Positions 1-64,000 of a DNA stretch of 64,000 nucleotides are shown here, piece after piece; positions within the stretch are counted from its first letter, which is position 1, and each line of letters starts with the position of its first letter. Source of the DNA: an uncultured Mucilaginibacter sp. (lineage in GTDB: Bacteria > Bacteroidota > Bacteroidia > Sphingobacteriales > Sphingobacteriaceae); assembly GCA_903891475.1 (NCBI GenBank), contig CAITEP010000021.1, positions 1 to 64,000 on the forward strand, written 5' to 3'. Below the pieces are notes generated by a model that was not told the origin of the DNA, ran no database searches, and saw only the letters and a program-made list of their open reading frames with translations. Made by a program: the position numbers and the translations under genes.

Positions 1-3000
1 AATAGTTTTCGTTTATATGTAACAGATGATGGTAACCTTAACGCTCCTCCTTTAATTAGCAATACAGCCATTGTAAACGTATATCCCCAATTTACAAATC
101 CCACAATTACACCTGTTACTCAACAAATATTTAATAATAATGCAGCTACCATATCCGCATCTAGTTTTGCAACTGGGGGCACTGGGAGCTTTACTTACCA
201 ATGGCAAATGCTAAATAATAGCAATGGCTGGGTTCCGATTCGTAACCCTATTGTAAACCCTAATACTTTACCTGTATTAATTACTGATCCTTTAACTGCG
301 CAAACCAATAGTTTTCGTTTAGTTGCAACAGATAATGGGCAAGCTAACCCCCCTACTCCCTTAGTTAGTAATACAGCCACTGTCAACGTATATCCCCCTT
401 ATGGATTGCCTGCAATTGTACCTGTTAATCAACAAATATTTAGTAATAATAGTGCCACTATATCCGCATCCAGTTTTGCCACCGGAGGTACCGGGAGGTT
501 TACTTATCAATGGCAAACGCTAAATAGTAGCAATACTTGGGATAATTCAGGTCCACTAATTGATGAACCTACTACGCTACCTGTTTTAAATACAATTCCC
601 TTAACCGCACTATCTAATACTTTTCGTTTGGTTGCGAAAGATAAAGGGCAAGTAAATGACTTACCCTTAATTAGTAATACGGCTATAGTTACCGTATATG
701 CCCCAATTACACCCCCGACAATTATACCTATAACTCAGCAAATATTTTACAATAAATCGGCCACTATATCTGCATCTAATTTTGCTACCGGTGGCGATGG
801 GAACTTTACTTATCAATGGCAGATACTAAATAGTAGCAATAACTGGGATAACGTAGGTGACCCAATTGATAGACCTTCTAATCTACCCGTATTAACTCAA
901 AATAATTTAACTGCATTGAGCTATAGTTTTCGTTTATCTGTCATAGATAAAGGTCAAGTTAATGGCACTACCTTGTATAGTAATACAGCTATAGTAAACG
1001 TTTGGAGACAATTTGTAGTACCTACCATAACTTTTGATCCACAACCAATTTGTTATAATACTACTGCAAGTTTTGCAACACCAGCTGCTGCAACAGGTTC
1101 AGATGGTAATTATATTTATCAATGGCAAATATCAACTGATAATACACAGTGGACCAATTTAACTATTGCTCCTACAAATACTCCTCAAGGAATTACTACT
1201 CCGGCCTTAACCTTGCCAACTTATTATGTGAGATATACAGTTACCGCTGGAGAAGGCCCTTTAAGCAGTAATGTTGTAACTATTAATGTAACTCCACAAA
1301 TAGTGTCTGGTACCTTAAATTGCACCACGCTAAACATAAATGCAGGGGTAATACCGGCACCAATAACCTCAACAGCAGCACAATATGGTTGCGGAGATAA
1401 ATATTATAGATGGCAGTATTCAACAGGAGGTGCCTACAGTGATATTCAGGGAGCCACAAATGCAACGCTAACTTTTACATCGGGTGTTAATATAACTACT
1501 TCTTACATATTATATACCAGAGATAATACTGGTGAGGTAGCCAGCAAGCCAATTACAATTACGGTAAGTTCGCCACCTTGCATTTCTTACACTGGCAATC
1601 AAGGACAAGTTTTTACTTATAATGTTAAAATAACGCCATTATCAATAAATACCAATAGTAACTGTGGGTCAGTACCTGCAACAACCTATGCTACTGTAAG
1701 TACTTTTGCAGGTGGAAGTAAAACCGGATCGGCAGATGGACTTGGTTCAACCGCTTCATTTTCCTCACCATCTAGTTTAGTTGGTGATGGTGCAGGAAAT
1801 GTTTACGTTGCTGATACTTACAATGGTAAAATCAGAAAGATAGATCCTAATGGGAATGTAACTACCCTTGTTGTTACGGATAATTTTGGTAAAGTAGCCG
1901 GTTTTACAAGTCCTCAAGGGTTGGCGATAGATGGTGCCGGAAATTTATATGTTTTAGATGGTGGTCAATCTTCCGGCCTTTATTTGCTAAGAGAAATTTC
2001 ACCAACCGGAATCATTACCACCCTTAACAGCAAAGTGCCTGGAAATTTATTGGCAATCGACCCTCAAAATAACATCTATGTGGTAAAAAGCAATTCCAGC
2101 AATGTTTATAAAATAACGGCGAACGGAACCAAAATTACCACTATATCGCCTAGCGGAACCTTTAGTGGTGGTATTACTGGTATAGCGGTTGATAGGAATG
2201 GAAATTTGTTTGTAGGCGATAAAGGCCACAGACAAATAAAAGAATACCCTATCAATAATACAAATAACACATGGATCCTATTTGCGGGTAGTGGCACACA
2301 AGGAACGAGTGATGGAATAGGAAGCTCAGCCACTTTTAATTCAATAAATTCATTAACTATTAATGCCACCGGAGATATATATATTGTTGATGGAAATTTA
2401 ATAAGGATGGCTACACAAGACGCCATAGTTACAACAACCGCTGGCAATCTGGCAAATGTTTATGGCTCTGTAGATGGAGTAGGTACTGCTGCTACATTTA
2501 ATAACCCGGTTGGCATAACCATGGATACCAATGGTAACTTATATACAATTGATGGCGGTACTTATATTCGTAAAATAGTAGCGACAGGCTATACTATAAA
2601 TCCTGCGTTGCCTGCAGGCTTAGTTTTGAATAGCACTAATGGTGATATTACCGGTACGCCTGCAGTTTTATTAAACCCAAGTATAAATTATAGGGTAACA
2701 GCTTTCAACGCGGCAGGTAGTGGTCATACTGATAATTTAAATATAAGCATAAACGGTACTCCGGCAATCAACTCATTTATTCCCGCTAGCGCTACAATAG
2801 GCACTACTATAAATATTAATGGATTAGGTTTTACAGGAGCAACTGCGGTAAGCTTTGGCGGAACAAAAGCACAAAGTTTTAAGGTGATCTCCGATACGCA
2901 AATATTAGCGGTAGTTGCTGCCGGAACCAGCGGAGCAATTACTGTTACTATAGCAAGCGGTGGTACCCTAAGTATACCAGGTTTTACATATATAGCACCA

Positions 3001-5694
3001 CCAGCTATTAGTTTTACTACAGCAACACAAACTTATGCTATCAATACAACTTTAAAAACAAATCCGGTTCCAAATAATAAAGGTGGTAACATACCCCAAG
3101 CTGCTTTTGGTGCTGTTAGCACATTTGCGGGCAGTAGTACATCGGGCTTTGCCAATAATAACGGCCAAAATGCATTATTCAATGCCCCGAGTGGTTTAGT
3201 TACTGATGCAGCGGGAAATATTTATGTAGCAGATAAAAATAACAATGTAATCAGAAAGATTGCCCCAAATGGTGACGTGTCTACTTTTGCCGGTAGCGGG
3301 CAACCAAGTAATGTTGATGCATTAGGTACTGCCGCGAGTTTTGTAAGTCTGAATGCCATTTGTATTGATAAAGCAGGAAATTTATATGTGATTGATTATT
3401 TCTCGGGTGGTGCCTTCTATGTTTTACGGAAAATAACACCAAATGGTAATGTAACAACTTTAAGGAAATGCTATAGCAGTTCAATAGCCATAGATGCCCA
3501 AAATAACATATATGTTGCAGGCGATACCTATGGTAATGTACAAAAGATAACTGCGGCAGGTCAGGTAAGTGTTATAACCGGAAATGGTAATTTTAATGTT
3601 AACCCGAATACGGGTAATGGTCCTACTGGCTTAGCAGTTGATAATAAAGGTAACCTATTTGCGGCCGATGCCGGGAATAATCAAGTTAAAGAGCTGCCAG
3701 TTGGAAGTAGTACTTGGAAGGTATTTGCGGGAACAGGGCAACCAGGTGCGGCTGATGGTGCCGGTGTAACGGCCACCTTTAACAACCCATACTCAATAAC
3801 TACCGATGCGGTTGGTAATGTATATGTGGCCGACCAAAATAATTTTAGTATCAGAATGATTAGCCCGCTTGGGGTTGTAAGCACAATTGCAGGTAATGCC
3901 CAACGATCTTATGCTGATGGTATAGGTAATCTGGCTAGTTTTATTGCCCCTTCGGGTATTACTGCTGATGGTAATGGCAATTTATATACCATAGATAACA
4001 CAAATATTATACGCAAAATAGTAGCTACAGGCTTTAAGGTTAGTCCGGCACTAATAGCCGGGCTCAATTTTGATGGTACAACAGGCACCATAAGCGGCGC
4101 GCCAACAGCTTTAAGCACAGGAAGCGTTTTTACCGTTACAGGGTATAATGTAGCTGGTGCTAGCGCCACAAACATAACCATAAAGGTAAATCAGGTTGCC
4201 GCTCCTGTTATTAAATATACGCCTCTGCCATTCTATACTCAAAACGTACAACTTACGCCATCTTTATCGCCGGTAACCTCTGGTGGTGCAATTCCGGCTA
4301 ACATCTACAGCCTGGTAAGCACCTACGCAACCGGTGGTACATCAGGTTTATTTAGTGGCCCTGCCGGGATAGCTATCGATTCAAAGGGAAATACCTTTAT
4401 ATCAGATTTTGGAAAACATACTATTTGGAAAATTAACACCACTGGAGTTATTTCCTTATTTGCAGGTAATCAAAACTTCCAATTTGGTAATTACGATGGC
4501 AATGGCACTAATGCAAGCTTTTATGGCCCTGCAGGGTTAGCAGTAGATGCAGCCGATAATATTTATGTAGCTGATTATTATAACAATGCGATTAGAAAAA
4601 TAAGCCAAAATGGCGATGTTGTTACCATAGCAGGTAACTCCGGTCAGGGTAGTGCCGACGGATTAGGGACGGCAGCCACATTTTATGGCCCTGCTGATTT
4701 AAAGTTTGACAATGCCGGCATTTTATATGTTGCCGATATGAACAACAATCTGATTCGTAAAATAGACAAAACGTTTAATGTTACCACTTTTGCTGGTGGG
4801 TCAGGATCCGCTATTGCTTTTAATTTGCCACATGGCTTGGCGGTTGATAAAAACAAAAATATTTATGTTGCTGATTTTAACAATAACGCGATTCGTAAAA
4901 TTGATGTCAACGGAATTGTAACAAATTATGCCGGAAAGCCAGGGGCAGGTGCCTTGAATGGAGACAGAAGTGTAGCTACTTTTAACCAACCAGCTGGTTT
5001 GGCAATTGACCCAAGTGGTAATTTAATTATTACCGATTATAGTAACAATGCAATCAGGTTAATTAATACAACAACAGGCGCGGTTTCAACCTTAGCAGGT
5101 ATTCCAGGTACTCCTGGCGCTACAAATGGCATAGGAACAGGAGCTACTTTTTATGGGCCTAATGAAGCAGCTACCGATGCGGCAGGAAATGTGTATATAA
5201 CGGATTCCGCCAATGGATTGATACGCAAAATAAACCTAACCGGATTTACAATTAACGATGCTTTGCCCGCTGGCTTAAGTTTTGATGGCCTTACAGGAAC
5301 TATTAGTGGCACGCCTACTGTTGTTATAACTAAAAATTATACAGTTACGGGTTATAATTCAGCGGGAAGTAGTTCAAGTACATTTAAAATTACTATAAAT
5401 AAAGCAACCGCGAAAACTGCCGCCCTTTTTGATGAACTAGAAGAACCAACGGTAAACACTAGTCCATACCCAATGCCATTTACAAGCACCCTTAATATAA
5501 ACCTAGGCGATGCAGAAATTGCAGATTTAATTGTTAAAATATTTGATACCAGAACGGGTAACCAAGTTTATTTTAAGGAGTTTACAAATCAAGTTGGGGT
5601 ATTAGAGTTAGATGCATCGAACCTAAACAAAGGCGTGTATTCATTGCACTTAGTTTACAACAACCAACACAAAATATATAAGGTTTTTAAATAA
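1..5694 (+). CDS. Giant secreted Ig-like/NHL-repeat protein with T9SS sorting tail (5' end outside window)
   Basis: The frame is open from base 1, so this is the 3' part of a larger gene and the start is not visible. The first ~1.0 kb encodes near-identical ~102-aa Ig-like units, each with a TQQIF-like start and a FTYQWQ core. A Cys-containing Ig-like stretch follows. Then come three NHL-type beta-propeller blocks (about 1690-2600, 3100-4030 and 4310-5240) built from units such as DGAGNVYVADTYNGKIRKI. They are separated by putative-Ig (He_PIG-like, LPAGL...GTISGTP) modules and one IPT/TIG-like domain (about 2760-3000). The last ~80 residues (NTSPYPMPFTSTLNINL to YKVFK) look like a type IX secretion C-terminal sorting domain. 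I infer an outer-membrane-attached or released surface protein. No catalytic motif was recognised, so adhesin or glycan binding is only a guess. Confidence 0.85.
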   Translation, partial: NSFRLYVTDDGNLNAPPLISNTAIVNVYPQFTNPTITPVTQQIFNNNAATISASSFATGGTGSFTYQWQMLNNSNGWVPIRNPIVNPNTLPVLITDPLTAQTNSFRLVATDNGQANPPTPLVSNTATVNVYPPYGLPAIVPVNQQIFSNNSATISASSFATGGTGRFTYQWQTLNSSNTWDNSGPLIDEPTTLPVLNTIPLTALSNTFRLVAKDKGQVNDLPLISNTAIVTVYAPITPPTIIPITQQIFYNKSATISASNFATGGDGNFTYQWQILNSSNNWDNVGDPIDRPSNLPVLTQNNLTALSYSFRLSVIDKGQVNGTTLYSNTAIVNVWRQFVVPTITFDPQPICYNTTASFATPAAATGSDGNYIYQWQISTDNTQWTNLTIAPTNTPQGITTPALTLPTYYVRYTVTAGEGPLSSNVVTINVTPQIVSGTLNCTTLNINAGVIPAPITSTAAQYGCGDKYYRWQYSTGGAYSDIQGATNATLTFTSGVNITTSYILYTRDNTGEVASKPITITVSSPPCISYTGNQGQVFTYNVKITPLSINTNSNCGSVPATTYATVSTFAGGSKTGSADGLGSTASFSSPSSLVGDGAGNVYVADTYNGKIRKIDPNGNVTTLVVTDNFGKVAGFTSPQGLAIDGAGNLYVLDGGQSSGLYLLREISPTGIITTLNSKVPGNLLAIDPQNNIYVVKSNSSNVYKITANGTKITTISPSGTFSGGITGIAVDRNGNLFVGDKGHRQIKEYPINNTNNTWILFAGSGTQGTSDGIGSSATFNSINSLTINATGDIYIVDGNLIRMATQDAIVTTTAGNLANVYGSVDGVGTAATFNNPVGITMDTNGNLYTIDGGTYIRKIVATGYTINPALPAGLVLNSTNGDITGTPAVLLNPSINYRVTAFNAAGSGHTDNLNISINGTPAINSFIPASATIGTTININGLGFTGATAVSFGGTKAQSFKVISDTQILAVVAAGTSGAITVTIASGGTLSIPGFTYIAPPAISFTTATQTYAINTTLKTNPVPNNKGGNIPQAAFGAVSTFAGSSTSGFANNNGQNALFNAPSGLVTDAAGNIYVADKNNNVIRKIAPNGDVSTFAGSGQPSNVDALGTAASFVSLNAICIDKAGNLYVIDYFSGGAFYVLRKITPNGNVTTLRKCYSSSIAIDAQNNIYVAGDTYGNVQKITAAGQVSVITGNGNFNVNPNTGNGPTGLAVDNKGNLFAADAGNNQVKELPVGSSTWKVFAGTGQPGAADGAGVTATFNNPYSITTDAVGNVYVADQNNFSIRMISPLGVVSTIAGNAQRSYADGIGNLASFIAPSGITADGNGNLYTIDNTNIIRKIVATGFKVSPALIAGLNFDGTTGTISGAPTALSTGSVFTVTGYNVAGASATNITIKVNQVAAPVIKYTPLPFYTQNVQLTPSLSPVTSGGAIPANIYSLVSTYATGGTSGLFSGPAGIAIDSKGNTFISDFGKHTIWKINTTGVISLFAGNQNFQFGNYDGNGTNASFYGPAGLAVDAADNIYVADYYNNAIRKISQNGDVVTIAGNSGQGSADGLGTAATFYGPADLKFDNAGILYVADMNNNLIRKIDKTFNVTTFAGGSGSAIAFNLPHGLAVDKNKNIYVADFNNNAIRKIDVNGIVTNYAGKPGAGALNGDRSVATFNQPAGLAIDPSGNLIITDYSNNAIRLINTTTGAVSTLAGIPGTPGATNGIGTGATFYGPNEAATDAAGNVYITDSANGLIRKINLTGFTINDALPAGLSFDGLTGTISGTPTVVITKNYTVTGYNSAGSSSSTFKITINKATAKTAALFDELEEPTVNTSPYPMPFTSTLNINLGDAEIADLIVKIFDTRTGNQVYFKEFTNQVGVLELDASNLNKGVYSLHLVYNNQHKIYKVFK
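112..1026 (+). repeat. In-gene tandem repeats of about 306 bp
   Basis: Units begin near 112, 418 and 724 with TPVTQQIF, VPVNQQIF and IPITQQIF, a spacing of 306 bp (102 codons). A further partial unit lies before base 112 and a diverged one starts near 1027. The nucleotide sequences stay close over long stretches (for example the atatccgcatc and cttaccaatggcaaa segments), so the units expanded recently or are being homogenised. Confidence 0.85.
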
Positions 5695-5724
5695 CAGGTT
5701 ATTATAATTACCAATAAACCAATG

Positions 5725-5770
5725 GCCGGTAGCTAAGCGATAAAACGCTAAAGCTACCGGCTATTTTTTT
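5725..5770 (+). terminator. Rho-independent terminator after the surface protein gene
   Basis: GCCGGTAGCT (5725-5734) pairs exactly with AGCTACCGGC (5752-5761), with an inner AGCG/CGCT extension, and is followed by a run of T from 5764. It lies 30 bp after the stop codon of the surface protein gene. Confidence 0.85.
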
Positions 5771-5802
5771 GGCCGTAGAATTTTTTCTATTTTAGGGGCT
5801 TT

Positions 5803-7131
5803 ATGGCGGAGAAAAATAATAAAAAAACCATATGGTCATGGTGTATGTTTGATTGGGCAAACCAATCGTACAATATGGTGATTACCTCTACCATTTTCCC
5901 GGCCTATTATGTGGCGGTTACCGCTAACCCAAAAAATGGGAACATGGTTATGTTTTTTGGTCATCCATTTATCAATACGGTTTTGTCAACTTATATATTG
6001 GGGTTGTCATATCTCATTATTGTAGCCATATTGCCTATTTTAACCTCCATAGCCGATTACAAGGGCAATAAAAAAGCCTATCTGCAACTATTTACCTGGA
6101 TAGGTAGTTTGGCTTGCGCGGGGTTGTTCTTTTTTAAGCCCAATAGTACGCTGGAAATCCCGATGATTTGCTTCGGACTGGCCTCGGTAGGTTATTGCGG
6201 TGGCTTTGTGTTTTACAACTCCTACCTTCCCCAAATTGCCTCGCCCGACCAGCAAGATGCCGTAAGTGCCAAAGGTTTTATTTATGGCTATGTGGGTAGT
6301 ATTGTGGTGCAATTACTTTGTTTCGCGGTGGTGCTTTCGCCCAAAACTTTTGGCATTGTGAGTGATGATTTGCCCGCACGCATTTCCTTTATGGTGGTGT
6401 TTTTTTGGTGGATTGGTTTTTCTATCATCCCCTTCAAATTATTACCCAAAGGCGAGCCCAATATTGGTCCGCATAATTACAATGTATTAACTGGTGGGTT
6501 TAAAGAATTGGCAAAAGTATTTAGCAAAGTGCGCCAAATGCCCTTGTTAAAGCGTTTTTTGCTGGCCTTCTTTTTTTATTCGGTTGGGGTGCAAACCATT
6601 TTGCTGGTAGCAGCCAACTTTGCCGCGAAGGAATTGCACATGCCCGATGATGCTTTAATTATCACCATCTTAATTATCAGCTTGGTGGCAGTTATAGGTG
6701 CGCTAATTACCTCCAAATCATCGGCCAGGTTTGGTAATGTGAAGACATTAATAGGATTGGTTGCTGTTTGGACAGCGGTATGTTGCTGTGTTTTTTTTAT
6801 CACTAATGCCAATCAGTTTTATGTAGCCGCGGTAGTGGTTGGCATTGTGATGGGTGGCGTTCAATCTTTATCCCGATCAACCTATTCAAAATACCTGCCC
6901 GAAAACATACCCGATACCGCCTCTTATTTTAGCTTTTATGATGTGACCGAAAAACTATCCATTGTGGTTGGCTTGTTTTGCTTTGGTTTTGTGGAGGCGG
7001 CAACACACGAAATGCGGTATTCCGCGCTGGCACTCGATTGCTTTTTTGCACTCGGGCTAATTTTACTAATAGCCTTGATGCTGGCAGAGCGTAAAATAGC
7101 CACAGCCAAATCAATCAAGCTTACTGAATAA
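5803..7131 (+). CDS. MFS transporter, UMF1/Atg22-like family
   Basis: A 442-aa polytopic membrane protein with about 12 hydrophobic segments. The N-terminus WSWCMFDWANQSYNMVI, with FDWANS-like residues at the start of the first membrane helix, is characteristic of the UMF1 (unknown major facilitator 1)/Atg22-like branch. A second hallmark is the loop GGVQSLSRSTYSKYLPE in the C-terminal half. Substrate is unknown; eukaryotic Atg22 exports amino acids from vacuoles, but that role cannot be transferred safely. The gene stands alone between a terminator upstream and a convergent neighbour downstream. The start is the first ATG, 33 bp after the terminator T run. Confidence 0.85.
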   Translation: MAEKNNKKTIWSWCMFDWANQSYNMVITSTIFPAYYVAVTANPKNGNMVMFFGHPFINTVLSTYILGLSYLIIVAILPILTSIADYKGNKKAYLQLFTWIGSLACAGLFFFKPNSTLEIPMICFGLASVGYCGGFVFYNSYLPQIASPDQQDAVSAKGFIYGYVGSIVVQLLCFAVVLSPKTFGIVSDDLPARISFMVVFFWWIGFSIIPFKLLPKGEPNIGPHNYNVLTGGFKELAKVFSKVRQMPLLKRFLLAFFFYSVGVQTILLVAANFAAKELHMPDDALIITILIISLVAVIGALITSKSSARFGNVKTLIGLVAVWTAVCCCVFFITNANQFYVAAVVVGIVMGGVQSLSRSTYSKYLPENIPDTASYFSFYDVTEKLSIVVGLFCFGFVEAATHEMRYSALALDCFFALGLILLIALMLAERKIATAKSIKLTE

Positions 7132-7140
7132 AAATCGCCA

Positions 7141-7175
7141 TAAAAAAACCGGATCATTATTAAATGACCCGGTTA
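7141..7175 (-). terminator. Terminator of the ferredoxin/NrfD unit
   Basis: Inverted repeat AACCGG-a-TCAT / ATGA-c-CCGGTT with a T run on the minus strand (the aaaaaaa at 7142-7148 on plus). It ends the minus-strand operon that finishes at 7195 and may also stop plus-strand transcripts arriving from the MFS gene. Confidence 0.75.
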
Positions 7176-7194
7176 ACCGAAACACAATAAACAC

Positions 7195-8076
7195 TTACTC
7201 CAATTCTTTTCCTAGTTTTCTGATTTTAAAAATATTCAACACCAGTTTTATCAAGGTAAACCAAACCGCGACTATAATTGAAAGCGATATAAACAATAAC
7301 CATATAGGCGCTTTATTTCCGGTGGCAAACAAGGTGCGCTTGTCGAAATCATTTACCGGTGTAAATTTAGCTCCCCAAGGAACCACCTTCTCTATAGTTA
7401 GGTTACCATACTGATCATTGTCTACCACTTTGGCAACCAAGGTAATATTGCCTTTAGCATCTCCGGGTATGGTATCTCTTTTAAAATCGGCGCTAGCTTT
7501 CCCGGTCGAGTCGGTAGCAAAGGTGGCGGTTTCATTTACATTCAGGTCGCCACCTAAACGCTTCACAGCAATCACCACATCTACCCCTTTAACTGGTTCC
7601 CAGATATTGGTTTTCATTTCTAAAAAGGTAGCGGTAATTTTTTTATCGTTGCTGGCATCTATCAATATTTTGGCTTTGCCAACGGTTAAATCGCCGGTAG
7701 TGGCATCATATTTTTTGTTGCCTGCGAATGTGGCTAAAAAACTATGCTTTACCGAAGTGTTCCACTCATTTTTCAGGGTTGATGGTATCAGGGCAGTTGC
7801 CTCACCTCGTTCGTTGGTAACAACATTGGCTATCAGAGTGCCCGCTGAGTCTTTATTTAAATTCAGTTTGATGGGTATTCCGGCTACGTTTTTGAATTTA
7901 CCATCTACCTTGGTCTTCACTTTCACTAACAGGTATGGAACCTTATTGTTATCATTATAAAAATTTATGGCGATGCTTAATGTTGCCTTTTCTACCGTTA
8001 CTGCCATGCTTTTTAATGATGACAGCATCAGTACAATGGCAAAAAATGCGGTGAAATATCTTTGCAATGTTTTCAT
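7195..8076 (-). CDS. Membrane-anchored periplasmic protein with Ig-like domains, last gene of the redox unit
   Basis: A 293-aa protein not recognised as a named family. It has an N-terminal signal peptide (MKTLQRYFTAFFAIVLMLSS), two to three beta-rich Ig/CNA-B-like segments (GIPIKLNLNKDSAGTL...TNERGEATALIPS and VDVVIAVKRLGG...TDSTGKASADF), and one C-terminal membrane helix (APIWLLFISLSIIVAVWF) followed by a short basic tail. The bulk is therefore predicted to be periplasmic. It begins 1 bp after the NrfD-like gene, so translation is probably coupled. I infer an accessory or scaffold subunit of the ferredoxin/NrfD complex. There is no cofactor motif. Confidence 0.6.
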   Translation of the reverse strand: MKTLQRYFTAFFAIVLMLSSLKSMAVTVEKATLSIAINFYNDNNKVPYLLVKVKTKVDGKFKNVAGIPIKLNLNKDSAGTLIANVVTNERGEATALIPSTLKNEWNTSVKHSFLATFAGNKKYDATTGDLTVGKAKILIDASNDKKITATFLEMKTNIWEPVKGVDVVIAVKRLGGDLNVNETATFATDSTGKASADFKRDTIPGDAKGNITLVAKVVDNDQYGNLTIEKVVPWGAKFTPVNDFDKRTLFATGNKAPIWLLFISLSIIVAVWFTLIKLVLNIFKIRKLGKELE

Positions 8077-8077
8077 A

Positions 8078-9394
8078 TTATTTTATATGGTGATAATGGT
8101 GTTGTTCAACTATGGTTTCTTCTATCGGGATAATCGGGAATATCCTTGCTAGCAAAGTAATTACCAGCATGGTACCTGCCAATGAGCCTAAAGTAATGGC
8201 CCATTCTTCCCAACTAGGGAAATAGTGGTGATAACTTTCGGGTACATCGTGCATGGGCATAAAAGGGTGCAATAGGGTAGGGGTAACTATTAAATACCGT
8301 TTAAACCAGGCACCTACCACCACCATGATACCGATAATAAACATAGGCAAAGGTTTACGTCCTTTTTTGAATAATAGTACAATAACAGGTATAATAATTC
8401 CGGTTAAAATGGCAAACCAAAATATAGGAGCAAAGGAGCCCGAAAACAAATCGTTCAAATACCCTGCTTCCGATTCTTTCATTTTAAAGAAAGGGGTTAA
8501 AAACTCGTTTACGTTAAAATAGAGGTATAACAAACATAACAGTACCAATATCCTGCCCATTTTATCGAAGTGATCCTCGGTAATATATTTTTCCAGATGG
8601 TACCATTTTCTGAAAATATACATGGCTACCACAACGCTACCTGCGCCTACTAAAAATGCGCCCGCTATAAAATAAGCGCCAAAGTTAGTACTATCCCAAC
8701 CCGGGCGATAAGTGGTAGCAAACAGCCATGAGGTAACCGTGTGTATGGTAAAGGCCACTGGTATGATGGCGATACATAGTACATTGATGGCACTTTTACT
8801 CAACAGATATTGCTTGTGGGTACCTTTCCAAAAGGAGCCTATATAGGTATAGAATTTATGTAGCCCCGGACTTGTTTTTTCCTTAAAGTGGATCAGGATT
8901 TTTAAATCGGGCAATAATGGGTAATAGAGTAATAGCAAGCTGATGAAAAAGTAAGTGGTTATTACTATTACATCCCAAATGATGGGGGATTGTATACGCC
9001 CGTGCAAGATTAAAAAATAAAACCTTTCGGGACTACCCATATCCACAATAATAATGATAGAGGCAAATATGATGCCCGCCACCGCTATCATTTCGGCAAT
9101 GCGGGTTAGGGGAGCGCCCCACTTTACCCCGGCAAGCCTGAAAATGGCCGTAATTAAGGAGCCCACCAAACTAATGGCTACAAAAAACACGAAGTTTGAA
9201 ATATAGATTCCCCACGATACATAATCGCGCATATTGGTTACCGCCAGGCCATAGCGTAACTGCCTGTAATAGGCAAACACACCCACCGCGCAAATAGTTA
9301 GCAGGATGCCTACCCAAATTTTACCCGCCTTGCCAAATTTTTGGGGCAGGAGGTCTTGTATGATTTTATCGTCGCTAATTGTTGAAGTTTCCAC
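8078..9394 (-). CDS. NrfD/PsrC-family integral membrane subunit (quinone-interacting)
   Basis: A 438-aa protein with roughly ten membrane helices. Conserved NrfD/PsrC/ActC features include RDYVSWGIYISNFVFFV in helix 2, DMGSPERFYF after helix 3, a FTIHTVTSWLFA segment in the middle, and PSWEEWAITLGSLAG before the last helix. Members of this family pass electrons between menaquinone and a periplasmic Fe-S subunit in DMSO/polysulfide/nitrite reductases and in alternative complex III. It follows the ferredoxin gene by 16 bp. No molybdopterin catalytic subunit is encoded in this window, so the terminal partner is unknown. A His-rich C-terminus (EQHHYHHIK) is unusual and might bind metal. Confidence 0.85.
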   Translation of the reverse strand: METSTISDDKIIQDLLPQKFGKAGKIWVGILLTICAVGVFAYYRQLRYGLAVTNMRDYVSWGIYISNFVFFVAISLVGSLITAIFRLAGVKWGAPLTRIAEMIAVAGIIFASIIIIVDMGSPERFYFLILHGRIQSPIIWDVIVITTYFFISLLLLYYPLLPDLKILIHFKEKTSPGLHKFYTYIGSFWKGTHKQYLLSKSAINVLCIAIIPVAFTIHTVTSWLFATTYRPGWDSTNFGAYFIAGAFLVGAGSVVVAMYIFRKWYHLEKYITEDHFDKMGRILVLLCLLYLYFNVNEFLTPFFKMKESEAGYLNDLFSGSFAPIFWFAILTGIIIPVIVLLFKKGRKPLPMFIIGIMVVVGAWFKRYLIVTPTLLHPFMPMHDVPESYHHYFPSWEEWAITLGSLAGTMLVITLLARIFPIIPIEETIVEQHHYHHIK

Positions 9395-9410
9395 CTTAGT
9401 TTAATTTAGG

Positions 9411-10349
9411 TTAAGAGTTTTGTTTTTTATCGTTTTCAAGTCCCGATTCAAAAGGGAAGTTTCGGCTTACCGGAGGCAGGTAGTAAACACTTGGCTTGGT
9501 ACCCAAATCTTCCATTAACCGATAGCCCGATTTATCCTTTATCAAATCACTAAACCTGAAAGTCTCGGCTCCGTTTGATACCGAATCCTCATTCAAGTCG
9601 CCATAAAAGAAAGTACCATTAGGGCAAGCTGACACGCAATGCGGCAACATGCCTTCTCGGGTCATATCGGCACAAAAATCACACTTGCTAACCGTACCCT
9701 TTTTCTGTGGGATGCTAGTTTCGCAAGAGTAAGGCCGACTAGCCACCTCTGCTGTTAATTCAGGCTCACCCCAATTAAATACACGGGTGGAGTAGGGGCA
9801 GGCAGCCATGCAAAAACGACAACCAATGCAACGGTCGCTATCAATTAAAACAAGACCATCTTCCCGTTTAAAAGTAGCATCCACCGGACAAACCTTTACA
9901 CATGGGGGCTCGTCGCAATGCATGCAGGTGGTTGGTTCCCAGTAAGGCGCGGTACGCTCGGCCGATTGCATAGGGTCAACCTTTATCCAGTTTTCACCTG
10001 GGTTCAAATCATGCGCGTGGTTGCATGCTTCCTGGCATTTTTTTAGGTTTTTGCAACGCGACAAGTCAATCACCATGACAAATTTTTTGCCGGGTATGCC
10101 TATTCTTGCTTCCGCGTTTGATATGGCTGGCATATGGGGTACTGGCTTTAAAAAAGCCTCATCCACCTCTATTACCTCACCATCAACCGATAGCAGTTTT
10201 ACTTTTTTACCCGAAGCCTTCACCTCATCGCCAACAGTTGTTTCAAAGGGAGAGATTGGTTTGCAGCCTGTGGTAAGCCCCACGCCAACACCTGCGGCCA
10301 GCAATCCGGTAAGCAGGAAATCTCTTCTTGAGTTATTTTCTTTATCCAT
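9411..10349 (-). CDS. Tat-exported 4Fe-4S ferredoxin-like electron-transfer subunit (DmsB/NrfC/PsrB type)
   Basis: A ~312-aa protein. The N-terminus has a twin-arginine motif (SRRDFLLTG) before a hydrophobic stretch, then TTGCKP, a possible lipid-attachment cysteine. Four Cys groups bind Fe-S clusters in this family: CKNLKKCQEAC, CMHCDEPPCVKVCP, CIGCRFCMAACP, and the split group CETS...CDFCAD...CVSACP. The first group has C-x4-C-x3-C spacing rather than the usual CxxCxxxC, so that cluster may be altered. Residues about 50-70 (VKLLSVDGEVIEVDEAFL) form a short conserved segment also present in the next gene upstream (10376-10648). I start at the ATG at 10349; a GTG sits one codon earlier. Partner of the NrfD subunit downstream. 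Confidence 0.85.
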   Translation of the reverse strand: MDKENNSRRDFLLTGLLAAGVGVGLTTGCKPISPFETTVGDEVKASGKKVKLLSVDGEVIEVDEAFLKPVPHMPAISNAEARIGIPGKKFVMVIDLSRCKNLKKCQEACNHAHDLNPGENWIKVDPMQSAERTAPYWEPTTCMHCDEPPCVKVCPVDATFKREDGLVLIDSDRCIGCRFCMAACPYSTRVFNWGEPELTAEVASRPYSCETSIPQKKGTVSKCDFCADMTREGMLPHCVSACPNGTFFYGDLNEDSVSNGAETFRFSDLIKDKSGYRLMEDLGTKPSVYYLPPVSRNFPFESGLENDKKQNS

Positions 10350-10375
10350 CACAATGTTATTATTTGATGTGTTAA

Positions 10376-10648
10376 TTATTTTTTAATCCAGTTTTGCAGT
10401 TCGTGATTATTCACCTTTCGTCTGCAGGAGTTAATTTGCGCTTCATTTACTTGTACCAGTTTACCATCTTGGGTTAGCATGGTAATGATTTTATTTTCCG
10501 GAGATTCGGAATTTGAGTTTTTTATTTTTGAGAAGGGTAATTTAACAGAAGCCGCCACTGCCGCCAGCACCGAAAATATGCCGATGTTCCAAATGAATTT
10601 CCTTCGGGAGGGCAGATTTCCTGAAGGTATTTTATCATTATTATTCAT
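10376..10648 (-). CDS. Small Tat-signal protein, paralogue of the ferredoxin N-terminus without Fe-S cysteines
   Basis: A 90-aa protein with a twin-arginine-like signal (SRRKFIWNIGIF plus hydrophobic run). The mature part, IITMLTQDGKLVQVNEAQI, aligns with VKLLSVDGEVIEVDEAFL in the adjacent ferredoxin protein. It has one cysteine (SCRRK) and no cluster motif. First gene of the NrfD unit. A CRP/FNR-type palindrome lies 76-91 bp upstream of its start. It may be an assembly or targeting partner of the ferredoxin subunit, which is inference. The reading frame is intact and its ATG is preceded by an A/T-rich leader typical of the phylum. Confidence 0.65.
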   Translation of the reverse strand: MNNNDKIPSGNLPSRRKFIWNIGIFSVLAAVAASVKLPFSKIKNSNSESPENKIITMLTQDGKLVQVNEAQINSCRRKVNNHELQNWIKK

Positions 10649-10723
10649 AATTTTTTATCGTTTGCTTGGGTATGAAATTAGGGTTAATTAAACTTTTAAA
10701 AGATGATGCCTATCGGCTAATGA

Positions 10724-10739
10724 TGTGATAATCATCACT
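10724..10739. promoter_or_regulatory. CRP/FNR-family operator candidate
   Basis: TGTGA-TAATCA-TCACT. The inner arms GTGAT (10725-10729) and ATCAC (10734-10738) are perfectly symmetrical around a 4-bp spacer. This fits both the CRP pattern TGTGA-N6-TCACA and the FNR/DNR pattern TTGAT-N4-ATCAA. Placed just upstream of the Tat/ferredoxin/NrfD unit, it suggests control by oxygen, nitric oxide or a cyclic nucleotide. Confidence 0.55.
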
Positions 10740-10860
10740 AAAAGGATAACATTTATTCGGCTGAAATGTTTACATTCAAAAGAAAATACTTTTAAGAATA
10801 GTTACCGGGTAAATCAGTTTTAAAGTATTTTCCAGAAACAACGAAATAGCACCTAAAACA

Positions 10861-11251
10861 AGTAATGTTCAGTAGGGACATCGCTTGGGTAGAAACAACA
10901 ATTGGTGTACATCAGGGTGATTGCCAATAAAATATTCCATTGGATTAACAACAAAGCATATTAAACCAGCAATACCCCGTAGGGGGCATCGTGATGGTAG
11001 AAACGTAAAGGAGATTGTTTCTAAATATTCTAATCGGTCAACAAAATAGCATATTTAGCAAGCAATGCCCCATAGGGGCATCGTGTGGGTAGAAACAATT
11101 ATTGGTGTATATCAAGATGATTGCCAATAAAATATTCTATTGGATTAACAACAAAGCATATTAAACAAGCAATGCCCCGTAGGGGCATCGTGTGGGTAGA
11201 AAAACAAATCAACAAGCCCCATGCGTTCCATCGGAACGCTGTGTGGGTTCG
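10861..11251 (+). repeat. Five hairpin-plus-tail elements (variable stem, conserved tgtgggtagaaa tail)
   Basis: Elements lie at about 10861-10896, 10971-11004, 11061-11096, 11167-11202 and 11221-11251. Each has a short stem-loop followed by a shared tail. Copies 3 and 4 have stem ATGCCCC/GGGGCAT and tail cgtgtgggtagaaa. Copy 5 has stem GCGTTCC/GGAACGC and tail tgtgtgggttcga. Copy 1 is degenerate (ATGTtC/gGACAT). The stem bases change together while the tail stays, which argues for a structured RNA or a DNA cruciform. Similar elements occur widely between genes in this phylum as far as I recall; their function is unknown to me. Confidence 0.75.
10897..11180 (+). repeat. Direct repeat of ~85 bp embedding the hairpin elements
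   Basis: 10897-10980 and 11095-11180 are nearly identical (shared words include tgattgccaataaaatatt and tggattaacaacaaagcat). A more diverged third version occupies about 11030-11066. The hairpin elements are therefore being duplicated together with their spacer. Confidence 0.8.
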
Positions 11252-11347
11252 ACGATTAATAGGTTGCCAACCAAAATCACCGATAGATATTCCAAACGGA
11301 CAATATCGAAATTAAAAATTTAAGGCTATTTCCTTTTGACTTTCAGC

Positions 11348-11376
11348 CAAAAAAAAGCCTGAACTCGTCAGGCCTT
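11348..11376 (-). terminator. Terminator of the cytochrome/DUF5777 unit
   Basis: On the minus strand AAGGCCTGA-cgagt-TCAGGCTT is followed by eight T. It sits 19-47 bp beyond the stop codon of the cytochrome c gene. It separates the heme-protein unit (14600 to 11395) from the NrfD unit. Confidence 0.8.
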
Positions 11377-11394
11377 CTTTTCAAACTAATTAAT

Positions 11395-11802
11395 TTACTT
11401 TTTCAAAGTGCGAATAAATACTACCAAATTCCAGATATCTTCTGATTCAGGAATTTTTTTCTTGAAGCTTGGCATATCATCCCTGCCTTCGGCAATTTTA
11501 TAATAAATGGAACCGTCGGATTGTGATTGTAAATCGGCTTTCGACATATCTTGCGGTGTTGTTTTTAATTGAGCCGCTTTTGAGCCATCACCCAATCCTT
11601 TTTTACCGTGACACGATGCGCAATGCAAGTTCCATAAGGCTTTACCTGCCGCTATCGATTCGCCATTCGATTTTACCGGATTGGCCATTTTAGCATTTTT
11701 TTCGGGTACAGGCCATGGTTTTGGTTGTTGGATGCTGGTAAAAGCAAAGCTCATGATGCTCAGCGCTAATACGGCTCCAAATAGTGTTAGTTTTCTTTTC
11801 AT
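11395..11802 (-). CDS. Periplasmic class I cytochrome c
   Basis: A 135-aa protein starting at MKRKLTLFGAVL. A longer frame extends into the neighbouring gene, but the internal start gives a proper signal peptide (cleavage near SFAFTS) and removes the overlap. One c-type heme site, CASCHG, occurs at about residue 61, with a distal DDMPSFKKKIP segment supplying the probable axial Met. The C-terminal helix is IWNLVVFIRTLKK, typical of mono-heme cytochrome c. It is the last gene of a four-gene minus-strand unit with DUF5777 and two heme-type lipoproteins, and is probably a soluble electron shuttle between them and the membrane. Confidence 0.85.
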   Translation of the reverse strand: MKRKLTLFGAVLALSIMSFAFTSIQQPKPWPVPEKNAKMANPVKSNGESIAAGKALWNLHCASCHGKKGLGDGSKAAQLKTTPQDMSKADLQSQSDGSIYYKIAEGRDDMPSFKKKIPESEDIWNLVVFIRTLKK

Positions 11803-11863
11803 TGTATGTATTGTTTTTAGTTGATATGAGCTATAAGCAATTTTTATTGTTTTTTGTTTTGAA

Positions 11864-12787
11864 TTAAAAGTTCCACAGCCTCGAAATATTAAAGCCAACC
11901 AAAAATTCTCTCTTTTTGTAGTCGTTTTGGTTGAATACATTATTTATTTGCGGCATTAATGAACTGTAGTTACCAAAGAATACTTCAAAATCGTGACCAC
12001 TGGTACGCATTTCAATACCTAAACTTAAGTTTGGATGCGGGTTATTGGCCGGGTTTTGTGTTAGCGGCTGATCATAGTTCGCGATAACTGAAAACCCATC
12101 AGAAACCTGAAACTTACCGGATGCGGAGATGGAGAAGTTATCATTTTTGAGGATTGGCTTCGGATTACCATCCGCATCCAAATAACCCAACAAATCATTA
12201 AAATGCGATACACTCGGACTCACCTGTAAGGATACCTTATCGCTAAACTTACGGGCGATGATGATTTGATAAAAATAGCTAAACCTATCGGCAGTGGTTA
12301 CAAATACGGTTGTGGCATCCTTTTTACGGGTATCCATTACCGCGTTACCAAAAAAGGTAACACTTACCGGCATCGAATTGCTTTTGGTTTGTTTCAATAG
12401 CGCGTATTTCAGGTTCCAGTCAACCTGCATGTTTTCGTTAGTGGCGTCAAAGCCAAGCTGCAAGTTGGTTATAGGGGTGTAGCTGAACCCTAACTTCATG
12501 TTGGCGCCTGCAAAAATTCCGAACAAATCAGAAAAGCCATTGTTTACGGTTCCAAACCGGTGTTGAATATCAAATTCAAAAGTTCCCTTTATGGGCACCA
12601 TTACGGTTTGGTTATCAATTATGTAATTACCATCAAAGGTATTTTTTACATACGATTTCTTTTTTACCATCGGTGTTTGGGTGCTATCTTGCGCCATCAC
12701 CCCGTTTAGGGCAAAGCAGCAAATTAGCAGCAAGCACACCTTTGCCAAACCCGGCATGTATTGTGAATATTTTCTACGTGTTTTCAT
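11864..12787 (-). CDS. DUF5777-type outer-membrane beta-barrel protein
   Basis: A 307-aa protein with a signal peptide (CLLLICCFALNGVMAQ), a GTFEFDIQHRFG segment and many amphipathic beta strands ending in an aromatic residue (GFNISRLWNF), as expected for an outer-membrane barrel. The sequence style matches DUF5777, a Bacteroidota family often encoded beside cytochromes and YceI-like or ethylbenzene-dehydrogenase-like proteins. It starts 9 bp after the c-type lipoprotein gene. I infer an outer-membrane pore or platform for the heme lipoproteins. Confidence 0.75.
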   Translation of the reverse strand: MKTRRKYSQYMPGLAKVCLLLICCFALNGVMAQDSTQTPMVKKKSYVKNTFDGNYIIDNQTVMVPIKGTFEFDIQHRFGTVNNGFSDLFGIFAGANMKLGFSYTPITNLQLGFDATNENMQVDWNLKYALLKQTKSNSMPVSVTFFGNAVMDTRKKDATTVFVTTADRFSYFYQIIIARKFSDKVSLQVSPSVSHFNDLLGYLDADGNPKPILKNDNFSISASGKFQVSDGFSVIANYDQPLTQNPANNPHPNLSLGIEMRTSGHDFEVFFGNYSSLMPQINNVFNQNDYKKREFLVGFNISRLWNF

Positions 12788-12796
12788 TGTTTATTT

Positions 12797-13195
12797 TTAA
12801 TTGTTTTTAGCACCTTGTTTAACCCAGGCCAGCATTAAGGCATTGATATTTGATGGATTGTTTGATGACCCTAGCGGCATGGATACTGCTTCTTTCCCGG
12901 TTAACCATAAATACACTGCACTATTTGAAGGTGTAGTAGTATTTACCAGATTGCCATTTACAAGGGCGTTATAAGCACCACCAGAGGAAAGATTTGGAGC
13001 CACAGAACCGGCGTGACAACCACTTTTAGCACAGCTATTTGTTAGAATAGGTTGAATATCCTTCGAAAAGCTAACTGTTTTTGTTACTGCCGGTGAATTA
13101 TCTATTGGTACTGTATCTGTTTTTGTACAACCCGCCATAACAGCTATTACTTGAATAACTATTACAAATCCGATTATTGTTTTTTTCATTGACAT
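12797..13195 (-). CDS. Lipoprotein with a CX4CH heme-c-like motif
   Basis: A 132-aa protein with a lipoprotein signal ending at AVMAGC (Cys at about 22). SFSKDIQPILTNSCAKSGCH contains C-A-K-S-G-C-H, a CX4CH variant of the heme-c site common in Bacteroidota and Planctomycetes lipoproteins of this type. A later MPLG segment could supply the sixth ligand. It lies between the ethylbenzene-dehydrogenase-like lipoprotein and the DUF5777 barrel and is probably a surface or periplasmic electron carrier. The variant spacing leaves heme attachment open. Confidence 0.75.
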   Translation of the reverse strand: MSMKKTIIGFVIVIQVIAVMAGCTKTDTVPIDNSPAVTKTVSFSKDIQPILTNSCAKSGCHAGSVAPNLSSGGAYNALVNGNLVNTTTPSNSAVYLWLTGKEAVSMPLGSSNNPSNINALMLAWVKQGAKNN

Positions 13196-13232
13196 GGTCT
13201 TAATTTTAAGTGATAGAAGAACAAGTCAGTCT

Positions 13233-14600
13233 TTATTTTTGAAAATGTAAAGTCAAACCAGGCATAACGGCATGTGCTGAATTGGCTTTATTAAATACCG
13301 CGATTCCAAAATTTACATCGGTTAATGGTGAAAAATCCACGTCTTGTTTGGTGGCAACGTCTGCAGTGGTCAAAGCTCTTTTTAATTCCAATACCCAACC
13401 TTTACCTGTATAAACAGCTTTGAAAGGAATATCGCTACGGCCATTTTGGTATTTTTGTAATACAATACCCGGTATAGCATTTGCACCTACACCTGTAATG
13501 TTTCCATTGCTATCAAATTGCGTATCATAACCTGCATTTGCTGTCGGATCAATGGTGCTATTATCTGATAATGTTAGAACTCCGTTTGCGTCAACCGCGG
13601 TAACCAGTAGGGCAGGTGTTGTTCCATCAGCAGCGGTTACACCAGTTAATAAGGTAACCTTTGTACCGGCAACAATATTGGTAGTTAGCAAGGCGTAAGC
13701 ATTGGATTGACCTTTAACAACCCAGGCTGGTACAGTAACGCTTGTTTTTGTGCCGGTAATGGTTAAAGTTTGTGTGTTGGTGATAGAGCCAGGTACTGTT
13801 GAATAGGTAGGAATACCTGCAGTAGTTGATAATACAGTTGCACCATCAGAGTGACGACCGTTTGCATTTAACTGTCCACCAGCCCAATCAATATAATCAT
13901 CATCGGCAAAGCCGTAAGCTTGATCCTGCATCAGGTGTATGTGCCATAAATCCGCTTTTTCGGCCGGTCCGTTGGTAAAGTGGTTACCACCTGCCCTTGC
14001 TGGTACCGTTACTAAAACGGGAGGATTTACGTGGTTATTCAACGAGTCGGTTGCCGGGTTTAAGTGACAAGTTGCATAACAACTGGTGGAAGCAAATTGT
14101 GTGATGGAATTATTGATATTCCACTGAAAACCAAATTTATCCTCGTTAAACGGAATGGTGGTGATATTGCCATTACTATCAAAGGTATATCCGCTACTTT
14201 GCCTGCTCCATAGCTTAGTGGTTGGGTTAAAAGAAACCGGCGTGTTTACTAAACTTTGATCAGGGTCGTTCCATTCAACCAAAAAATAAACATTGTTGGC
14301 ATCATAAAGGGCTCTCATGGTTACACTATAATTTAACCCTATATAACCTTCGAAAGTGCCATTTCCCGGATCAGGAACAGTAGCTGTTACTTGTAACTTG
14401 CTTGCTTTGTTCCAAACCGCGTCAATAACGCCATCAATGGTAGGTGCTGTAGTGGTACTGGCAGCAATAAGTGTTGAGGTGTTGGTAGCATCAGGACCAT
14501 TAATAATTACCTGATCTTTTTTTGTACAACTAGCTACATAGCCTAATAGGCATACGAGTGTTGATACTACCCAAAATTGTTTGCTCTTAAAAAATTTCAT
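13233..14600 (-). CDS. Lipoprotein with ethylbenzene-dehydrogenase-like heme-binding domain and CX3CH site
   Basis: A 455-aa lipoprotein (lipobox LGYVASC). The body, PTIDGVIDAVWNKASKL...ALYDANNVYFLVEWND, is the beta-sandwich type seen in the heme b-binding gamma subunits of ethylbenzene/DMS dehydrogenases. CYATCH at about residue 175 is a C-x3-C-H motif that could hold a covalent heme. An insertion near residues 260-340 (repeated TVPAWV, GTKVTLLTG) has a different, low-complexity flavour. It is the first gene of the unit. An inverted repeat TGTAC-N8-GTACA lies about 195 bp upstream. Confidence 0.75.
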   Translation of the reverse strand: MKFFKSKQFWVVSTLVCLLGYVASCTKKDQVIINGPDATNTSTLIAASTTTAPTIDGVIDAVWNKASKLQVTATVPDPGNGTFEGYIGLNYSVTMRALYDANNVYFLVEWNDPDQSLVNTPVSFNPTTKLWSRQSSGYTFDSNGNITTIPFNEDKFGFQWNINNSITQFASTSCYATCHLNPATDSLNNHVNPPVLVTVPARAGGNHFTNGPAEKADLWHIHLMQDQAYGFADDDYIDWAGGQLNANGRHSDGATVLSTTAGIPTYSTVPGSITNTQTLTITGTKTSVTVPAWVVKGQSNAYALLTTNIVAGTKVTLLTGVTAADGTTPALLVTAVDANGVLTLSDNSTIDPTANAGYDTQFDSNGNITGVGANAIPGIVLQKYQNGRSDIPFKAVYTGKGWVLELKRALTTADVATKQDVDFSPLTDVNFGIAVFNKANSAHAVMPGLTLHFQK

Positions 14601-14795
14601 ATTCTAAATGTTTTATTTAATAAATAGTCTTCCTTATTGGCAACCAAATTACAGCCACATTGTTACGTATTAAATGAGGGGCAACAGCGGATTAAATGAT
14701 ACTAGGCACTAAAAGGCTTAGACTTTTTTATCTGAAAAGAAATAAAGCACTATTGGCGACAATTAAATATCCTTTCAGGTATATTTTAATGACTT

Positions 14796-14813
14796 TGTAC
14801 ACTATTAAGTACA
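14796..14813. promoter_or_regulatory. Inverted repeat TGTAC-N8-GTACA, possible operator
   Basis: Perfect 5-bp arms separated by actattaa in the leader region of the heme lipoprotein unit. The position fits an operator, but no matching regulator is visible and short palindromes arise by chance in AT-rich DNA. Confidence 0.3.
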
Positions 14814-14959
14814 GAAATTAAATTTTTAATAAATGCGGGTATTTTTGTGTTGAAGGTTGTAAGTTTTTTTCGGTTGAAGGTTGTAAGTTGTATGTTGTGG
14901 GTTTTTTTGGGTTGAAGGTTGTGTGTTTTTTTGGGTTGAAAGTTGTGGGTTTTTTTGGG

Positions 14960-15310
14960 TTGAAGGTTCGATTTTGGGTTGTATGTTACAATTTTCTGGA
15001 TGATTAGGGACGCGTAAAATAGCGTATAACCTCGTTAAATTGCCCAATTATTTCATCGAATTTCACCCAAAAATGCCCTTCAAAATCCTAAAAAACACCC
15101 AAAAACCAGCATCAAAATTATAATTTGAAGACGTTTTTACGAATTTGACTATAGTTTCAAAGGTTTTTACAGGGTTTTAAGGGGGTTTAATTATAATTTG
15201 GAAGGGTAAATTATAATTTGGTGTTGCGCTGTGTGTTGGGTAGGCGATTTAGTGAGGTAGTTAGAGGTGAGTATGTGAGTTAGTGTGGGGTTGAATGGTA
15301 GATTAGTTAT
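14960..15310 (-). repeat. Dispersed repeat A, copy 1 (complement)
   Basis: Shares long stretches with 38210-38459 and 54450-54805 (both plus). Common words include actatagtcaaattcgtaa, ttttgatgctggtttttgg, caaattataatt and, with copy 3, acgcgtccctaatcatcca. One end is a tract of ctcactcactc-like words. No open reading frame is conserved between copies. Confidence 0.8.
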
Positions 15311-15345
15311 TTGTTAATTGGGTTTATTAAGTTGAGTTTGATGTG

Positions 15346-15440
15346 CAGTTACACCGCTTTTTTACTGGCAATTTTATTTGTGGAGATGCAATCTCTGGGC
15401 ATATTGGTTTGAAGTTTGGAAAATCAAACATCGGGGGGAG
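15346..15440 (-). repeat. Dispersed repeat H, copy 1 (complement)
   Basis: On the minus strand it reads tgtttgattttccaaactt ... atgcccagagattgcatctc ... ccagtaaaaaagcggtgtaac. It matches copies at 38087-38182 and 38637-38735 and partly 19383-19440. It lies immediately downstream of the putAbiC-like gene. Confidence 0.75.
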
Positions 15441-15472
15441 GGGGGGGGATTGTTACGAAAAAAACTATACTA

Positions 15473-16444
15473 CTATTTATACATTTTATATATTTCTTGT
15501 AATTCGTTTGTAAGCTCTTTTTGAGATGGAAGGTCAATTAATAAATAATTATAATCCAATAAATCATCTAGTATTTTATTTTCTTCAACAAATTTACAGA
15601 GACTCTTTTCGGCTTTTTCGGATGCTAAATAATAAAAAATAAAAACCTTTTCGTAGCGGGTCAATTGGGCGATTAAATACTGTGCATACGTTATTTTACT
15701 TTTTGATTGTTGGATAAAATCAACTATATATTCTAAATTTTTAAAATATCCATCGTAAAAACTACCATATTTTTTATTATTGGAATTAAAAACACTAGCA
15801 TAAATATCTCTTCGATATTCTTCAAAATCAATTTTGTAAAAATAAACACATCCCAAAGCCCTTAATGCCGCATGTTGTTTTTCAGATTCATAACCTACAC
15901 TACCAACATAGTCTTTAATATGCTCCCACCTTTCGTTTTCATTTAAGCTTATTAATTTTTTAGATAATAATTCAGCTTCAATCGCAAAATCCGTACTATA
16001 ATTTGAAGATTGTGCTTGTAATAGTTTCATATAATATAGTGAAGCAATCTTTTCTGGCATTCTTTTGAGTAATGTTCTTCCTAATAAAACACAATCCTTT
16101 TCAATTTTATTATAGAGTTTGGTTACGAAGTAATTTAAAGTTTCATAACTACTTATCTCTCCTGATTCATCCTTCAAACTAAAGTTTACAATGCGTTGTT
16201 GTTGATTATCAAGAATTTTATAAAACAAACCATCCTCTTTTTCAATTCTAAACTGTTTGCTTGACTGATAAATAGAATAAGAAAGGATTAATAAACCTAT
16301 TGGGCCATAAATACCCCCAATATAACTTCCAAATTGGCTCCATTCATTACTATTATTCGAGAACCCATAATGAAAGTATATTAAATAGCACAAAATGGGC
16401 ATTAATAAGATAATGCACAAAGCCATTGGCAGTATTCTCTTCAT
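15473..16444 (-). CDS. Membrane protein resembling putAbiC (putative phage abortive infection)
   Basis: A 323-aa protein starting at MKRILPMALCIILL. A longer frame overlaps the upstream gene and is rejected. Two N-terminal membrane helices (about 5-25 and 35-58) enclose WSQFGSYIGGIYGPIG, followed by SSKQFRIEKEDGLFYKILDNQQ and a helical cytoplasmic domain. This layout matches the putAbiC family (FG.Y.GG between helices, then an FxxLLxxH-like segment). It begins 22 bp after the stop codon of the MmeI-like restriction-modification gene, so the two are probably one operon, which supports a phage-defence role. The abortive-infection label is from family naming only. AT-rich composition compared with the housekeeping genes. 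Confidence 0.6.
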   Translation of the reverse strand: MKRILPMALCIILLMPILCYLIYFHYGFSNNSNEWSQFGSYIGGIYGPIGLLILSYSIYQSSKQFRIEKEDGLFYKILDNQQQRIVNFSLKDESGEISSYETLNYFVTKLYNKIEKDCVLLGRTLLKRMPEKIASLYYMKLLQAQSSNYSTDFAIEAELLSKKLISLNENERWEHIKDYVGSVGYESEKQHAALRALGCVYFYKIDFEEYRRDIYASVFNSNNKKYGSFYDGYFKNLEYIVDFIQQSKSKITYAQYLIAQLTRYEKVFIFYYLASEKAEKSLCKFVEENKILDDLLDYNYLLIDLPSQKELTNELQEIYKMYK

Positions 16445-16466
16445 TTTCAATTGTATTAAATTAAAG

Positions 16467-19208
16467 CTACTTTTTTTTAATTTTTTTAACCTTTTCCTTT
16501 GTAAACAAATCCGCAGTGTATCGCTCGTACAAATCAAAAAGAAATTCCATTCGTTTTGCCTCATTTAAGAAAGTTTGAGGGCGATAGGCTAAATCAACAG
16601 CTTTGTTAAGGTCTTGATGTAATTTAACCAAAGCACTTGGCATTGTTAATGGGTTATATAAGTCGGCTAACGAGCTATCAACAAATTCTTTTCTTTTTTC
16701 TAAAATACTATTGGCAATCTCTTCAATTAAATTTACTTGTTTATCTGTTGGGTTTTCTGGCCATGGAAAATTATTGTAAACTATATCCTTTGAATAGCGA
16801 AAACGACTTTCCAATCTTCCACAAACATATTTTACCCATGCCATATGCATTGAAGAATTTAGTATACCAAAATGGTATAAATTTCCATTTGGAATAATAT
16901 GACAGCTGTTGTTTGCAATTGCATTATAACTAAAGAAACCAATGGGTATGTAGCTTCTATTTTCAGAGGATGTGCTTGGTATTAAAATGTATGTATTAGG
17001 TTGGTTTCTGTCTCGAAATAAGGAAGGTGTTAAAGCAAATTTTTGTGTTGAAGGTGCAACACTATTTTGTCTAAAAATTTTTACCGCTTCAATTCTTTTC
17101 AATATTTCAGGCATTGAAGTTAATTCGGTGGGGTTTGCATCAACTAGCCAAATGCACCATCTTTTCAAACCGTTTAAAAACTCGTAAGCAGAGATAAGTG
17201 GTTTAATGAATTTTTCTGCTTTTGGTTCATTTTTGATGAGTTCTATTTTCTCCTCATCGGTTAAAAGTAAGTTACCTCCATCTAAAGGCATATTACCAAA
17301 ACTGATTTGGGGCACTTTGCAAATCGGGTTTGACCTTTTATTTATAATAATATCCTTGGCATCAACCAAATATGGATTAATGTTTTTAACTTTAATTTCG
17401 AGAGCCTCCCCTTTTATATCTTCGTATTCAAAAATAGATTTATCATTTGTATCAAAGCTTGCGAAACCTACAATAATGCAATAAACAGCGGCATTGCCTT
17501 TTGCTTCATTAGTCCATTTAAATGTTCTATGTGCGAAATGTATTTTTATATTAAAAATATTTAACAAATGCCCCCATAATATACTTGTTTGCTCACCTTG
17601 TACAATAGAGTTTGTTGAAACAAAAGCTACTTTAATGCTAGTATTTGAAATAAATTGTGCGGCCTTTAAATACCATGCTGAAACATAATCTAATGTCCCA
17701 CTTCCAGTTGCATTATTAAACAATTTTACTACTTGGTCGCGTTGAAATTGCTTCATGATTTTCGACCCGATAAAGGGTGGATTACCTAGTATATACGATA
17801 ATTTGTCCTTTTGTACCAAGGTAAACCATTCAATGGTTAATGCATCAGCATGTATAATATTTGCTGCTTTTTTTAATGGTAGCCTTATAAAATATTGGCC
17901 AAATTCCTCACTAATCATCATATTCATTTGATGATCCATCAACCACATGGCAACTTCGGCAATACGGGCAGGGAACTCTTCATATTCAATCCCATACATC
18001 ATATCAACATCTAACCAAATGATTTCCCGTACATCCAAAAAGCCTTGACCTGATTTATTCATTGCTCGTAAAATCTCTATTTCAAGTAAACGAAGCTCCT
18101 TATAGGTTACCACTAAAAAGTTACCACAACCACATGCTGGGTCAAGAAACTTAAGTTCGCTAAGCTTTTTATGAAATTCAGCTAATTCTCTTCTTTTCGA
18201 TTTAATTGATTCAAATTCTTTGTAAAGATTATCCAGAAACAAAGGCTTAATAAGTTTCATTATATTTTTCTCACTGGTATAATGAGCACCAAGATTTCTC
18301 CTTTCTTGCGGGTTCATTACACTTTGAAACATTGAACCAAAAATTGCCGGTGATATTTTACCCCAGTTTAATGCACAACATTCTAAAAGTATTTTGCGCA
18401 TTTGGCTATCAAATGAGGCATGCGGCAAAGCTTCCTCAAACAACTTACCGTTTACATATGGAAAAGAATTTAGTTGTTCATCTAAATTTTTAAGCCTTTT
18501 ATCGTGTGGTGTATTTAAAATAAAATATAATTCACTAAGCCTTGCAGCTAAATCGCTACCATCTTCGCTTGTTTTTTGCTCTATAAAATCTTTGAATATA
18601 TCCTTATCAAATATGGTTGTATCCTCAGCAAATAAGCAAAATAGTAACCTAACCAAATAAACCTCTAATGGATGACCCTCATAACCTATTAGTTTTAGTT
18701 TGTCATGCAACTTGCCCATTAACTCGGCAGCCTTAATATTAACCGGGTCTTGTTCTTTATAATTATGTTTTTGATAACCTGCTAAAAAGCCGAAGTGCTG
18801 TACGTTTTTTACAAGTTCATTTAAATTAAAAGCTATGGTATTATTTTCTTCGGTATCAAATAGCCGAAATTTATCAAAGTCGGAAACGAGAATATATTTT
18901 GGTAATTCGTGCTCTTTTAAACCATGTGTGTATTCTTTTGCTTGAATAAAGGCTTTATCTAGATTTTTACCTCTACTCTTCATTTCAATTAAAATGACAC
19001 CTTTCCAAAGTAAATCAATGTAACCATCCGAATCATTTAACTTTTTAACTCTATGCTCAAATGTGCCAACCCTCTTTCTGGATACACCGAAAATATTGAA
19101 GAAAGCCTCTAAGAAAGGTTTTGCATCCGCTTCCTCATTAAAGCTATCTTCCCATTCTTTTGAGAATGCTACTGCTCTGCTTTTAATTTCGTTCCAGCTT
19201 AATGCCAT
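16467..19208 (-). CDS. MmeI-like type IIG/IIL restriction endonuclease-adenine methyltransferase fusion
   Basis: A 913-aa single-chain enzyme, close to the ~920 aa of MmeI. The N-terminal nuclease has D65-X9-E75-X-K77 (YIDLLWKGVILIEMKS), the spacing I recall for MmeI (D70-X9-E80-X-K82). A helical connector follows, then a gamma-class N6-adenine methyltransferase: LGAHYTS (about 307), motif I LDPACGCGNF (355-364) and motif IV NPPF (476-479). The C-terminal third should be the target recognition domain, with a final GRLESRFRYSKDIVYNNFPWPE block typical of the family. Such enzymes methylate one strand and cut about 20 bp away. Specificity cannot be read here. Motifs are intact, so it is probably active. 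Confidence 0.9.
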   Translation of the reverse strand: MALSWNEIKSRAVAFSKEWEDSFNEEADAKPFLEAFFNIFGVSRKRVGTFEHRVKKLNDSDGYIDLLWKGVILIEMKSRGKNLDKAFIQAKEYTHGLKEHELPKYILVSDFDKFRLFDTEENNTIAFNLNELVKNVQHFGFLAGYQKHNYKEQDPVNIKAAELMGKLHDKLKLIGYEGHPLEVYLVRLLFCLFAEDTTIFDKDIFKDFIEQKTSEDGSDLAARLSELYFILNTPHDKRLKNLDEQLNSFPYVNGKLFEEALPHASFDSQMRKILLECCALNWGKISPAIFGSMFQSVMNPQERRNLGAHYTSEKNIMKLIKPLFLDNLYKEFESIKSKRRELAEFHKKLSELKFLDPACGCGNFLVVTYKELRLLEIEILRAMNKSGQGFLDVREIIWLDVDMMYGIEYEEFPARIAEVAMWLMDHQMNMMISEEFGQYFIRLPLKKAANIIHADALTIEWFTLVQKDKLSYILGNPPFIGSKIMKQFQRDQVVKLFNNATGSGTLDYVSAWYLKAAQFISNTSIKVAFVSTNSIVQGEQTSILWGHLLNIFNIKIHFAHRTFKWTNEAKGNAAVYCIIVGFASFDTNDKSIFEYEDIKGEALEIKVKNINPYLVDAKDIIINKRSNPICKVPQISFGNMPLDGGNLLLTDEEKIELIKNEPKAEKFIKPLISAYEFLNGLKRWCIWLVDANPTELTSMPEILKRIEAVKIFRQNSVAPSTQKFALTPSLFRDRNQPNTYILIPSTSSENRSYIPIGFFSYNAIANNSCHIIPNGNLYHFGILNSSMHMAWVKYVCGRLESRFRYSKDIVYNNFPWPENPTDKQVNLIEEIANSILEKRKEFVDSSLADLYNPLTMPSALVKLHQDLNKAVDLAYRPQTFLNEAKRMEFLFDLYERYTADLFTKEKVKKIKKK

Positions 19209-19336
19209 AATATATTTTAAAAAAAAAGTAATTGAAGCTGAAAATAGGAATAACCTTTAAAAGTTCATATTATAAACAGACTTTTAGCGGAGAAAATCAA
19301 ATCATAAACCCCAAAGCAAAATTTTCGCTATTGTTT

Positions 19337-19344
19337 CAAAGGTA
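19337..19344 (-). promoter_or_regulatory. Candidate -7 element (TACCTTTG) for the MmeI-like operon
   Basis: CAAAGGTA on plus reads TACCTTTG on minus, matching the Bacteroidota TAnnTTTG element, about 130 bp upstream of the start at 19208. No clear -33 TTTG at the expected spacing. Confidence 0.4.
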
Positions 19345-19382
19345 AATAAAAAGAACTAATTGTTTTCGCCAAATAACAACTC

Positions 19383-19440
19383 TCTGCTATTCGAAGTTTG
19401 TAACTTCGAACCCCTATGCTTGGAGACTGTGTCTCCAATA
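19383..19440 (+). repeat. Dispersed repeat H, copy 2 (partial)
   Basis: TTCGAAGTTtgtAACTTCGAA palindrome followed by cccctatgcttggagactgt, matching the first ~60 bp of repeat H. It is inverted relative to copy 1 on the other side of the defence module. Confidence 0.65.
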
Positions 19441-19639
19441 TCTCCAACCCAAAACCCACCCACAACCTCTAACCCCTAAAAACCACACAACCCACAACTT
19501 ACAACCTTCAACTTATCAAGATTTTAGATGTGAGATAAAGTAAAGCCCCAAAAATCCTCCAACCCCAAAAAAAACTCACACCCTACAACCCACAACATCC
19601 AACCCAAATCCCCCCACAACCTACAACGCACAACTCACA

Positions 19640-19790
19640 ACCTAAAGACCGTTTAAATACCGTTTAAACTCCTCTTAAATCAATTTTAATTGCCAAGCTT
19701 AACATTGGTACCAAAACGTAAAAAATGTTTGAATGGCGGCTTTAAATTTCAATTCCCAAAATATGGGTAAAATTGAAATTCGGCGGCTAG
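19640..19790 (-). repeat. Dispersed repeat B, copy 1 (complement)
   Basis: Core ccgtttaaataccgtttaaa (19649-19668) continuing as ctcctcttaaatcaa. The same core is at 33860-33893 and 51121-51153 on plus. The upstream flanks (a block with ...cgttttggtacc... in complement) also correspond loosely among the three copies. Confidence 0.7.
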
Positions 19791-19856
19791 GCAAAAGGCA
19801 GTATGCTGATATCAAGTAAAATAAAGTATTAAATAATTGATATACAGCTATTTAAT

Positions 19857-19905
19857 AAAAAAACTCGCCAGTTCAAGCGTCCACGCTTGAACTGGCGGAG
19901 AAACG
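19857..19905. repeat. Perfect hairpin of the CGCCAGTTCAAG family
   Basis: CGCCAGTTCAAGCGT (19866-19880) pairs with ACGCTTGAACTGGCG (19883-19897). A related hairpin with a T run ends the amidohydrolase gene at 50901-50947, and both are flanked by the word gatatacag. This copy is not next to a gene end, so here it looks like a mobile terminator-like element. Confidence 0.65.
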
Positions 19906-19942
19906 ATATTTAATTAATTGATATACAGATAATTAATCAATA

Positions 19943-19960
19943 TCCCGATAGCTATCGGGA
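19943..19960. repeat. Palindrome TCCCGATAGCTATCGGGA
   Basis: Perfect 18-bp palindrome. Further exact or one-mismatch copies are at 33979-33996, 38758-38775, 38789-38806 and 38837-38854. Confidence 0.85.
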
Positions 19961-19979
19961 CAGTCAATCAATAAATCAA

Positions 19980-20018
19980 CAAAAAAAGGATCAGTCCTTT
20001 TAAAAACTAATCCTTTCT
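19980..20018 (-). terminator. rpoD terminator
   Basis: On the minus strand AAGGATTAGT-ttttaaaagg-ACTGATCCTT (one G-T pair) is followed by seven T. It lies about 30 bp past the rpoD stop codon. Confidence 0.8.
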
Positions 20019-20045
20019 TAAATCGTCGGCTGTAAAGCCTAAGTA

Positions 20046-20903
20046 TTATAAATACGATTGCAGCATATTGGCTTTTGAGTTATGCCTCAAACGCATTAAT
20101 GCCTTATCTTTTATCTGGCGCACACGTTCGCGTGTAAGGTTGAATTTTTCGCCAATTTCTTCTAAGGAATGGGCCGCGGTGTTTCCTAAACCGAAGAAGA
20201 GGATAATCACTTCACGGTCGCGTTCGGCCAAAATGTTTAATGAGCGTTTAATTTCTTGCGAAAGCGAATCAATCATTAAATCGCTATCGGTGCCAGCGTC
20301 GGTGCTTTGCAAAACATCCAACAAAGTATTTTCTTCGCCGGTAATAAATGGCGCATCCACAGAAACCTGACGGCCAGCGTTTGATAAAGAGTCGGATACC
20401 TTTTCAACGGTCGTCTCCAAATCGTCCGCCAATTCTTCCGGTGTTGGCTGGCGCTCCAAATGTTGCTCCAGTTTAGAGGCCGATTTATGTATTTTACTTA
20501 ACGAGCCTATTTGGTTAAGCGGCAAGCGTACAATACGGCTTTGCTCGGCAACAGCCGATAGGATAGATTGACGAATCCACCATACGGCGTACGATATAAA
20601 TTTGAATCCTTTGGTTTCGTCAAAACGTTTCGCGGCTTTAATTAAACCCAGGTTACCTTCGTTAATTAAATCGCCCAGGGTAAGTCCCTGACTTTGGTAT
20701 TGCTTAGCTACCGATACCACAAAACGCAAATTTGTTTTGGTTAATCGCTCTAAAGCCGCCTGATCGCCTTCACGTATTTTTTGTGCCAGGATCACTTCTT
20801 CCTGAGCGGTTATTAAATCTACCTTACCAATTTCGTGTAAATATTTCTCGAGCGATTGTGATTCGCGATTGGTAATTGATTGTGTTATTTTTAATTGTCT
20901 CAT
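20046..20903 (-). CDS. rpoD: Primary RNA polymerase sigma factor (sigma-70, RpoD/SigA)
   Basis: A 285-aa housekeeping sigma factor of the short Bacteroidota type, without region 1.1. Region 1.2 is [19 protein letters not shown]. Region 2 includes [31 protein letters not shown] and the -10 recognition/melting segment [17 protein letters not shown]. Region 3 starts at [15 protein letters not shown]. Region 4.2 has the helix-turn-helix [28 protein letters not shown]. The length and order are as usual in the phylum. A TACATTTG element (21106-21099, minus) about 196 bp upstream may be its promoter. It should read the TAnnTTTG promoters seen through this window. Confidence 0.97.
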
Positions 20904-21098
20904 TTTTTAATCAATAATTTAGTAGTCAAAACCCATAAGCATAAGCCAATGAGGATGAGCAACTTAGATGGATATTTAATAAAAAAGTATAATAATACGA
21001 AGATGACCGGACCGGAATAAATTGCTTAGCAAAAACCGCAAATTTGTAATGCGCGGTAGATAAAGGGAGCGGTTAATTTTTTGATTATTAATATTTTG

Positions 21099-21106
21099 CA
21101 AATGTA
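21099..21106 (-). promoter_or_regulatory. Candidate -7 element (TACATTTG) upstream of rpoD
   Basis: CAAATGTA on plus. The 314-bp gap between rpoD and the next gene contains nothing else recognisable. Confidence 0.4.
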
Positions 21107-21217
21107 CTGCTTTTAAATGTAATTTAGAAGTAAATAGATGATATAAAATAGCACCTAAATAGGGTTCATAAAAACGTATAATATAACCTATCTGTTTTGT
21201 GTATTAAGTATTGTTAA

Positions 21218-21754
21218 TTATCCAAAGGCACCTCTCAACCCGTCAATAATACTTTCAAAAAATGTAGGCAGGCTTAAACCGTTATGGTAATTAAAATAAA
21301 AGAAAACCATCAAAATAATAATAGCCAGCACAATAAATTTTTTGAAAAGATAGCCAAACAACCCGAGTATGGTAGGTACTACCAATAACCATACCCAACT
21401 TATAGAGAACGCACTAAGGGTATCATTGTTTTTGTAGATGTAATATAATTTTGAGTGGATGCCAGTCAGGTTTTCGTGTTTTACATATATAAATGTTGAA
21501 CTCATGATTTTATGACGGATAAAACCGGTGCCTTTTTCAAACCTGATGGTATCATCCAGTCCGTTTACAGTAAATAAAAACACCCCATTCAGGTTTTCCT
21601 GTACTTGATTAAGCGTATCGGTAGCAACAATGGCCACTTCGCCACTGGCAAAGGGGTTTTCTTTAACTACAAAATGTTTAATGGTAATGGTATCGGCAAA
21701 AGCGCTGTAACCAGCTGCGGATAATAACAGAAAGAGCAGAAATATTTTCCTCAT
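21218..21754 (-). CDS. Hypothetical exported membrane protein
   Basis: A 178-aa protein not recognised as a known family. The signal peptide is MRKIFLLFLLLSAAGYSAFA, followed by a ~95-residue beta-rich periplasmic region (TIKHFVVKENPFASGEVAIV...KLYYIYKNNDTLS) and two closely spaced membrane helices (SWVWLLVVPTILGLFGYLF and IVLAIIILMVFFYF) with a short C-terminal tail. It is divergently transcribed from the NRPS gene; the 256-bp gap carries the NRPS promoter. No cofactor or catalytic motif is visible. Confidence 0.55.
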   Translation of the reverse strand: MRKIFLLFLLLSAAGYSAFADTITIKHFVVKENPFASGEVAIVATDTLNQVQENLNGVFLFTVNGLDDTIRFEKGTGFIRHKIMSSTFIYVKHENLTGIHSKLYYIYKNNDTLSAFSISWVWLLVVPTILGLFGYLFKKFIVLAIIILMVFFYFNYHNGLSLPTFFESIIDGLRGAFG

Positions 21755-21882
21755 ACAGGCGTTTGGTTAAAACTTAGATTGTATAAAATTAACGATTTTT
21801 ATTGGATATATATTTTAAGCCATGTAAAAACTTATTGACTTAATTTTGTTATAAAACAATAAAATTCGGTTTATGTTTATCC

Positions 21883-21890
21883 TAATTTTG
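21883..21890 (+). promoter_or_regulatory. Candidate -7 element (TAATTTTG) for the NRPS gene
   Basis: TA-AT-TTTG about 120 bp upstream of the start codon at 22011, in the divergent gap, implying a ~115-nt leader. Confidence 0.45.
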
Positions 21891-22010
21891 CAATGCTATG
21901 AAAACAGGTTGGCTGAATAGAAGTACGGCAGTAAATAACCGAGCCATAAAATAAAACACTACTCAATTAATACCAATAATTTACCTAATGCTTGTCAAAA
22001 GCGAATTTGA

Positions 22011-25000
22011 ATGAACGGACTCAGTATACTTTTAGGCGAACAGCGCCCCGATTTAATAAAACAAGAAACCCTGGCCGATTTGTTCCGACAAACGGTTGCG
22101 CGATATCCCGATAAAACAGCCCTGATATTTAAAGATAAAACCCTGACTTATAGCGAGCTAGATAAATGGAGCGATGCCATTGCGCTATATTTGGTAAGCA
22201 ATGGCTATGGTAAAAACAGTTTTATAGGCGTATGGTGGCCACGCGGATTGGAATTGCATGCCATTATTTTAGGCATAGTGAAAGCCGGAGCGGCCTATGT
22301 GCCGGTAGATAGGGAAATACCCTCCGAACGGGTAGAGGTAATTTTACAAGAGGTTGGCGCGGCAGGTTATTTTAGCGAGCAACCCTTAAATACAAGTTGC
22401 AACCTGTTGAATATTAATACAATACCCGAATTTTTAAATAACGAAAATATAGTAATTGCCATTCCGGAGGATAAAAATACCCATCAAAACACTGATTTCG
22501 CCTATGTTTTATATACCTCTGGCAGTACAGGCAAACCCAAGGGGATACCGATAACGCACCGTCAGATATGCCATTTGGTACGAGCCGAGCAAACCATTTT
22601 GCAAATCAGGAATGAAGATAAAGTTTATCAAGGTTTTTCGGTATCGTTTGATATGTGGTGCGAAGAAACCTGGATCAGTTATTTTGCAGGAGCCACGCTC
22701 TGGGTAGCAGATAATACCACCTCAAAAGCCATTGATGAACTGGCCGATGTACTAAAACAGCAAGAAATAACCATTTTACACGCCGTACCTAGTCTGTTAG
22801 GTGTAATAGATGATGCTATACCTACCCTAAGGTTAGTGAATGCCGGCGGCGAGGCTTGCACACCCCAAGTTTTGGCTAAATGGGCAAAACCGGGCATCCG
22901 CTTTTTTAACAGCTATGGCCCTACCGAAACCACCGTAACCGCCACCATGGCCCAATTACACGCAGGTGATGAAATTAGGATTGGGAACCCCCTTCCAAAT
23001 TATAATTTAGCGGTAATTGATGATAAATTTAACCTATTGCCCCTTGGAGAAGAAGGCGAATTGGTAATTTCAGGGCCGGGTGTTTCAGCAAACGGCTATG
23101 TGAAATTACCGCAACTCACAGCCGAAAAGTTTATTCCAAAGCCAGAATTGTTGTCAAACTTGCCTGGCGAAATTATTTACAGAACAGGCGACAAAGCGGT
23201 AGTAAACACCGATGGCAGTGTTGATATGCACGGTCGCATTGACGACCAGATAAAACTTCGCGGTTTCCGCATTGAATTGGGCGAAATAGAGTTAAAACTA
23301 AACGCTATTGCAGGTGTAAAGTATGCCGCGGTAGCGGTAAAAAAAGACTATTCCGCACAAGATCAGTTAGTTGGCTATGTGGTAACCGATGGTTTAAATA
23401 CCATTGATGAAAATATTTTAAGAATGGAGCTTACCAAAAGCCTGCCATCCTATATGGTGCCCATCGCTTTCGTAAAATTAGACGAATTGCCACGCATGCC
23501 AAGCGGTAAAATAAACCGAAAAGCCCTACCTATTCCCGAACAATTAAAGCTAGATACCAATAAAAGTGACCAACCATTAGACTTGAACTCGCCTATTCCG
23601 GATAGGATTGTAGCAGTACTTCATAAAGTATTTCCAAATCGGGAAATTGATTTGGAGATGGATTTTTTTAATGATTTGGGCGGTCATTCCTTATTAGCGG
23701 CTGGTTTTGTTTCCCAATTACGCAGAGATGCAGGTTTACCCAATGCCTCCTTAAAAGATGTGTATATAAACAGGCCCCTAAAAAATTTAATAAAAGTTTG
23801 GGATATAAAGCAAGATGATACTGAAAAAGTTAAAAGAACATTTCATAGAGTACCCATTTACAGGTATTTAGCATGTTGGGTAGCGCAAACAATAGGGTTA
23901 TTATTAATTTATGGCTTGTTTGCCTTTCAAATATTTATCCCGTACCTGGGTTACTACTATGTGGATCAGGAAACCGGTAATGTTGCTTACTCAATAATTA
24001 CCTCCTTGGCTTTGTTCTCCTTTATGCCCCCTATATTCACCATTATAAGCATAGCGGCAAAATGGTTGGTAATTGGTAAAATGAAAGAGGGCGATTATCC
24101 GCTTTGGGGAACTTATTATTTTAGATGGTGGTTTGTTAAAACTATGCAACATTTATTACCTGCCCAGTTTTTAAATGGCACACCGTTATATCCGGTTTAT
24201 CTTAAGTTTTTAGGAATGAAAATAGCCCCCGATGCCCAAATAAGTGATTTCAGCTTTGGTGCGGAGGATTTGATTACTATTGGGAGTGATGTAAGTTTAA
24301 GTTCATTAACCAATTTAAACAATGCTTTTGTTGAAGATGGTTTACTTAAACTCCGTAAAATTACACTCGGCGACCATGCTTATGTTGGGAGTTCATCGAT
24401 TATTTCAGGCAATAGCCATATGGAGGCTTGGAGCGAATTACAAGATCTGAGCTTATTACAACCAGGTAAAACCATAAAAAGCGGTGAAGTATGGCAAGGT
24501 AGTCCGGCGATGCTCAAAGAAAAGAAAAATATAGAAGATTTGCCTAAGCCATTGTTTGTGAGTAGTAAAATCAGATTTAAGTACAAATTGATTTTTGCGG
24601 CATGCATTTTGGCATTTTCAATCATCATTTTATTACCGCTGTTACCAACTATTGTGGCTATAAATAGCTTGGATAATGCAGCTGACGATTATGATTTCTC
24701 CTATCTGAAACTTGCCCCATTATTAGCTATAGTTTATATTTTGCTCTTTGCTGCCGAGACCATCATCATTACAAGATGGGTGCAATTAGGCATTCAACCC
24801 GGTAAATACCCTATTTACAGCATGTTTTATGTTCGGAAATGGTTTGCCGATCAAATGATGTCGTTAAGTTTAATTGTAATGCATCCAATTTATGCTACTA
24901 TTTACGTCGCCGGATTTTTTAGGGCTTTGGGAGCAAAAATTGGAAAAGATACAGAAATATCGACCGCAAGCAACGTAACACACCCCTTGTTAGAGATAGG

Positions 25001-25973
25001 TGATGGTGCATTCGTAGCCGACGCAGTAACTTTAGGAGAGGCTGATGTGAGGGCTCAACAATTAATCTTGCAAAAAACAATCATTGAAGGCAATAGCTTT
25101 GTCGGCAATAGCGCATTGATCCCACAAGGGTATCACTTAAAAGGAAATATGTTAATTGGGGTATTATCAACACCACCAAATGAACAACAGATGGAAGCAA
25201 ATGAGGCAAAAGATTGGTTTGGTTCGCCTGCAATTCCCTTACCCCGAAGACAGGAAAGTAATTCTTTTCCGCCTGAATTAACCATTCATCCATCATTATT
25301 GAGGAAAATTGCGCGAGGTATTATTGAATTTATCAGAATTATACTGCCTGAAACTGCTATTATTTGCGGTTCTATCTTGTTCATCGCCTACGGACACGAT
25401 TTGATTGTTGATGAGCCTTTATGGAAAATCATATTATATTTTCCTTTCTATTACTTGTTTTTTATTGGAATTCCAGCCTTTGCGTTAACTGTAATCCTAA
25501 AATGGTTTTTTATAGGCAAATATAAGCCTGTACAAAAGCCAATGTGGACATGGAATGTTTGGCGAAGTGAAGGAATCACTTCAACCTATGAAGCTTTGAG
25601 TATCCCTTTTTTACTCTACTTTTTACAAGGAACTCCCTGGTTACCAATATTGATGCGATTCTTAGGTGTAAAAACAGGCAGTCGGGTTTATATGAATACC
25701 ACTGATATTACCGAATTCGATATGGTTTCAATTGGCGATGATGCGGCATTAAATACGGATTGTGGTCCGCAAACACACCTTTTTGAAGATAGGGTAATGA
25801 AAGTAGGCTCAGTCCAGATTGGAGCAAGAAGTAGTATTGGTGCTGGTACTATTATTTTGTATGATAGTGAAATTGGAGATGACACGCTTATCGAAGCATT
25901 ATCATTGGTAATGAAAGGAGAACGACTATCACCACAAACTGATTGGGTGGGTAGCCCGGTAAAACCAAATTAA
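22011..25973 (+). CDS. Pls/PosA-family single-module NRPS with membrane/LbH C-terminal domain
   Basis: A 1320-aa protein. Adenylation domain 1-510: A3 YTSGSTGKPKG (168-178), A4 SFDMWCEETW with Asp214, A5 SYGPTETTV (301-309), A7 YRTGDKA (390-396), A8 GRIDDQIKLRGFRIELGEIE (408-427), A10 PSGKINRKAL (497-506). Asp214 corresponds to the residue that holds the alpha-amino group, so an amino acid is the likely substrate. Carrier domain: DLGGHSLLAAGF with phosphopantetheine site Ser560. Then come three modules, each of two membrane helices followed by a hexapeptide left-handed beta-helix-like stretch, as in epsilon-poly-L-lysine synthase (Pls) and the PosA family. There is no condensation or thioesterase domain. 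It probably makes an isopeptide homopolymer or transfers an aminoacyl group at the membrane; the product is unknown. Monocistronic. Confidence 0.85.
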   Translation: MNGLSILLGEQRPDLIKQETLADLFRQTVARYPDKTALIFKDKTLTYSELDKWSDAIALYLVSNGYGKNSFIGVWWPRGLELHAIILGIVKAGAAYVPVDREIPSERVEVILQEVGAAGYFSEQPLNTSCNLLNINTIPEFLNNENIVIAIPEDKNTHQNTDFAYVLYTSGSTGKPKGIPITHRQICHLVRAEQTILQIRNEDKVYQGFSVSFDMWCEETWISYFAGATLWVADNTTSKAIDELADVLKQQEITILHAVPSLLGVIDDAIPTLRLVNAGGEACTPQVLAKWAKPGIRFFNSYGPTETTVTATMAQLHAGDEIRIGNPLPNYNLAVIDDKFNLLPLGEEGELVISGPGVSANGYVKLPQLTAEKFIPKPELLSNLPGEIIYRTGDKAVVNTDGSVDMHGRIDDQIKLRGFRIELGEIELKLNAIAGVKYAAVAVKKDYSAQDQLVGYVVTDGLNTIDENILRMELTKSLPSYMVPIAFVKLDELPRMPSGKINRKALPIPEQLKLDTNKSDQPLDLNSPIPDRIVAVLHKVFPNREIDLEMDFFNDLGGHSLLAAGFVSQLRRDAGLPNASLKDVYINRPLKNLIKVWDIKQDDTEKVKRTFHRVPIYRYLACWVAQTIGLLLIYGLFAFQIFIPYLGYYYVDQETGNVAYSIITSLALFSFMPPIFTIISIAAKWLVIGKMKEGDYPLWGTYYFRWWFVKTMQHLLPAQFLNGTPLYPVYLKFLGMKIAPDAQISDFSFGAEDLITIGSDVSLSSLTNLNNAFVEDGLLKLRKITLGDHAYVGSSSIISGNSHMEAWSELQDLSLLQPGKTIKSGEVWQGSPAMLKEKKNIEDLPKPLFVSSKIRFKYKLIFAACILAFSIIILLPLLPTIVAINSLDNAADDYDFSYLKLAPLLAIVYILLFAAETIIITRWVQLGIQPGKYPIYSMFYVRKWFADQMMSLSLIVMHPIYATIYVAGFFRALGAKIGKDTEISTASNVTHPLLEIGDGAFVADAVTLGEADVRAQQLILQKTIIEGNSFVGNSALIPQGYHLKGNMLIGVLSTPPNEQQMEANEAKDWFGSPAIPLPRRQESNSFPPELTIHPSLLRKIARGIIEFIRIILPETAIICGSILFIAYGHDLIVDEPLWKIILYFPFYYLFFIGIPAFALTVILKWFFIGKYKPVQKPMWTWNVWRSEGITSTYEALSIPFLLYFLQGTPWLPILMRFLGVKTGSRVYMNTTDITEFDMVSIGDDAALNTDCGPQTHLFEDRVMKVGSVQIGARSSIGAGTIILYDSEIGDDTLIEALSLVMKGERLSPQTDWVGSPVKPN

Positions 25974-26076
25974 ATAAATTGAACGATATTTTTATTTGTA
26001 TAGTTTAAATTATCAATTTTTTTTTGCGCCTTAAAAAGAAAAGCTGCCCCCAATTTTTATTTTCATATTTGCAAAA

Positions 26077-26847
26077 ATGAATCAACTGCAAACACATATT
26101 TCAGAAAAGTTTAATGGCACAATCTGGCGGATTGAAATTGATGAAATAAGTGATCTTTTGTTTTTAGAAATTAGGAATAGTGATGAAAGGAAAGTAAGTT
26201 TTGCCTCTATAGACTTACAAACAGGTGTAATAAATTATAGCGAAAAAGGTGAAACAGAACCTTGGCTAGTTGGTATAGAAGCCGCATATGATAAAATCCT
26301 TTTATTACACCTTTACCAATCTGCGGCCACACCCCAACATAAAGGGTTAATAGGACTTGATGGTATATCAGGAGAAACTTTATGGAGCAATTATAATTAT
26401 GGCTTTGATTTTATAAGTAGCGAAGGCCCAATTTGCTATGATAGTATAATTCAACCTCGAAAACTATTTCTGTTGGATGGTCAGTCTGGTGAAATTATTG
26501 AACCATTTGTTAAGCAAAAGCATGTTGAAATTACTAGAAATATTAATTATCCTACTTCTATAGTTCCAGAAATGGCTCCTAATAAGCTCTTTCCATCAAA
26601 TACTGTAATAAAAAGTGTACAATGTCTTCCTTTCAATAATTTCATAATCGTATCTTTGCATGCTTTTGAAAATGGGGTTTTAAAACACTTTATATACGTT
26701 TTTGAAAATAATGAAGTTTTTTATGAAGATATATTAAATGATAATATCCTGAAAATGCAACCAGAGTCGTTCATTTTATTCAAAAGCTTTTTGATTTATA
26801 TTAAAAACAATGTTGAATTAAAAGTTTTATCCCTTTTAAAGCGTTAA
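26077..26847 (+). CDS. Hypothetical protein, probable DUF4905 (beta-propeller-like)
   Basis: A 256-aa soluble protein without signal peptide. GTIWRIEIDEISDLLFLEIRN, then IDLQTGVINY, GIEAAYDKILLLHLY, GLIGLDGISGETLW and KLFLLDGQSGEII form recurring strand-turn blades, so a propeller-like fold is likely. The style and the neighbours match the Bacteroidota family DUF4905, but this is from memory. It is followed after 21 bp by the LysM protein and then udk, so the three may be co-transcribed. Function unknown. Confidence 0.55.
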   Translation: MNQLQTHISEKFNGTIWRIEIDEISDLLFLEIRNSDERKVSFASIDLQTGVINYSEKGETEPWLVGIEAAYDKILLLHLYQSAATPQHKGLIGLDGISGETLWSNYNYGFDFISSEGPICYDSIIQPRKLFLLDGQSGEIIEPFVKQKHVEITRNINYPTSIVPEMAPNKLFPSNTVIKSVQCLPFNNFIIVSLHAFENGVLKHFIYVFENNEVFYEDILNDNILKMQPESFILFKSFLIYIKNNVELKVLSLLKR

Positions 26848-26868
26848 CAAAATACCCCCGCTATTGTT

Positions 26869-27915
26869 ATGAAAATTAAAATATTACTATCAACCTTTTG
26901 CTTGCTATTTAGTTCTCTTTTAATTTTTGCTAAACCAGTAGTTGATTCAATTGGTGAAAAAAACGTGAAAGGTAAACGGGTGATTATTTTTAAAGTAAAA
27001 GCCAAGGATACCTATTATTCAATTGGGCGTAGATACAATGTTAAGCCAAAAGTATTGATGGATTTCAACAAAAGTAAGAAGAAAACACTTAGCATTGGCG
27101 ATATAGTGATGGTGCCCACAGGCGAACCTTTTAAACCAGCAGAAAAGGTTGTTAAAGAAACCCCCAAAGCGAAAAAAGCGAGATTGGCTGCCGAGGCAAA
27201 GGCCGCAAAGTTACAAAAACAACAAGCAGATTCAAAACCTAGTGATAATACTCTAGCTGAAAAACAACCTGTCGAAAATACACCTCAATCAACTACAAAT
27301 CAGGATAGTTATACAACAATTCAATACAAAGTATTGCGACACGAAACCATGTATTCAATTGCCAAGCGTTATAATGCATCGGTAGCGGATGTTTTGAAAT
27401 GGAATAATTTAAAGTCGCCTACCTTAAAAACAGGTCAAGTATTGGTTATAAAGCAAGTAATCTCTTCGCCGTTAAATAATATACCATCGCCTGCAAATCA
27501 AATTGCTACAACACAAACAATTAATCAAGAGACTCCAGTAGCCAAGCGTGATTCAACCCTTGTTGCTCCCGTTACTAACCAAATTAAAGATAGCTTAGCT
27601 GAGCATAACTTTAACACAAGCAAGTTTGGTTTATACGAAAAAGACGAAAAAGGAGCTGCTACATGGATAGACGATACCAGTTTAGACCCTAATAAAAAAT
27701 TGGTGCTTCACCGTACTGCTCCAATTGGTACGGTAATAAAAATTACTAATCCGTTAACAAACCGTTCTACTTTTGCTAAAGTGGTAGGCAGGTTTACCGA
27801 AAATGAGTCGACCAAGGATGTGATCATTGTGATGACCAAAAACGTTGCGGACGCTTTAGGTGCTTTGGATAAACGGTTTCATGTAAGTATTAGCTACGGC
27901 AGTCCGAATGAATAG
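26869..27915 (+). CDS. Secreted LysM protein with RlpA-like C-terminal domain
   Basis: A 348-aa protein with signal peptide (MKIKILLSTFCLLFSSLLIFA). Two LysM peptidoglycan-binding domains: IIFKVKAKDTYYSIGRRYNV (about 38-85) and IQYKVLRHETMYSIAKRYNA (about 153-200). Between them is a Lys/Ala/Glu-rich linker. The C-terminal ~100 residues (HRTAPIGTVIKITNPLTNRS...VVGRFTENESTKDVIIVMT) resemble the double-psi beta-barrel of RlpA/expansin-like proteins. It is probably a cell-wall binding protein acting at the envelope; no catalytic proof. The 3' end overlaps the uridine kinase gene by 8 bp, indicating one operon. Confidence 0.85.
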   Translation: MKIKILLSTFCLLFSSLLIFAKPVVDSIGEKNVKGKRVIIFKVKAKDTYYSIGRRYNVKPKVLMDFNKSKKKTLSIGDIVMVPTGEPFKPAEKVVKETPKAKKARLAAEAKAAKLQKQQADSKPSDNTLAEKQPVENTPQSTTNQDSYTTIQYKVLRHETMYSIAKRYNASVADVLKWNNLKSPTLKTGQVLVIKQVISSPLNNIPSPANQIATTQTINQETPVAKRDSTLVAPVTNQIKDSLAEHNFNTSKFGLYEKDEKGAATWIDDTSLDPNKKLVLHRTAPIGTVIKITNPLTNRSTFAKVVGRFTENESTKDVIIVMTKNVADALGALDKRFHVSISYGSPNE

Positions 27916-28540
27916 ACCTTTTATTATTGGGATAGCCGGAGGTAGTGGTTCCGGCAAGACTTTTTTTTTGAATTGTTTTTTAAAGCATTTCATCGCCAAG
28001 GAGGTTTGTTTGATTTCTCAGGATGATTATTATTTTCCGGTTGCTCAAGATATGACGCCTGAGGAAAATAAGCTATATAATTTTGATTTACCATCTACTA
28101 TCAACTTTGAGCAATTTGAAAGCGATATTAGCAAACTCCTAAATAATGAAACCATTTACAAGGAGGAATACACCTTTAACAATCCGAATATTGTACCTAA
28201 AATGCTTGAAATAAAACCAGCACCAATTATTATTGTGGAAGGTTTATTTATTCTGCATTTTAAGGAAATAGCCAAGTTATTAAATCTGAAGATTTTTATT
28301 GATGCGCATGAAGATATCGCCTTACAAAGAAGACTAAAGCGGGATTTAGCTGAACGTGGATATTCAAACGAAGACGCATTGTATAAATGGATTAACCATG
28401 TTTTGCCAGCCTATAAAGAGTATTTGCTACCCTATAAACAAGAATGCCATCAAATAATAACCAATAATAGCCATGAAGCCGCTGATATCATCAGGGTTAC
28501 CGATGAAATATCGAGCGACTTAAGAGCAAAATTTCTATAG
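27908..28540 (+). CDS. udk: Uridine kinase
   Basis: A 210-aa P-loop kinase. Walker A is GIAGGSGSGKT at residues 8-18. Substrate/base-side segments SQDDYYFP and YNFDLPSTINFEQF follow, and IIIVEGLFILHF is the Walker B strand. IDAHEDIALQRRLKRDLAERGYS is the arginine-rich lid typical of uridine/cytidine kinases. It phosphorylates uridine and cytidine with ATP or GTP in pyrimidine salvage. Its start overlaps the LysM gene. It ends only 2 bp before the convergent acyl-CoA dehydrogenase, leaving no room for a terminator. Confidence 0.9.
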   Translation: MNRPFIIGIAGGSGSGKTFFLNCFLKHFIAKEVCLISQDDYYFPVAQDMTPEENKLYNFDLPSTINFEQFESDISKLLNNETIYKEEYTFNNPNIVPKMLEIKPAPIIIVEGLFILHFKEIAKLLNLKIFIDAHEDIALQRRLKRDLAERGYSNEDALYKWINHVLPAYKEYLLPYKQECHQIITNNSHEAADIIRVTDEISSDLRAKFL

Positions 28541-28542
28541 GC

Positions 28543-29724
28543 TTACTTAAATGCTTCCTCTCCGGTAATATCTAAGCCGGTAATTAATAAATGGATATCG
28601 TGTGTACCCTCATAGGTAATTACCGATTCAAGGTTCATCATGTGGCGCATTATTGGATATTCGCCTGTTATACCCATTCCGCCTAACATCTGCCTGGCTT
28701 CGCGAGCAATATGTATAGCTGTTTCCACACTATTTCGTTTCCCCATTGATATTTGCGCTGGCGTAGCCCTATCTTCGTTTTTTAAGGTACCTAAACGCCA
28801 AACCAATAATTGTCCTTTAGTAATTTCGGTAATCATTTCGGCAAGCTTTTTTTGTTGTAGTTGAAAACCTGCAATAGGCTTACCAAATTGTTTACGCTGT
28901 TTTGAATATCTTAAGGCGGTATCGTAGCAGTCCATAGCTGCACCCAAGGCACCCCAGGCAATACCATAACGTGCTTGATTTAAACAACTTAATGGCCCTC
29001 TTAGCCCAGAAATGCCTGGTAAAAGGTTTTCTTTCGGTACTTTTACATTATCAAAAACCAGCTCGCCAGTTGCTGATGCTCTTAGCGACCATTTATTGTG
29101 TGTTTCGGGCGTAGTGAAGCCTTCCATTCCACGTTCAACAATCAAGCCATGTATTTTTCCTTGCTCATTTTTCGCCCATACAACAGCAATATCTGCAAAA
29201 GGGGAGTTAGAAATCCACATTTTCGCACCATTTAGCAGGTAGTGTGTACCGGCATCCTTAAAGTTTGTTACCATACCACCCGGATCCGAGCCATGGTCGG
29301 GTTCAGTCAATCCAAAACAGCCCATCAGTTCGCCAGTTGCCAGCTTAGGTAAGTATTTTTTCTTTTGTTCTTCGGAACCAAACGCATAAATAGGGTACAT
29401 CACCAAAGAACCTTGTACGGAAGCAGTGGATCGAATACCACTGTCACCACGTTCAATTTCTTGCATAATAAGTCCGTACGACATATAATCCAACCCTGCT
29501 CCACCATATTCAACAGGAATGGTCGGACCAAAAGCGCCAATTTCACCAAGTCCTTTAAGTAAATGTTTAGGAAATTCAGCCCTTTGTGAATAATCTTCAA
29601 TTATAGGACTTACCTCCATTTTTACCCAATCGCGCACACTGTTACGTATCAGCTTGTGCTCGTCGGTCAACAACTCGTCTATTTGGTAATAATCGGGAGC
29701 TTCGTATAAATCTGTTTTCGACAT
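28543..29724 (-). CDS. gcdH: Acyl-CoA dehydrogenase, glutaryl-CoA dehydrogenase-like
   Basis: A 393-aa protein starting at MSKTDLYEAPDYYQ. A start 19 codons upstream is rejected because the probable -7 element TATCTTTG (29750-29743) lies between the two. FAD/substrate segments are CFGLTEPDHGSDPGGM and YLLNGAKMWISNSPFADI, and the catalytic Glu is in VITYEGTHDIH near the C-terminus. The N-terminal DYYQIDELLTDEHKLIRNSV and the EPDHGSDP loop fit glutaryl-CoA dehydrogenases (oxidative decarboxylation to crotonyl-CoA in lysine/tryptophan breakdown). The exact substrate is inferred. Cytoplasmic, passing electrons to ETF. Monocistronic. Confidence 0.85.
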   Translation of the reverse strand: MSKTDLYEAPDYYQIDELLTDEHKLIRNSVRDWVKMEVSPIIEDYSQRAEFPKHLLKGLGEIGAFGPTIPVEYGGAGLDYMSYGLIMQEIERGDSGIRSTASVQGSLVMYPIYAFGSEEQKKKYLPKLATGELMGCFGLTEPDHGSDPGGMVTNFKDAGTHYLLNGAKMWISNSPFADIAVVWAKNEQGKIHGLIVERGMEGFTTPETHNKWSLRASATGELVFDNVKVPKENLLPGISGLRGPLSCLNQARYGIAWGALGAAMDCYDTALRYSKQRKQFGKPIAGFQLQQKKLAEMITEITKGQLLVWRLGTLKNEDRATPAQISMGKRNSVETAIHIAREARQMLGGMGITGEYPIMRHMMNLESVITYEGTHDIHLLITGLDITGEEAFK

Positions 29725-29742
29725 AAAATTATAATTGGTGCG

Positions 29743-29750
29743 CAAAGATA
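29743..29750 (-). promoter_or_regulatory. -7 element TATCTTTG of the acyl-CoA dehydrogenase gene
   Basis: CAAAGATA on plus. Located 19-26 bp upstream of the ATG at 29724, a good distance for a short leader, and it decides the start choice. Confidence 0.6.
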
Positions 29751-29893
29751 AGGGTTTGGGAGGATAATTATTGGCATTCAAGTGCTAATAACGCGTCATT
29801 TCAATGATTTTGACAAACGGAAATTACGCCCATAATTGTATTTATGTTTTAATTATTGTGCCACAATCCGAAATCAAAAAGTATTTTTGATGA

Positions 29894-30244
29894 ATGATTA
29901 CGATTGAGCTTAAAGGAGCCGAGTTTTTTGCATACCATGGTTTTTATCCTGAGGAGCAGCTTTTAGGGACTAAATTTATTGTCGATTTAGAGGTTACCTA
30001 TTCACCATCAGAAAAAATCATGGAAGATAATTTGGCCAATACAGTTGATTACGAACATTTGCATTTTATCATCAAAAATCAAATGAAGCAAACCAAAAAG
30101 TTGATTGAAACAGTAGCCCAATGTATTGCAAATGAGGTAAAAGAGCAATATCCATTTATTAAGACCTTAAAACTGGTTATTAAAAAATGTAACCCACCCT
30201 TGAATGGGCAAGTGGCTTATTCGGCGGTGGTTATTAACTCATAA
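29894..30244 (+). CDS. folB: Dihydroneopterin aldolase
   Basis: A 116-aa protein, the usual length. ITIELKGAEFFAYHGFYPEEQLLGTKFIVDLEV is the classical FolB N-terminus (HGF/YPEE, Glu binding the pterin). TVDYEHLHFII and ETVAQCIANEV follow, and LVIKKCNPPLNGQVAYSAV carries the conserved KP.P-like loop; the catalytic Lys is probably in VIKK. It cleaves 7,8-dihydroneopterin to 6-hydroxymethyl-dihydropterin and glycolaldehyde in folate synthesis. The upstream gap to the divergent dehydrogenase is 169 bp. The glcD-like gene follows after 57 bp. Confidence 0.9.
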   Translation: MITIELKGAEFFAYHGFYPEEQLLGTKFIVDLEVTYSPSEKIMEDNLANTVDYEHLHFIIKNQMKQTKKLIETVAQCIANEVKEQYPFIKTLKLVIKKCNPPLNGQVAYSAVVINS

Positions 30245-30301
30245 CTCATTGGTAATTAGCAAAGTGAAAATATTTTTTAAGATAAAACAGCTATTTTAAA
30301 T

Positions 30302-31717
30302 ATGGTATTTAATAAAATTTCGGAAGCAATATTAGCGGAACTGGTATTGATAGTTGGTGAGCAATCAATTATTAGTAGCAAGGCCGACATGGAAAACTAT
30401 AGCCATGACGAAACCGAAGACTTACACTATTACCCGGAAGTGGTTGTAAAGCCCAAAAACACTGCAGAGGTTGCCGCGATTATGCAATTGTGTAATAAAA
30501 ACCTGATACCTATTACCCCTCGCGGAGCCGGGACTGGCTTAAGTGGTGGAGCCTTGCCAATAAGGGGTGGTGTGTTGCTTTCGATGGAGAAGTTTGATAA
30601 GATTTTGGCTATTGATACCGAAAACTTGCAAGCCACAGTTGAGCCAGGTGTAATAACTGAAATTTTTATGAATGAAGTTGCTAACTATGGGCTGCTTTAT
30701 CCGGTTGATCCGGCTAGTAAGGGGAGTTGTTTTATTGGTGGCAATGTATCACATGGCTCAGGGGGGCCGAGGGTGGTTAAATATGGCACAATACGCGAAT
30801 ATGTATTGAATTTGGAGGTTGTTTTGCCTAATGGCGATGTTGTTTGGACGGGTGCTAATACCTTAAAATACGCTTCTGGGTATAATTTAACCCAATTAAT
30901 GATAGGTTCTGAAGGTACTTTGGCCGTTATTACTAAAATAGTAGTAAAACTTATCCCAAAACCAACTGTTGACGCATTGTTATTGGCCTCTTTTAAAACA
31001 AATGAAGCCGCTTGTGGGGCAGTTTCGGCTATATTTAGGGCTGGTGTGGTACCATCGGCGTTGGAGTTTATGGAGCGGAGAGGTGTGGAATGGGTTATCG
31101 CGAATGATGGCGTATCATTCAACCTGCAACCGGGGATAGAGGCCTATTTGTTAATTGAGGTGGATGGAACCAATCAGGAGGTTATTTTTAGTGATTGCGA
31201 AAAAATTAACACTGTTTTAGAGGAATTTGATTGCCAGGAAGTACTATTTGCTGATACCGCCGCTCAAAAAGACGAACTTTGGAAAGTGCGCCGAACCATG
31301 CCTGTTTCGGTAAAGGCACATACCGTTTATAAGGAGGAAGATACCGTTGTACCTCGTGCAAGTTTGCCCCAATTAATTAAGGGAATTAAGGCTGCTGGTG
31401 ATAAATATGGCTTTGAATCAATATGTTATGGACATGCGGGGGACGGTAATTTGCACGTTAACATTATTAAAGGAGGTATGAGTGATGAGGATTGGAAGTA
31501 TAAAATGAAAGATGGCATCAAGGAAATATTTGAACTCACGGTAGCTTTAGGTGGCACCATATCGGGCGAGCATGGTATTGGTTTGGTGCAGAAGGATTAT
31601 ATGGCTATAAAATTTTCGCCCATACATTTCGCCCTATGGCAAGGCATCAAACAAACCTTCGACCCCAACGGCATCCTAAATCCCGATAAAATTTTTAATA
31701 GCAAAACACAACCATAA
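30302..31717 (+). CDS. FAD-linked oxidase, glycolate oxidase GlcD-like
   Basis: A 471-aa protein of the vanillyl-alcohol-oxidase-type FAD fold. ITPRGAGTGLSGGALP (about 64-79) is the pyrophosphate-binding loop. SKGSCFIGGNVSHGSGGPRV and LKYASGYNLTQLMIGSEGTL are further FAD contacts. The C-terminal cap has CYGHAGDGNLHVNI and GGTISGEHGIGL, where the His residues form the substrate/metal site of GlcD and D-lactate dehydrogenases. It oxidises a 2-hydroxy acid (glycolate or D-lactate). No GlcE/GlcF partners are adjacent, so it may act as a single-subunit D-2-hydroxyacid dehydrogenase. Confidence 0.85.
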   Translation: MVFNKISEAILAELVLIVGEQSIISSKADMENYSHDETEDLHYYPEVVVKPKNTAEVAAIMQLCNKNLIPITPRGAGTGLSGGALPIRGGVLLSMEKFDKILAIDTENLQATVEPGVITEIFMNEVANYGLLYPVDPASKGSCFIGGNVSHGSGGPRVVKYGTIREYVLNLEVVLPNGDVVWTGANTLKYASGYNLTQLMIGSEGTLAVITKIVVKLIPKPTVDALLLASFKTNEAACGAVSAIFRAGVVPSALEFMERRGVEWVIANDGVSFNLQPGIEAYLLIEVDGTNQEVIFSDCEKINTVLEEFDCQEVLFADTAAQKDELWKVRRTMPVSVKAHTVYKEEDTVVPRASLPQLIKGIKAAGDKYGFESICYGHAGDGNLHVNIIKGGMSDEDWKYKMKDGIKEIFELTVALGGTISGEHGIGLVQKDYMAIKFSPIHFALWQGIKQTFDPNGILNPDKIFNSKTQP

Positions 31718-31824
31718 AATACTAATTATCAATACAATAAAACCATCTAACAATAAAATAATAAAGCAATCCAACAATAAAACAATTTAACAATTCAATC
31801 AACAAATCAATAATTCAATAAATA

Positions 31825-32445
31825 ATGCCAACCGGATTTCATATTAATGAGCAGGATTTAATAAAAATAGGCTTAGCCATTTTGTGCGGTGGCATTTTGG
31901 GCTTGGAGCGGCAGTACAAAAACAAAATCGCGGGTTTCCGTACCATGATTTTGATTTGCCTCGGTTCTACCATATTTACCATGGCTGTGGGGTCGGGGGT
32001 TAATATTAATATTGTTACCGGGGTAGGTTTTATTGGTGCGGGGGTGATTTTTAAAGACAATGTAGGCGTTAGCGGACTCACAACCGCTGCCGTAATCTGG
32101 ATTTCGGCGGCAATTGGGATGGCTATTGGCTCCAATGATTATTTTTTGGCACTCATTGCTACCATTTTGATATTGGTTGTATTGGTGATTTTTAATTTGT
32201 TGGAGCGATATATTGATAAGGTTCACCGCGATAAATTGTACGAAATTAGCTTTGTAAACCACGATTATGATAACATCAGCAAGCTAAACCATATCATTAA
32301 AAATACCGATTTAAGGCACAGAACCATCAAGGTTACCAAAAAAGAGGGCAATTTAATTACCGCCATATTGGTAACCGGCCACCAAAAAAATATTTATAAG
32401 CTTGACGAAAAGCTGATGGCCATGAGCGAAATAAAATCGTTTTAA
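31825..32445 (+). CDS. MgtC/SapB-family membrane protein
   Basis: A 206-aa protein. Four to five N-terminal membrane helices carry the MgtC signature: GGILGLERQYKNKIAGFRTMILICLGST, then GVGFIGAGVIFKDNVGVSGLTTAAVIWISAAIGM. The C-terminal ~65 residues form a small soluble ACT-like domain. Bacterial MgtC proteins are linked to magnesium limitation and inhibition of ATP synthase in pathogens; in environmental Bacteroidota the role is open. The ~100-bp upstream gap consists of repeated aacaattcaat-like words. Confidence 0.9.
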   Translation: MPTGFHINEQDLIKIGLAILCGGILGLERQYKNKIAGFRTMILICLGSTIFTMAVGSGVNINIVTGVGFIGAGVIFKDNVGVSGLTTAAVIWISAAIGMAIGSNDYFLALIATILILVVLVIFNLLERYIDKVHRDKLYEISFVNHDYDNISKLNHIIKNTDLRHRTIKVTKKEGNLITAILVTGHQKNIYKLDEKLMAMSEIKSF

Positions 32446-32463
32446 AAGGCTTTTTTTTACCGT

Positions 32464-32910
32464 TTAATTGGTGTTTAAAATCAGGCGGGGCTCATCAAAA
32501 TCAATCATCATTTGCCTTTCCTTTTCGGGGATGGGGACTGATTTTTTGGCAGAATAATCATAGCTCACACATACAGTTTTACAGGTGGTGCATATTTCTT
32601 CGCCGTTTGGGGTGGCTTTTACCAACAGGTGCATCATATCAAAGCTACTGTTGCCTATGCGGGTAGTGCGCAGGTAGCAATAAATTTCGTCTTCCAGTGT
32701 AATTTGTTTTAAGTAATTTACCTCGGTACGGCCAACTATGATGCCGCTTTCTCGTAAATCCCACTTAATAATTTCTCGCCAATAATTAAACCTAGCCTCT
32801 TCAAAATAGGTAAGGTAAATAGCATTGTTTACATGACCAACATTGTCGATATCCGAAAAACGGATGGTAATTGGGGTTTTATATTTATAATCAGCAATTT
32901 TTTCAGCCAT
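32464..32910 (-). CDS. Acyl-CoA thioesterase, hotdog fold (4HBT type)
   Basis: A 148-aa protein. ITIRFSDIDNVGHVNNAIYLTYFEEARFNYW is the standard 4-hydroxybenzoyl-CoA thioesterase/YbgC-like motif, with Asp in DIDNVGHVNN as the catalytic residue. GIIVGRTEVNYLKQITLEDEI is the second strand. It hydrolyses an acyl-CoA thioester in the cytoplasm; chain length is unknown. Convergent with mgtC. A TATATTTG element (33015-33008, minus) about 100 bp upstream is a possible promoter. Confidence 0.8.
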   Translation of the reverse strand: MAEKIADYKYKTPITIRFSDIDNVGHVNNAIYLTYFEEARFNYWREIIKWDLRESGIIVGRTEVNYLKQITLEDEIYCYLRTTRIGNSSFDMMHLLVKATPNGEEICTTCKTVCVSYDYSAKKSVPIPEKERQMMIDFDEPRLILNTN

Positions 32911-33030
32911 AGTATGTCAATTTGTCGTTTAAAAAATTATTTTACAGACAGTTTGTCTGCAAAAATGCTTGCTTTTTCAATTGGTACAGGAGTTGAATAA
33001 GCTTTTGCAAATATAAATATAACAAAATTT

Positions 33031-33037
33031 AAGGAGG
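33031..33037 (+). promoter_or_regulatory. Strong Shine-Dalgarno of hsp20
   Basis: AAGGAGG, 8 bp before the ATG at 33046. Other starts in this window have A-rich leaders, so a canonical SD here is notable for a stress gene needing strong translation. Confidence 0.7.
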
Positions 33038-33045
33038 ACATAAAA

Positions 33046-33486
33046 ATGACTTTAGTAAAATTAGCAAACGGACCAAAAAACTTTTCAGTGAATCCATTTT
33101 TTCACGATGTGTTTGATTCAATCGTAAATGATTCATTTTTGAGCGACAGGCTGTCAAGCCGTGTACCGGCTGTGAATATTGCCGAAACTGAAGGCGAGTT
33201 TCATATTGAATTGGCTGCACCGGGCTTAAAAAAAGACGACTTTAAGGTTAATCTCGACAAAAACGTATTAACCATCTCGGTTGAAAAGAAAAGTGAAAAC
33301 GTAGAGGAAGGTAAAAAATACAGCAAAAGGGAATACAGCTACAACTCGTTTGTACGCTCATTCACCTTACCGGAAACCGTTGACCATAGCAAAATTGAAG
33401 CTACTTATAACGATGGTATTTTGGTTTTAAACATCGCTAAAAAAGAAGAAGCTAAAATTCAAGCAAGAGAAATTGCTGTAAAATAA
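33046..33486 (+). CDS. Small heat-shock protein, Hsp20/alpha-crystallin family
   Basis: A 146-aa protein. The N-terminal arm has NPFFHDVFDSIVNDSF. The alpha-crystallin domain runs from about residue 43 (PAVNIAETEGEFHIELAAPGLKKDDFKVNL) through SKREYSYNSFVRSFTLPETV and ATYNDGILVLNIAKKEE (the conserved GIL/V block). A short C-terminal IxV-like tail (REIAVK) follows. An ATP-independent chaperone that holds unfolded proteins under heat stress. It is monocistronic, with a terminator ~140 bp downstream after a cluster of small hairpins. Confidence 0.93.
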   Translation: MTLVKLANGPKNFSVNPFFHDVFDSIVNDSFLSDRLSSRVPAVNIAETEGEFHIELAAPGLKKDDFKVNLDKNVLTISVEKKSENVEEGKKYSKREYSYNSFVRSFTLPETVDHSKIEATYNDGILVLNIAKKEEAKIQAREIAVK

Positions 33487-33490
33487 ATGA

Positions 33491-33741
33491 TTGGTTGTGA
33501 TAACACAACCAATGGCGGTTGGCTGTGGCGACACAGCCAACGGGTAATAGTTTGACTGTGGGGACACAGCCAATAGTTAAAATAATAGTAATAGTTTTCA
33601 TAATAGGTTTGGTTTAGTTGGGAAGGCCGTTCAGCAATGAACGGCTTTTTTGTTTGTGTATGCCCTAATTGTGAATTACACTGATAAAAATGGGATACTT
33701 TACTTAAAAATTAGGGTTGGTTGGCTGTGGGACACAGCCAA
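33491..33741 (+). repeat. Four hairpins of the TTGGCTGTGGCGACACAGCCAA family
   Basis: Copies: 33491-33512 (TTGGTTGTG-ataa-CACAACCAA, with stem changes on both arms), 33519-33540, 33551-33573 (one arm altered) and 33721-33741. The first copy keeps pairing despite different bases. The motif also resembles TTGGAGACTGTGTCTCCAA inside repeat H at 19420-19438. Confidence 0.75.
33624..33652 (+). terminator. hsp20 terminator
   Basis: GCCGTTCA (33626-33633), loop gcaa, TGAACGGC (33638-33645), then six T. Confidence 0.85.
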
Positions 33742-33774
33742 CGGAGGGCTGTTTGCAAATTCGATTTTATAATC

Positions 33775-33915
33775 CCCAAATATACCGTCCAAATAATTGG
33801 GCATGTTTTAAACATTTTGAGGTGTTTTGGCATAGTTATCCATCGTTTATTAAATAATTGATTTTAGAGGAGTTTAAACGGTATTTAAACGGGGGTTGGG
33901 TGGGTTGAAGGTTGC
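33775..33915 (+). repeat. Dispersed repeat B, copy 2
   Basis: Core gattttagaggagtttaaac followed by ggtatttaaacgg, identical to 51121-51153. The ~85 bp before the core resemble 51030-51120 loosely. Confidence 0.75.
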
Positions 33916-33978
33916 GTTTTTTTTTGTTGTAGGTTGTATGTTGCGGGTTGTAAGTTTCTGGTGAATTTTTATTTAGTG

Positions 33979-33996
33979 TCCCGATAGCTATCGGGA
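33979..33996. repeat. Palindrome TCCCGATAGCTATCGGGA
   Basis: Exact copy of the 18-bp palindrome at 19943-19960. Confidence 0.85.
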
Positions 33997-34077
33997 TATT
34001 GGATTATTTATTTGGTGAATGGTTGAATGAGTTGCATGCATTGAATGTTTTAGCTTGGTTTAACTAAAACTATCATC

Positions 34078-34127
34078 TTGATACTAATTACTTGATACTA
34101 GCTACTAGTTACTTGATACTAGCTACT
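34078..34127 (-). repeat. Repeat D, copy 1 (complement)
   Basis: Two iterations of ttgatactagctac. The same words in the other orientation (tagtatcaagtagctagta) occur at 38464-38511, 39359-39392 and 39430-39462. CTAG-centred and internally tandem. Confidence 0.7.
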
Positions 34128-34356
34128 CAAAAACGGTGATTTTTTTATTTTCTATGTGGGTTATTTTTCAAAAATGTATTTTTTAGTTTATAAATATATA
34201 TTACATTTATGCCAATTATTATTCTATCACATTCATTCATAGCAATGTAATAGGCGGGTATTGTTGAAAATTAATAGTTGTTTGAGTAAATAAATACGTT
34301 TAAGCCACACTAAACAAGCATCATTATATTTAACCGAAGTATTTATAAAATTAAAA

Positions 34357-35262
34357 ATGGAAACAAATTCGAACAGAAATCTGCTATACATAATTTATGG
34401 ATTAATAGCAATCATAATAGCATTAGTTATTTCTAATGTTTATTTTATTAATCAGACCAATGACCTGGAACCAAAGGTTATTGCACAAAGTGCTGAAAAA
34501 GTAAAAATGAAATCTGAGCTCGACAGTTTGGATGTTAAATTAGCCAGTGCAAACGACAGTAAAACACAATTATCAGCAGAAATGCAGCAGAAAACCGATT
34601 CCTTAAAGGGGGTTATCGCTGCTTTAAAAGTTAAATTATCGAAAGGTAAACTAACCCAAGCCGAACTTGCCAGGGTAAAAGCACAACTAAAGGCTTTAAA
34701 GATAGAGGTAAAGGATTATACCGCGCAAATTGAAGATTTAAAAAGGAAAAACGACTCGTTAAAAACTGTTAGCGATACGCTAAAAAGTAACCTCGCGGTG
34801 GTGAGTAATAAGGCCGCCAACCTCGAAAAATCGAACGCGGAGCTGGATAGTAAGGTAAAAATGGGCGCGGCCCTTAAATTGGCAAAGGCTGTTGTTGTAC
34901 CTTATAAAATTAGGAAGAGTGGCAAGGAAATTGAAGACAATTACGCGCCAAAAGTAAAAAAAGTAAAAATTACGTTCACCATAGCTATCAACGCGATTGC
35001 TAAAATTGGCACGCACGATATTTACGCGCAGGTACTTGACCCAGCCAGCAAATTGATAAAAACATCCGATTCTACCGCGTTTGTTGCCGATGGTAAAACT
35101 TTACAACCAACCCTTAAAGCCTCAATCGACTTTAAAAACGATGGTAGTCCGTACAATATCTCCTGGTCAAACTCAACAACCCTGAAACCTGGAGTTTACA
35201 CCGTACTATTTTATGCCGATGGCTTTACCATGGGTAAAACAACTTTTGAATTGAAAAAGTAA
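34357..35262 (+). CDS. Membrane-anchored coiled-coil protein of unknown function
   Basis: A 301-aa protein. One membrane helix near the N-terminus (LLYIIYGLIAIIIALVISNVY, residues ~9-29) is followed by a long coiled coil (about 45-170) rich in Lys/Leu/Glu/Asp. The C-terminal ~110 residues are beta-rich (VKKVKITFTIAINAIAKIGTHDIYAQVLDP...LKPGVYTVLFYADGFTMGKTTFELKK). This coiled-coil plus beta-domain design recurs as an uncharacterised family in Bacteroidota and is often mislabelled Smc-like. It lacks ATPase motifs, so that label would be wrong. Probably an envelope structural protein with its domain in the periplasm. Monocistronic, own terminator. Confidence 0.65.
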   Translation: METNSNRNLLYIIYGLIAIIIALVISNVYFINQTNDLEPKVIAQSAEKVKMKSELDSLDVKLASANDSKTQLSAEMQQKTDSLKGVIAALKVKLSKGKLTQAELARVKAQLKALKIEVKDYTAQIEDLKRKNDSLKTVSDTLKSNLAVVSNKAANLEKSNAELDSKVKMGAALKLAKAVVVPYKIRKSGKEIEDNYAPKVKKVKITFTIAINAIAKIGTHDIYAQVLDPASKLIKTSDSTAFVADGKTLQPTLKASIDFKNDGSPYNISWSNSTTLKPGVYTVLFYADGFTMGKTTFELKK

Positions 35263-35277
35263 ATACGCCTATTAATA

Positions 35278-35318
35278 AAAGCCCTGCCTATATATATAAT
35301 GTAGGTAGGGCTTTTTTA
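35278..35318 (+). terminator. Terminator of the coiled-coil protein gene
   Basis: AAGCCCTGCCTA pairs with TAGGTAGGGCTT around an AT-rich loop and is followed by T6. Confidence 0.85.
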
Positions 35319-35416
35319 TATGATATATAAAGAGGGTTGTTATAAAAACCTAACATTTTATTATTCATAATTGAATAGTGGTCATTCCACTAAATCATAA
35401 ATCTTAATTAGGTAAG

Positions 35417-37942
35417 CTAAACTACGTTAACAATTCCATTACATCTTGGATAATTGCTACATCCGTAGAATTCATTACGAGGCCCAACCCGTTTTATCAT
35501 TCTACCTTTACATTTTGGACAAACAATAGCATCTGCAAAAGGATTTTCGACATTGCCACCTGCAAAAATCTCCAATAAAAATTTACTTGGATAATTCTTG
35601 TCAAATAGAAAATAATTGCCATTTCTGGCACGGCTCATTGCAACATAAAAAACCCTTCTTTCTTCAGCGTTATCAAAATCGTCCCCTTCAAATAATAAAT
35701 AATTTAAAATAGGATCATCCGCTATTTCGGACGGAAATCCTAGCTTGCCGGAGTCTACATCTAATAAAATGGCATAATCACAGGTCAACCCTTTTACACC
35801 GTGTGCTGTAAAAAAATCAAGTTTAATGAGCGGGTGTGATTTTTTAAGTTCTTCAAATTGAAATGGTGAATTATGATGGTAACGGCCTATTAAAAATACT
35901 GTATTCCCAGGATGAAGATTTTCTATTTCGGTTAATATTTCATCAATTTTGTTAGTTTTTAACACTTTTCTATCGTCACCCCTTTCAAGTCCATATTCTA
36001 ATCCAATGAATGAAAAAGATGGTCCAAATGCATCAAATGTTGAAGTTAATTCCTTTTGTAGTTGGGAAGGGTTTTGTTGAATAAAACTACTGGTTATGCC
36101 AAGAATTTCTTTATTGAAACGATAAGTTTGTAAAATACTTGCCTTATGGGTAAATCCAAAGTTTTTTTCAAATTCTGTTGTTATTGAAATGTCACTGCCT
36201 GAAAATCGGAAAATCGACTGCCAATCATCACCAACCCCGTACAACTTCAGGCCTGGATTTGCTTTTTTTAGACTCATAAGCAAGTCATATCTACCTAAAG
36301 ACATATCCTGAAACTCGTCAACTAAAATATACTTATAGCGTTTATTGTAGTTTCCTTGGCTAATATGTTCAGTAGCTTCGTTTATCATGTCGTTATAATC
36401 GATGTTCCCTTCCAAGGTAAGTTTAGATTGATAACTTTGATAAAGAGGCTTAAAAACATCTAAAAATACCATTAGTCTTTTATCAAACTTAGATTCTTTA
36501 AAATCAGTAATTCTTTTATTATTCGATTTCATCAAGTTTAGAAATGTATAAATAAGATTCATAAAATCTTCGTAATGGTCAGATTTATGAATCACATCCA
36601 ACATTTCACTAGGCTCCCTTTTTTGCAATTCAACTCCAAAATCAATCAGCTGTTTTTTTAAACTGCTAATCAGCTTTTGTTTTTTGTTTTCGTATGAAAA
36701 AGTTGTAACAAGTCTTGTGTTATACCGAGAATGAATATCATTTTTCCAATTCATCGTTGAGTGGTAAGAGTCTCTTGCATTGGTGAAAGGAGGGCTATAA
36801 GAAAACCAATTAGGCACGTCACCATTTTCATTGATACCATAATGCTCATGCCATATTTGATAATCTGGTAGATAGAAGTCAGGGCGATATTGACCTCGGT
36901 TATAATCTATATCTTCTGGCTTAAGCGGAAATGGGTGTTCATAACTATAATTTACCTTAAATAAATATAAAAAATTCCCTATTTCCATTTCTTCCTTGCT
37001 CTTAACATTAACACCATCAAGCGTAGTATTTTTGAAGTTACTTTCGTGCTTCATATACTCATCTCCTGTTTTGAATGTAAATTCGTCCCTCGCTGGGCGG
37101 TTAAAAAATGCGATAAAGTTTACTGCTTTATTTCGAAAATTTTCATCATTTAGAAACAATTCATCGAATGTAGACTGTAAAAATGACTTTGCTTTATCGT
37201 CATCACCGTCAAAGGCTAGGCCGAAATGAGTTTTTACTGCATTTCTGGTGACCATAAAACCAAAGCTATTGAAAGTCCTAACTTCAAGTGTTTCATTTCC
37301 TAAAAACTTCTCGCAAAAGTTGGTAGTCCTGTTAAACATCTCATTTACGGCATTTCTAGTAAAGGCTATGATAAGAAGCTCGTCTGGCCTAGCAAGTCCT
37401 TTCTTAAGTAGATAAGCCACTTTTGCGCTTATCGTCGTTGTCTTGCCGGTGCCAGCACCAGCTATTACAAGATTATTATCCTCATCACGTATCACAGCAT
37501 CTATTTGATCTTCTGACAACGGATATTCCGCTACTTTTTTAAAAAAGTCTGCATATTTTTCCTTTTCGAATTTAACAAACTGATCATTGTATTTTTTTCT
37601 TTCTTCTGAAATGGTCTCAAAAATACTCACGAATCGGTCAATTGTATTGACATCATTTGGATTAAGACCAACAGAAAAATATTCTTCAGGTATACTTTCT
37701 TTTTTGGAAGATTGTGATATTAGGTAATTTTGTTCATCACTATGCGCAAAATAAAATTCATTGTTAATCAAGTTGTCATATTCAGATAGCGCTTGCTCAA
37801 GGAGAGGAATAAGTGGAATTAGTTTTTTTTTGACTTTTTTCCGTCTTAGCCACTCCTTGTATATAAACCAAATACCTACAATGGTAAGAGACCACAGAAC
37901 TATCTTTATAGGAGATATGCCGTTAAATTTGTCTTCCTTCAT
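35417..37942 (-). CDS. UvrD/HelD-type SF1 helicase with N-terminal membrane helix and C-terminal zinc ribbon
   Basis: An 841-aa protein. Residues ~10-27 (SPIKIVLWSLTIVGIWFIY) form a membrane helix, unusual for a helicase. Helicase motifs: Q-motif SEDQIDAVI, I AGAGTGKTT, II VDEFQDMS, III VGDDWQSIFRFSG, V TAHGVKGLTCDYAILLD, VI YVAMSRARN. An insertion in domain 1 (EIGNFLYLFKVNYSYEHPF ... YRPDFYLPDYQIWHEHYG) resembles the PD-(D/E)xK-like module of helicase IV relatives, but with E-H in place of E-x-K. The C-terminus CPKCKGRM...FYGCSNYPRCNG is a topoisomerase-type zinc ribbon. Probable role in DNA repair or DNA defence. The promoter element TAATTTTG lies 27-34 bp upstream. Confidence 0.85.
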   Translation of the reverse strand: MKEDKFNGISPIKIVLWSLTIVGIWFIYKEWLRRKKVKKKLIPLIPLLEQALSEYDNLINNEFYFAHSDEQNYLISQSSKKESIPEEYFSVGLNPNDVNTIDRFVSIFETISEERKKYNDQFVKFEKEKYADFFKKVAEYPLSEDQIDAVIRDEDNNLVIAGAGTGKTTTISAKVAYLLKKGLARPDELLIIAFTRNAVNEMFNRTTNFCEKFLGNETLEVRTFNSFGFMVTRNAVKTHFGLAFDGDDDKAKSFLQSTFDELFLNDENFRNKAVNFIAFFNRPARDEFTFKTGDEYMKHESNFKNTTLDGVNVKSKEEMEIGNFLYLFKVNYSYEHPFPLKPEDIDYNRGQYRPDFYLPDYQIWHEHYGINENGDVPNWFSYSPPFTNARDSYHSTMNWKNDIHSRYNTRLVTTFSYENKKQKLISSLKKQLIDFGVELQKREPSEMLDVIHKSDHYEDFMNLIYTFLNLMKSNNKRITDFKESKFDKRLMVFLDVFKPLYQSYQSKLTLEGNIDYNDMINEATEHISQGNYNKRYKYILVDEFQDMSLGRYDLLMSLKKANPGLKLYGVGDDWQSIFRFSGSDISITTEFEKNFGFTHKASILQTYRFNKEILGITSSFIQQNPSQLQKELTSTFDAFGPSFSFIGLEYGLERGDDRKVLKTNKIDEILTEIENLHPGNTVFLIGRYHHNSPFQFEELKKSHPLIKLDFFTAHGVKGLTCDYAILLDVDSGKLGFPSEIADDPILNYLLFEGDDFDNAEERRVFYVAMSRARNGNYFLFDKNYPSKFLLEIFAGGNVENPFADAIVCPKCKGRMIKRVGPRNEFYGCSNYPRCNGIVNVV

Positions 37943-37968
37943 TTATAGGTTAAGCTTTATTCCATTCA

Positions 37969-37976
37969 CAAAATTA
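37969..37976 (-). promoter_or_regulatory. -7 element TAATTTTG of the helicase gene
   Basis: CAAAATTA on plus, 27-34 bp upstream of the ATG at 37942. Confidence 0.5.
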
Positions 37977-38086
37977 TAAGTAATTACCTTACATTCAAAA
38001 CAATAGCAATACTCTATACCTTGGACTATAGCAAACTTATTTTCGTATATTATTAACGATTTATTAATTTGGTAAATAACTCACTC

Positions 38087-38182
38087 CCCCGCTGTTTGAA
38101 GTTTACCAAATCAAACCACTATGCCTGTAGATTGCATCTCCACCATAAAATTGCCATTAAAAAAAAGAGGCCTAACTCTGCA
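38087..38182 (+). repeat. Dispersed repeat H, copy 3
   Basis: cccccgctgtttgaagttta ... ctatgcctgtagattgcatc ... attgccattaaaaaaaagag. It matches 38637-38735 and, in complement, 15346-15440. Confidence 0.8.
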
Positions 38183-38209
38183 ACAAAATCAATTTAATAA
38201 ACACAATCA

Positions 38210-38459
38210 AACACCCACTAACGCACCATTCCACCACCCACTAACTCACACACTCACCCCTCACCATCTCACTCACTCACTATTCAACCACTCACCATCT
38301 AACCAAATTATAATTTAGCCTTTAAAATTATAATTAAACCCTACTAAAACCCTTTAAAAACCTATGAAACTATAGTCAAATTCGTAAAAACGCCTTCAAA
38401 TTATAATTTTGATGCTGGTTTTTGGTGCTTTTTTGGGATTTGAAGAGGGGTTTTTGTAG
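38210..38459 (+). repeat. Dispersed repeat A, copy 2
   Basis: Begins with ctcactcactc words and continues through ccaaattataattt and actatagtcaaattcgtaa to tttgatgctggtttttggtg. Shorter than copies 1 and 3: the acgcgtccctaatcatcca end is missing. Confidence 0.8.
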
Positions 38460-38463
38460 TATT

Positions 38464-38511
38464 TAGTAGCTAGTATCAAGTAGCTAGTAATTGGTATTAA
38501 GTAGCTAGTAT
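38464..38511 (+). repeat. Repeat D, copy 2
   Basis: Two to three tandem tagtatcaagtagctagta words directly after repeat A. Confidence 0.7.
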
Positions 38512-38636
38512 TTTTCTATTTGACCCAAATTAAGCGCCCTCTCTTTCGCAGAGGGTGGGGGGTGAGGCTTTTTTTTAAATTTGAGGTATGAGATTTTGGA
38601 TACGGGAAAATGTTAAGAACATCACCAATCAATAAA

Positions 38637-38735
38637 TCCCCCGCTGTTTGAAGCTTATCAACTTCAAACTCCAATGCCCTGAGATTACATCCCCACCAAT
38701 AAAATCGACAATAAAAAAAAGAGGCGTAACTATTA
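38637..38735 (+). repeat. Dispersed repeat H, copy 4
   Basis: cccccgctgtttgaagcttatcaacttcaaac ends as a near palindrome (GTTTGAAG/CTTCAAAC), then atgccctgagattacatccc and aaaaaaaagaggcgtaact. Confidence 0.8.
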
Positions 38736-38757
38736 CAACTAATCAACTTGGTAAACC

Positions 38758-38854
38758 TCCCGATAGCTATCGGGACAACAAATCAATATCCCAATAGCTA
38801 TCGGGACAATAAATCAAACCCCCAAACCCACCTACATCCCGATGGCTATCGGGA
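38758..38854. repeat. Cluster of three TCCCGATAGCTATCGGGA palindromes
   Basis: 38758-38775 exact; 38789-38806 with A for G at position 5; 38837-38854 with G for A at position 8. Spacing is about 31 and 48 bp. Confidence 0.85.
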
Positions 38855-39114
38855 CATAACCTTCAACAACATAAACATTCACTAATAATTAAAAATATAA
38901 AATATAGCCTATCAAAAATTGCCGGTAGTATGGTAATATAAATAATAGTAAACTTAGTTCACAAAAATAGCTAAGCGCTTATAATACAGTAGCATGATAG
39001 CTGATGAGCCAAGGGTTATCAGTAAAAGGATACCTTTTAACCTAGGTTTTAATAGGCTGCAAGTTTTAGTTTTAAAAAATATTCTCAATAATTAGGATAA
39101 TTATATAGAATTAA

Positions 39115-39122
39115 TAAATTTG
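39115..39122 (+). promoter_or_regulatory. -7 element TAAATTTG of the small lipoprotein gene
   Basis: TA-AA-TTTG 19 bp before the ATG at 39141. Confidence 0.45.
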
Positions 39123-39140
39123 ACTCAAATAAATCATATT

Positions 39141-39257
39141 ATGAGAAGTAAGCTTTATTTATCAGCCTTAATTTTATTGGTTCTATCAACAGCCTCTTGT
39201 CAGCGAAAGCTTTGTTTAACATATGATAAACCGCATCAGTTTGGTCGTGCCCACTAG
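39141..39257 (+). CDS. Small lipoprotein, 38 aa
   Basis: A short reading frame with a textbook lipoprotein signal: MRSKLYLSALILLVLSTASC with Cys at position 20, followed by an 18-residue mature peptide (QRKLCLTYDKPHQFGRAH). A TAAATTTG promoter element precedes it. It lies isolated between repeat clusters. It could be a remnant of a longer lipoprotein or a real small protein; the intact signal peptide plus promoter favour expression. No family recognised. Confidence 0.5.
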   Translation: MRSKLYLSALILLVLSTASCQRKLCLTYDKPHQFGRAH

Positions 39258-39358
39258 TCTTTAAACCATACAAAGCAGGATAGCAGGTATTGAACTTTTA
39301 TGGTTTAATAAGCCCATTTCCAAATGGAAGTGAGGGGTAGCTACTGGTGAGGCTTTTT

Positions 39359-39462
39359 TAGTATCAAGTAGCTAGTATCTAGTCCCTAGTATTTTTTTAT
39401 TAAACCCAAATTAAGCTCCCTCTCTTGGTTTAGTATCAAGTAGCTGGCATCTAGTATCAAGA
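39359..39462 (+). repeat. Repeat D, copies 3 and 4
   Basis: tagtatcaagtagctagtat at 39359 and tagtatcaagtagctggcat at 39431, separated by ~40 bp. The following gaccatagtttaagttaaac corresponds in complement to the flank of copy 1 at 34058-34080. Confidence 0.7.
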
Positions 39463-39596
39463 CCATAGTTTAAGTTAAACCACAACCACAACATTCAACC
39501 TACTCAACGCAATCAACCATTCACTCAATCAACCATTCACCAAATCAATAATTCAATAATTCAATAAATCCTCATCTAAAAGCGTAAATTTTTTCA

Positions 39597-39604
39597 TACT
39601 TTTG
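39597..39604 (+). promoter_or_regulatory. -7 element TACTTTTG of pyrG-yidC
   Basis: TA-CT-TTTG, 56 bp upstream of the pyrG start codon. Confidence 0.55.
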
Positions 39605-39660
39605 TATCCCGTACACAAACAATTTGCGAGGGCAAAATTCTTCGCGAAATCAACAAAAAC

Positions 39661-41271
39661 ATGACTAAATATATATTTGTTACGGGCGGTGTTACCTCAT
39701 CGTTAGGAAAAGGTATTATTTCCGCTTCTTTAGCTAAATTACTACAATCGCGCGGTTACCGGGTAACCATCCAAAAGTTCGACCCTTATATTAATATCGA
39801 TCCGGGTACCTTGAACCCTTATGAGCATGGCGAATGCTATGTGACCGAAGATGGTGCCGAAACCGATTTGGATTTGGGTCACTACGAACGCTTTTTAAAT
39901 ACCCCAACAAGCCGGGCCAATAATATTACCACCGGCCGTATTTATCAAAACGTAATAAATATGGAGCGTGAGGGCGCTTTTTTGGGTAAAACCGTACAAG
40001 TGGTTCCGCATATAACCGATGAGATAAAACGTAACATCCGCATACTGGGCGAAAACGGCGAGTTTGATATCGTGATTACCGAATTAGGTGGCACCGTGGG
40101 CGATATTGAATCGTTACCCTATATAGAAGCCGTAAGGCAATTTAGGTGGGAAACAGGCTCAGGTAATTCATTGGTAATTCACTTAACACTGATCCCTTTT
40201 TTGGCTGCCGCCGGAGAGTTGAAAACAAAGCCAACTCAACACTCGGTTAAAATGCTCTTGGAATATGGTATTCAGCCCGATATCTTGGTTTGCCGTACCG
40301 AGCATCCGCTTAGTACTGATATCCGCAAAAAAATAGCCTTGTTCTGTAACGTAAACGTAAACGCGGTGATTGAATCGATCGACGCATCCACCATTTATGA
40401 TGTGCCTTTATTGATGTTGAAGGAACAACTGGATAAAACGGTGTTGGCTAAACTTAAATTACCCCATAAAAGCGAACCGGATTTGGAAAGCTGGAAAGAG
40501 TTTTTGGGTAGGTTAAAAAATCCAACCTTTGAGGTAAGGATTGGGTTGGTTGGTAAATATGTTGAACTGCCGGATGCGTACAAGTCAATCACCGAATCAT
40601 TTATCCATGCCGGTACCCGCAATGAATGTAAGGTAAAGGTAGAGTACATACCATCGGAACAATTAACCACCGAAAACGCGGTGGAACGTTTAAAAGGCTT
40701 GCATGGTGTTTTAGTTGCACCGGGTTTTGGCGAGCGTGGCTTTGAAGGTAAAATTGAAGCTATACGCTACGTGCGCGAAAATAACATTCCGTTTTTTGGC
40801 ATTTGCTTGGGTATGCAATGCTCCGTTGTGGAGTTTGGGCGCCATGTTTTAGGTTTGAAAGATGCCAGCAGTACCGAAATGAACAGTGCCACCCCACACC
40901 CCGTTATTAACATGATGGAGGAGCAGAAAAAAGTGGTAAACAAAGGCGGTACCATGCGTTTAGGAGCCTATGCTTGCGATTTGAAAAAGGGAAGCAAGGC
41001 GGCCAACTACTATGGAAAATCCCGGATTTCAGAACGCCACCGTCACCGTTATGAGTTTAATAACGATTACTTGAAAGATTATGAAAACGCGGGACTGATT
41101 CCTACAGGCATTAATCCCGAAAATAATTTGGTGGAGATTGTGGAGCTTAAAAATCATCCGTTTTTCATTGGGGCGCAATTTCATCCCGAATTAAAATCAA
41201 CTGTTGCTAATCCGCATCCGCTTTTTATTAACTTTGTCGCCGCTTCTATGGCTTATGCCCGGAAGAAATAA
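39661..41271 (+). CDS. pyrG: CTP synthase
   Basis: A 536-aa protein, the usual length. The N-terminal synthase domain has [18 protein letters not shown] (P-loop), [19 protein letters not shown] and [17 protein letters not shown]. The C-terminal class I glutamine amidotransferase has [10 protein letters not shown] (catalytic Cys), with the His/Glu pair in [10 protein letters not shown]. It makes CTP from UTP, ATP and glutamine. yidC starts 19 bp after its stop codon, so the two are co-transcribed. Confidence 0.97.
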
Positions 41272-41290
41272 TTAAGTTCGAAATACAACA

Positions 41291-43117
41291 ATGGATAAAA
41301 ATACGTTTACAGGACTGTTCCTGATTATGATTATAATGGCTGCCTCCTTCTATTTTATGAAGCCGAGCGATGCCGAACTAAAAAAAGAAAGATTAAAAGC
41401 ACATGCCGACTCTGTTAAAGCAGGTAAAATTGCTGCCGATACCAAAAATGCCGTAAAATTTGCCGACGCTGCCAAATCAATAAAAAATAAGATAGTTGAT
41501 TCGGCCATATTAAAAAGTCCTTTTGGCGCGGCCACGGTGGGCGATGATAAATTAGTTACCCTACAAAACAATGATATTATAGTAAAGCTGAGCAACAAAG
41601 GTGGCAAGGTATATTCGGTGGAGCTGAAAAACTTTAAAACCTTTGATAAAAAGCCTTTGGTATTGTTTGAGGGCAATAAAAACCAGTTTGGTTTAACTTT
41701 TGCCGCCGGTGCCAATTCCATTAAAACCGATCAGCTTTATTTTACCCCATCGGCATCACAATTAACCGTTGCCGGAAACGATTCGGCATCGTTTACCATG
41801 CGATTAAATTATAGTGCCACACAGTATATTGATTACATATACACCCTGAAAGGCACAGGCTATAAACTGGGCTTAACTATTAAGCCTACCGGCTTAGAGC
41901 AAGTAATTGCCAAACCCGAAACCATTGATTTAACTTGGGCCGCCAGTGTGCGCAAACAGGAAAAGGATATGGAGCAGGAAAGAAAGTACTCCAACGTGTC
42001 CTACAATAATACGGAAGGCGCTAACGATAACCTGAGCATTGGTAAAGACGATCAAAAACTTATTACCGATAAAAAAATTCAATGGATATCATTCAAGGCG
42101 CATTTCTTTTCGAGCGTTTTAGTTACCCCAAAAGGTTTTACCAAAACTGATATATCAGAAAGTACCGATGTAACGGATACCACCGATATAAAACAAATGA
42201 GTGCTTCGGTACAACTACCACGCGAGGCTAATGGTACCTTCCCGATGTTGTTTTATTTTGGACCAAACCGTTTCTCCACCTTACAAGATCAAGGGTTCGG
42301 ACTTGAAAAAATTGTTGATTTAGGTTGGGGGCCACTGGCTTACATAAACCGTTTTACCGTAATACCTGTATTTAACTTTTTAAAGCAGTTTAACTGGAAT
42401 TATGGCTTAATCATTTTTGTACTTACAATTTTGCTGAAGTTGGTGCTATCGCCGCTTACCTATAAGTCGTACCTGTCAATGGCGAAAATGCGGGTTTTAA
42501 AACCGGAGATGGACGACATAAAGGCTAAAGTAGGGGAGGATAACCCAACGCTATTACAACAAGAGTATCTGAAACTCTATAAAAAGGCGGGCGTAAATCC
42601 ATTAGGTGGTTGTTTGCCTATGCTGATACAATTGCCCATCGTATTCGCGTTTTTTAGGTTTTTCCCGAGCTTATTTGAGCTACGCGGTGAAAGCTTTTTG
42701 TGGATGCACGATTTATCAACCTACGATTCTATTTTAACCCTGCCCAACATCCCTTTTATTGGTAATCACTTAAGTTTAATGTGCGTATTGATGACCATCA
42801 GTACCTTAATTTATACCTATTTCAATAACCAAATTTCGGGAGCTACCGGGCAAATGAAATACATAGGTTACATTACACCCGTTATATTTTTAGGCGCCTT
42901 AAATAGCTTCCCATCAGGTTTAAATTATTACTACTTTTTGGCCAACATGATGACCTTTTCGCAACAATACATTATCCGTTTAATGGTTGATGATAAAAAA
43001 ATACATGCCCAAATACAAGAAAACAAAAAGAAGCCCGAAGAAAAGAAAAAAACTAATGGTTTCCAGGCACGTATGGAAGAAATGATGCGCCAAAAACAGC
43101 AGTTACCAAAAAAATAA
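41291..43117 (+). CDS. yidC: Membrane protein insertase YidC
   Basis: A 608-aa protein. The N-terminal membrane helix is FTGLFLIMIIMAASFYFM. The large periplasmic beta-domain (about 80-340) begins LVTLQNNDIIVKLSNKGGKVYSVEL. The conserved insertase core begins at NYGLIIFVLTILLKLVLSPLTYKSYLSMAKMR and includes GGCLPMLIQLPIVFAFFRFFPSLFELRGESFLW. The basic, Gln-rich C-terminal tail (KKPEEKKKTNGF...MMRQKQQLPKK) is typical of Bacteroidota. It inserts membrane proteins with or without SecYEG. A strong terminator follows. Confidence 0.96.
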   Translation: MDKNTFTGLFLIMIIMAASFYFMKPSDAELKKERLKAHADSVKAGKIAADTKNAVKFADAAKSIKNKIVDSAILKSPFGAATVGDDKLVTLQNNDIIVKLSNKGGKVYSVELKNFKTFDKKPLVLFEGNKNQFGLTFAAGANSIKTDQLYFTPSASQLTVAGNDSASFTMRLNYSATQYIDYIYTLKGTGYKLGLTIKPTGLEQVIAKPETIDLTWAASVRKQEKDMEQERKYSNVSYNNTEGANDNLSIGKDDQKLITDKKIQWISFKAHFFSSVLVTPKGFTKTDISESTDVTDTTDIKQMSASVQLPREANGTFPMLFYFGPNRFSTLQDQGFGLEKIVDLGWGPLAYINRFTVIPVFNFLKQFNWNYGLIIFVLTILLKLVLSPLTYKSYLSMAKMRVLKPEMDDIKAKVGEDNPTLLQQEYLKLYKKAGVNPLGGCLPMLIQLPIVFAFFRFFPSLFELRGESFLWMHDLSTYDSILTLPNIPFIGNHLSLMCVLMTISTLIYTYFNNQISGATGQMKYIGYITPVIFLGALNSFPSGLNYYYFLANMMTFSQQYIIRLMVDDKKIHAQIQENKKKPEEKKKTNGFQARMEEMMRQKQQLPKK

Positions 43118-43146
43118 AGAAAGATAAGGCTTATTTTAATTGAGCT

Positions 43147-43185
43147 AAAAAGGTCAAAACATGAAAATTGTTTTGACCTTTTTTT
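43147..43185 (+). terminator. Terminator of pyrG-yidC
   Basis: AAAAAGGTCAAAAC pairs with GTTTTGACCTTTTT around atgaaaatt, ending in seven T. Confidence 0.9.
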
Positions 43186-43346
43186 GTATTCATGAAAACC
43201 TATAGTAACTTTCAAAAACTTACAAAGTTGAGTATCAATCTCAGCTTATTGATTAATAAGTTTAAAGCGGAACTAAATTGATTTTTTTAAAAACTATTTT
43301 ATGTAACAATTTAAAGTGTTACTAATCAAAGCATAAAACTCATCGC

Positions 43347-44045
43347 ATGCCAATGAAAGCAAAAAATCTAGCAAGATTAGCGGGGCTACTATATTTTCTT
43401 TTGACCATTCAAGCTCCCATTTCTCTTCTTTATGTGCCATCCCATATTTTGGTTAATGGCAATCCATTAGCTACAATTAACAACATTCTTGCTCATGAAT
43501 TTTTATTCCGTCTGAGTATTATAAGTCAGCTTGCAAGCGCCATTATATTCATTTATCTTGCTTTTGTCCTCTATAAGCTATTCAAATCAGTAAATCAATT
43601 TCAGTCTGGTTTATTAGTTGCCTTTGTTTTAGCGCAGGTTATTACCACATTTGTTTTTGAAACATTTAATTTTACTTCTTTGATGATTGCAAAGAATGAA
43701 ATATTGCCGATGCTACAACCAGATGTGAAACAAAACCTCGTATTGCTATTTTTAAAGATCCATAATTATGGGTTAACAATACAGGAAATATTATGGGGTT
43801 TCTGGCTTTTACCCTTTGGCTTATTAGTTTACCAATCAGGGTTAATACCTAAGATATTTACTTTTTGCTTGGTATTTGGTTTTGTTTGCTGGCTGAGCGA
43901 CAGTGTTTCATTTATTCTTTTCCCTGCTTATCATCCTTTTGTTTCTGAAATTGTAATGAAAGCTGGCTGGATAGGAGAAATGCCGATATTATTATGGCTT
44001 TTAATAAAAGGGGCAAATAATAACAAGCAGCCATTAGAAACATAG
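43347..44045 (+). CDS. DUF4386 family membrane protein
   Basis: A 232-aa protein with about six membrane helices. ARLAGLLYFLLTIQAP at the N-terminus and GFWLLPFGLLVYQSGLIPKIF in the middle are hallmarks of DUF4386, a bacterial membrane family of unknown function. There is no charged catalytic pattern. Monocistronic. The region upstream to the yidC terminator is AT-rich without an obvious -7 element. Bacteroidota use this family sporadically, so recent acquisition is possible. Confidence 0.75.
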   Translation: MPMKAKNLARLAGLLYFLLTIQAPISLLYVPSHILVNGNPLATINNILAHEFLFRLSIISQLASAIIFIYLAFVLYKLFKSVNQFQSGLLVAFVLAQVITTFVFETFNFTSLMIAKNEILPMLQPDVKQNLVLLFLKIHNYGLTIQEILWGFWLLPFGLLVYQSGLIPKIFTFCLVFGFVCWLSDSVSFILFPAYHPFVSEIVMKAGWIGEMPILLWLLIKGANNNKQPLET

Positions 44046-44475
44046 GTGTACCTTAGAGAGATAATATAATCTTTAGAATCAATACCATTATCGTCAAGAT
44101 ATTCGGTAGGATATTAATACTTGCTTGGGGTATTCTACTCGTGGCTGCTAAGCTTGTAAATTATTACTTTGAATTATGCCTACTAACCTTATAATCAATT
44201 AAGGGTATTACTGTAAAGGTGTTCAAATAAACCTTGTCTATGAGTCTAGAATGATTTAATCCCTACTATATTATTAGTTTAAGCTGGATTACACTATCAT
44301 TTGTTTTCTTATTTTAATGTGTCGATCTCTAACAATAAATTACAGGATTTCCTAATTTCAGACTTTAGTACTTCTATCACAATTAATTTGTTCGGGCAAT
44401 TTTTATTTCTATTTCGAAATCTAAGTTATTGTTCAATAATTTTATAAAAATCTATAAAGCGAAAAGTTGTTCCAC
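44046..44475. other. Gene-free interval, no recognisable feature
   Basis: About 430 bp of AT-rich DNA. A 46-codon hydrophobic frame near 44060-44195 lacks a start codon. No repeats of the dispersed families seen. Confidence 0.5.
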
Positions 44476-44510
44476 TAAAAAAGCCCGCTGGTTTGCACCA
44501 ATCGGGCTTA
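44476..44510 (-). terminator. Terminator of the GIN-domain protein gene
   Basis: On the minus strand AAGCCCGATTGGT-gcaa-ACCAGCGGGCTT is followed by TTTTT. Confidence 0.85.
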
Positions 44511-44577
44511 ATCAAATCAACCAATTATATTTTGTAGCTTACTCTAAATTTTATAGAATAATTGTTATTTCTTTTAC

Positions 44578-45171
44578 TTACAGAATTACCAATTCTGCTT
44601 CGTTAATGTTTACTTTATTTTCAGTAAAGTGTGTGTAAACTAAATTTTTGCTGGTTAATGTTGCAGCAATGTCTTTACTCAAAAAATATTCATCAATACG
44701 TCCGCTTAAGTTGGCTTTAGCTTGATCAGCAAGGCTGATTTTTGCGCTAAAAGCATCCAAATTTAAATTTGCGTTCGCGTTATTATGCAAATCAACATTA
44801 AATTCAATTTTTGACAGGTTGTTACCAAATGATTTTATTTCGGCATTATCAAAGGCGGTTACAGAAGTGATGTTATTTGAAGTTACCCAAACCACTAATT
44901 TTTCTGTTTTGTATGAAGCTATACTTAATACACCATTATGATTTTGGATCAAGGCGTTTTCACCATAATATTGGTTGTATACTTTTACACTTTCAGTATT
45001 ACCATCTGATAAATAAAGTTCTACATTACCGTGAACTTCAATTTTGTTGATATTGTTGATACCAGCCAACGTGGTTATTACTGAACTTTTGGTTGTAGCG
45101 GCATTTACTGATTTTGTGGTACCGAATAAGGTTACTAATAAAATTGCTATTGTTAAGATACGTGTTTTCAT
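44578..45171 (-). CDS. Secreted GIN-domain-like (DUF2807) protein
   Basis: A 197-aa protein starting at MKTRILTIAILLV; an upstream TTG in frame is rejected. Signal peptide with cleavage near VNAAT. The rest is a repetitive beta-helix-like stretch (NKIEVHGNVELYLSDGNTESVKVY, NHNGVLSIASYK, VTAFDNAEIKSF, VDLHNNANANLNLDAF) typical of GIN/DUF2807 putative auto-transporter adhesin-like proteins found in Bacteroidota. Function unknown; probably periplasmic or on the surface. The -7 element TACTTTTG (45306-45299) is ~130 bp upstream. Confidence 0.75.
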   Translation of the reverse strand: MKTRILTIAILLVTLFGTTKSVNAATTKSSVITTLAGINNINKIEVHGNVELYLSDGNTESVKVYNQYYGENALIQNHNGVLSIASYKTEKLVVWVTSNNITSVTAFDNAEIKSFGNNLSKIEFNVDLHNNANANLNLDAFSAKISLADQAKANLSGRIDEYFLSKDIAATLTSKNLVYTHFTENKVNINEAELVIL

Positions 45172-45298
45172 TTTCTTTATTATTTTGATTTTCAATTATT
45201 TGTATTTTAGTATTTTTAATTACACCAATAAGACCATGCTAATTTAAAAACGTTACAGTGGTTTGGCGGGTAATAGATGAACACCATTAAATACTCGG

Positions 45299-45306
45299 CA
45301 AAAGTA
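45299..45306 (-). promoter_or_regulatory. -7 element TACTTTTG of the GIN-domain gene
   Basis: CAAAAGTA on plus. The rest of the 417-bp gap 45172-45588 shows nothing else I can support. Confidence 0.5.
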
Positions 45307-45588
45307 TAGTTTTTATCGGCGAAAACATTCATCTTAGTGTAATTGTTACACTAAGTAATTTTCTTTTAAATTTTATTCAGAACGTATAAATAGGAGGTAA
45401 AAACAGAAGGAACAGTATAAAATTTTATGTCTGTTAAACTTACCCTATTTTCGATGCTGTTTTAGGTAGCCAGACAGAATTTCATTTTTACCCTAATTTT
45501 TTGTGTGAAATAGTTTTTATTTAAGATTATGATATTGTTTTGACAATTGACTGTCGAATATCTCAACAAATTCTGGGTTTTGTTGTGT

Positions 45589-47484
45589 TTATTTCAAACT
45601 AAGCTTGTCGCTACTGAACTTTATTTTGCCTGCATCCAGCAAAATTCGGATGGTTTCTATCTTATCCTTTTCAGAACCGGTAAATATGGCCGATACCAGC
45701 GAGCTGGTACTTAATGCCTCTTTAGCCAATATTTGAAAAATCTCATTGGTAATGGTATCCAAAAGCTGGGCAGGGTTTTTTTGACGCTTTTCTTCCATAC
45801 ATACATCGCAAACACCACATTTACTTGGGTTGGCCTCGTTAAAATATGATAGTAGTAAGATGCTCCTACAAGTTTTTTCTTCAGCATAGGTAAAAACGGC
45901 TTCCATTTTTTTTCTGTAACTGGCCTTCCGTTCATCAATGGCTTTTTTGTTAATGTATAAAGCCTTTGCTTCTTGTCTGGGTTTTAGCCAGGTTACCTGC
46001 GGGGTATCGGTTTGTTGTTGGTAATTTAGTATTTTAAATTCCTGAAGTTGATTTAAGCCCTCTATTACTTGCTGCACATTCATGTTGGCTCGTTTGGCCA
46101 AGTCAAATTCTCTTAAGTTTACATAATTTTCAAAAGCACCACCATACGAACGTAGCACGGCTTTAATAAAAGGATCCCAACCCGGGTTTTGAATTTGGAA
46201 ATTATAAAGCTGCTCATTCATCACCATAAACTTAAAGCGGGAGGGTAAAAATACGCTTTCATTAAAGGCAAGATATTCATCCAACTCTAAAAACTTTAGG
46301 GCATTGAGCGTTTTAACAGCATCTAACTTAAAACGACTACAAAAATCGCCTATGTTTAAATCGAAACTCAATCCCGCACCCGCTTCATAGGCTAGTTGGT
46401 AATAATTGGCCAGGTAATGATAAGTCTGTTTTATCTCGTCGATGGTAGGGAAACTCAATTCAAACTTTTTTTCAAGTCTTAGTCTATCGGTATAATTATA
46501 CAAAAGTACCGCATAGGCTTTTTGCTCATCCCTTCCTGCTCTTCCGGCTTCTTGATAATAGGCTTCCAAACTTTCGGGCGGGTCTTTGTGTACCACAAAA
46601 CGAACATCGGGCTTATCAATTCCCATCCCGAAGGCATTGGTAGCTACAATTACCCTGGTTCGGTTTTTTTTCCAGCTTTCTTGCTTAGCCGATCGTAGTC
46701 CGGCTTCCAATCCAGCATGGTAATAATCGGCCTTAATGCCATTTTCGTTTAAAAAATTGGCAATTTCGGTGGTATCTTTTCTGTTTCTGGTATATACGAT
46801 GCCGCTTCCTTTTACCCCATTTGCTATTTCTAAAAGTTTGCGGAGTTTATTTTCATCATCCTGAACCACATAGCTTAAATTTTTACGGCTAAAGCTTTGT
46901 TGAAAAACAACGCCATTTTTAAAATTCAGCTTTTCCTGAATATCTATTTTCACCTCGGCAGTTGCCGTAGCAGTTAGGGCTAATACCGGGACTTGCGGAT
47001 GCAACAAGCGCAGATTTGCCAATTGTAAATATGGCGGACGGAAATCATAACCCCACTGCGAAATGCAATGCGCCTCATCAACAGCAATCAGGTTTACATT
47101 CATGAATTTTATACGCTCCTGCACCAAATCCGACAATAAGCGTTCGGGCGATAGGTAAAGGAATTTAACCTGCCCGTATATGCAATGATCGAGCGCGATA
47201 TCAATCTCGTTTTTTCCCATGCCCGAAACAATGGATACCGCATTGATGCCCTTCTCCTTTAAATTTTCAACCTGATCTTTCATCAGCGAAATTAGGGGGG
47301 AGACTACTATGCAAAGGCCATCCTTTACCAAAGCAGGTATTTGAAAACAAATTGACTTACCGCCCCCTGTAGGCAAAAGCGCCAAGGTATCATTACCCAA
47401 CAAAACGGATTGGATAATTTCTTCCTGCAAGGGGCGAAATGTATCATGGTTCCAATATTTTTTGAGTATTTGCTGTGTGGTCAT
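45589..47484 (-). CDS. recQ: ATP-dependent DNA helicase RecQ
   Basis: A 631-aa protein. Motif 0 FRPLQEEII, motif I LLPTGGGKSICFQIP, motif II AVDEAHCISQWGYDFRPPY with the RecQ aromatic-rich loop, and motifs V/VI TNAFGMGIDKPDVRFVVH and YQEAGRAGRD. The RecQ zinc site is CRSILLLSYF...SKCGVCDVC. The C-terminal RQC winged helix is present but no clear HRDC domain follows, as in the shorter Bacteroidota RecQ paralogues. A 3'-5' helicase in recombination repair. Monocistronic, diverging from the amidohydrolase gene. Confidence 0.93.
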   Translation of the reverse strand: MTTQQILKKYWNHDTFRPLQEEIIQSVLLGNDTLALLPTGGGKSICFQIPALVKDGLCIVVSPLISLMKDQVENLKEKGINAVSIVSGMGKNEIDIALDHCIYGQVKFLYLSPERLLSDLVQERIKFMNVNLIAVDEAHCISQWGYDFRPPYLQLANLRLLHPQVPVLALTATATAEVKIDIQEKLNFKNGVVFQQSFSRKNLSYVVQDDENKLRKLLEIANGVKGSGIVYTRNRKDTTEIANFLNENGIKADYYHAGLEAGLRSAKQESWKKNRTRVIVATNAFGMGIDKPDVRFVVHKDPPESLEAYYQEAGRAGRDEQKAYAVLLYNYTDRLRLEKKFELSFPTIDEIKQTYHYLANYYQLAYEAGAGLSFDLNIGDFCSRFKLDAVKTLNALKFLELDEYLAFNESVFLPSRFKFMVMNEQLYNFQIQNPGWDPFIKAVLRSYGGAFENYVNLREFDLAKRANMNVQQVIEGLNQLQEFKILNYQQQTDTPQVTWLKPRQEAKALYINKKAIDERKASYRKKMEAVFTYAEEKTCRSILLLSYFNEANPSKCGVCDVCMEEKRQKNPAQLLDTITNEIFQILAKEALSTSSLVSAIFTGSEKDKIETIRILLDAGKIKFSSDKLSLK

Positions 47485-47626
47485 TTAAATTTGAATCATT
47501 TGTTACCTTACTCAACATACTTTTATTTTATAAATAAAAATGTTGGAATGATTGTAAATATAAAGCTGAAATTGCAATTTGAAAATCTTAAAAGCATTAT
47601 ATTGGTTAACTTCGTAAAGTAAACGT

Positions 47627-50600
47627 ATGAATATAAAAATGAAAATTGTTTTATCTACCTTTCTAATATTAATGTTATCGACTTCCATTTATGGGCAGAA
47701 GTGGAATGTTGAAACCCCTACGGGTCCTTCAAAAAAGCTAACCTTTACCACCGACGAAGGTACCTGGATGGATTTGGATGTGAGCCCGGATGGGAAAAAT
47801 ATTGTCTTTGATTTATTGGGCGATATTTATACCATGCCATTTACAGGCGGTAAAGCAACCTTATTAGCTGGTGGTAGGGCATGGGAGATACAACCCAGGT
47901 TTAGTCCGGACGGTAAGTTGATATCGTACACCAGCGATAAAGACGGTGCCGATAATATTTGGGTGATGAACAGCGATGGCACCAATAAACACGCCGTTAC
48001 TACTGAGACCTTTAGATTATTAAACAATGCCTCATGGAGCCCCGATGGGCAGTTTTTAGTAGCAAGGAAGCATTTTACAGGAACCCGATCATTAGGAGCA
48101 GGCGAAATGTGGCTATACCATAAAACCGGTGGCGAAGGTATACAACTTACCAAACGCAAAAACGATCAGCAAGATGCAGGTGAACCTGTTATATCGCCAG
48201 ATGGCAAATATGTGTATTGGAGCGAAGATGTTACTCCCGGCCCTTACTTTCAATATAATAAAGACCCCAATAAAGGGATTTATGCCATTAAAAGGATGGA
48301 TCGTAAAAATGGCGATATTGAAACCGTTATTGAGGGTACGGGGGGTGCGTGCCGACCGCAAGTATCGCCAAATGGAAAGTTTTTGGCTTTTGTAAAAAGA
48401 GTAAGGTTAAAATCGGAACTCTATATACATAACCTAGCTACCGGCGAAGAGTGGCCTGTTTATACCGATTTATCGCACGATCAGCAAGAAACCTGGGCTA
48501 TTTTTGGTGTATATCCAAATTTTGCCTGGACGCCCGATAGTAAAAACATAGTTTTTTATGCCAAAGGTAAAATATGGAATTTAGATATAGGCTCATTAAA
48601 TGCCGTTCAAATACCATTTGAGGTTACCTCTACCCAAACCATTACAGATGCTTTGCACTTTCAACAAAAGGTGTTTCAGGAGGAATTTCCGGTGAAGATG
48701 ATTAGGCAGCTTACTACCTCGCCCGATGGGAAGGGGGTGGCCTTTAACGCGGCAGGTTATATTTATATAAAAGCATTGCCCAATGGCAAACCTGAGCGCA
48801 TTAGTTTTACGAATGATTTTGAGTATTGGCCAAGTTTTAGTCCCGACGGTAAGTCGTTAGTATATATCAGTTGGAGCGATGAATTAAAGGGTTCCATCAA
48901 TAAAATAGACCTTACCACTTGCGAAATTACCAAGCTAACTGTTGATAAAGGCTTTTACTATTCGCCACGATTCTCGAACAAAGGCGATAAAATTATTTAT
49001 TGCAAAGGTGTAGGAAACGATATGGCCGGCTTTGCATTCGGAAAAAATCCGGGTATTTTTATGATGCCTGCTAACGGAGGTATCGCGAAAAAAATCACCA
49101 ATAATGGGGTTTATCCTCAGTTTTCGAGCGATGATTCGAAAATTTATTATCAGGGCGATGAAGGAGATAAGAAAGCGTTTAAAGTGATTGATACTACTGG
49201 TGCCAATAATCAAACTTTATACACCTCCACCTATGCTACACAGTTTGCACCGAGTCCGGATGGCAAGTGGATGGCCTTTACCGACCTCTTTAATTGCTAC
49301 CTCACGCCAATGGTGAACACCGGTATAGTGCAAGACTTATCAGGAAATAATAAGGCCATACCTGTTAGCAAACTAACAAAAGATGCGGGCACTTATATAC
49401 ATTGGAGTAATGATAGCCAAAAGCTGATGTGGACCTTAGGTCCTAAATATTTTGAACGAGATATTCATCATGTTTTCTCGTTTGTAGAGGGAAGTGCCGA
49501 TAAGGCAGCCGCTATAGATACCATTGGGACCGACATCGGCCTAACGTTAAAAACGGATGTGCCGGATGGAAAAATAGCTTTTAAAAATGCCCGCATAATT
49601 ACCATGAAAGGCGATGAGGTAATTGAAAATGCTACCATCGTAATCGACCAAAATAAAATTGTGGCTGTAGGTAAAACTACCGAGGTGCAAATACCGGCCG
49701 ATGCCAAGGTGTATGATTTTTCGGGAAAAACCATTATGCCGGGTATGGTAGATGTACACGCGCATTTACATACCAGTCCGGATGGTATTACCCCACAGCA
49801 AGATTGGAACTATTATGCCAACCTGGCCTTTGGCGTTACCACCTCGCACGATCCTTCCAGCAATACCGAAATGGTATTTAGTCAGTCGGAAATGTTGAAG
49901 GCGGGTAATTTAGTTGGGCCTAGGGTATATTCAACCGGTACCATATTATATGGTGCTGATGGCGATATAAAGGCGGTAATTAATAATATTGATGACGCGC
50001 GCTCGCATTTACGGAGGTTAAAAGCAGTAGGCGCGTTTTCGGTTAAGAGTTATAACCAACCACGCCGAGAGCAAAGGCAACAAATAATTGAAGCCGCCCG
50101 AGAATTGCAGATGGAAGTGGTACCCGAAGGAGGATCGACCTTTTTTACCAATATGAATATGATATTGGATGGGCATACAGGCATTGAGCATGCCATTCCG
50201 GTTTGGCCCGTGTATAAGGATGTAAAAACATTTTGGAACGGTAGCAAAACCGCTTATACGCCAACCCTGATAGTTAGCTATGGCTCGCAATTTGGTGAGA
50301 ATTTTTGGTATGATAGGACGGAGGTTTGGAAAAATGAGCGCCTGCTAAATTTTACCCCCCAATTTATTATTGATGCACGTTCCCGCCGGCGAACAACGGC
50401 CGAGTATGGCGATTATGGGCATATTGAGGTTTCGAAAGCGGTTAAACAAATAAATGATGGGGGTACCAAGGTTAATTTAGGCGCCCACGGACAAATACAA
50501 GGTTTAGGCGCGCATTGGGAACTGTGGATGTTAACGCAGGGAGGCATGAGTCCGCTGCAGGCCATACGTTGCGCCACCATTAACGGAGCCTCGTATTTAG

Positions 50601-50872
50601 GGATGGATAAAGAAATAGGATCCTTAGAGGTTGGTAAACTGGCGGATATGGTTATTTTGAATGATAACCCATTGGTGGATATCCACAACAGTGAAAAAAT
50701 AAATTACGTAATGGTTAACGGCAGGTTGTACGATGCCTACTCCATGAATGAATTAGGGAACAGGGAAAAAGCCCGTTTACCATTTTGGTGGCAACAGCCA
50801 CATAGTGATGTAAGCAACCAGCCTAGTGGACCTATTGATACCTATTTATTTACCAGGCAGGATGGGGATTGA
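47627..50872 (+). CDS. Exported TolB-like propeller fused to amidohydrolase
   Basis: A 1081-aa protein with signal peptide (MKIVLSTFLILMLSTSIYG). Residues ~40-640 are WD40-like PD40/TolB repeats (LDVSPDGKNIVFDLLGDIYT, PRFSPDGKLISYTSDKDG and many more). Residues ~650-1060 are an amidohydrolase: KTIMPGMVDVHAHLH with the metal-binding HxH, further His in DGHTGIEHAI, and GSLEVGKLADMVILNDNPL near the end. It is probably a periplasmic hydrolase (dipeptidase or imidazolonepropionase-like). The substrate is unknown. TAACTTCG just upstream is a weak -7 candidate. A hairpin terminator follows. Confidence 0.85.
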   Translation: MNIKMKIVLSTFLILMLSTSIYGQKWNVETPTGPSKKLTFTTDEGTWMDLDVSPDGKNIVFDLLGDIYTMPFTGGKATLLAGGRAWEIQPRFSPDGKLISYTSDKDGADNIWVMNSDGTNKHAVTTETFRLLNNASWSPDGQFLVARKHFTGTRSLGAGEMWLYHKTGGEGIQLTKRKNDQQDAGEPVISPDGKYVYWSEDVTPGPYFQYNKDPNKGIYAIKRMDRKNGDIETVIEGTGGACRPQVSPNGKFLAFVKRVRLKSELYIHNLATGEEWPVYTDLSHDQQETWAIFGVYPNFAWTPDSKNIVFYAKGKIWNLDIGSLNAVQIPFEVTSTQTITDALHFQQKVFQEEFPVKMIRQLTTSPDGKGVAFNAAGYIYIKALPNGKPERISFTNDFEYWPSFSPDGKSLVYISWSDELKGSINKIDLTTCEITKLTVDKGFYYSPRFSNKGDKIIYCKGVGNDMAGFAFGKNPGIFMMPANGGIAKKITNNGVYPQFSSDDSKIYYQGDEGDKKAFKVIDTTGANNQTLYTSTYATQFAPSPDGKWMAFTDLFNCYLTPMVNTGIVQDLSGNNKAIPVSKLTKDAGTYIHWSNDSQKLMWTLGPKYFERDIHHVFSFVEGSADKAAAIDTIGTDIGLTLKTDVPDGKIAFKNARIITMKGDEVIENATIVIDQNKIVAVGKTTEVQIPADAKVYDFSGKTIMPGMVDVHAHLHTSPDGITPQQDWNYYANLAFGVTTSHDPSSNTEMVFSQSEMLKAGNLVGPRVYSTGTILYGADGDIKAVINNIDDARSHLRRLKAVGAFSVKSYNQPRREQRQQIIEAARELQMEVVPEGGSTFFTNMNMILDGHTGIEHAIPVWPVYKDVKTFWNGSKTAYTPTLIVSYGSQFGENFWYDRTEVWKNERLLNFTPQFIIDARSRRRTTAEYGDYGHIEVSKAVKQINDGGTKVNLGAHGQIQGLGAHWELWMLTQGGMSPLQAIRCATINGASYLGMDKEIGSLEVGKLADMVILNDNPLVDIHNSEKINYVMVNGRLYDAYSMNELGNREKARLPFWWQQPHSDVSNQPSGPIDTYLFTRQDGD

Positions 50873-50900
50873 GTTTAAAATTTAGTTTAAACAAAAAACC

Positions 50901-50947
50901 AAAAATCGCCAGTTCAAGCATTAATACTTGAATTAGCGATTTTTTTA
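50901..50947 (+). terminator. Terminator of the amidohydrolase gene (CGCCAGTTCAAG family)
   Basis: TCGCCAGTTCAAGca-ttaa-tacTTGAATTAGCGA with A and T runs outside. Same family as the hairpin at 19866-19897, with several compensated or G-T pairs, and likewise flanked by tatctgtatatcagtt words. Confidence 0.8.
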
Positions 50948-51024
50948 TTAACTATCTGTATATCAGTTATTTATAAATTTATATTAACCAATAATAGCCT
51001 ACTACTTATTGCCTACCCCTTTAT

Positions 51025-51175
51025 TTTCATTTAGCCCATTATTTGGGAAATGAAAATTAGCCCCGCTATTTAAATATTTTTTGTGTTTTGGCACAATGCT
51101 TAAGGTTTGTAATTAAAATTGATTTTAGAGGAGTTTAAACGGTATTTAAACGGGTGTTGGGTGGGTTGAAGGTTG
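51025..51175 (+). repeat. Dispersed repeat B, copy 3
   Basis: Core gattttagaggagtttaaac at 51121, preceded by ttttttgtgttttggcac and followed by gggttgaaggttg, as in copy 2. Confidence 0.75.
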
Positions 51176-51398
51176 TTTTAACTTGCAGTTGTGGGTTTAT
51201 AGTAACGGTTGTTTAAGTATACAGGTTCGCAGTTGGGAAATAGAACAGAGGTGGATGCCTTATATAAATGTACTAAAACCACAAGAGGGACTCTTACGGG
51301 AGCTAGGAGAAATATTTTTTAAAGGTTAATTTGCTAAAAGACACAAGGGAGACCCATTTCGGAGCGGAATAAAATTAAAAGTTCACTTATTTCCTATT

Positions 51399-51433
51399 GA
51401 CTTATAGTCGAATACGCAATAGCTTGCGGCTAT
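51399..51433. promoter_or_regulatory. C-box-like operator of the restriction-modification regulator
   Basis: GACTTATAGTC (51399-51409) is an inverted repeat GACT-N3-AGTC of the kind described for C-protein boxes of restriction-modification systems. A second inverted repeat ATAGC-ttgcg-GCTAT (51419-51433) overlaps the start codon. ACTTAT also occurs once more at 51385-51390. The position fits autoregulation by the protein encoded immediately downstream. Confidence 0.65.
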
Positions 51434-51662
51434 GGATATTCGAAAGAAAATAGGGCTTAGAATTAAAGAATATAGAACTAATCTAAAACTTACCCAAGAA
51501 GCTTTAGCCTTTAAGGCTGAGATAGATAAGACATATGTAAATGAGGTTGAAAACGGTAAAAGGAACATATCCGTCATTAATCTTGAAAAAATAATAACTG
51601 CATTAGAGGTTTCTATTAGCGAGTTTTTTAGTAGTAATGAGTTTAATGGAGGAATTAACTAA
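51432..51662 (+). CDS. XRE-family helix-turn-helix regulator, C-protein-like
   Basis: A 76-aa protein, the size of restriction-modification controller (C) proteins. It is a lone helix-turn-helix domain: IGLRIKEYRTNLKLTQEALAFKAEIDKTYVNEVENGKRNIS, ending in VINLEKIITALEVSISEFF. Its stop codon overlaps the methyltransferase start by 1 bp (TAATG), so the two are translationally coupled. It probably binds the C-box 22-32 bp upstream of its own start, activating and later repressing the operon. In most known systems C precedes the endonuclease gene; here it precedes the methyltransferase. Confidence 0.8.
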   Translation: MDIRKKIGLRIKEYRTNLKLTQEALAFKAEIDKTYVNEVENGKRNISVINLEKIITALEVSISEFFSSNEFNGGIN

Positions 51663-52888
51663 TGGCTGTTAAACCTTCACAAGCTAAATCTTCATTAATA
51701 GAAAATGATCTTGATTCCGCTGTCCTTACCCACTTTGTTGTTACTGGTAATAACATTTATAAAGAAAAGGCATATCAAATTGTTAATGAAAATAATTGGA
51801 ATTTTAGTGAACCTGAAGTCCTATACAAGGCTATTCAAAAGGAATTATTTACTTTGGATGGCATTCCCTTTCCCGGTCCAAGGCTTGGTACTGAAAAATT
51901 CACATTTATTGATTTATTTGCAGGAATTGGAGGGTTTAGACTTGCATTGCAAAATTTAGGTGGTTTATGTGTTTATAGCTCTGAATATGACAAATTTGCA
52001 CAAAAAACTTATTTAGCAAATTTTGGAGAAATCCCATTTGGTGACATAACCAAGGATGAAGTAAAAGCCTTTATACCGTCCAATTTTGATATTATTTGCG
52101 GAGGCTTTCCCTGCCAACCTTTCTCAATAGCTGGGGTATCTAAAAAGAATAGTTTAGGTCGCAAACATGGTTTTGAAGATGAAAAACAAGGAAATCTTTT
52201 TTTTCATGTTGCAGAAATTATTCAAAAGCATAGACCAAAAGCATTTTTTCTTGAAAATGTTAAAAACCTAGTATCTCATGATAAGGGCAATACTTTTAAG
52301 GTAATTAAACAAACTTTGGAGGATTTAAATTATTCATTTGATTATCGTGTTTTAAATGGTAAACACTTTGTACCGCAACATCGAGACCGTACAATAATGG
52401 TAGGATTTGATAAAGACTTATTTGGTGATAATATTAAATTTGACTTTAATAATGTAAAACTTCCTGAGGCAAATAAAAAAATAAGTCAAATCTTAAAAAA
52501 AGATATTGACCCGAAGTATACTCTTTCAGACAAGTTATGGCAATACCTACAGGATTATTCGGCAAAGCATAGATTAAAGGGTAATGGTTTTGGTTTTGGT
52601 TTGGTCAATTTGGATGGAATTACAAGAACAATAAGTGCAAGATATTATAAAGATGGTTCAGAAATTCTAATCCCTCAAAATGGTCTAAATCCAAGAAGGC
52701 TTACACCTGATGAATGTGCCGCTTTACAAGGCTATCCTGTTAATCAAGGGAGTAAGAGTTTTAGAATACCAGTATCAGATAATCAAGCCTACAAACAATT
52801 TGGAAATTCTGTTGTGACTCCTTTAATTGAAGCTGTTGGTAAAGAAATAGTCATTTTATTGACTTCCTTTAAAGATTTAAAAGATTAA
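51662..52888 (+). CDS. DNA (cytosine-5-)-methyltransferase
   Basis: A 408-aa protein. Motif I FIDLFAGIGGFR (82-93), motif IV GGFPCQPFSIAG with catalytic Cys151, motif VI FFLENV with Glu198, motif VIII QHRDR (239-243), motif IX RRLTPDECAALQGYP, motif X YKQFGNSVVTPL. The ~80-residue N-terminal extension before motif I is helical and of unknown role. A short target recognition region of ~100 residues lies between VIII and IX. Partner of the convergent MvaI/BcnI-like endonuclease, so the target is likely of CCNGG type (inference). Its 3' end overlaps that gene by 20 bp. Confidence 0.93.
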   Translation: MAVKPSQAKSSLIENDLDSAVLTHFVVTGNNIYKEKAYQIVNENNWNFSEPEVLYKAIQKELFTLDGIPFPGPRLGTEKFTFIDLFAGIGGFRLALQNLGGLCVYSSEYDKFAQKTYLANFGEIPFGDITKDEVKAFIPSNFDIICGGFPCQPFSIAGVSKKNSLGRKHGFEDEKQGNLFFHVAEIIQKHRPKAFFLENVKNLVSHDKGNTFKVIKQTLEDLNYSFDYRVLNGKHFVPQHRDRTIMVGFDKDLFGDNIKFDFNNVKLPEANKKISQILKKDIDPKYTLSDKLWQYLQDYSAKHRLKGNGFGFGLVNLDGITRTISARYYKDGSEILIPQNGLNPRRLTPDECAALQGYPVNQGSKSFRIPVSDNQAYKQFGNSVVTPLIEAVGKEIVILLTSFKDLKD

Positions 52889-54179
52889 GTATTTCTGCTT
52901 CCTTATAAAGATTTGATATGCTTCCAGATTTTATGCGAAATTGACTTCTGCGTTTGACTAAAGGTTTTGTTGAGGCATTCTCCATTTTTATTCCTGGGTC
53001 ATAATAAATATTTCCCAAGGCCATTTGCTTTAAAAATAATTGGAAATCCGTACCATCACCTATCAAAATATTGTTACCATAATAATATTGTTGAGTTGGG
53101 TCTTTGATAGATTTAGAAGGAATATAACAGGCTTTATTATGTTTTTTATTCCAATGCTTTATCAATGAACTGAAATTCCATGATGAGGCTTCATTACCTG
53201 AATCATCAATAAGCGAAATAGAACCGTTTGTGTTTCTGATTTTTGAACTTTCAGTGTCAAATCCTATCAGATTTAATGTCAGTCCAGTTAGTGGTTGTCG
53301 AATTCCTATTTTATGTATACCCCCAAAATTAAGTCTATCATCTTTGCCATTCTTGTCATCATATCCATAAGTTCTTATAAAATTTTCAACCCCATTATTT
53401 ACATAAATGCCACCATTGGGTTCTGGTGTCATAAGTGTAACAATCTCATTAGCAATTTTGTCAAAACTTTTAGCTTTGAATTGTTTTATTTCGTACCCTA
53501 GATAATCAGGTTCAGAATAACCATTTGGTGTAATCCCTAGCTCTGCTTCAAGTGTATATCCGCCACAATTTGAGGAAGTGCAAGGTAATTGTTGATGGTT
53601 TTTATCTAACCTTTTTGAGTTTATCCATCCTAATTTGTGAATTCGGAGAAGCTCATTTAACAACAACAATCGAGGATTGTTTTGCTGTTCAACCATTAAT
53701 ATTTTAAAAATTCCTAGTTCAGTTTTAAGCTTTAAATCTAAAATTGATTTAGTAATTTCAGAATCAGGGTCAGAAACATAGCCAATCGTTGAGCCTTTTT
53801 TTGTAACACCTAAAAATAGCAACCTGCCCGGTAATCTTTTTGTCATTAAATCAGATGGTGGTATCGAACATCCTTTTAAAAATCCTGAAAAACGGACTTC
53901 GGGATATTTAGGATATAATATAAATTGTGAATGAGGTGCATTTGAAATTACACCATTGTCTGTTATCCATCCAAAAGTAATAGTTGCTTTAAATCTTTCT
54001 TTTTCCCAATCTCCTGATGAATCAGCCTTGATTTCTGATAATGGAAATATGTTTAAAATATCATAGCTGCCGCTTAAATATACCTGGTTTTTTGAATTAT
54101 CATTTGCTGAAAGTGTTTTTATATATACCTTTTCACAGCCATTATCTTGAAAAATCGTTTTTAAATTAGTTAAAGTCAT
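52869..54179 (-). CDS. Type II restriction endonuclease, MvaI/BcnI family
   Basis: A 436-aa protein. The C-terminal ~260 residues carry GGYTLEAELGITPNG and PDYLGYEIKQFK, giving E211, D225, E230 and K232. The spacing E-X13-D-X4-E-X-K equals my recollection of the MvaI active site (E36, D50, E55, K57). MvaI and BcnI cut CCWGG and CCSGG as monomers. The ~170-aa N-terminal region is absent from those short enzymes and may add DNA contacts or regulation. Convergent with the methyltransferase gene, overlapping 20 bp. No C-box is visible upstream of its own start. Confidence 0.85.
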   Translation of the reverse strand: MTLTNLKTIFQDNGCEKVYIKTLSANDNSKNQVYLSGSYDILNIFPLSEIKADSSGDWEKERFKATITFGWITDNGVISNAPHSQFILYPKYPEVRFSGFLKGCSIPPSDLMTKRLPGRLLFLGVTKKGSTIGYVSDPDSEITKSILDLKLKTELGIFKILMVEQQNNPRLLLLNELLRIHKLGWINSKRLDKNHQQLPCTSSNCGGYTLEAELGITPNGYSEPDYLGYEIKQFKAKSFDKIANEIVTLMTPEPNGGIYVNNGVENFIRTYGYDDKNGKDDRLNFGGIHKIGIRQPLTGLTLNLIGFDTESSKIRNTNGSISLIDDSGNEASSWNFSSLIKHWNKKHNKACYIPSKSIKDPTQQYYYGNNILIGDGTDFQLFLKQMALGNIYYDPGIKMENASTKPLVKRRSQFRIKSGSISNLYKEAEILNLLNL

Positions 54180-54449
54180 TAGCTAAATTTTCTTTTCGCT
54201 TTAAAAATAATAAACAATTTTATCTTTTTTACTTATTTGGTGAAAACAATTTCCCAATGTTCAACTTACTATAGCGCAGCGGTGTCCGTGTGTAAAAAGC
54301 AGTTTTCTAATTGGCACATTCAACCCCAAAGCTCACACCCACAACATACAACCCACAATTTGCATCTAACAAAAGGGCGGGGGTTGAGGCTTTTTTTTGA
54401 TGCGAATATTTTGTATTCTGATGCTAAATCATATTAAGCCAAATCCATA

Positions 54450-54805
54450 AAACCACTCACTTACCCACCATTCAAGCACTCACTTACTCACACAATCACC
54501 GCTCACTACCTCACTCACTCACTATTCAACCACTCACCACCAAACCAAATTATAATTAAGCCTTCCAAATTATAATTAAACCCACTTAAAACCCTGTAAA
54601 AACCTTTGAAACTATAGTCAAATTCGTAAAAACGCCTTCAAATTATAATTTTGATGCTGGTTTTTGGTGGTTTTTTTGGATTTTAAAGGGTATTTTTGGG
54701 TGAAATTCGATGAAATATTGGGGCAATTTAACGAGGTTTGGCGCTATTTTACGCGTCCCTAATCATCCAAAAAATTGCAACCTACAACCCAAAATCGAAC
54801 CTTCA
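54450..54805 (+). repeat. Dispersed repeat A, copy 3
   Basis: Full-length copy: ctcactcactcactattc tract, ccaaattataattaa, actatagtcaaattcgtaa, ttttgatgctggtttttgg, then caatttaacgaggtt and acgcgtccctaatcatcca. Opposite orientation to copy 1. Confidence 0.8.
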
Positions 54806-54891
54806 AACCAAAAAAAACCTACAACGTATAACCCACAACTTGCAACCCAATTACTCCCCACTCACCCACTCACCGCTCACTATATAATTAC

Positions 54892-54899
54892 TACCTTTG
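54892..54899 (+). promoter_or_regulatory. -7 element TACCTTTG of the DUF2520 gene
   Basis: TA-CC-TTTG, 19 bp before the ATG at 54919 and only ~90 bp after repeat A. Confidence 0.55.
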
Positions 54900-54918
54900 G
54901 AAAAAAATTATTTATAGC

Positions 54919-55701
54919 ATGCGAGTTTCCATAATAGGCTCGGGCAATGTGGCTACCCATTTTGCGGCGGCGTTTAAAAATGCGGGGCATAAAATTGTAC
55001 AGGTATATAGCCGTAATCCGGAGCATGCGGCCTTGCTGGCTTATCATGTTAAGGCCGAGCCCATTGATAATTTGGAGGCCATCAGTACCGAAACTGATAT
55101 TTTTGTAATAGCGATAAGCGATGGTCAGATTGATTTAGTGGCTTCGGTTTTATCAAAACATCATAAAACCATGGTGCATACTTCGGGGGCTACTGCTTTA
55201 GCCACACTAACGAAATATAGCGAATTGGCGGGCGTGTTTTATCCATTGCAAACACTCAGTAAAAACAGGGAGGTCGATTTTTTAACGGTGCCCCTTTGTA
55301 TTGAAGGCTACAATGAGACCATTACCAAGCAATTGCTCGATTTGGCACAGTCGGTAAGCAATAAGGTATATTTGGTAAATTCCGAGCAACGCAAAATCCT
55401 GCATCTATCGGCGGTTTTTGCCTGTAATTTTCCTAATTACTTGTATTCGGTAGCCGAGCAATTGTTAAAGCAAAGCAATTTGGATTTTGACATCATTCGC
55501 CCCTTAATTTTGGAGACCGCCCAAAAGGTACAACAATTACTGCCTAATGAGGCGCAAACTGGTCCGGCTGCACGAAACGATACAGTTACCATGGAGGCGC
55601 ATTTGCAACTTTTAGCGGGAAACCCGGTATTGGAAAACATGTATAAGCTGATAAGTCAGGAGATTATCAAAAACCAAGAAGCAAACCGCATACTTGGGTA
55701 A
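54919..55701 (+). CDS. Rossmann-like/DUF2520 domain oxidoreductase-like protein
   Basis: A 260-aa protein. The N-terminal NAD(P)-binding Rossmann fold is MRVSIIGSGNVATHFAAAFKNAGHKIVQVYSR (GxGxxA). FVIAISDGQID and MVHTSGATALATL follow, then the C-terminal helical DUF2520 domain (LHLSAVFACNFPNYLYSVAEQLL...GPAARNDTVTMEAHLQLL) with the conserved GPxxRxD motif. It resembles ProC/F420-dependent NADP reductases; substrate unknown. In Bacteroidota it is commonly next to kdsC and maf, as here at distance. First gene of a run with fdx, iscX and kdsC. Confidence 0.85.
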   Translation: MRVSIIGSGNVATHFAAAFKNAGHKIVQVYSRNPEHAALLAYHVKAEPIDNLEAISTETDIFVIAISDGQIDLVASVLSKHHKTMVHTSGATALATLTKYSELAGVFYPLQTLSKNREVDFLTVPLCIEGYNETITKQLLDLAQSVSNKVYLVNSEQRKILHLSAVFACNFPNYLYSVAEQLLKQSNLDFDIIRPLILETAQKVQQLLPNEAQTGPAARNDTVTMEAHLQLLAGNPVLENMYKLISQEIIKNQEANRILG

Positions 55702-55720
55702 TTTTATTACTTTTGTTGGG

Positions 55721-56053
55721 ATGAATATTTTTAAAGTTAAAATAAACTTTGAGGCTAAGGACCATGATTCGGTAGAACTTCCGATAGCGGAAGGGGAGTC
55801 GGTTTTAGATGTTTGCCTCGAAAATGGGATCGAACTACAACATAATTGCGGTGGCGTTTGTGGCTGTAGCACTTGCCATGTATATGTTAATAAAGGAATT
55901 GACAGTTTGCAGGAAATATCTGAAAAAGAAGAAGACTTTATTGATAGGGCGGTAAACCCACGCATCAACTCGCGCTTGGGTTGTCAATGCATCATGATTG
56001 ATGGTGATATAGAAATTACCTTGCCCGATCAATCGCAGTTTCTGGGGCATTAG
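55721..56053 (+). CDS. fdx: [2Fe-2S] ferredoxin (ISC/adrenodoxin type)
   Basis: A 110-aa protein starting at MNIFKVKINFEAKD; a TTG nine codons upstream is rejected. Cluster ligands are in HNCGGVCGCSTCHVYV and the distal LGCQC, in the C-x5-C-x2-C...C order of adrenodoxin-like ferredoxins. ESVLDVCLENGIEL is the usual preceding strand-helix. It supplies electrons for Fe-S cluster assembly or other reductases. It is followed by iscX, supporting a cluster-assembly role. TACTTTTG (55708-55715) lies only 6 bp before the ATG. Confidence 0.9.
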   Translation: MNIFKVKINFEAKDHDSVELPIAEGESVLDVCLENGIELQHNCGGVCGCSTCHVYVNKGIDSLQEISEKEEDFIDRAVNPRINSRLGCQCIMIDGDIEITLPDQSQFLGH

Positions 56054-56108
56054 TACCTTAATAAGTTCAAGCAATTCAATAAAATTTTACGAGCCAATAA
56101 ATAAAAAA

Positions 56109-56351
56109 ATGAGCGATACAAAATTTGCATTACCAATACACTGGAACGACCATGAAGATATAGCCATAGAGCTGTACGAAAAATTTGGCGATGATTTTGA
56201 TGAAGCAAAAATATACCGCATCAGGTTTACCGATTTGCTGGAATGGATATTGACCCTACCAAATTTTGCAGGTACGCGTGAAGAATCGACCGAGGGGCAT
56301 TTGGAGCAAATACAATCGGCTTGGGTGTACGAATGGCGCGATAACCAATAA
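56109..56351 (+). CDS. iscX: Fe-S cluster assembly protein IscX
   Basis: An 80-aa acidic protein. IHWNDHEDIAIELYEKFGDDFDEAKIYRIRFTDLLEWILTL...HLEQIQSAWVYEW corresponds to the IscX/YfhJ consensus (W.D..DIA..L, RFTDL..W, E.IQ..W). IscX binds iron and the desulfurase IscS and modulates cluster assembly. It lies 55 bp after fdx. The other isc/suf genes are not in this window. Confidence 0.9.
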   Translation: MSDTKFALPIHWNDHEDIAIELYEKFGDDFDEAKIYRIRFTDLLEWILTLPNFAGTREESTEGHLEQIQSAWVYEWRDNQ

Positions 56352-56414
56352 ACAAAATCTATTCATAGTAGGGGCTTTAGTCTCCTCCGGCAAAATGCTT
56401 CATAACCGTTAATA

Positions 56415-56936
56415 ATGGAATCATTTTTAAGTAAATTAAAAGATATTACCACTTTTATTTTTGATGTGGATGGTGTTTTAACCAATGGCGAGGTTTATGT
56501 TACCGAAACCGGCGAACAAAGCCGAGCCTTCAACATTAGGGATGGTTATGCCATACAGTTGGCCATTAAATGCGGCTACACTGTTTGCATTGTTTCTGGT
56601 AGTCGATCAAAAAGTATTTTATACCGCCTAAATGGCTGGGGTGTAAAGGATGTGTATCTGGGCATTCATACCAAAATAGAAAAAATAAGGCTATACCTGG
56701 AAGAGAGAAGCATCATACACGAAAATGTATTGTACATGGGCGACGATATCCCCGAGATGGAGGTGATGAAAATTATTGGCTTACCCGTTTGCCCCATTGA
56801 TGCCGCCGAAGAAATCAAGGCCATTAGCCTGTACATTTCCCCCATTGAAGGTGGAAAAGGTTGCGTGCGCGATGTGATTGAAAAAGTACTCAAAATTCAA
56901 GGTAAATGGATGACCGAGGAAGCCTTTAGCTGGTAA
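56415..56936 (+). CDS. kdsC: 3-deoxy-D-manno-octulosonate 8-phosphate phosphatase (HAD, KdsC type)
   Basis: A 173-aa HAD phosphatase without cap domain, as in KdsC. Motif I FDVDGVLTNGEVYV (nucleophile Asp), motif II CIVSGSRS, and motif IV MGDDIPEMEVMKIIGLPVCP. The EKGGKGCVRDVIEKVL-like end (EGGKGCVRDVIEKVL) is diagnostic for KdsC tetramers. It dephosphorylates KDO-8-phosphate for lipopolysaccharide core synthesis. Last of the 54919-56936 run. The following 282 bp show no feature I can support. Confidence 0.9.
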   Translation: MESFLSKLKDITTFIFDVDGVLTNGEVYVTETGEQSRAFNIRDGYAIQLAIKCGYTVCIVSGSRSKSILYRLNGWGVKDVYLGIHTKIEKIRLYLEERSIIHENVLYMGDDIPEMEVMKIIGLPVCPIDAAEEIKAISLYISPIEGGKGCVRDVIEKVLKIQGKWMTEEAFSW

Positions 56937-57218
56937 TAAGGTTTTCTAAAACTTCGTTTCAAAATGCCTCAACTGTTTAAATAAATAGTTGGCAATCCTG
57001 CTAGCTATATTCCGAACCTTAAAAGCAATACCCACAATTTATTTAAAAATAATGGCCGTTTAATATCATAGGTATGTCTTCTTAAAAGCATACAATATTC
57101 TTGATAAGAAAATTTTATCTGGTATTGCGGAAAATTTTTATTTAACTTTATATAATATTTAACATTTAAACATGCTAATATTATATCCTCCCATCTTTTA
57201 TACCAAATTATAAATCCT

Positions 57219-60200
57219 ATGAAACTACCTATACCAAAAACCAATGTAATTTTTAGTAAATTCCTATTGCTTTCCGCAATGCTTTTGATGCTCGTGCAAA
57301 CAATAACTGCCCAAAATGCCAAAATAACACCTTTTGCACTTGGCGGCGGCGTACCCGGTATACCGCAAGGACTTACTGGTCCAACATCGGTGGGACAGGG
57401 TTCTACAACCAACTATAGCATAACCACGCTTTCAACCGTACCAACCTATACCTGGAAGGTGAACCCTAGCAATGCGGCAACCAGCGTTATTTGGGGGTAT
57501 GGCTATTGCAGTGTTACCTGGAGTTCATCTTATTCAGGAAGCGCGCAAGTTTCTGTTTCGGGTGTAAATAGTGTAGGCACCGGGAGCCCGGCTAATTTAA
57601 CCGTTCAAGTTGGCGGTTATCCTGCAATTATACCAGGTAGTATTAGCCCTGCAAGCCAAACCATTAATTATAATACGATTCCGGCTCAATTAAACACGAG
57701 TACGCCGAGTGGGGGAAACAGCACTTTTACCTATAACTGGCAAATCTCGACCGATGGTGGTACTACTTATACAAATACGGGTGCGCCAAGTTTAACAACT
57801 TACACGCCACCTGCGCTAACAGCTACAACGATGTATAAAGTTATATATTCAAGTGGCAGTAGTCCTAGTGTTTCAAGTAATGCGGTAGTTATAAACGTTA
57901 ATCAACCAACTTTAGCTAAAGTTATCGATACTAACTTTAATCATGCCGTAAATGTTATTTTTGGTAAACTAAATACGGCCAATATCCCAACCGGTATTTT
58001 GCGAGATTATGGCCTAGAGCTTACAAATACTGAAAACTACAACGGCACAACCCTGGTTGATAGCAACTTGGTTGACCAAACTGTATTTAAAAGTATTTAT
58101 AGAACCATGGCCTCTGCAAGGCTAAGCGGTAGTTCATACAGTACCCTGCCTAGTCCAAATATTGTCGACAGCTTATGGTATATTGCCAGGCAACCGGGAC
58201 AGGTGGTTGTAAGCGGACTTTATTACCAATATTCTTATTTAAATACAACTGTTAATCCTAACCCTAATATAAACTTAGCTAACGGGCAACTTACCGATAA
58301 GTATGTAAACGGTGTTTGGCAAAACCCCTATCTGCAAGCCCAAACCATTGCCTTTTCGCCAGCTTGTAATACCTATAGTAACCTTAGTTTTAATATCGTT
58401 TTTCCGGCAAACTTATTGTTTACCAATAATGGCACTGCGGTAAGCAATATACAAATTGACGCAGGCGATGGACAGGGTTACCGTAACATGATGCCAGGCA
58501 CTACCCTCGCCGTTACTTATACCGGAGCAGGGCTAAAAACATGGAACTATAAAGTTACGTTAAGCAATGGCACCATACTGCAAGCCCACAGCCCAATAAC
58601 TGTAAACGGCAGCACCAGCACCTTAACCTGTTATACACCGGGTTGCGGGGTATATGTACCACCGGGTGGTGGCGGAGGTGGTGTACAATCATCTTTTGTA
58701 AAAACAGCGGCAACTACAGCAAGCACCCCTCCCGATGTGATATCAGGCACAGCCCCGGAATATTATTTTAAAACAGGGGAAACTTTTAACGGGGTAGCGG
58801 CCATAGGCAAGGTTACTCTGCAATATGCTCCCGGGCATACCACGTTGGTAAACCCCCTTATCGTGGTAGAAGGCTTTGACCCCGGGTATTATACCAGCCC
58901 TGAAAGTTTTACAGGGAGCTTTACTTTGAAAGATTTTATAGGAAGTTTGAATTACAATAGTAATAGTAGTAGTAATAATAGTCCAACTCCAATATATAAT
59001 CTTATTACCTCACAATTCGACATCGTTTTTATTGATTTTAGGAACGGGACTGATGATATACGCCGAAACGCCTTACTGGTAAAATCGGTTATCCGTTGGG
59101 TAAATACCTACAAAACAACCAGCAATAAAATACAGGTATTGGCACTAAGCATGGGTGGGCTATGTACAAGGTATGCCATTGTAAAAATGGAAAAAGCGGG
59201 CGAAACACATAATATATCGCAGGTTATTTACCATGGCACACCACAACAGGGCGCGGTAGTGCCTGTAAGTTTGCAGTACATGGAAAACCACTTAAATAGT
59301 TTGTATTCACGGTCGGGCGCATCGCTTTATTATGATGTTTACAGTAGCTTTGATAGGTCGGTACCCAATATAAAAGGCGTATTATCATTAAGCAACACGC
59401 CTGCAGCCTTGCAAATGCTGGTTACACATATAAACTATAATAATCAGGTTGATACCGCGGTACACCATGCTTGGCAGGCCGAGCTAACCGCCTTAGGTTA
59501 CCCTAGCCAAAATGGGATAAAAAACATAGCCATCAGCAATGGTTCGGAGTGTGGGCAAACCCAACAGTTAACAAAAGGAGGGCAAATACTTTATTATGAT
59601 GGTAAATACGCTACTTCATTTTGGGGTGATTTAATTGTAATGGCGGCTTCATTTTATCCGGTATTTATCACAGGGTCGCCCGCATTTTTTTTAAGTGGGG
59701 TGCCGGGCCGAAACGACATCCTGATACATTTTGAAGCGGATGCTACTGATGGTAACGGTAATAGGGTTTACGCCGGAAAAATTAGTTACCGCAAAACTGT
59801 GCTTTGGTTATTACCCATCACCATAAACGTTACCGACCAAACCAATAACTCACCAACAGACATATTACCTTACGAAACCTATGCCGGCGATGTTTCTCCT
59901 TTTCCGAGTTTAAAAAGTTTTGGTTCGTCAGGATGGTTTGGTCATTATAACATCAATGTATATGTTGCTCCTGGTTTTGGTTTTATACCCGAACCCAGCG
60001 TTTTAGATGTTGGAAGGGGGGCGGTGAGGCTTACAGAAGCCGACTATATGCAGGGTTATAGCCCAAACAGTTTACCGGTTTCACCCAAAAATATACCCTT
60101 TAATAATTTTATAACGGCCTATAGTACCGCGACTAATAATAACGAACCTCACATTAGTTACGAGAATTTGAATGGTAAATTTTTGGCAGCAACCCTTACA

Positions 60201-61088
60201 ACCAATATGGGGTATACCCCCCCTGCCGATTGTTTGCTGTTTTGCCAATCAACCGCCATTAGCGGTAGCAGCTATGTTTGCAGTGGTACCTCTACTTTTA
60301 CGGTTCCAAATAACCCGGCCTATAGTTATACTTGGACGGTTCCTTCAAATTTGCAAATAGTAAGTGGCCAATATACCCCAACCTTACAAGTGCAACCCAT
60401 TACCAGCGGCAACGGGACACAAGGCAATTTATCGGTTGCAATTTACAGTCCCGATTGTGGTACTATCACTTTAAACCAAACCATATATGTTGGCGCGCCA
60501 CAACCACTCATCAATATACGGGTTGACCGTACACCACAGGCCAGCAATTACCAGTACCTGAACGCCACCGCTACCCAATTGCCCAATACCGTGCCATCCA
60601 ACTATCAATGGTATCAGGAGGTAAACGGATCTACTACTAACCTGGTTTTCATGGGTTCCGGCCTAAACATCAACAATTACCCGATACCTCCGGGAACTGT
60701 AATTTACTTTAGGTGTGTTACGGTTACACCTTGCGGGCAATCAGTAGCCAGACTATACGCTTACAACAGTACCAGTGCTACCAGTGCATTTATAGTGTAT
60801 CCAAACCCGGCAAACAGTACCGCTTCTATAGCGTTGTCGCCAAACTCGCCTACGCTTGCTGCTGCTACCAACTTACTAAATGCCGAGCAGCAAACTACAA
60901 CATTTGTGCCCAAAATACCGTTTAGCTATGTGGTTTATAATAAAATTGGGCAAGCCCTGCAAAAAGGTGATTCTGCCGATGGCAGCACTGTACAATTTAA
61001 TACCAGTACCCTGCCTGCCGGGCAGTATTTTGTGCATATTGCCTTTGGCAGTAATAAAATTGAAAAGCAAATATTCATATCGCATTAA
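57219..61088 (+). CDS. T9SS-exported giant with Ig-like domains and a lipase-like alpha/beta-hydrolase core
   Basis: A 1289-aa protein. Signal peptide region LLSAMLLMLVQTITAQ. PKD/Ig-like segments at ~45-230 (SQTINYNTIPAQLNTSTPSGG...TFTYNWQIS). The middle (~510-900) has an alpha/beta-hydrolase pattern: LIVVEGFDPGYYTSP (oxyanion region), DIVFIDFRNGTDD, VLALSMGGLCTRYAI with nucleophile-like Ser644 (A-x-S-x-G instead of G-x-S-x-G), IYHGTPQQGA. After a further Ig-like part there is a T9SS C-terminal domain (FIVYPNPANSTASIAL...LPAGQYFVHIAFGSNKIEKQIFISH). I infer a secreted esterase or lipase. Preceded by an AT-rich leader. Confidence 0.8.
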   Translation: MKLPIPKTNVIFSKFLLLSAMLLMLVQTITAQNAKITPFALGGGVPGIPQGLTGPTSVGQGSTTNYSITTLSTVPTYTWKVNPSNAATSVIWGYGYCSVTWSSSYSGSAQVSVSGVNSVGTGSPANLTVQVGGYPAIIPGSISPASQTINYNTIPAQLNTSTPSGGNSTFTYNWQISTDGGTTYTNTGAPSLTTYTPPALTATTMYKVIYSSGSSPSVSSNAVVINVNQPTLAKVIDTNFNHAVNVIFGKLNTANIPTGILRDYGLELTNTENYNGTTLVDSNLVDQTVFKSIYRTMASARLSGSSYSTLPSPNIVDSLWYIARQPGQVVVSGLYYQYSYLNTTVNPNPNINLANGQLTDKYVNGVWQNPYLQAQTIAFSPACNTYSNLSFNIVFPANLLFTNNGTAVSNIQIDAGDGQGYRNMMPGTTLAVTYTGAGLKTWNYKVTLSNGTILQAHSPITVNGSTSTLTCYTPGCGVYVPPGGGGGGVQSSFVKTAATTASTPPDVISGTAPEYYFKTGETFNGVAAIGKVTLQYAPGHTTLVNPLIVVEGFDPGYYTSPESFTGSFTLKDFIGSLNYNSNSSSNNSPTPIYNLITSQFDIVFIDFRNGTDDIRRNALLVKSVIRWVNTYKTTSNKIQVLALSMGGLCTRYAIVKMEKAGETHNISQVIYHGTPQQGAVVPVSLQYMENHLNSLYSRSGASLYYDVYSSFDRSVPNIKGVLSLSNTPAALQMLVTHINYNNQVDTAVHHAWQAELTALGYPSQNGIKNIAISNGSECGQTQQLTKGGQILYYDGKYATSFWGDLIVMAASFYPVFITGSPAFFLSGVPGRNDILIHFEADATDGNGNRVYAGKISYRKTVLWLLPITINVTDQTNNSPTDILPYETYAGDVSPFPSLKSFGSSGWFGHYNINVYVAPGFGFIPEPSVLDVGRGAVRLTEADYMQGYSPNSLPVSPKNIPFNNFITAYSTATNNNEPHISYENLNGKFLAATLTTNMGYTPPADCLLFCQSTAISGSSYVCSGTSTFTVPNNPAYSYTWTVPSNLQIVSGQYTPTLQVQPITSGNGTQGNLSVAIYSPDCGTITLNQTIYVGAPQPLINIRVDRTPQASNYQYLNATATQLPNTVPSNYQWYQEVNGSTTNLVFMGSGLNINNYPIPPGTVIYFRCVTVTPCGQSVARLYAYNSTSATSAFIVYPNPANSTASIALSPNSPTLAAATNLLNAEQQTTTFVPKIPFSYVVYNKIGQALQKGDSADGSTVQFNTSTLPAGQYFVHIAFGSNKIEKQIFISH

Positions 61089-61116
61089 ACAGATTAGTAA
61101 GTTAAATATTAAAATC

Positions 61117-61665
61117 ATGAAAACATTGAAAATGCACCTGATTATACCCTTAATTATACTATTAGCATATGCTTGCAAAAAAGATAAGGTAGATCCATTA
61201 TCGCAATTGCCCCCGGCTACACAAACAGGGGCACGTACTTTTGGTTGCCTGGTAAATGGACAAGCGTTTGTTGCAAAAGGTACCAGTTTTTATGACATGC
61301 TAGGGCTTAGCGCATCTTATAATAATGTAACTTTTTATATACAAGGACGTCATAAAAATAGCGATGGTTCAATAACACAAATAGGTTTTAATATTGATAC
61401 TATAAATTTAGTGCCAGGTCAAACCTATACCATTAATTTAAATAGTGGTAAAAAAAAGGGGGATGGTTCTGGAGGATATGATGTAGTAGGATTAAGAACC
61501 CCTTCAGGTGCAAATGGCGATATCTTTTATTACACTAATAATGTGGTATCTGGTTCGGTAACAATAACAAGCCTAGCAAATGCGACAGCGGGTACTTTTT
61601 ATTTTAATGCGGTTAGTAGCACTGGCGATACGGTAAAAATAACCAATGGCAGGTTTGATTGGTAG
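61117..61665 (+). CDS. Small lipoprotein of a tandem family, copy 1
   Basis: A 182-aa protein starting at MKTLKMHLIIPLIILLAYAC; an upstream in-frame extension lies inside the preceding gene and is rejected. Lipobox LLAYAC, then KKDKVDPLSQ. The mature domain has TGARTFGCLVNGQAFVAKG, SDGSITQIGFNIDTINLVPGQTYTINL and GTFYFNAVSSTGDTVKITNGRFDW. DUF6252-like proteins of Bacteroidota share the FGCLVNG start and GRFD end; this is from memory. Function unknown. 54-60% similar by eye to the next gene. Confidence 0.75.
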   Translation: MKTLKMHLIIPLIILLAYACKKDKVDPLSQLPPATQTGARTFGCLVNGQAFVAKGTSFYDMLGLSASYNNVTFYIQGRHKNSDGSITQIGFNIDTINLVPGQTYTINLNSGKKKGDGSGGYDVVGLRTPSGANGDIFYYTNNVVSGSVTITSLANATAGTFYFNAVSSTGDTVKITNGRFDW

Positions 61666-61685
61666 GATGGTTAAATATTAACATC

Positions 61686-62231
61686 ATGAAAACATTAAAA
61701 ATGAACCTGATTATACCACTATCCATAATTTTAATGTCCTCGTGCAAAAAGGATAAATTAGAATTGCCGGGAGTTACAGAAACAGGCGCGAACACATTTG
61801 GTTGCATGGTAAATGGACAGGTAATGGTGGCTGATTATTCCAACATTTATGCCCCAAAGACCGGCCCTAAAGCAACTTTTACCGGACCAGATGCAAATAA
61901 TAATGCGTCTTTTAGTATAGGAGGTTCACATACAATTAGCGATGGTTCAATAATAAGTGTTGGATTTTCTATTGATAGCATAAACTATGTTGTAGGTAAA
62001 ACTTACACTTTTATACTAAATGACAGTAAAAAAAGTGGCTTTGGTATAGGTGGTTATGATAAAATTGGAGCTAGTGGCGGTGATATTTTTTATAACACAA
62101 ATGCTGTTGTAACTGGCTCTGTGACTTTAAAAATTGTTTCAAATACAATAATTGCTGGTACTTTTTATTTTAACGCAGTTAATAGTACCGGCGATACGGT
62201 AAAAATTACAAACGGTAGGTTTGATTGGTAA
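61686..62231 (+). CDS. Small lipoprotein of a tandem family, copy 2
   Basis: A 181-aa paralogue of the preceding gene, starting at MKTLKMNLIIPLSIILMSSC (lipobox MSSC). It shares TFGCMVNGQ, SDGSIISVGFSIDSINYVVGKTYTFIL, GGYDKIGASGGDIFYNTNAVV and the identical STGDTVKITNGRFDW end. Its start region, including the 20 bp before the ATG (ttaaatattaacatc), is repeated before copies 1 and 3, so leader and gene were duplicated together. Confidence 0.75.
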   Translation: MKTLKMNLIIPLSIILMSSCKKDKLELPGVTETGANTFGCMVNGQVMVADYSNIYAPKTGPKATFTGPDANNNASFSIGGSHTISDGSIISVGFSIDSINYVVGKTYTFILNDSKKSGFGIGGYDKIGASGGDIFYNTNAVVTGSVTLKIVSNTIIAGTFYFNAVNSTGDTVKITNGRFDW

Positions 62232-62251
62232 CATGGTTAAATATTAACATC

Positions 62252-62338
62252 ATGAAAACATTAAAAATGAACCTGATTATAACATTATTCATAGTTTTAA
62301 TTTCCTCGTGCAAAAAAGACAAGGTAGACCTATTATAG
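62252..62338 (+). pseudogene. Small lipoprotein family, truncated copy 3
   Basis: Only 28 codons remain: the signal peptide and lipobox (LIITLFIVLISSC) and KKDKVDLL, then TAG. Around the stop, ctattatagtaattgc corresponds to ccattatcgcaattgc of copy 1, so a point change probably created the stop; the domain after it is lost. Leader identical to that of copy 2. Confidence 0.75.
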
Positions 62339-62414
62339 TAATTGCTTTTGGTCATAAAATTTTAAATAAAAATTTTTACTTTTACCACAAGAGCAAGTTT
62401 AGTCTCAATTTTTA

Positions 62415-62999
62415 ATGAGCCATCATCCATTTGGTAATTTACCCGAAATTATACTGGCCTCCAAATCGCCACGGCGGCAAGAGCTTTTAAAGCTGATGGA
62501 TATCCGGTTTCGGATAATTTTAAAGGAGGTGGATGAATCGTACCCCGAAACCTTAGCCCCCGAGGAAGTAGCGGTTTACATAGCCGAAAAAAAGGCCCAT
62601 GCCTTTGATGAGGCCCTAACCAACGAAATTGTACTAACCGCCGATACCATTGTTTGTATTGATAATCAAATTTTGGGCAAACCGGAATCTCTTCAAGGCG
62701 CGGTTGAAATGTTGGAGCTACTATCGGGCAAAATGCATAGGGTAATTACAGGCGTTTGCTTGCTTTATCAGCATCAATTGCACAGTTTTTATGATGTATC
62801 GGAAGTTTACCTCAATAAACTAAGTAGCGATGAGATTTTGTACTATGTACATAAATACCAACCTTTAGACAAAGCAGGCTCGTACGGCATTCAGGAGTTT
62901 TTAGGCTTAATAGGTATCGAAAAAATTGTAGGCTCGTACACCAATGTGGTAGGTTTGCCTACCGAGAAGCTTTATAGGGCGTTGAAGAGTTTGCAGTAG
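62415..62999 (+). CDS. maf: Maf-family nucleoside triphosphate pyrophosphatase
   Basis: A 194-aa protein of usual length. IILASKSPRRQELLKLM is the Maf signature (ASxSPRR), with further conserved ESYPETLAPEEVAVYIAEKKA, LTADTIVCIDNQILGKP (catalytic Asp in TADT) and DKAGSYGIQEFLGLIGIEKIVGSYTNVVGLP near the end. It hydrolyses dTTP/UTP or modified nucleotides and is linked to house-cleaning and septum formation. In related genomes it usually sits close to kdsC and DUF2520; here the 5.4-kb surface-protein block lies between. Confidence 0.93.
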   Translation: MSHHPFGNLPEIILASKSPRRQELLKLMDIRFRIILKEVDESYPETLAPEEVAVYIAEKKAHAFDEALTNEIVLTADTIVCIDNQILGKPESLQGAVEMLELLSGKMHRVITGVCLLYQHQLHSFYDVSEVYLNKLSSDEILYYVHKYQPLDKAGSYGIQEFLGLIGIEKIVGSYTNVVGLPTEKLYRALKSLQ

Positions 63000-63128
63000 T
63001 AAATATCCTCTCGGCAATAAGCAGGCTGTTATTTTCCTCAATTTGAATTCAATTTTTCTAGGGTGATTTTTTAAAAAAAAATCTTCCAATCTGCATGTAA
63101 TTAAGGCGAATTAATACCTAGAATTTTT

Positions 63129-63136
63129 TACATTTG
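63129..63136 (+). promoter_or_regulatory. -7 element TACATTTG of the citrate synthase gene
   Basis: TA-CA-TTTG, 21 bp before the ATG at 63158. Confidence 0.55.
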
Positions 63137-63157
63137 TTGCAATAAAACTATTTCCTC

Positions 63158-64000
63158 ATGTCCGAAAATGCGCAATTAATAATTGGCGATAAAACGTATA
63201 GCTTACCAGTAATTGAAGGTACTGAAGGTGAAAAGGCGATTGATATTTCGAAACTCCGCGACCTTACCGGCTATGTTACCCTTGATGTTGGATACAAAAA
63301 CACAGGTGCCACCACCAGTGCCATTACCTTTTTAGATGGCGAATTGGGTATTCTGAAATATCGTGGTTATCCTATTGAGGAGCTTGCCGAAAAATCGAGC
63401 TTTATTGAAGTGGCTTATCTGTTAATTCATGGTGAGTTACCAAATAAGGAGCAGCTTGATTATTTTCAGTACGAAATAAGCAGGCATACCTTGGTACACG
63501 AGGATTTGAAAAAGTTTTTTGATGGCTTTCCGTCAAAGTCGCATCCAATGGGGCAATTGTCATCATTGGTTTGCTCTTTATCGGCCTACTATCCCGAATC
63601 GTTAAAGCAAGTGCAAACCGAAGAAGAGCTTCATTTAAGCATTATTAAAATGCTTGCCAAAATGACTACCTTGGTTTCATGGATTTATAAAAAGTCGTTA
63701 GGTCACCCATACATTTATCCGCAAAACAAATACGATTACGTTTCGAATTTTGTTTACATGACTTTTGGTCAGCGTACTGAGCCTTATGTGTTGGATCCGG
63801 TAATTGTTAAGGCCATGAATACCTTATTGATATTGCATGCCGACCATGAGCAAAATTGTTCAACCTCTACCGTACGTATCGTTGGTTCGTCCGAATCAAA
63901 TATATATGCTTCCGTATCCTCAGGTATTTCCGCGCTTTGGGGCCCATTGCATGGTGGCGCTAACCAGGCTGTAATTGAAATGTTGGAGCAGATTAAAGAA
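63158..64000 (+). CDS. gltA: Citrate synthase (3' end outside window)
   Basis: 281 codons in frame to the right edge; about 145 residues are missing compared with the usual ~428. MSENAQLIIGDKTYSLPVIEGTEGEKAIDISKLRDLTGYVTLD is the type II citrate synthase N-terminus, with LDGELGILKYRGYPIEELAE in the small N-domain. Active-site His residues are in LHADHEQNCSTSTVR and WGPLHGGANQAV. The last catalytic Asp would lie beyond the window. It condenses oxaloacetate and acetyl-CoA in the first TCA-cycle step. Confidence 0.96.
   Translation, partial: MSENAQLIIGDKTYSLPVIEGTEGEKAIDISKLRDLTGYVTLDVGYKNTGATTSAITFLDGELGILKYRGYPIEELAEKSSFIEVAYLLIHGELPNKEQLDYFQYEISRHTLVHEDLKKFFDGFPSKSHPMGQLSSLVCSLSAYYPESLKQVQTEEELHLSIIKMLAKMTTLVSWIYKKSLGHPYIYPQNKYDYVSNFVYMTFGQRTEPYVLDPVIVKAMNTLLILHADHEQNCSTSTVRIVGSSESNIYASVSSGISALWGPLHGGANQAVIEMLEQIKE

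Follow-up and report, generated by a model that had tools for sequence, protein, structure and literature searches.

A hairpin array in Mucilaginibacter as a probable REP-like element family of subclass 1.2 transposases

The intergenic array of short hairpins described here, from an uncultured Mucilaginibacter sp., is, with a probability that we put at about three in four, a dispersed copy of a REP-like element family belonging to a Y1 transposase (HuH, single tyrosine) of TnpA subclass 1.2. It lies in the window, i.e. the whole stretch of 64,000 nucleotides that was analysed (positions 1 to 64,000 of contig CAITEP010000021.1, assembly GCA_903891475.1). The elements are structured and fixed in their spacing (GTAG stands exactly 12 nt after the apical GG of the hairpin, hereafter the ruler), their stems exhibit compensatory pairing, they cluster at the transposase gene, co-occur and co-diverge with it, and they are absent from five orthologous sites. 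The repeat is real, structured and mobile-looking; it is REP-like in its placement and probably in its action. By analogy with known systems, the hairpin element is probably recognized and spread by the single-strand-DNA transposase of subclass 1.2, and the best reading of the elements is that of REP-like single-strand substrates whose GTAG lies on the other side of the hairpin than in classical REPs. Because the tetranucleotide is on this other side, they are not REPs by the published search rule.

The array in the window and the family across the genome

Five hairpins with tails had been reported in this place by the first-pass annotation, and the sequence bears them out at 10865-11245 as four 'A' elements, composed of a hairpin and a tail of the type ...GGTAGAAA, and one 'B' hairpin (Table 1). 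The stems it had spelled out, ATGCCCC/GGGGCAT in two copies and GCGTTCC/GGAACGC in one, are indeed perfect, while the other two copies (A1 and A2) are imperfect. Its statement that these stems precede the same tail holds for the two ATGCCCC copies, and A1 and A2 also keep GGTAGAAA, but the GCGTTCC copy diverges from the four after the common TGTGGGT, with TCGACGAT in place of AGAAA, and represents the B type. Counted from the first base of the 3' arm, the GTAG of A1-A4 starts 14 nt further on, and B begins 23 nt past the GTAG of A4. A loose pattern with up to 3 mismatches gives 5 matches in the window against 3.55 expected, a count that is uninformative as such; four of the five, however, have 0 mismatches and these four fall within 330 bp, which is more than chance.

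Table 1. Coordinates of the elements and associated features in the window
Feature	Position	Strand	Description
Extra segment	10785..11348		about 560 bp, contains the whole array; left border +/- about 25 bp; borders set by eye from the alignment
Direct repeat	10839..11185 (10839-10985 / 11039-11185)	+	147 bp, 85% identical, spacing 200
A element 1	10865..10895	+	imperfect hairpin ATGTTC AGTA GGGACAT with a T.G position; tail CGCTTGGGTAGAAA; GTAG at 10889-10892
A element 2	10972..11003	+	hairpin with one A.C mismatch and an extra G; tail CGTGATGGTAGAAA; GTAG at 10997-11000
A element 3	11065..11095	+	perfect 7-bp hairpin ATGCCCC ATA GGGGCAT (11065-11081); tail CGTGTGGGTAGAAA; GTAG at 11089-11092
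A element 4	11172..11202	+	perfect 7-bp hairpin ATGCCCC GTA GGGGCAT (11172-11188); tail CGTGTGGGTAGAAA; GTAG at 11196-11199
B element	11223..11245	+	perfect 7-bp hairpin GCGTTCC ATC GGAACGC (11223-11239); tail TGTGTG, GTAG absent
Terminator-like hairpin and T-run	11349..11376	-	3' of the cytochrome c-like gene 11395-11940 (-)

The array is located between a gene at 11395-11940 (-), which we take to be cytochrome c-like from its sequence, and a 90-codon gene at 10376-10648 (-). In five congeners (G215, G202, G219, G237 and G209) the order of the surrounding genes is identical, and the extra segment is missing from the orthologous intergenic region in all five, the gap being 746 bp here versus about 165-185 bp there (by hand from the coordinates); the alignment contains no A element in any of the five orthologous gaps. 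A hairpin with a T-run similar to the terminator-like one is found at the same place in the five congeners, and the extra DNA begins directly after it (both by eye). Given that the A elements and the segment are absent from five orthologous gaps, the array was gained in this lineage or, less likely, lost in all five congeners. At the left border of the segment (10782-10832) there is an imperfect 25-nt inverted repeat with a 1-nt loop and 76% complementarity, which does not resemble either element type. A TGAT...ATCA palindrome at about 10715-10745, upstream of the 90-codon gene, aligns with similar sites in the five congeners (by eye); in its form it resembles an operator of the CRP/FNR type.

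In the whole genome (3.96 Mb in 52 contigs) the A-type pattern with up to 3 mismatches has 38 matches versus 2 for a reversed control, and some of those with 3 mismatches look like chance. Fifteen of the matches lie on both sides of a Y1_Tnp gene on another contig (G000:C11:90564-90908), with an array downstream of it that has a period of about 47 bp. About 16 further matches, on C16, C43, C37, in the window and at single sites, are away from any of the three transposase genes of this genome, and the array on C16 is built of 157-bp units carrying both A and B. Altogether, hairpin and tail occur on nine contigs (C8, C11, C15, C16, C21, C30, C37, C39 and C43), and the seven arrays that were fetched, C11 and the window apart, all lie between ORFs according to a simple ORF mask; the family is thus, as REPs are, a short hairpin repeated in the intergenic DNA of the genome.

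The 147-bp direct repeat in the window is a local tandem expansion and the array grew partly by local duplication; since part of the array is this repeat, its copies are not all independent. It could be argued that nothing else is involved, i.e. that a chance hairpin was spread by tandem or local duplication (recombination) without any specific enzyme, and the 200-bp spacing of the direct repeat, the 157-bp units on C16 and the period on C11 all agree with this. Duplication is valid for copy number within arrays, but as a full explanation it is contradicted by the spread of hairpin and tail over nine contigs and by the presence of other stems with an unchanged ruler at TnpA genes of many genera, and we regard it as hardly credible, the least probable of the alternatives considered here.

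Transposases of subclass 1.2 and the hairpins around their genes

The first-pass annotation had recommended a search for a transposase of the TnpA-REP type. A search with PF01797 revealed three Y1 genes (on C11, C4 and C37). The products of all three exhibit DH[IM]H, WQEG and Y-I-x-NQ-xx-HH, and as these motifs match the signature given by Quentin et al. 2018 (DHuH, WQ, Y...Q..HH and a length of about 150 aa), the proteins are assigned on sequence grounds to TnpA subclass 1.2 of that classification. They score 82, 88 and 67 bits with the NCBIfam IS200/IS605 model (cut-off 55) and 30-37 bits with the REP_Tyr_transpos model (cut-off 80), and are accordingly labelled IS200/IS605 rather than REP transposases, which counts against the REP-like reading. 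Matches to the class-2 REP transposase model, both below the cut-off, were obtained for two other genes, G000:C30:62395-62838, with an internal stop, and G000:C40:52315-52746; two Y1 classes probably coexist in this genome.

Among the matches listed, the closest named relative of the C11 protein is from Mucilaginibacter, and carriage on plasmids is rare, the C11 protein having a match at E <= 1e-20 in only 2 of 72,556 plasmid records. An AlphaFold model of the transposase, built from 34 sequences (pLDDT 91), has the ISDra2 and IS608 TnpA as its best folds (E 3e-9, TM 0.58), and the E. coli TnpAREP in complex with a REP hairpin (4er8) matches it with E 8e-6 and TM 0.60. The 34 proteins selected for the alignment all have H55, H57, W95, Q96, Y115, Q119, H122 and H123. 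In a broader set of 78 proteins, namely the 80 surveyed loci described below minus 5 with internal stops plus the three own proteins, P[DN]H[IVLMF]H is present in 72, WQ.G in 77 and Y[IV]..Q..HH in 74, and Y[IV]..NP in none.

The gene on C4 (L035, G000:C4:78000-82500) is flanked by long repeat units with the stem TTTTGACCC/GGGTCAAAA, the tail CCTTTGTAGAAAA and further hairpins. The stem in the flanks of this gene is different and the ruler is unchanged (GGGTCAAAACCTTTGTAG; 6 elements at L252), and these repeats are a second family with the identical ruler in one genome. The gene on C37 (L036, G000:C37:13000-17500) is flanked by the hairpins CGACCC..GGGTCG and AATCCC..GGGATT, for which inspection by eye found no exact GTAG at the ruler position; this counts against the REP-like reading.

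To look beyond one genome we surveyed the best 80 of at least 531 relatives, from at least 593 stretches obtained by a scan of genome contigs; in the titles of these 80 loci, Bacteroidota and related groups, among them Balneolaceae, are named. CC-loop-GG hairpins with a stem of at least 6 bp number 301 in 59.2 kb of non-coding DNA up to 1.2 kb from the gene (5.08/kb) and 23 in 80.0 kb more than 2 kb away (0.29/kb), i.e. they are 17-fold denser near the gene; low-GC hairpins were left out of one other hairpin count only. Clustering next to particular genes, which the first-pass annotation had wanted to see examined, has thus been found, and as in a REPtron it is around the cognate Y1 transposase gene. 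Where GTAG occurs within 36 nt after the GG, it stands at exactly 12 nt in 143 of 209 occurrences near the gene and in 6 of 14 far from it. At least one ruler element (stem >=5, within 1.5 kb) is present at 66 of the 80 loci, with 178 elements in total, and a stricter count (stem >=6, within 1.2 kb) gives 52/80; 14 loci have none even at stem >=5, which counts against the REP-like reading. Beyond the letters used for selection, the tail is conserved at +11 (T, 0.89) and +13 (G, 0.91; both weighted by locus). Of 568 hairpins around the 80 subclass 1.2 genes, just 9 have the classical arrangement, GTAG or GTGG at the 5' foot, versus 142 with the 3' ruler; this rarity disposes of a classical 5'-GTAG REP.

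The ruler was also sought in control samples, which overlap in a few loci, our own among them. It is present at 17/29 other subclass 1.2 loci of the family and at none of 30 class-2 RAYT loci (0 of 22 with NP, 0 of 7 without motif, 0 of 1 other). Sorted by motif, it occurs in the family sample at 15/26 Q..HH loci and 3/4 without a readable motif; in the phylum sample at 13/27 Q..HH loci, 2/2 without a readable motif and 0/1 other; and in the sample drawn with the IS200 model at 5/19 Q..HH loci, 0/5 with Q and without HH, and 0/6 without motif, the control for subclass 1.1 being small. The lower rates of 13/27 and 5/19 count against the REP-like reading, and, judged from the rates by motif, the ruler characterizes some members of subclass 1.2 and not the subclass as a whole.

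Gene and repeat also go together between genomes. When the pattern was counted with two versions of its stem across the family (201 genomes), at least 2 matches were found in 20/45 genomes with a TnpA match at E <= 1e-50 (19/44 without our own), in 4/26 with a medium match, kept out of both compared groups, and in 5/130 without a match better than about 1e-20, of which 9 have weaker ones; the strong group differs from the group without at 7.5e-10 (Fisher). The loci and genomes are related, which makes this and the other p values optimistic. The 25 of 45 strong-TnpA genomes with fewer than 2 matches count against the REP-like reading, and so do the clearest exceptions lacking a strong gene match, G186 and G161. 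G186, an assembly of 290 contigs, has 14 pattern matches and a TnpA match of E 4e-4 only, possibly due to a lost gene, an assembly gap or another mobilizer; G161 has 5 pattern matches and no TnpA match. Protein distance correlates with tail distance in 62 of the 66 ruler loci, 4 having been left out (Mantel r 0.62, permutation maximum 0.20), and this correlation may partly mirror host phylogeny. In the phylum, matches to the subclass 1.2 profile at E <= 1e-30, counted by profile score and not by motif, were found in 123 of 296 sampled genomes.

Pairing, orientation and the A/B architecture

The pairing was tested on copies chosen by the 3' arm and tail alone (GG-N9-T-N-GGTAG), and not by pairing. 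This pattern occurs 194 times near the gene, 26 times far from it and once in the gene itself, versus 6 near and 21 far for the reversed pattern. A stem of at least 5 bp is formed by 157 of the 194 near copies, versus 25% on average, and 32% at most, when the 5' arms were exchanged among loci in 200 shuffles, and at stem pairs 2-5, counting the apical pair as 0, T-A, C-G, G-C and A-T exchange for each other. The selection on structure that had been read from a few stems of the window is thereby supported on a broad set. Among copies with at least 5/6 pairs, 3 GT and 7 AC of 668 cells were counted, i.e. wobble pairs are not in excess on either strand, which is as expected for DNA.

Compensatory changes in the stem and a conserved single-stranded tail would also suit an RNA, and the first-pass annotation had accordingly offered a small RNA family as one of three readings, next to a chromosome-organizing signal and the end of a transposon recognized by a hairpin-specific (IS200/REP-type) transposase. 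The elements would then be small RNAs or stabilizers of mRNA 3' ends, with the clustering at TnpA being secondary, and the position of the array, intergenic and downstream of a terminator-like hairpin, could be cited in support. However, a search of the window at gathering score returned 0 Rfam families and, together with the lack of wobble excess, this leaves the small-RNA reading unsupported; furthermore, placement follows the transposase gene, the density of the hairpins depending on the distance to it, copies occur in both orientations on each side of it, and the ruler is absent at the 30 class-2 RAYT loci. Such an RNA function is very improbable, and the transposon-end reading is the favoured one of the three, the copies being crowded around subclass 1.2 TnpA genes.

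Within 45 nt after an A element, 107 hairpins were found on the same strand (38 loci), comprising 19 of A and 88 of non-A type, and 95 of the 107 gaps between A and the next hairpin measure 19-27 nt. The 88 define the B type, with T at +8 (0.80), G at +10 (0.80), T at +11 (0.94) and G at +12 (0.63, locus-weighted) and little conservation beyond +12. Of 92 nearest A elements within 800 bp, 78 have their tail facing the gene (p 6e-12), and where A elements flank the gene on both sides (26 loci), those of both sides point inward at 20.

The arrangement around the gene bears on another explanation: a conventional IS200/IS605 insertion sequence, or MITE-like derivatives of one, would travel as a whole with its left and right ends, and the hairpins would be those ends. 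Ends of IS200/IS605 elements comprise a hairpin with a short tetranucleotide at a fixed distance (PMC8266576). The elements described here share this organization, IS608 and ISDra2 (subclass 1.1) are the nearest solved folds of the protein, and all three proteins pass the cut-off of the IS200/IS605 model while remaining below that of the REP model; GTAG 3' of the hairpin might be likened to the cleavage site of a right end, or CTAC 5' of the hairpin to that of a left end, and the A-B arrays might be remnants. On the other hand, an insertion sequence of this kind would be present as several nearly identical gene copies whose left and right ends differ, which is not what was found: the C11 protein shares 47% identity with the C4 protein and 46% with that of C37, too little for the genes to be recent copies; the flanks are inverted copies instead of an asymmetric left/right pair; about 16 pattern matches are gene-less copies away from all three genes; and IS200-type loci without HH have no ruler (0/5). 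Ends of a conventional insertion sequence are therefore an unlikely explanation, if the least unlikely of the alternatives, and the elements are preferably read as REP-like.

Relation to known systems and proposed mode of action

The likeness to REPs and REPtrons (TnpAREP, RAYT; E. coli, Stenotrophomonas, Marinomonas) concerns short GTAG hairpins that are intergenic, surround a Y1 gene and form inverted pairs. Unlike there, the protein has Y...Q..HH (class 1) and not Y...NP (class 2), and a second element type, B, lacks GTAG. Moreover, the automatic REP search of Quentin et al. 2018 (PMC6006769) required GTAG or GTGG 0-2 nt 5' of the stem, whereas the elements found here have it 3', 12 nt from the apical GG, and would not be picked up by that rule. 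With subclass 1.2 as published the proteins share DH[IV]H, WQ, the YIKNQKEHH-type motif, a length of about 150 aa, few divergent copies per genome and occurrence in Bacteroidetes. Table 1 of the same paper gives REP 'no' for subclass 1.2, whose members are described there as generally without IS200 secondary structures; unlike this, most of the 80 best-matching genes (of at least 531) are flanked by hairpins, and the trait of having no REPs nearby does not apply to the 66 of 80 loci with a ruler, at rates that are lower elsewhere.

Hairpins beside Y1 genes of Bacteroidetes are not new as such, because the same paper (PMC6006769) reports them at class-2 genes of subclasses 2.4 and 2.6 ('atypical' for 2.6), with copies elsewhere in the genome; those proteins, unlike the ones analysed here, have Y...NP, and the 30 class-2 RAYT-like loci of the family, counted as one group, have no ruler. 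The palindromic repeats with CGTC or GTAG tags described by Di Nocera et al. 2013 are similar in being tagged palindromes with tails and in clusters, but a passage of that paper on phyla names Bacteroidetes for CGTC repeats only, and not among the GTAG phyla. In a paper on Chryseobacterium (PMC11194056), the passage that mentions 'RayT' transposases does not mention REPs alongside. Among the open-access papers listed, neither titles nor the opening lines of abstracts announce REPs for subclass 1.2.

In summary, unit A is a hairpin, mostly of 5-7 bp, with a CC-loop-GG apex, GTAG exactly 12 nt after the GG and then an A-rich run, and unit B a similar hairpin, usually 19-27 nt beyond A, with a T-N-G-T-G tail and no GTAG; the surroundings of the gene read A-B-gene-B'-A', with the nearest A tails mostly pointing inward from both sides. 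In the IS200/IS605 and TnpAREP systems, the hairpin is bound on single-stranded DNA and a 5' tetranucleotide guides the choice of the cut, and for the Marinomonas TnpAREP an altered GTAG leads to an altered cut (PMC8266576). By extension from IS608, ISDra2 and the E. coli TnpAREP, the transposase would bind the hairpin on single-stranded DNA, the tail motifs would guide the choice of the cut, and the DNA would be joined through the tyrosine Y115, by which hairpins would be copied or moved; it is from this analogy that we infer cleavage and mobility of the elements. By the same token, the subclass 1.2 enzyme may read hairpin apex, tail and GTAG with one ruler. Concerning the strand, GTAG may act as a guide or be cut at the 3' side of the GTAG strand, or CTAC, which is 5' of the hairpin on the other strand, may be the left cut site. 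Since no conserved 5' guide tetranucleotide is found on the GTAG strand, with no base above 0.47 from -9 to -17, the CTAC left-site reading, or GTAG acting from the 3' side, is mildly favoured.

We consider it rather probable, with less confidence than we have in the reading of the array itself, that subclass 1.2 transposases have REPtrons of their own, in which GTAG lies 3' of the hairpin at a constant distance from its apex and the unit has two parts, A and B. If true, this recognition geometry (3' GTAG, measured from the apex, A/B unit) is one that has not been described for REPs in the open-access literature searched. The finding supplies a probable substrate for a widespread transposase subclass to which the reference classification assigns none, and it accounts for a type of intergenic repeat in Bacteroidota. 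The presence of the REP letters GTAG on the other side of the hairpin, at an exact spacing, offers a direct test of how HuH enzymes gauge the distance between hairpin and cut. The finding is also relevant to the origin of REP-type systems from IS200-like transposases, and would, if true, reveal a further, class-1 route by which such transposases were domesticated into a hairpin-spreading system.
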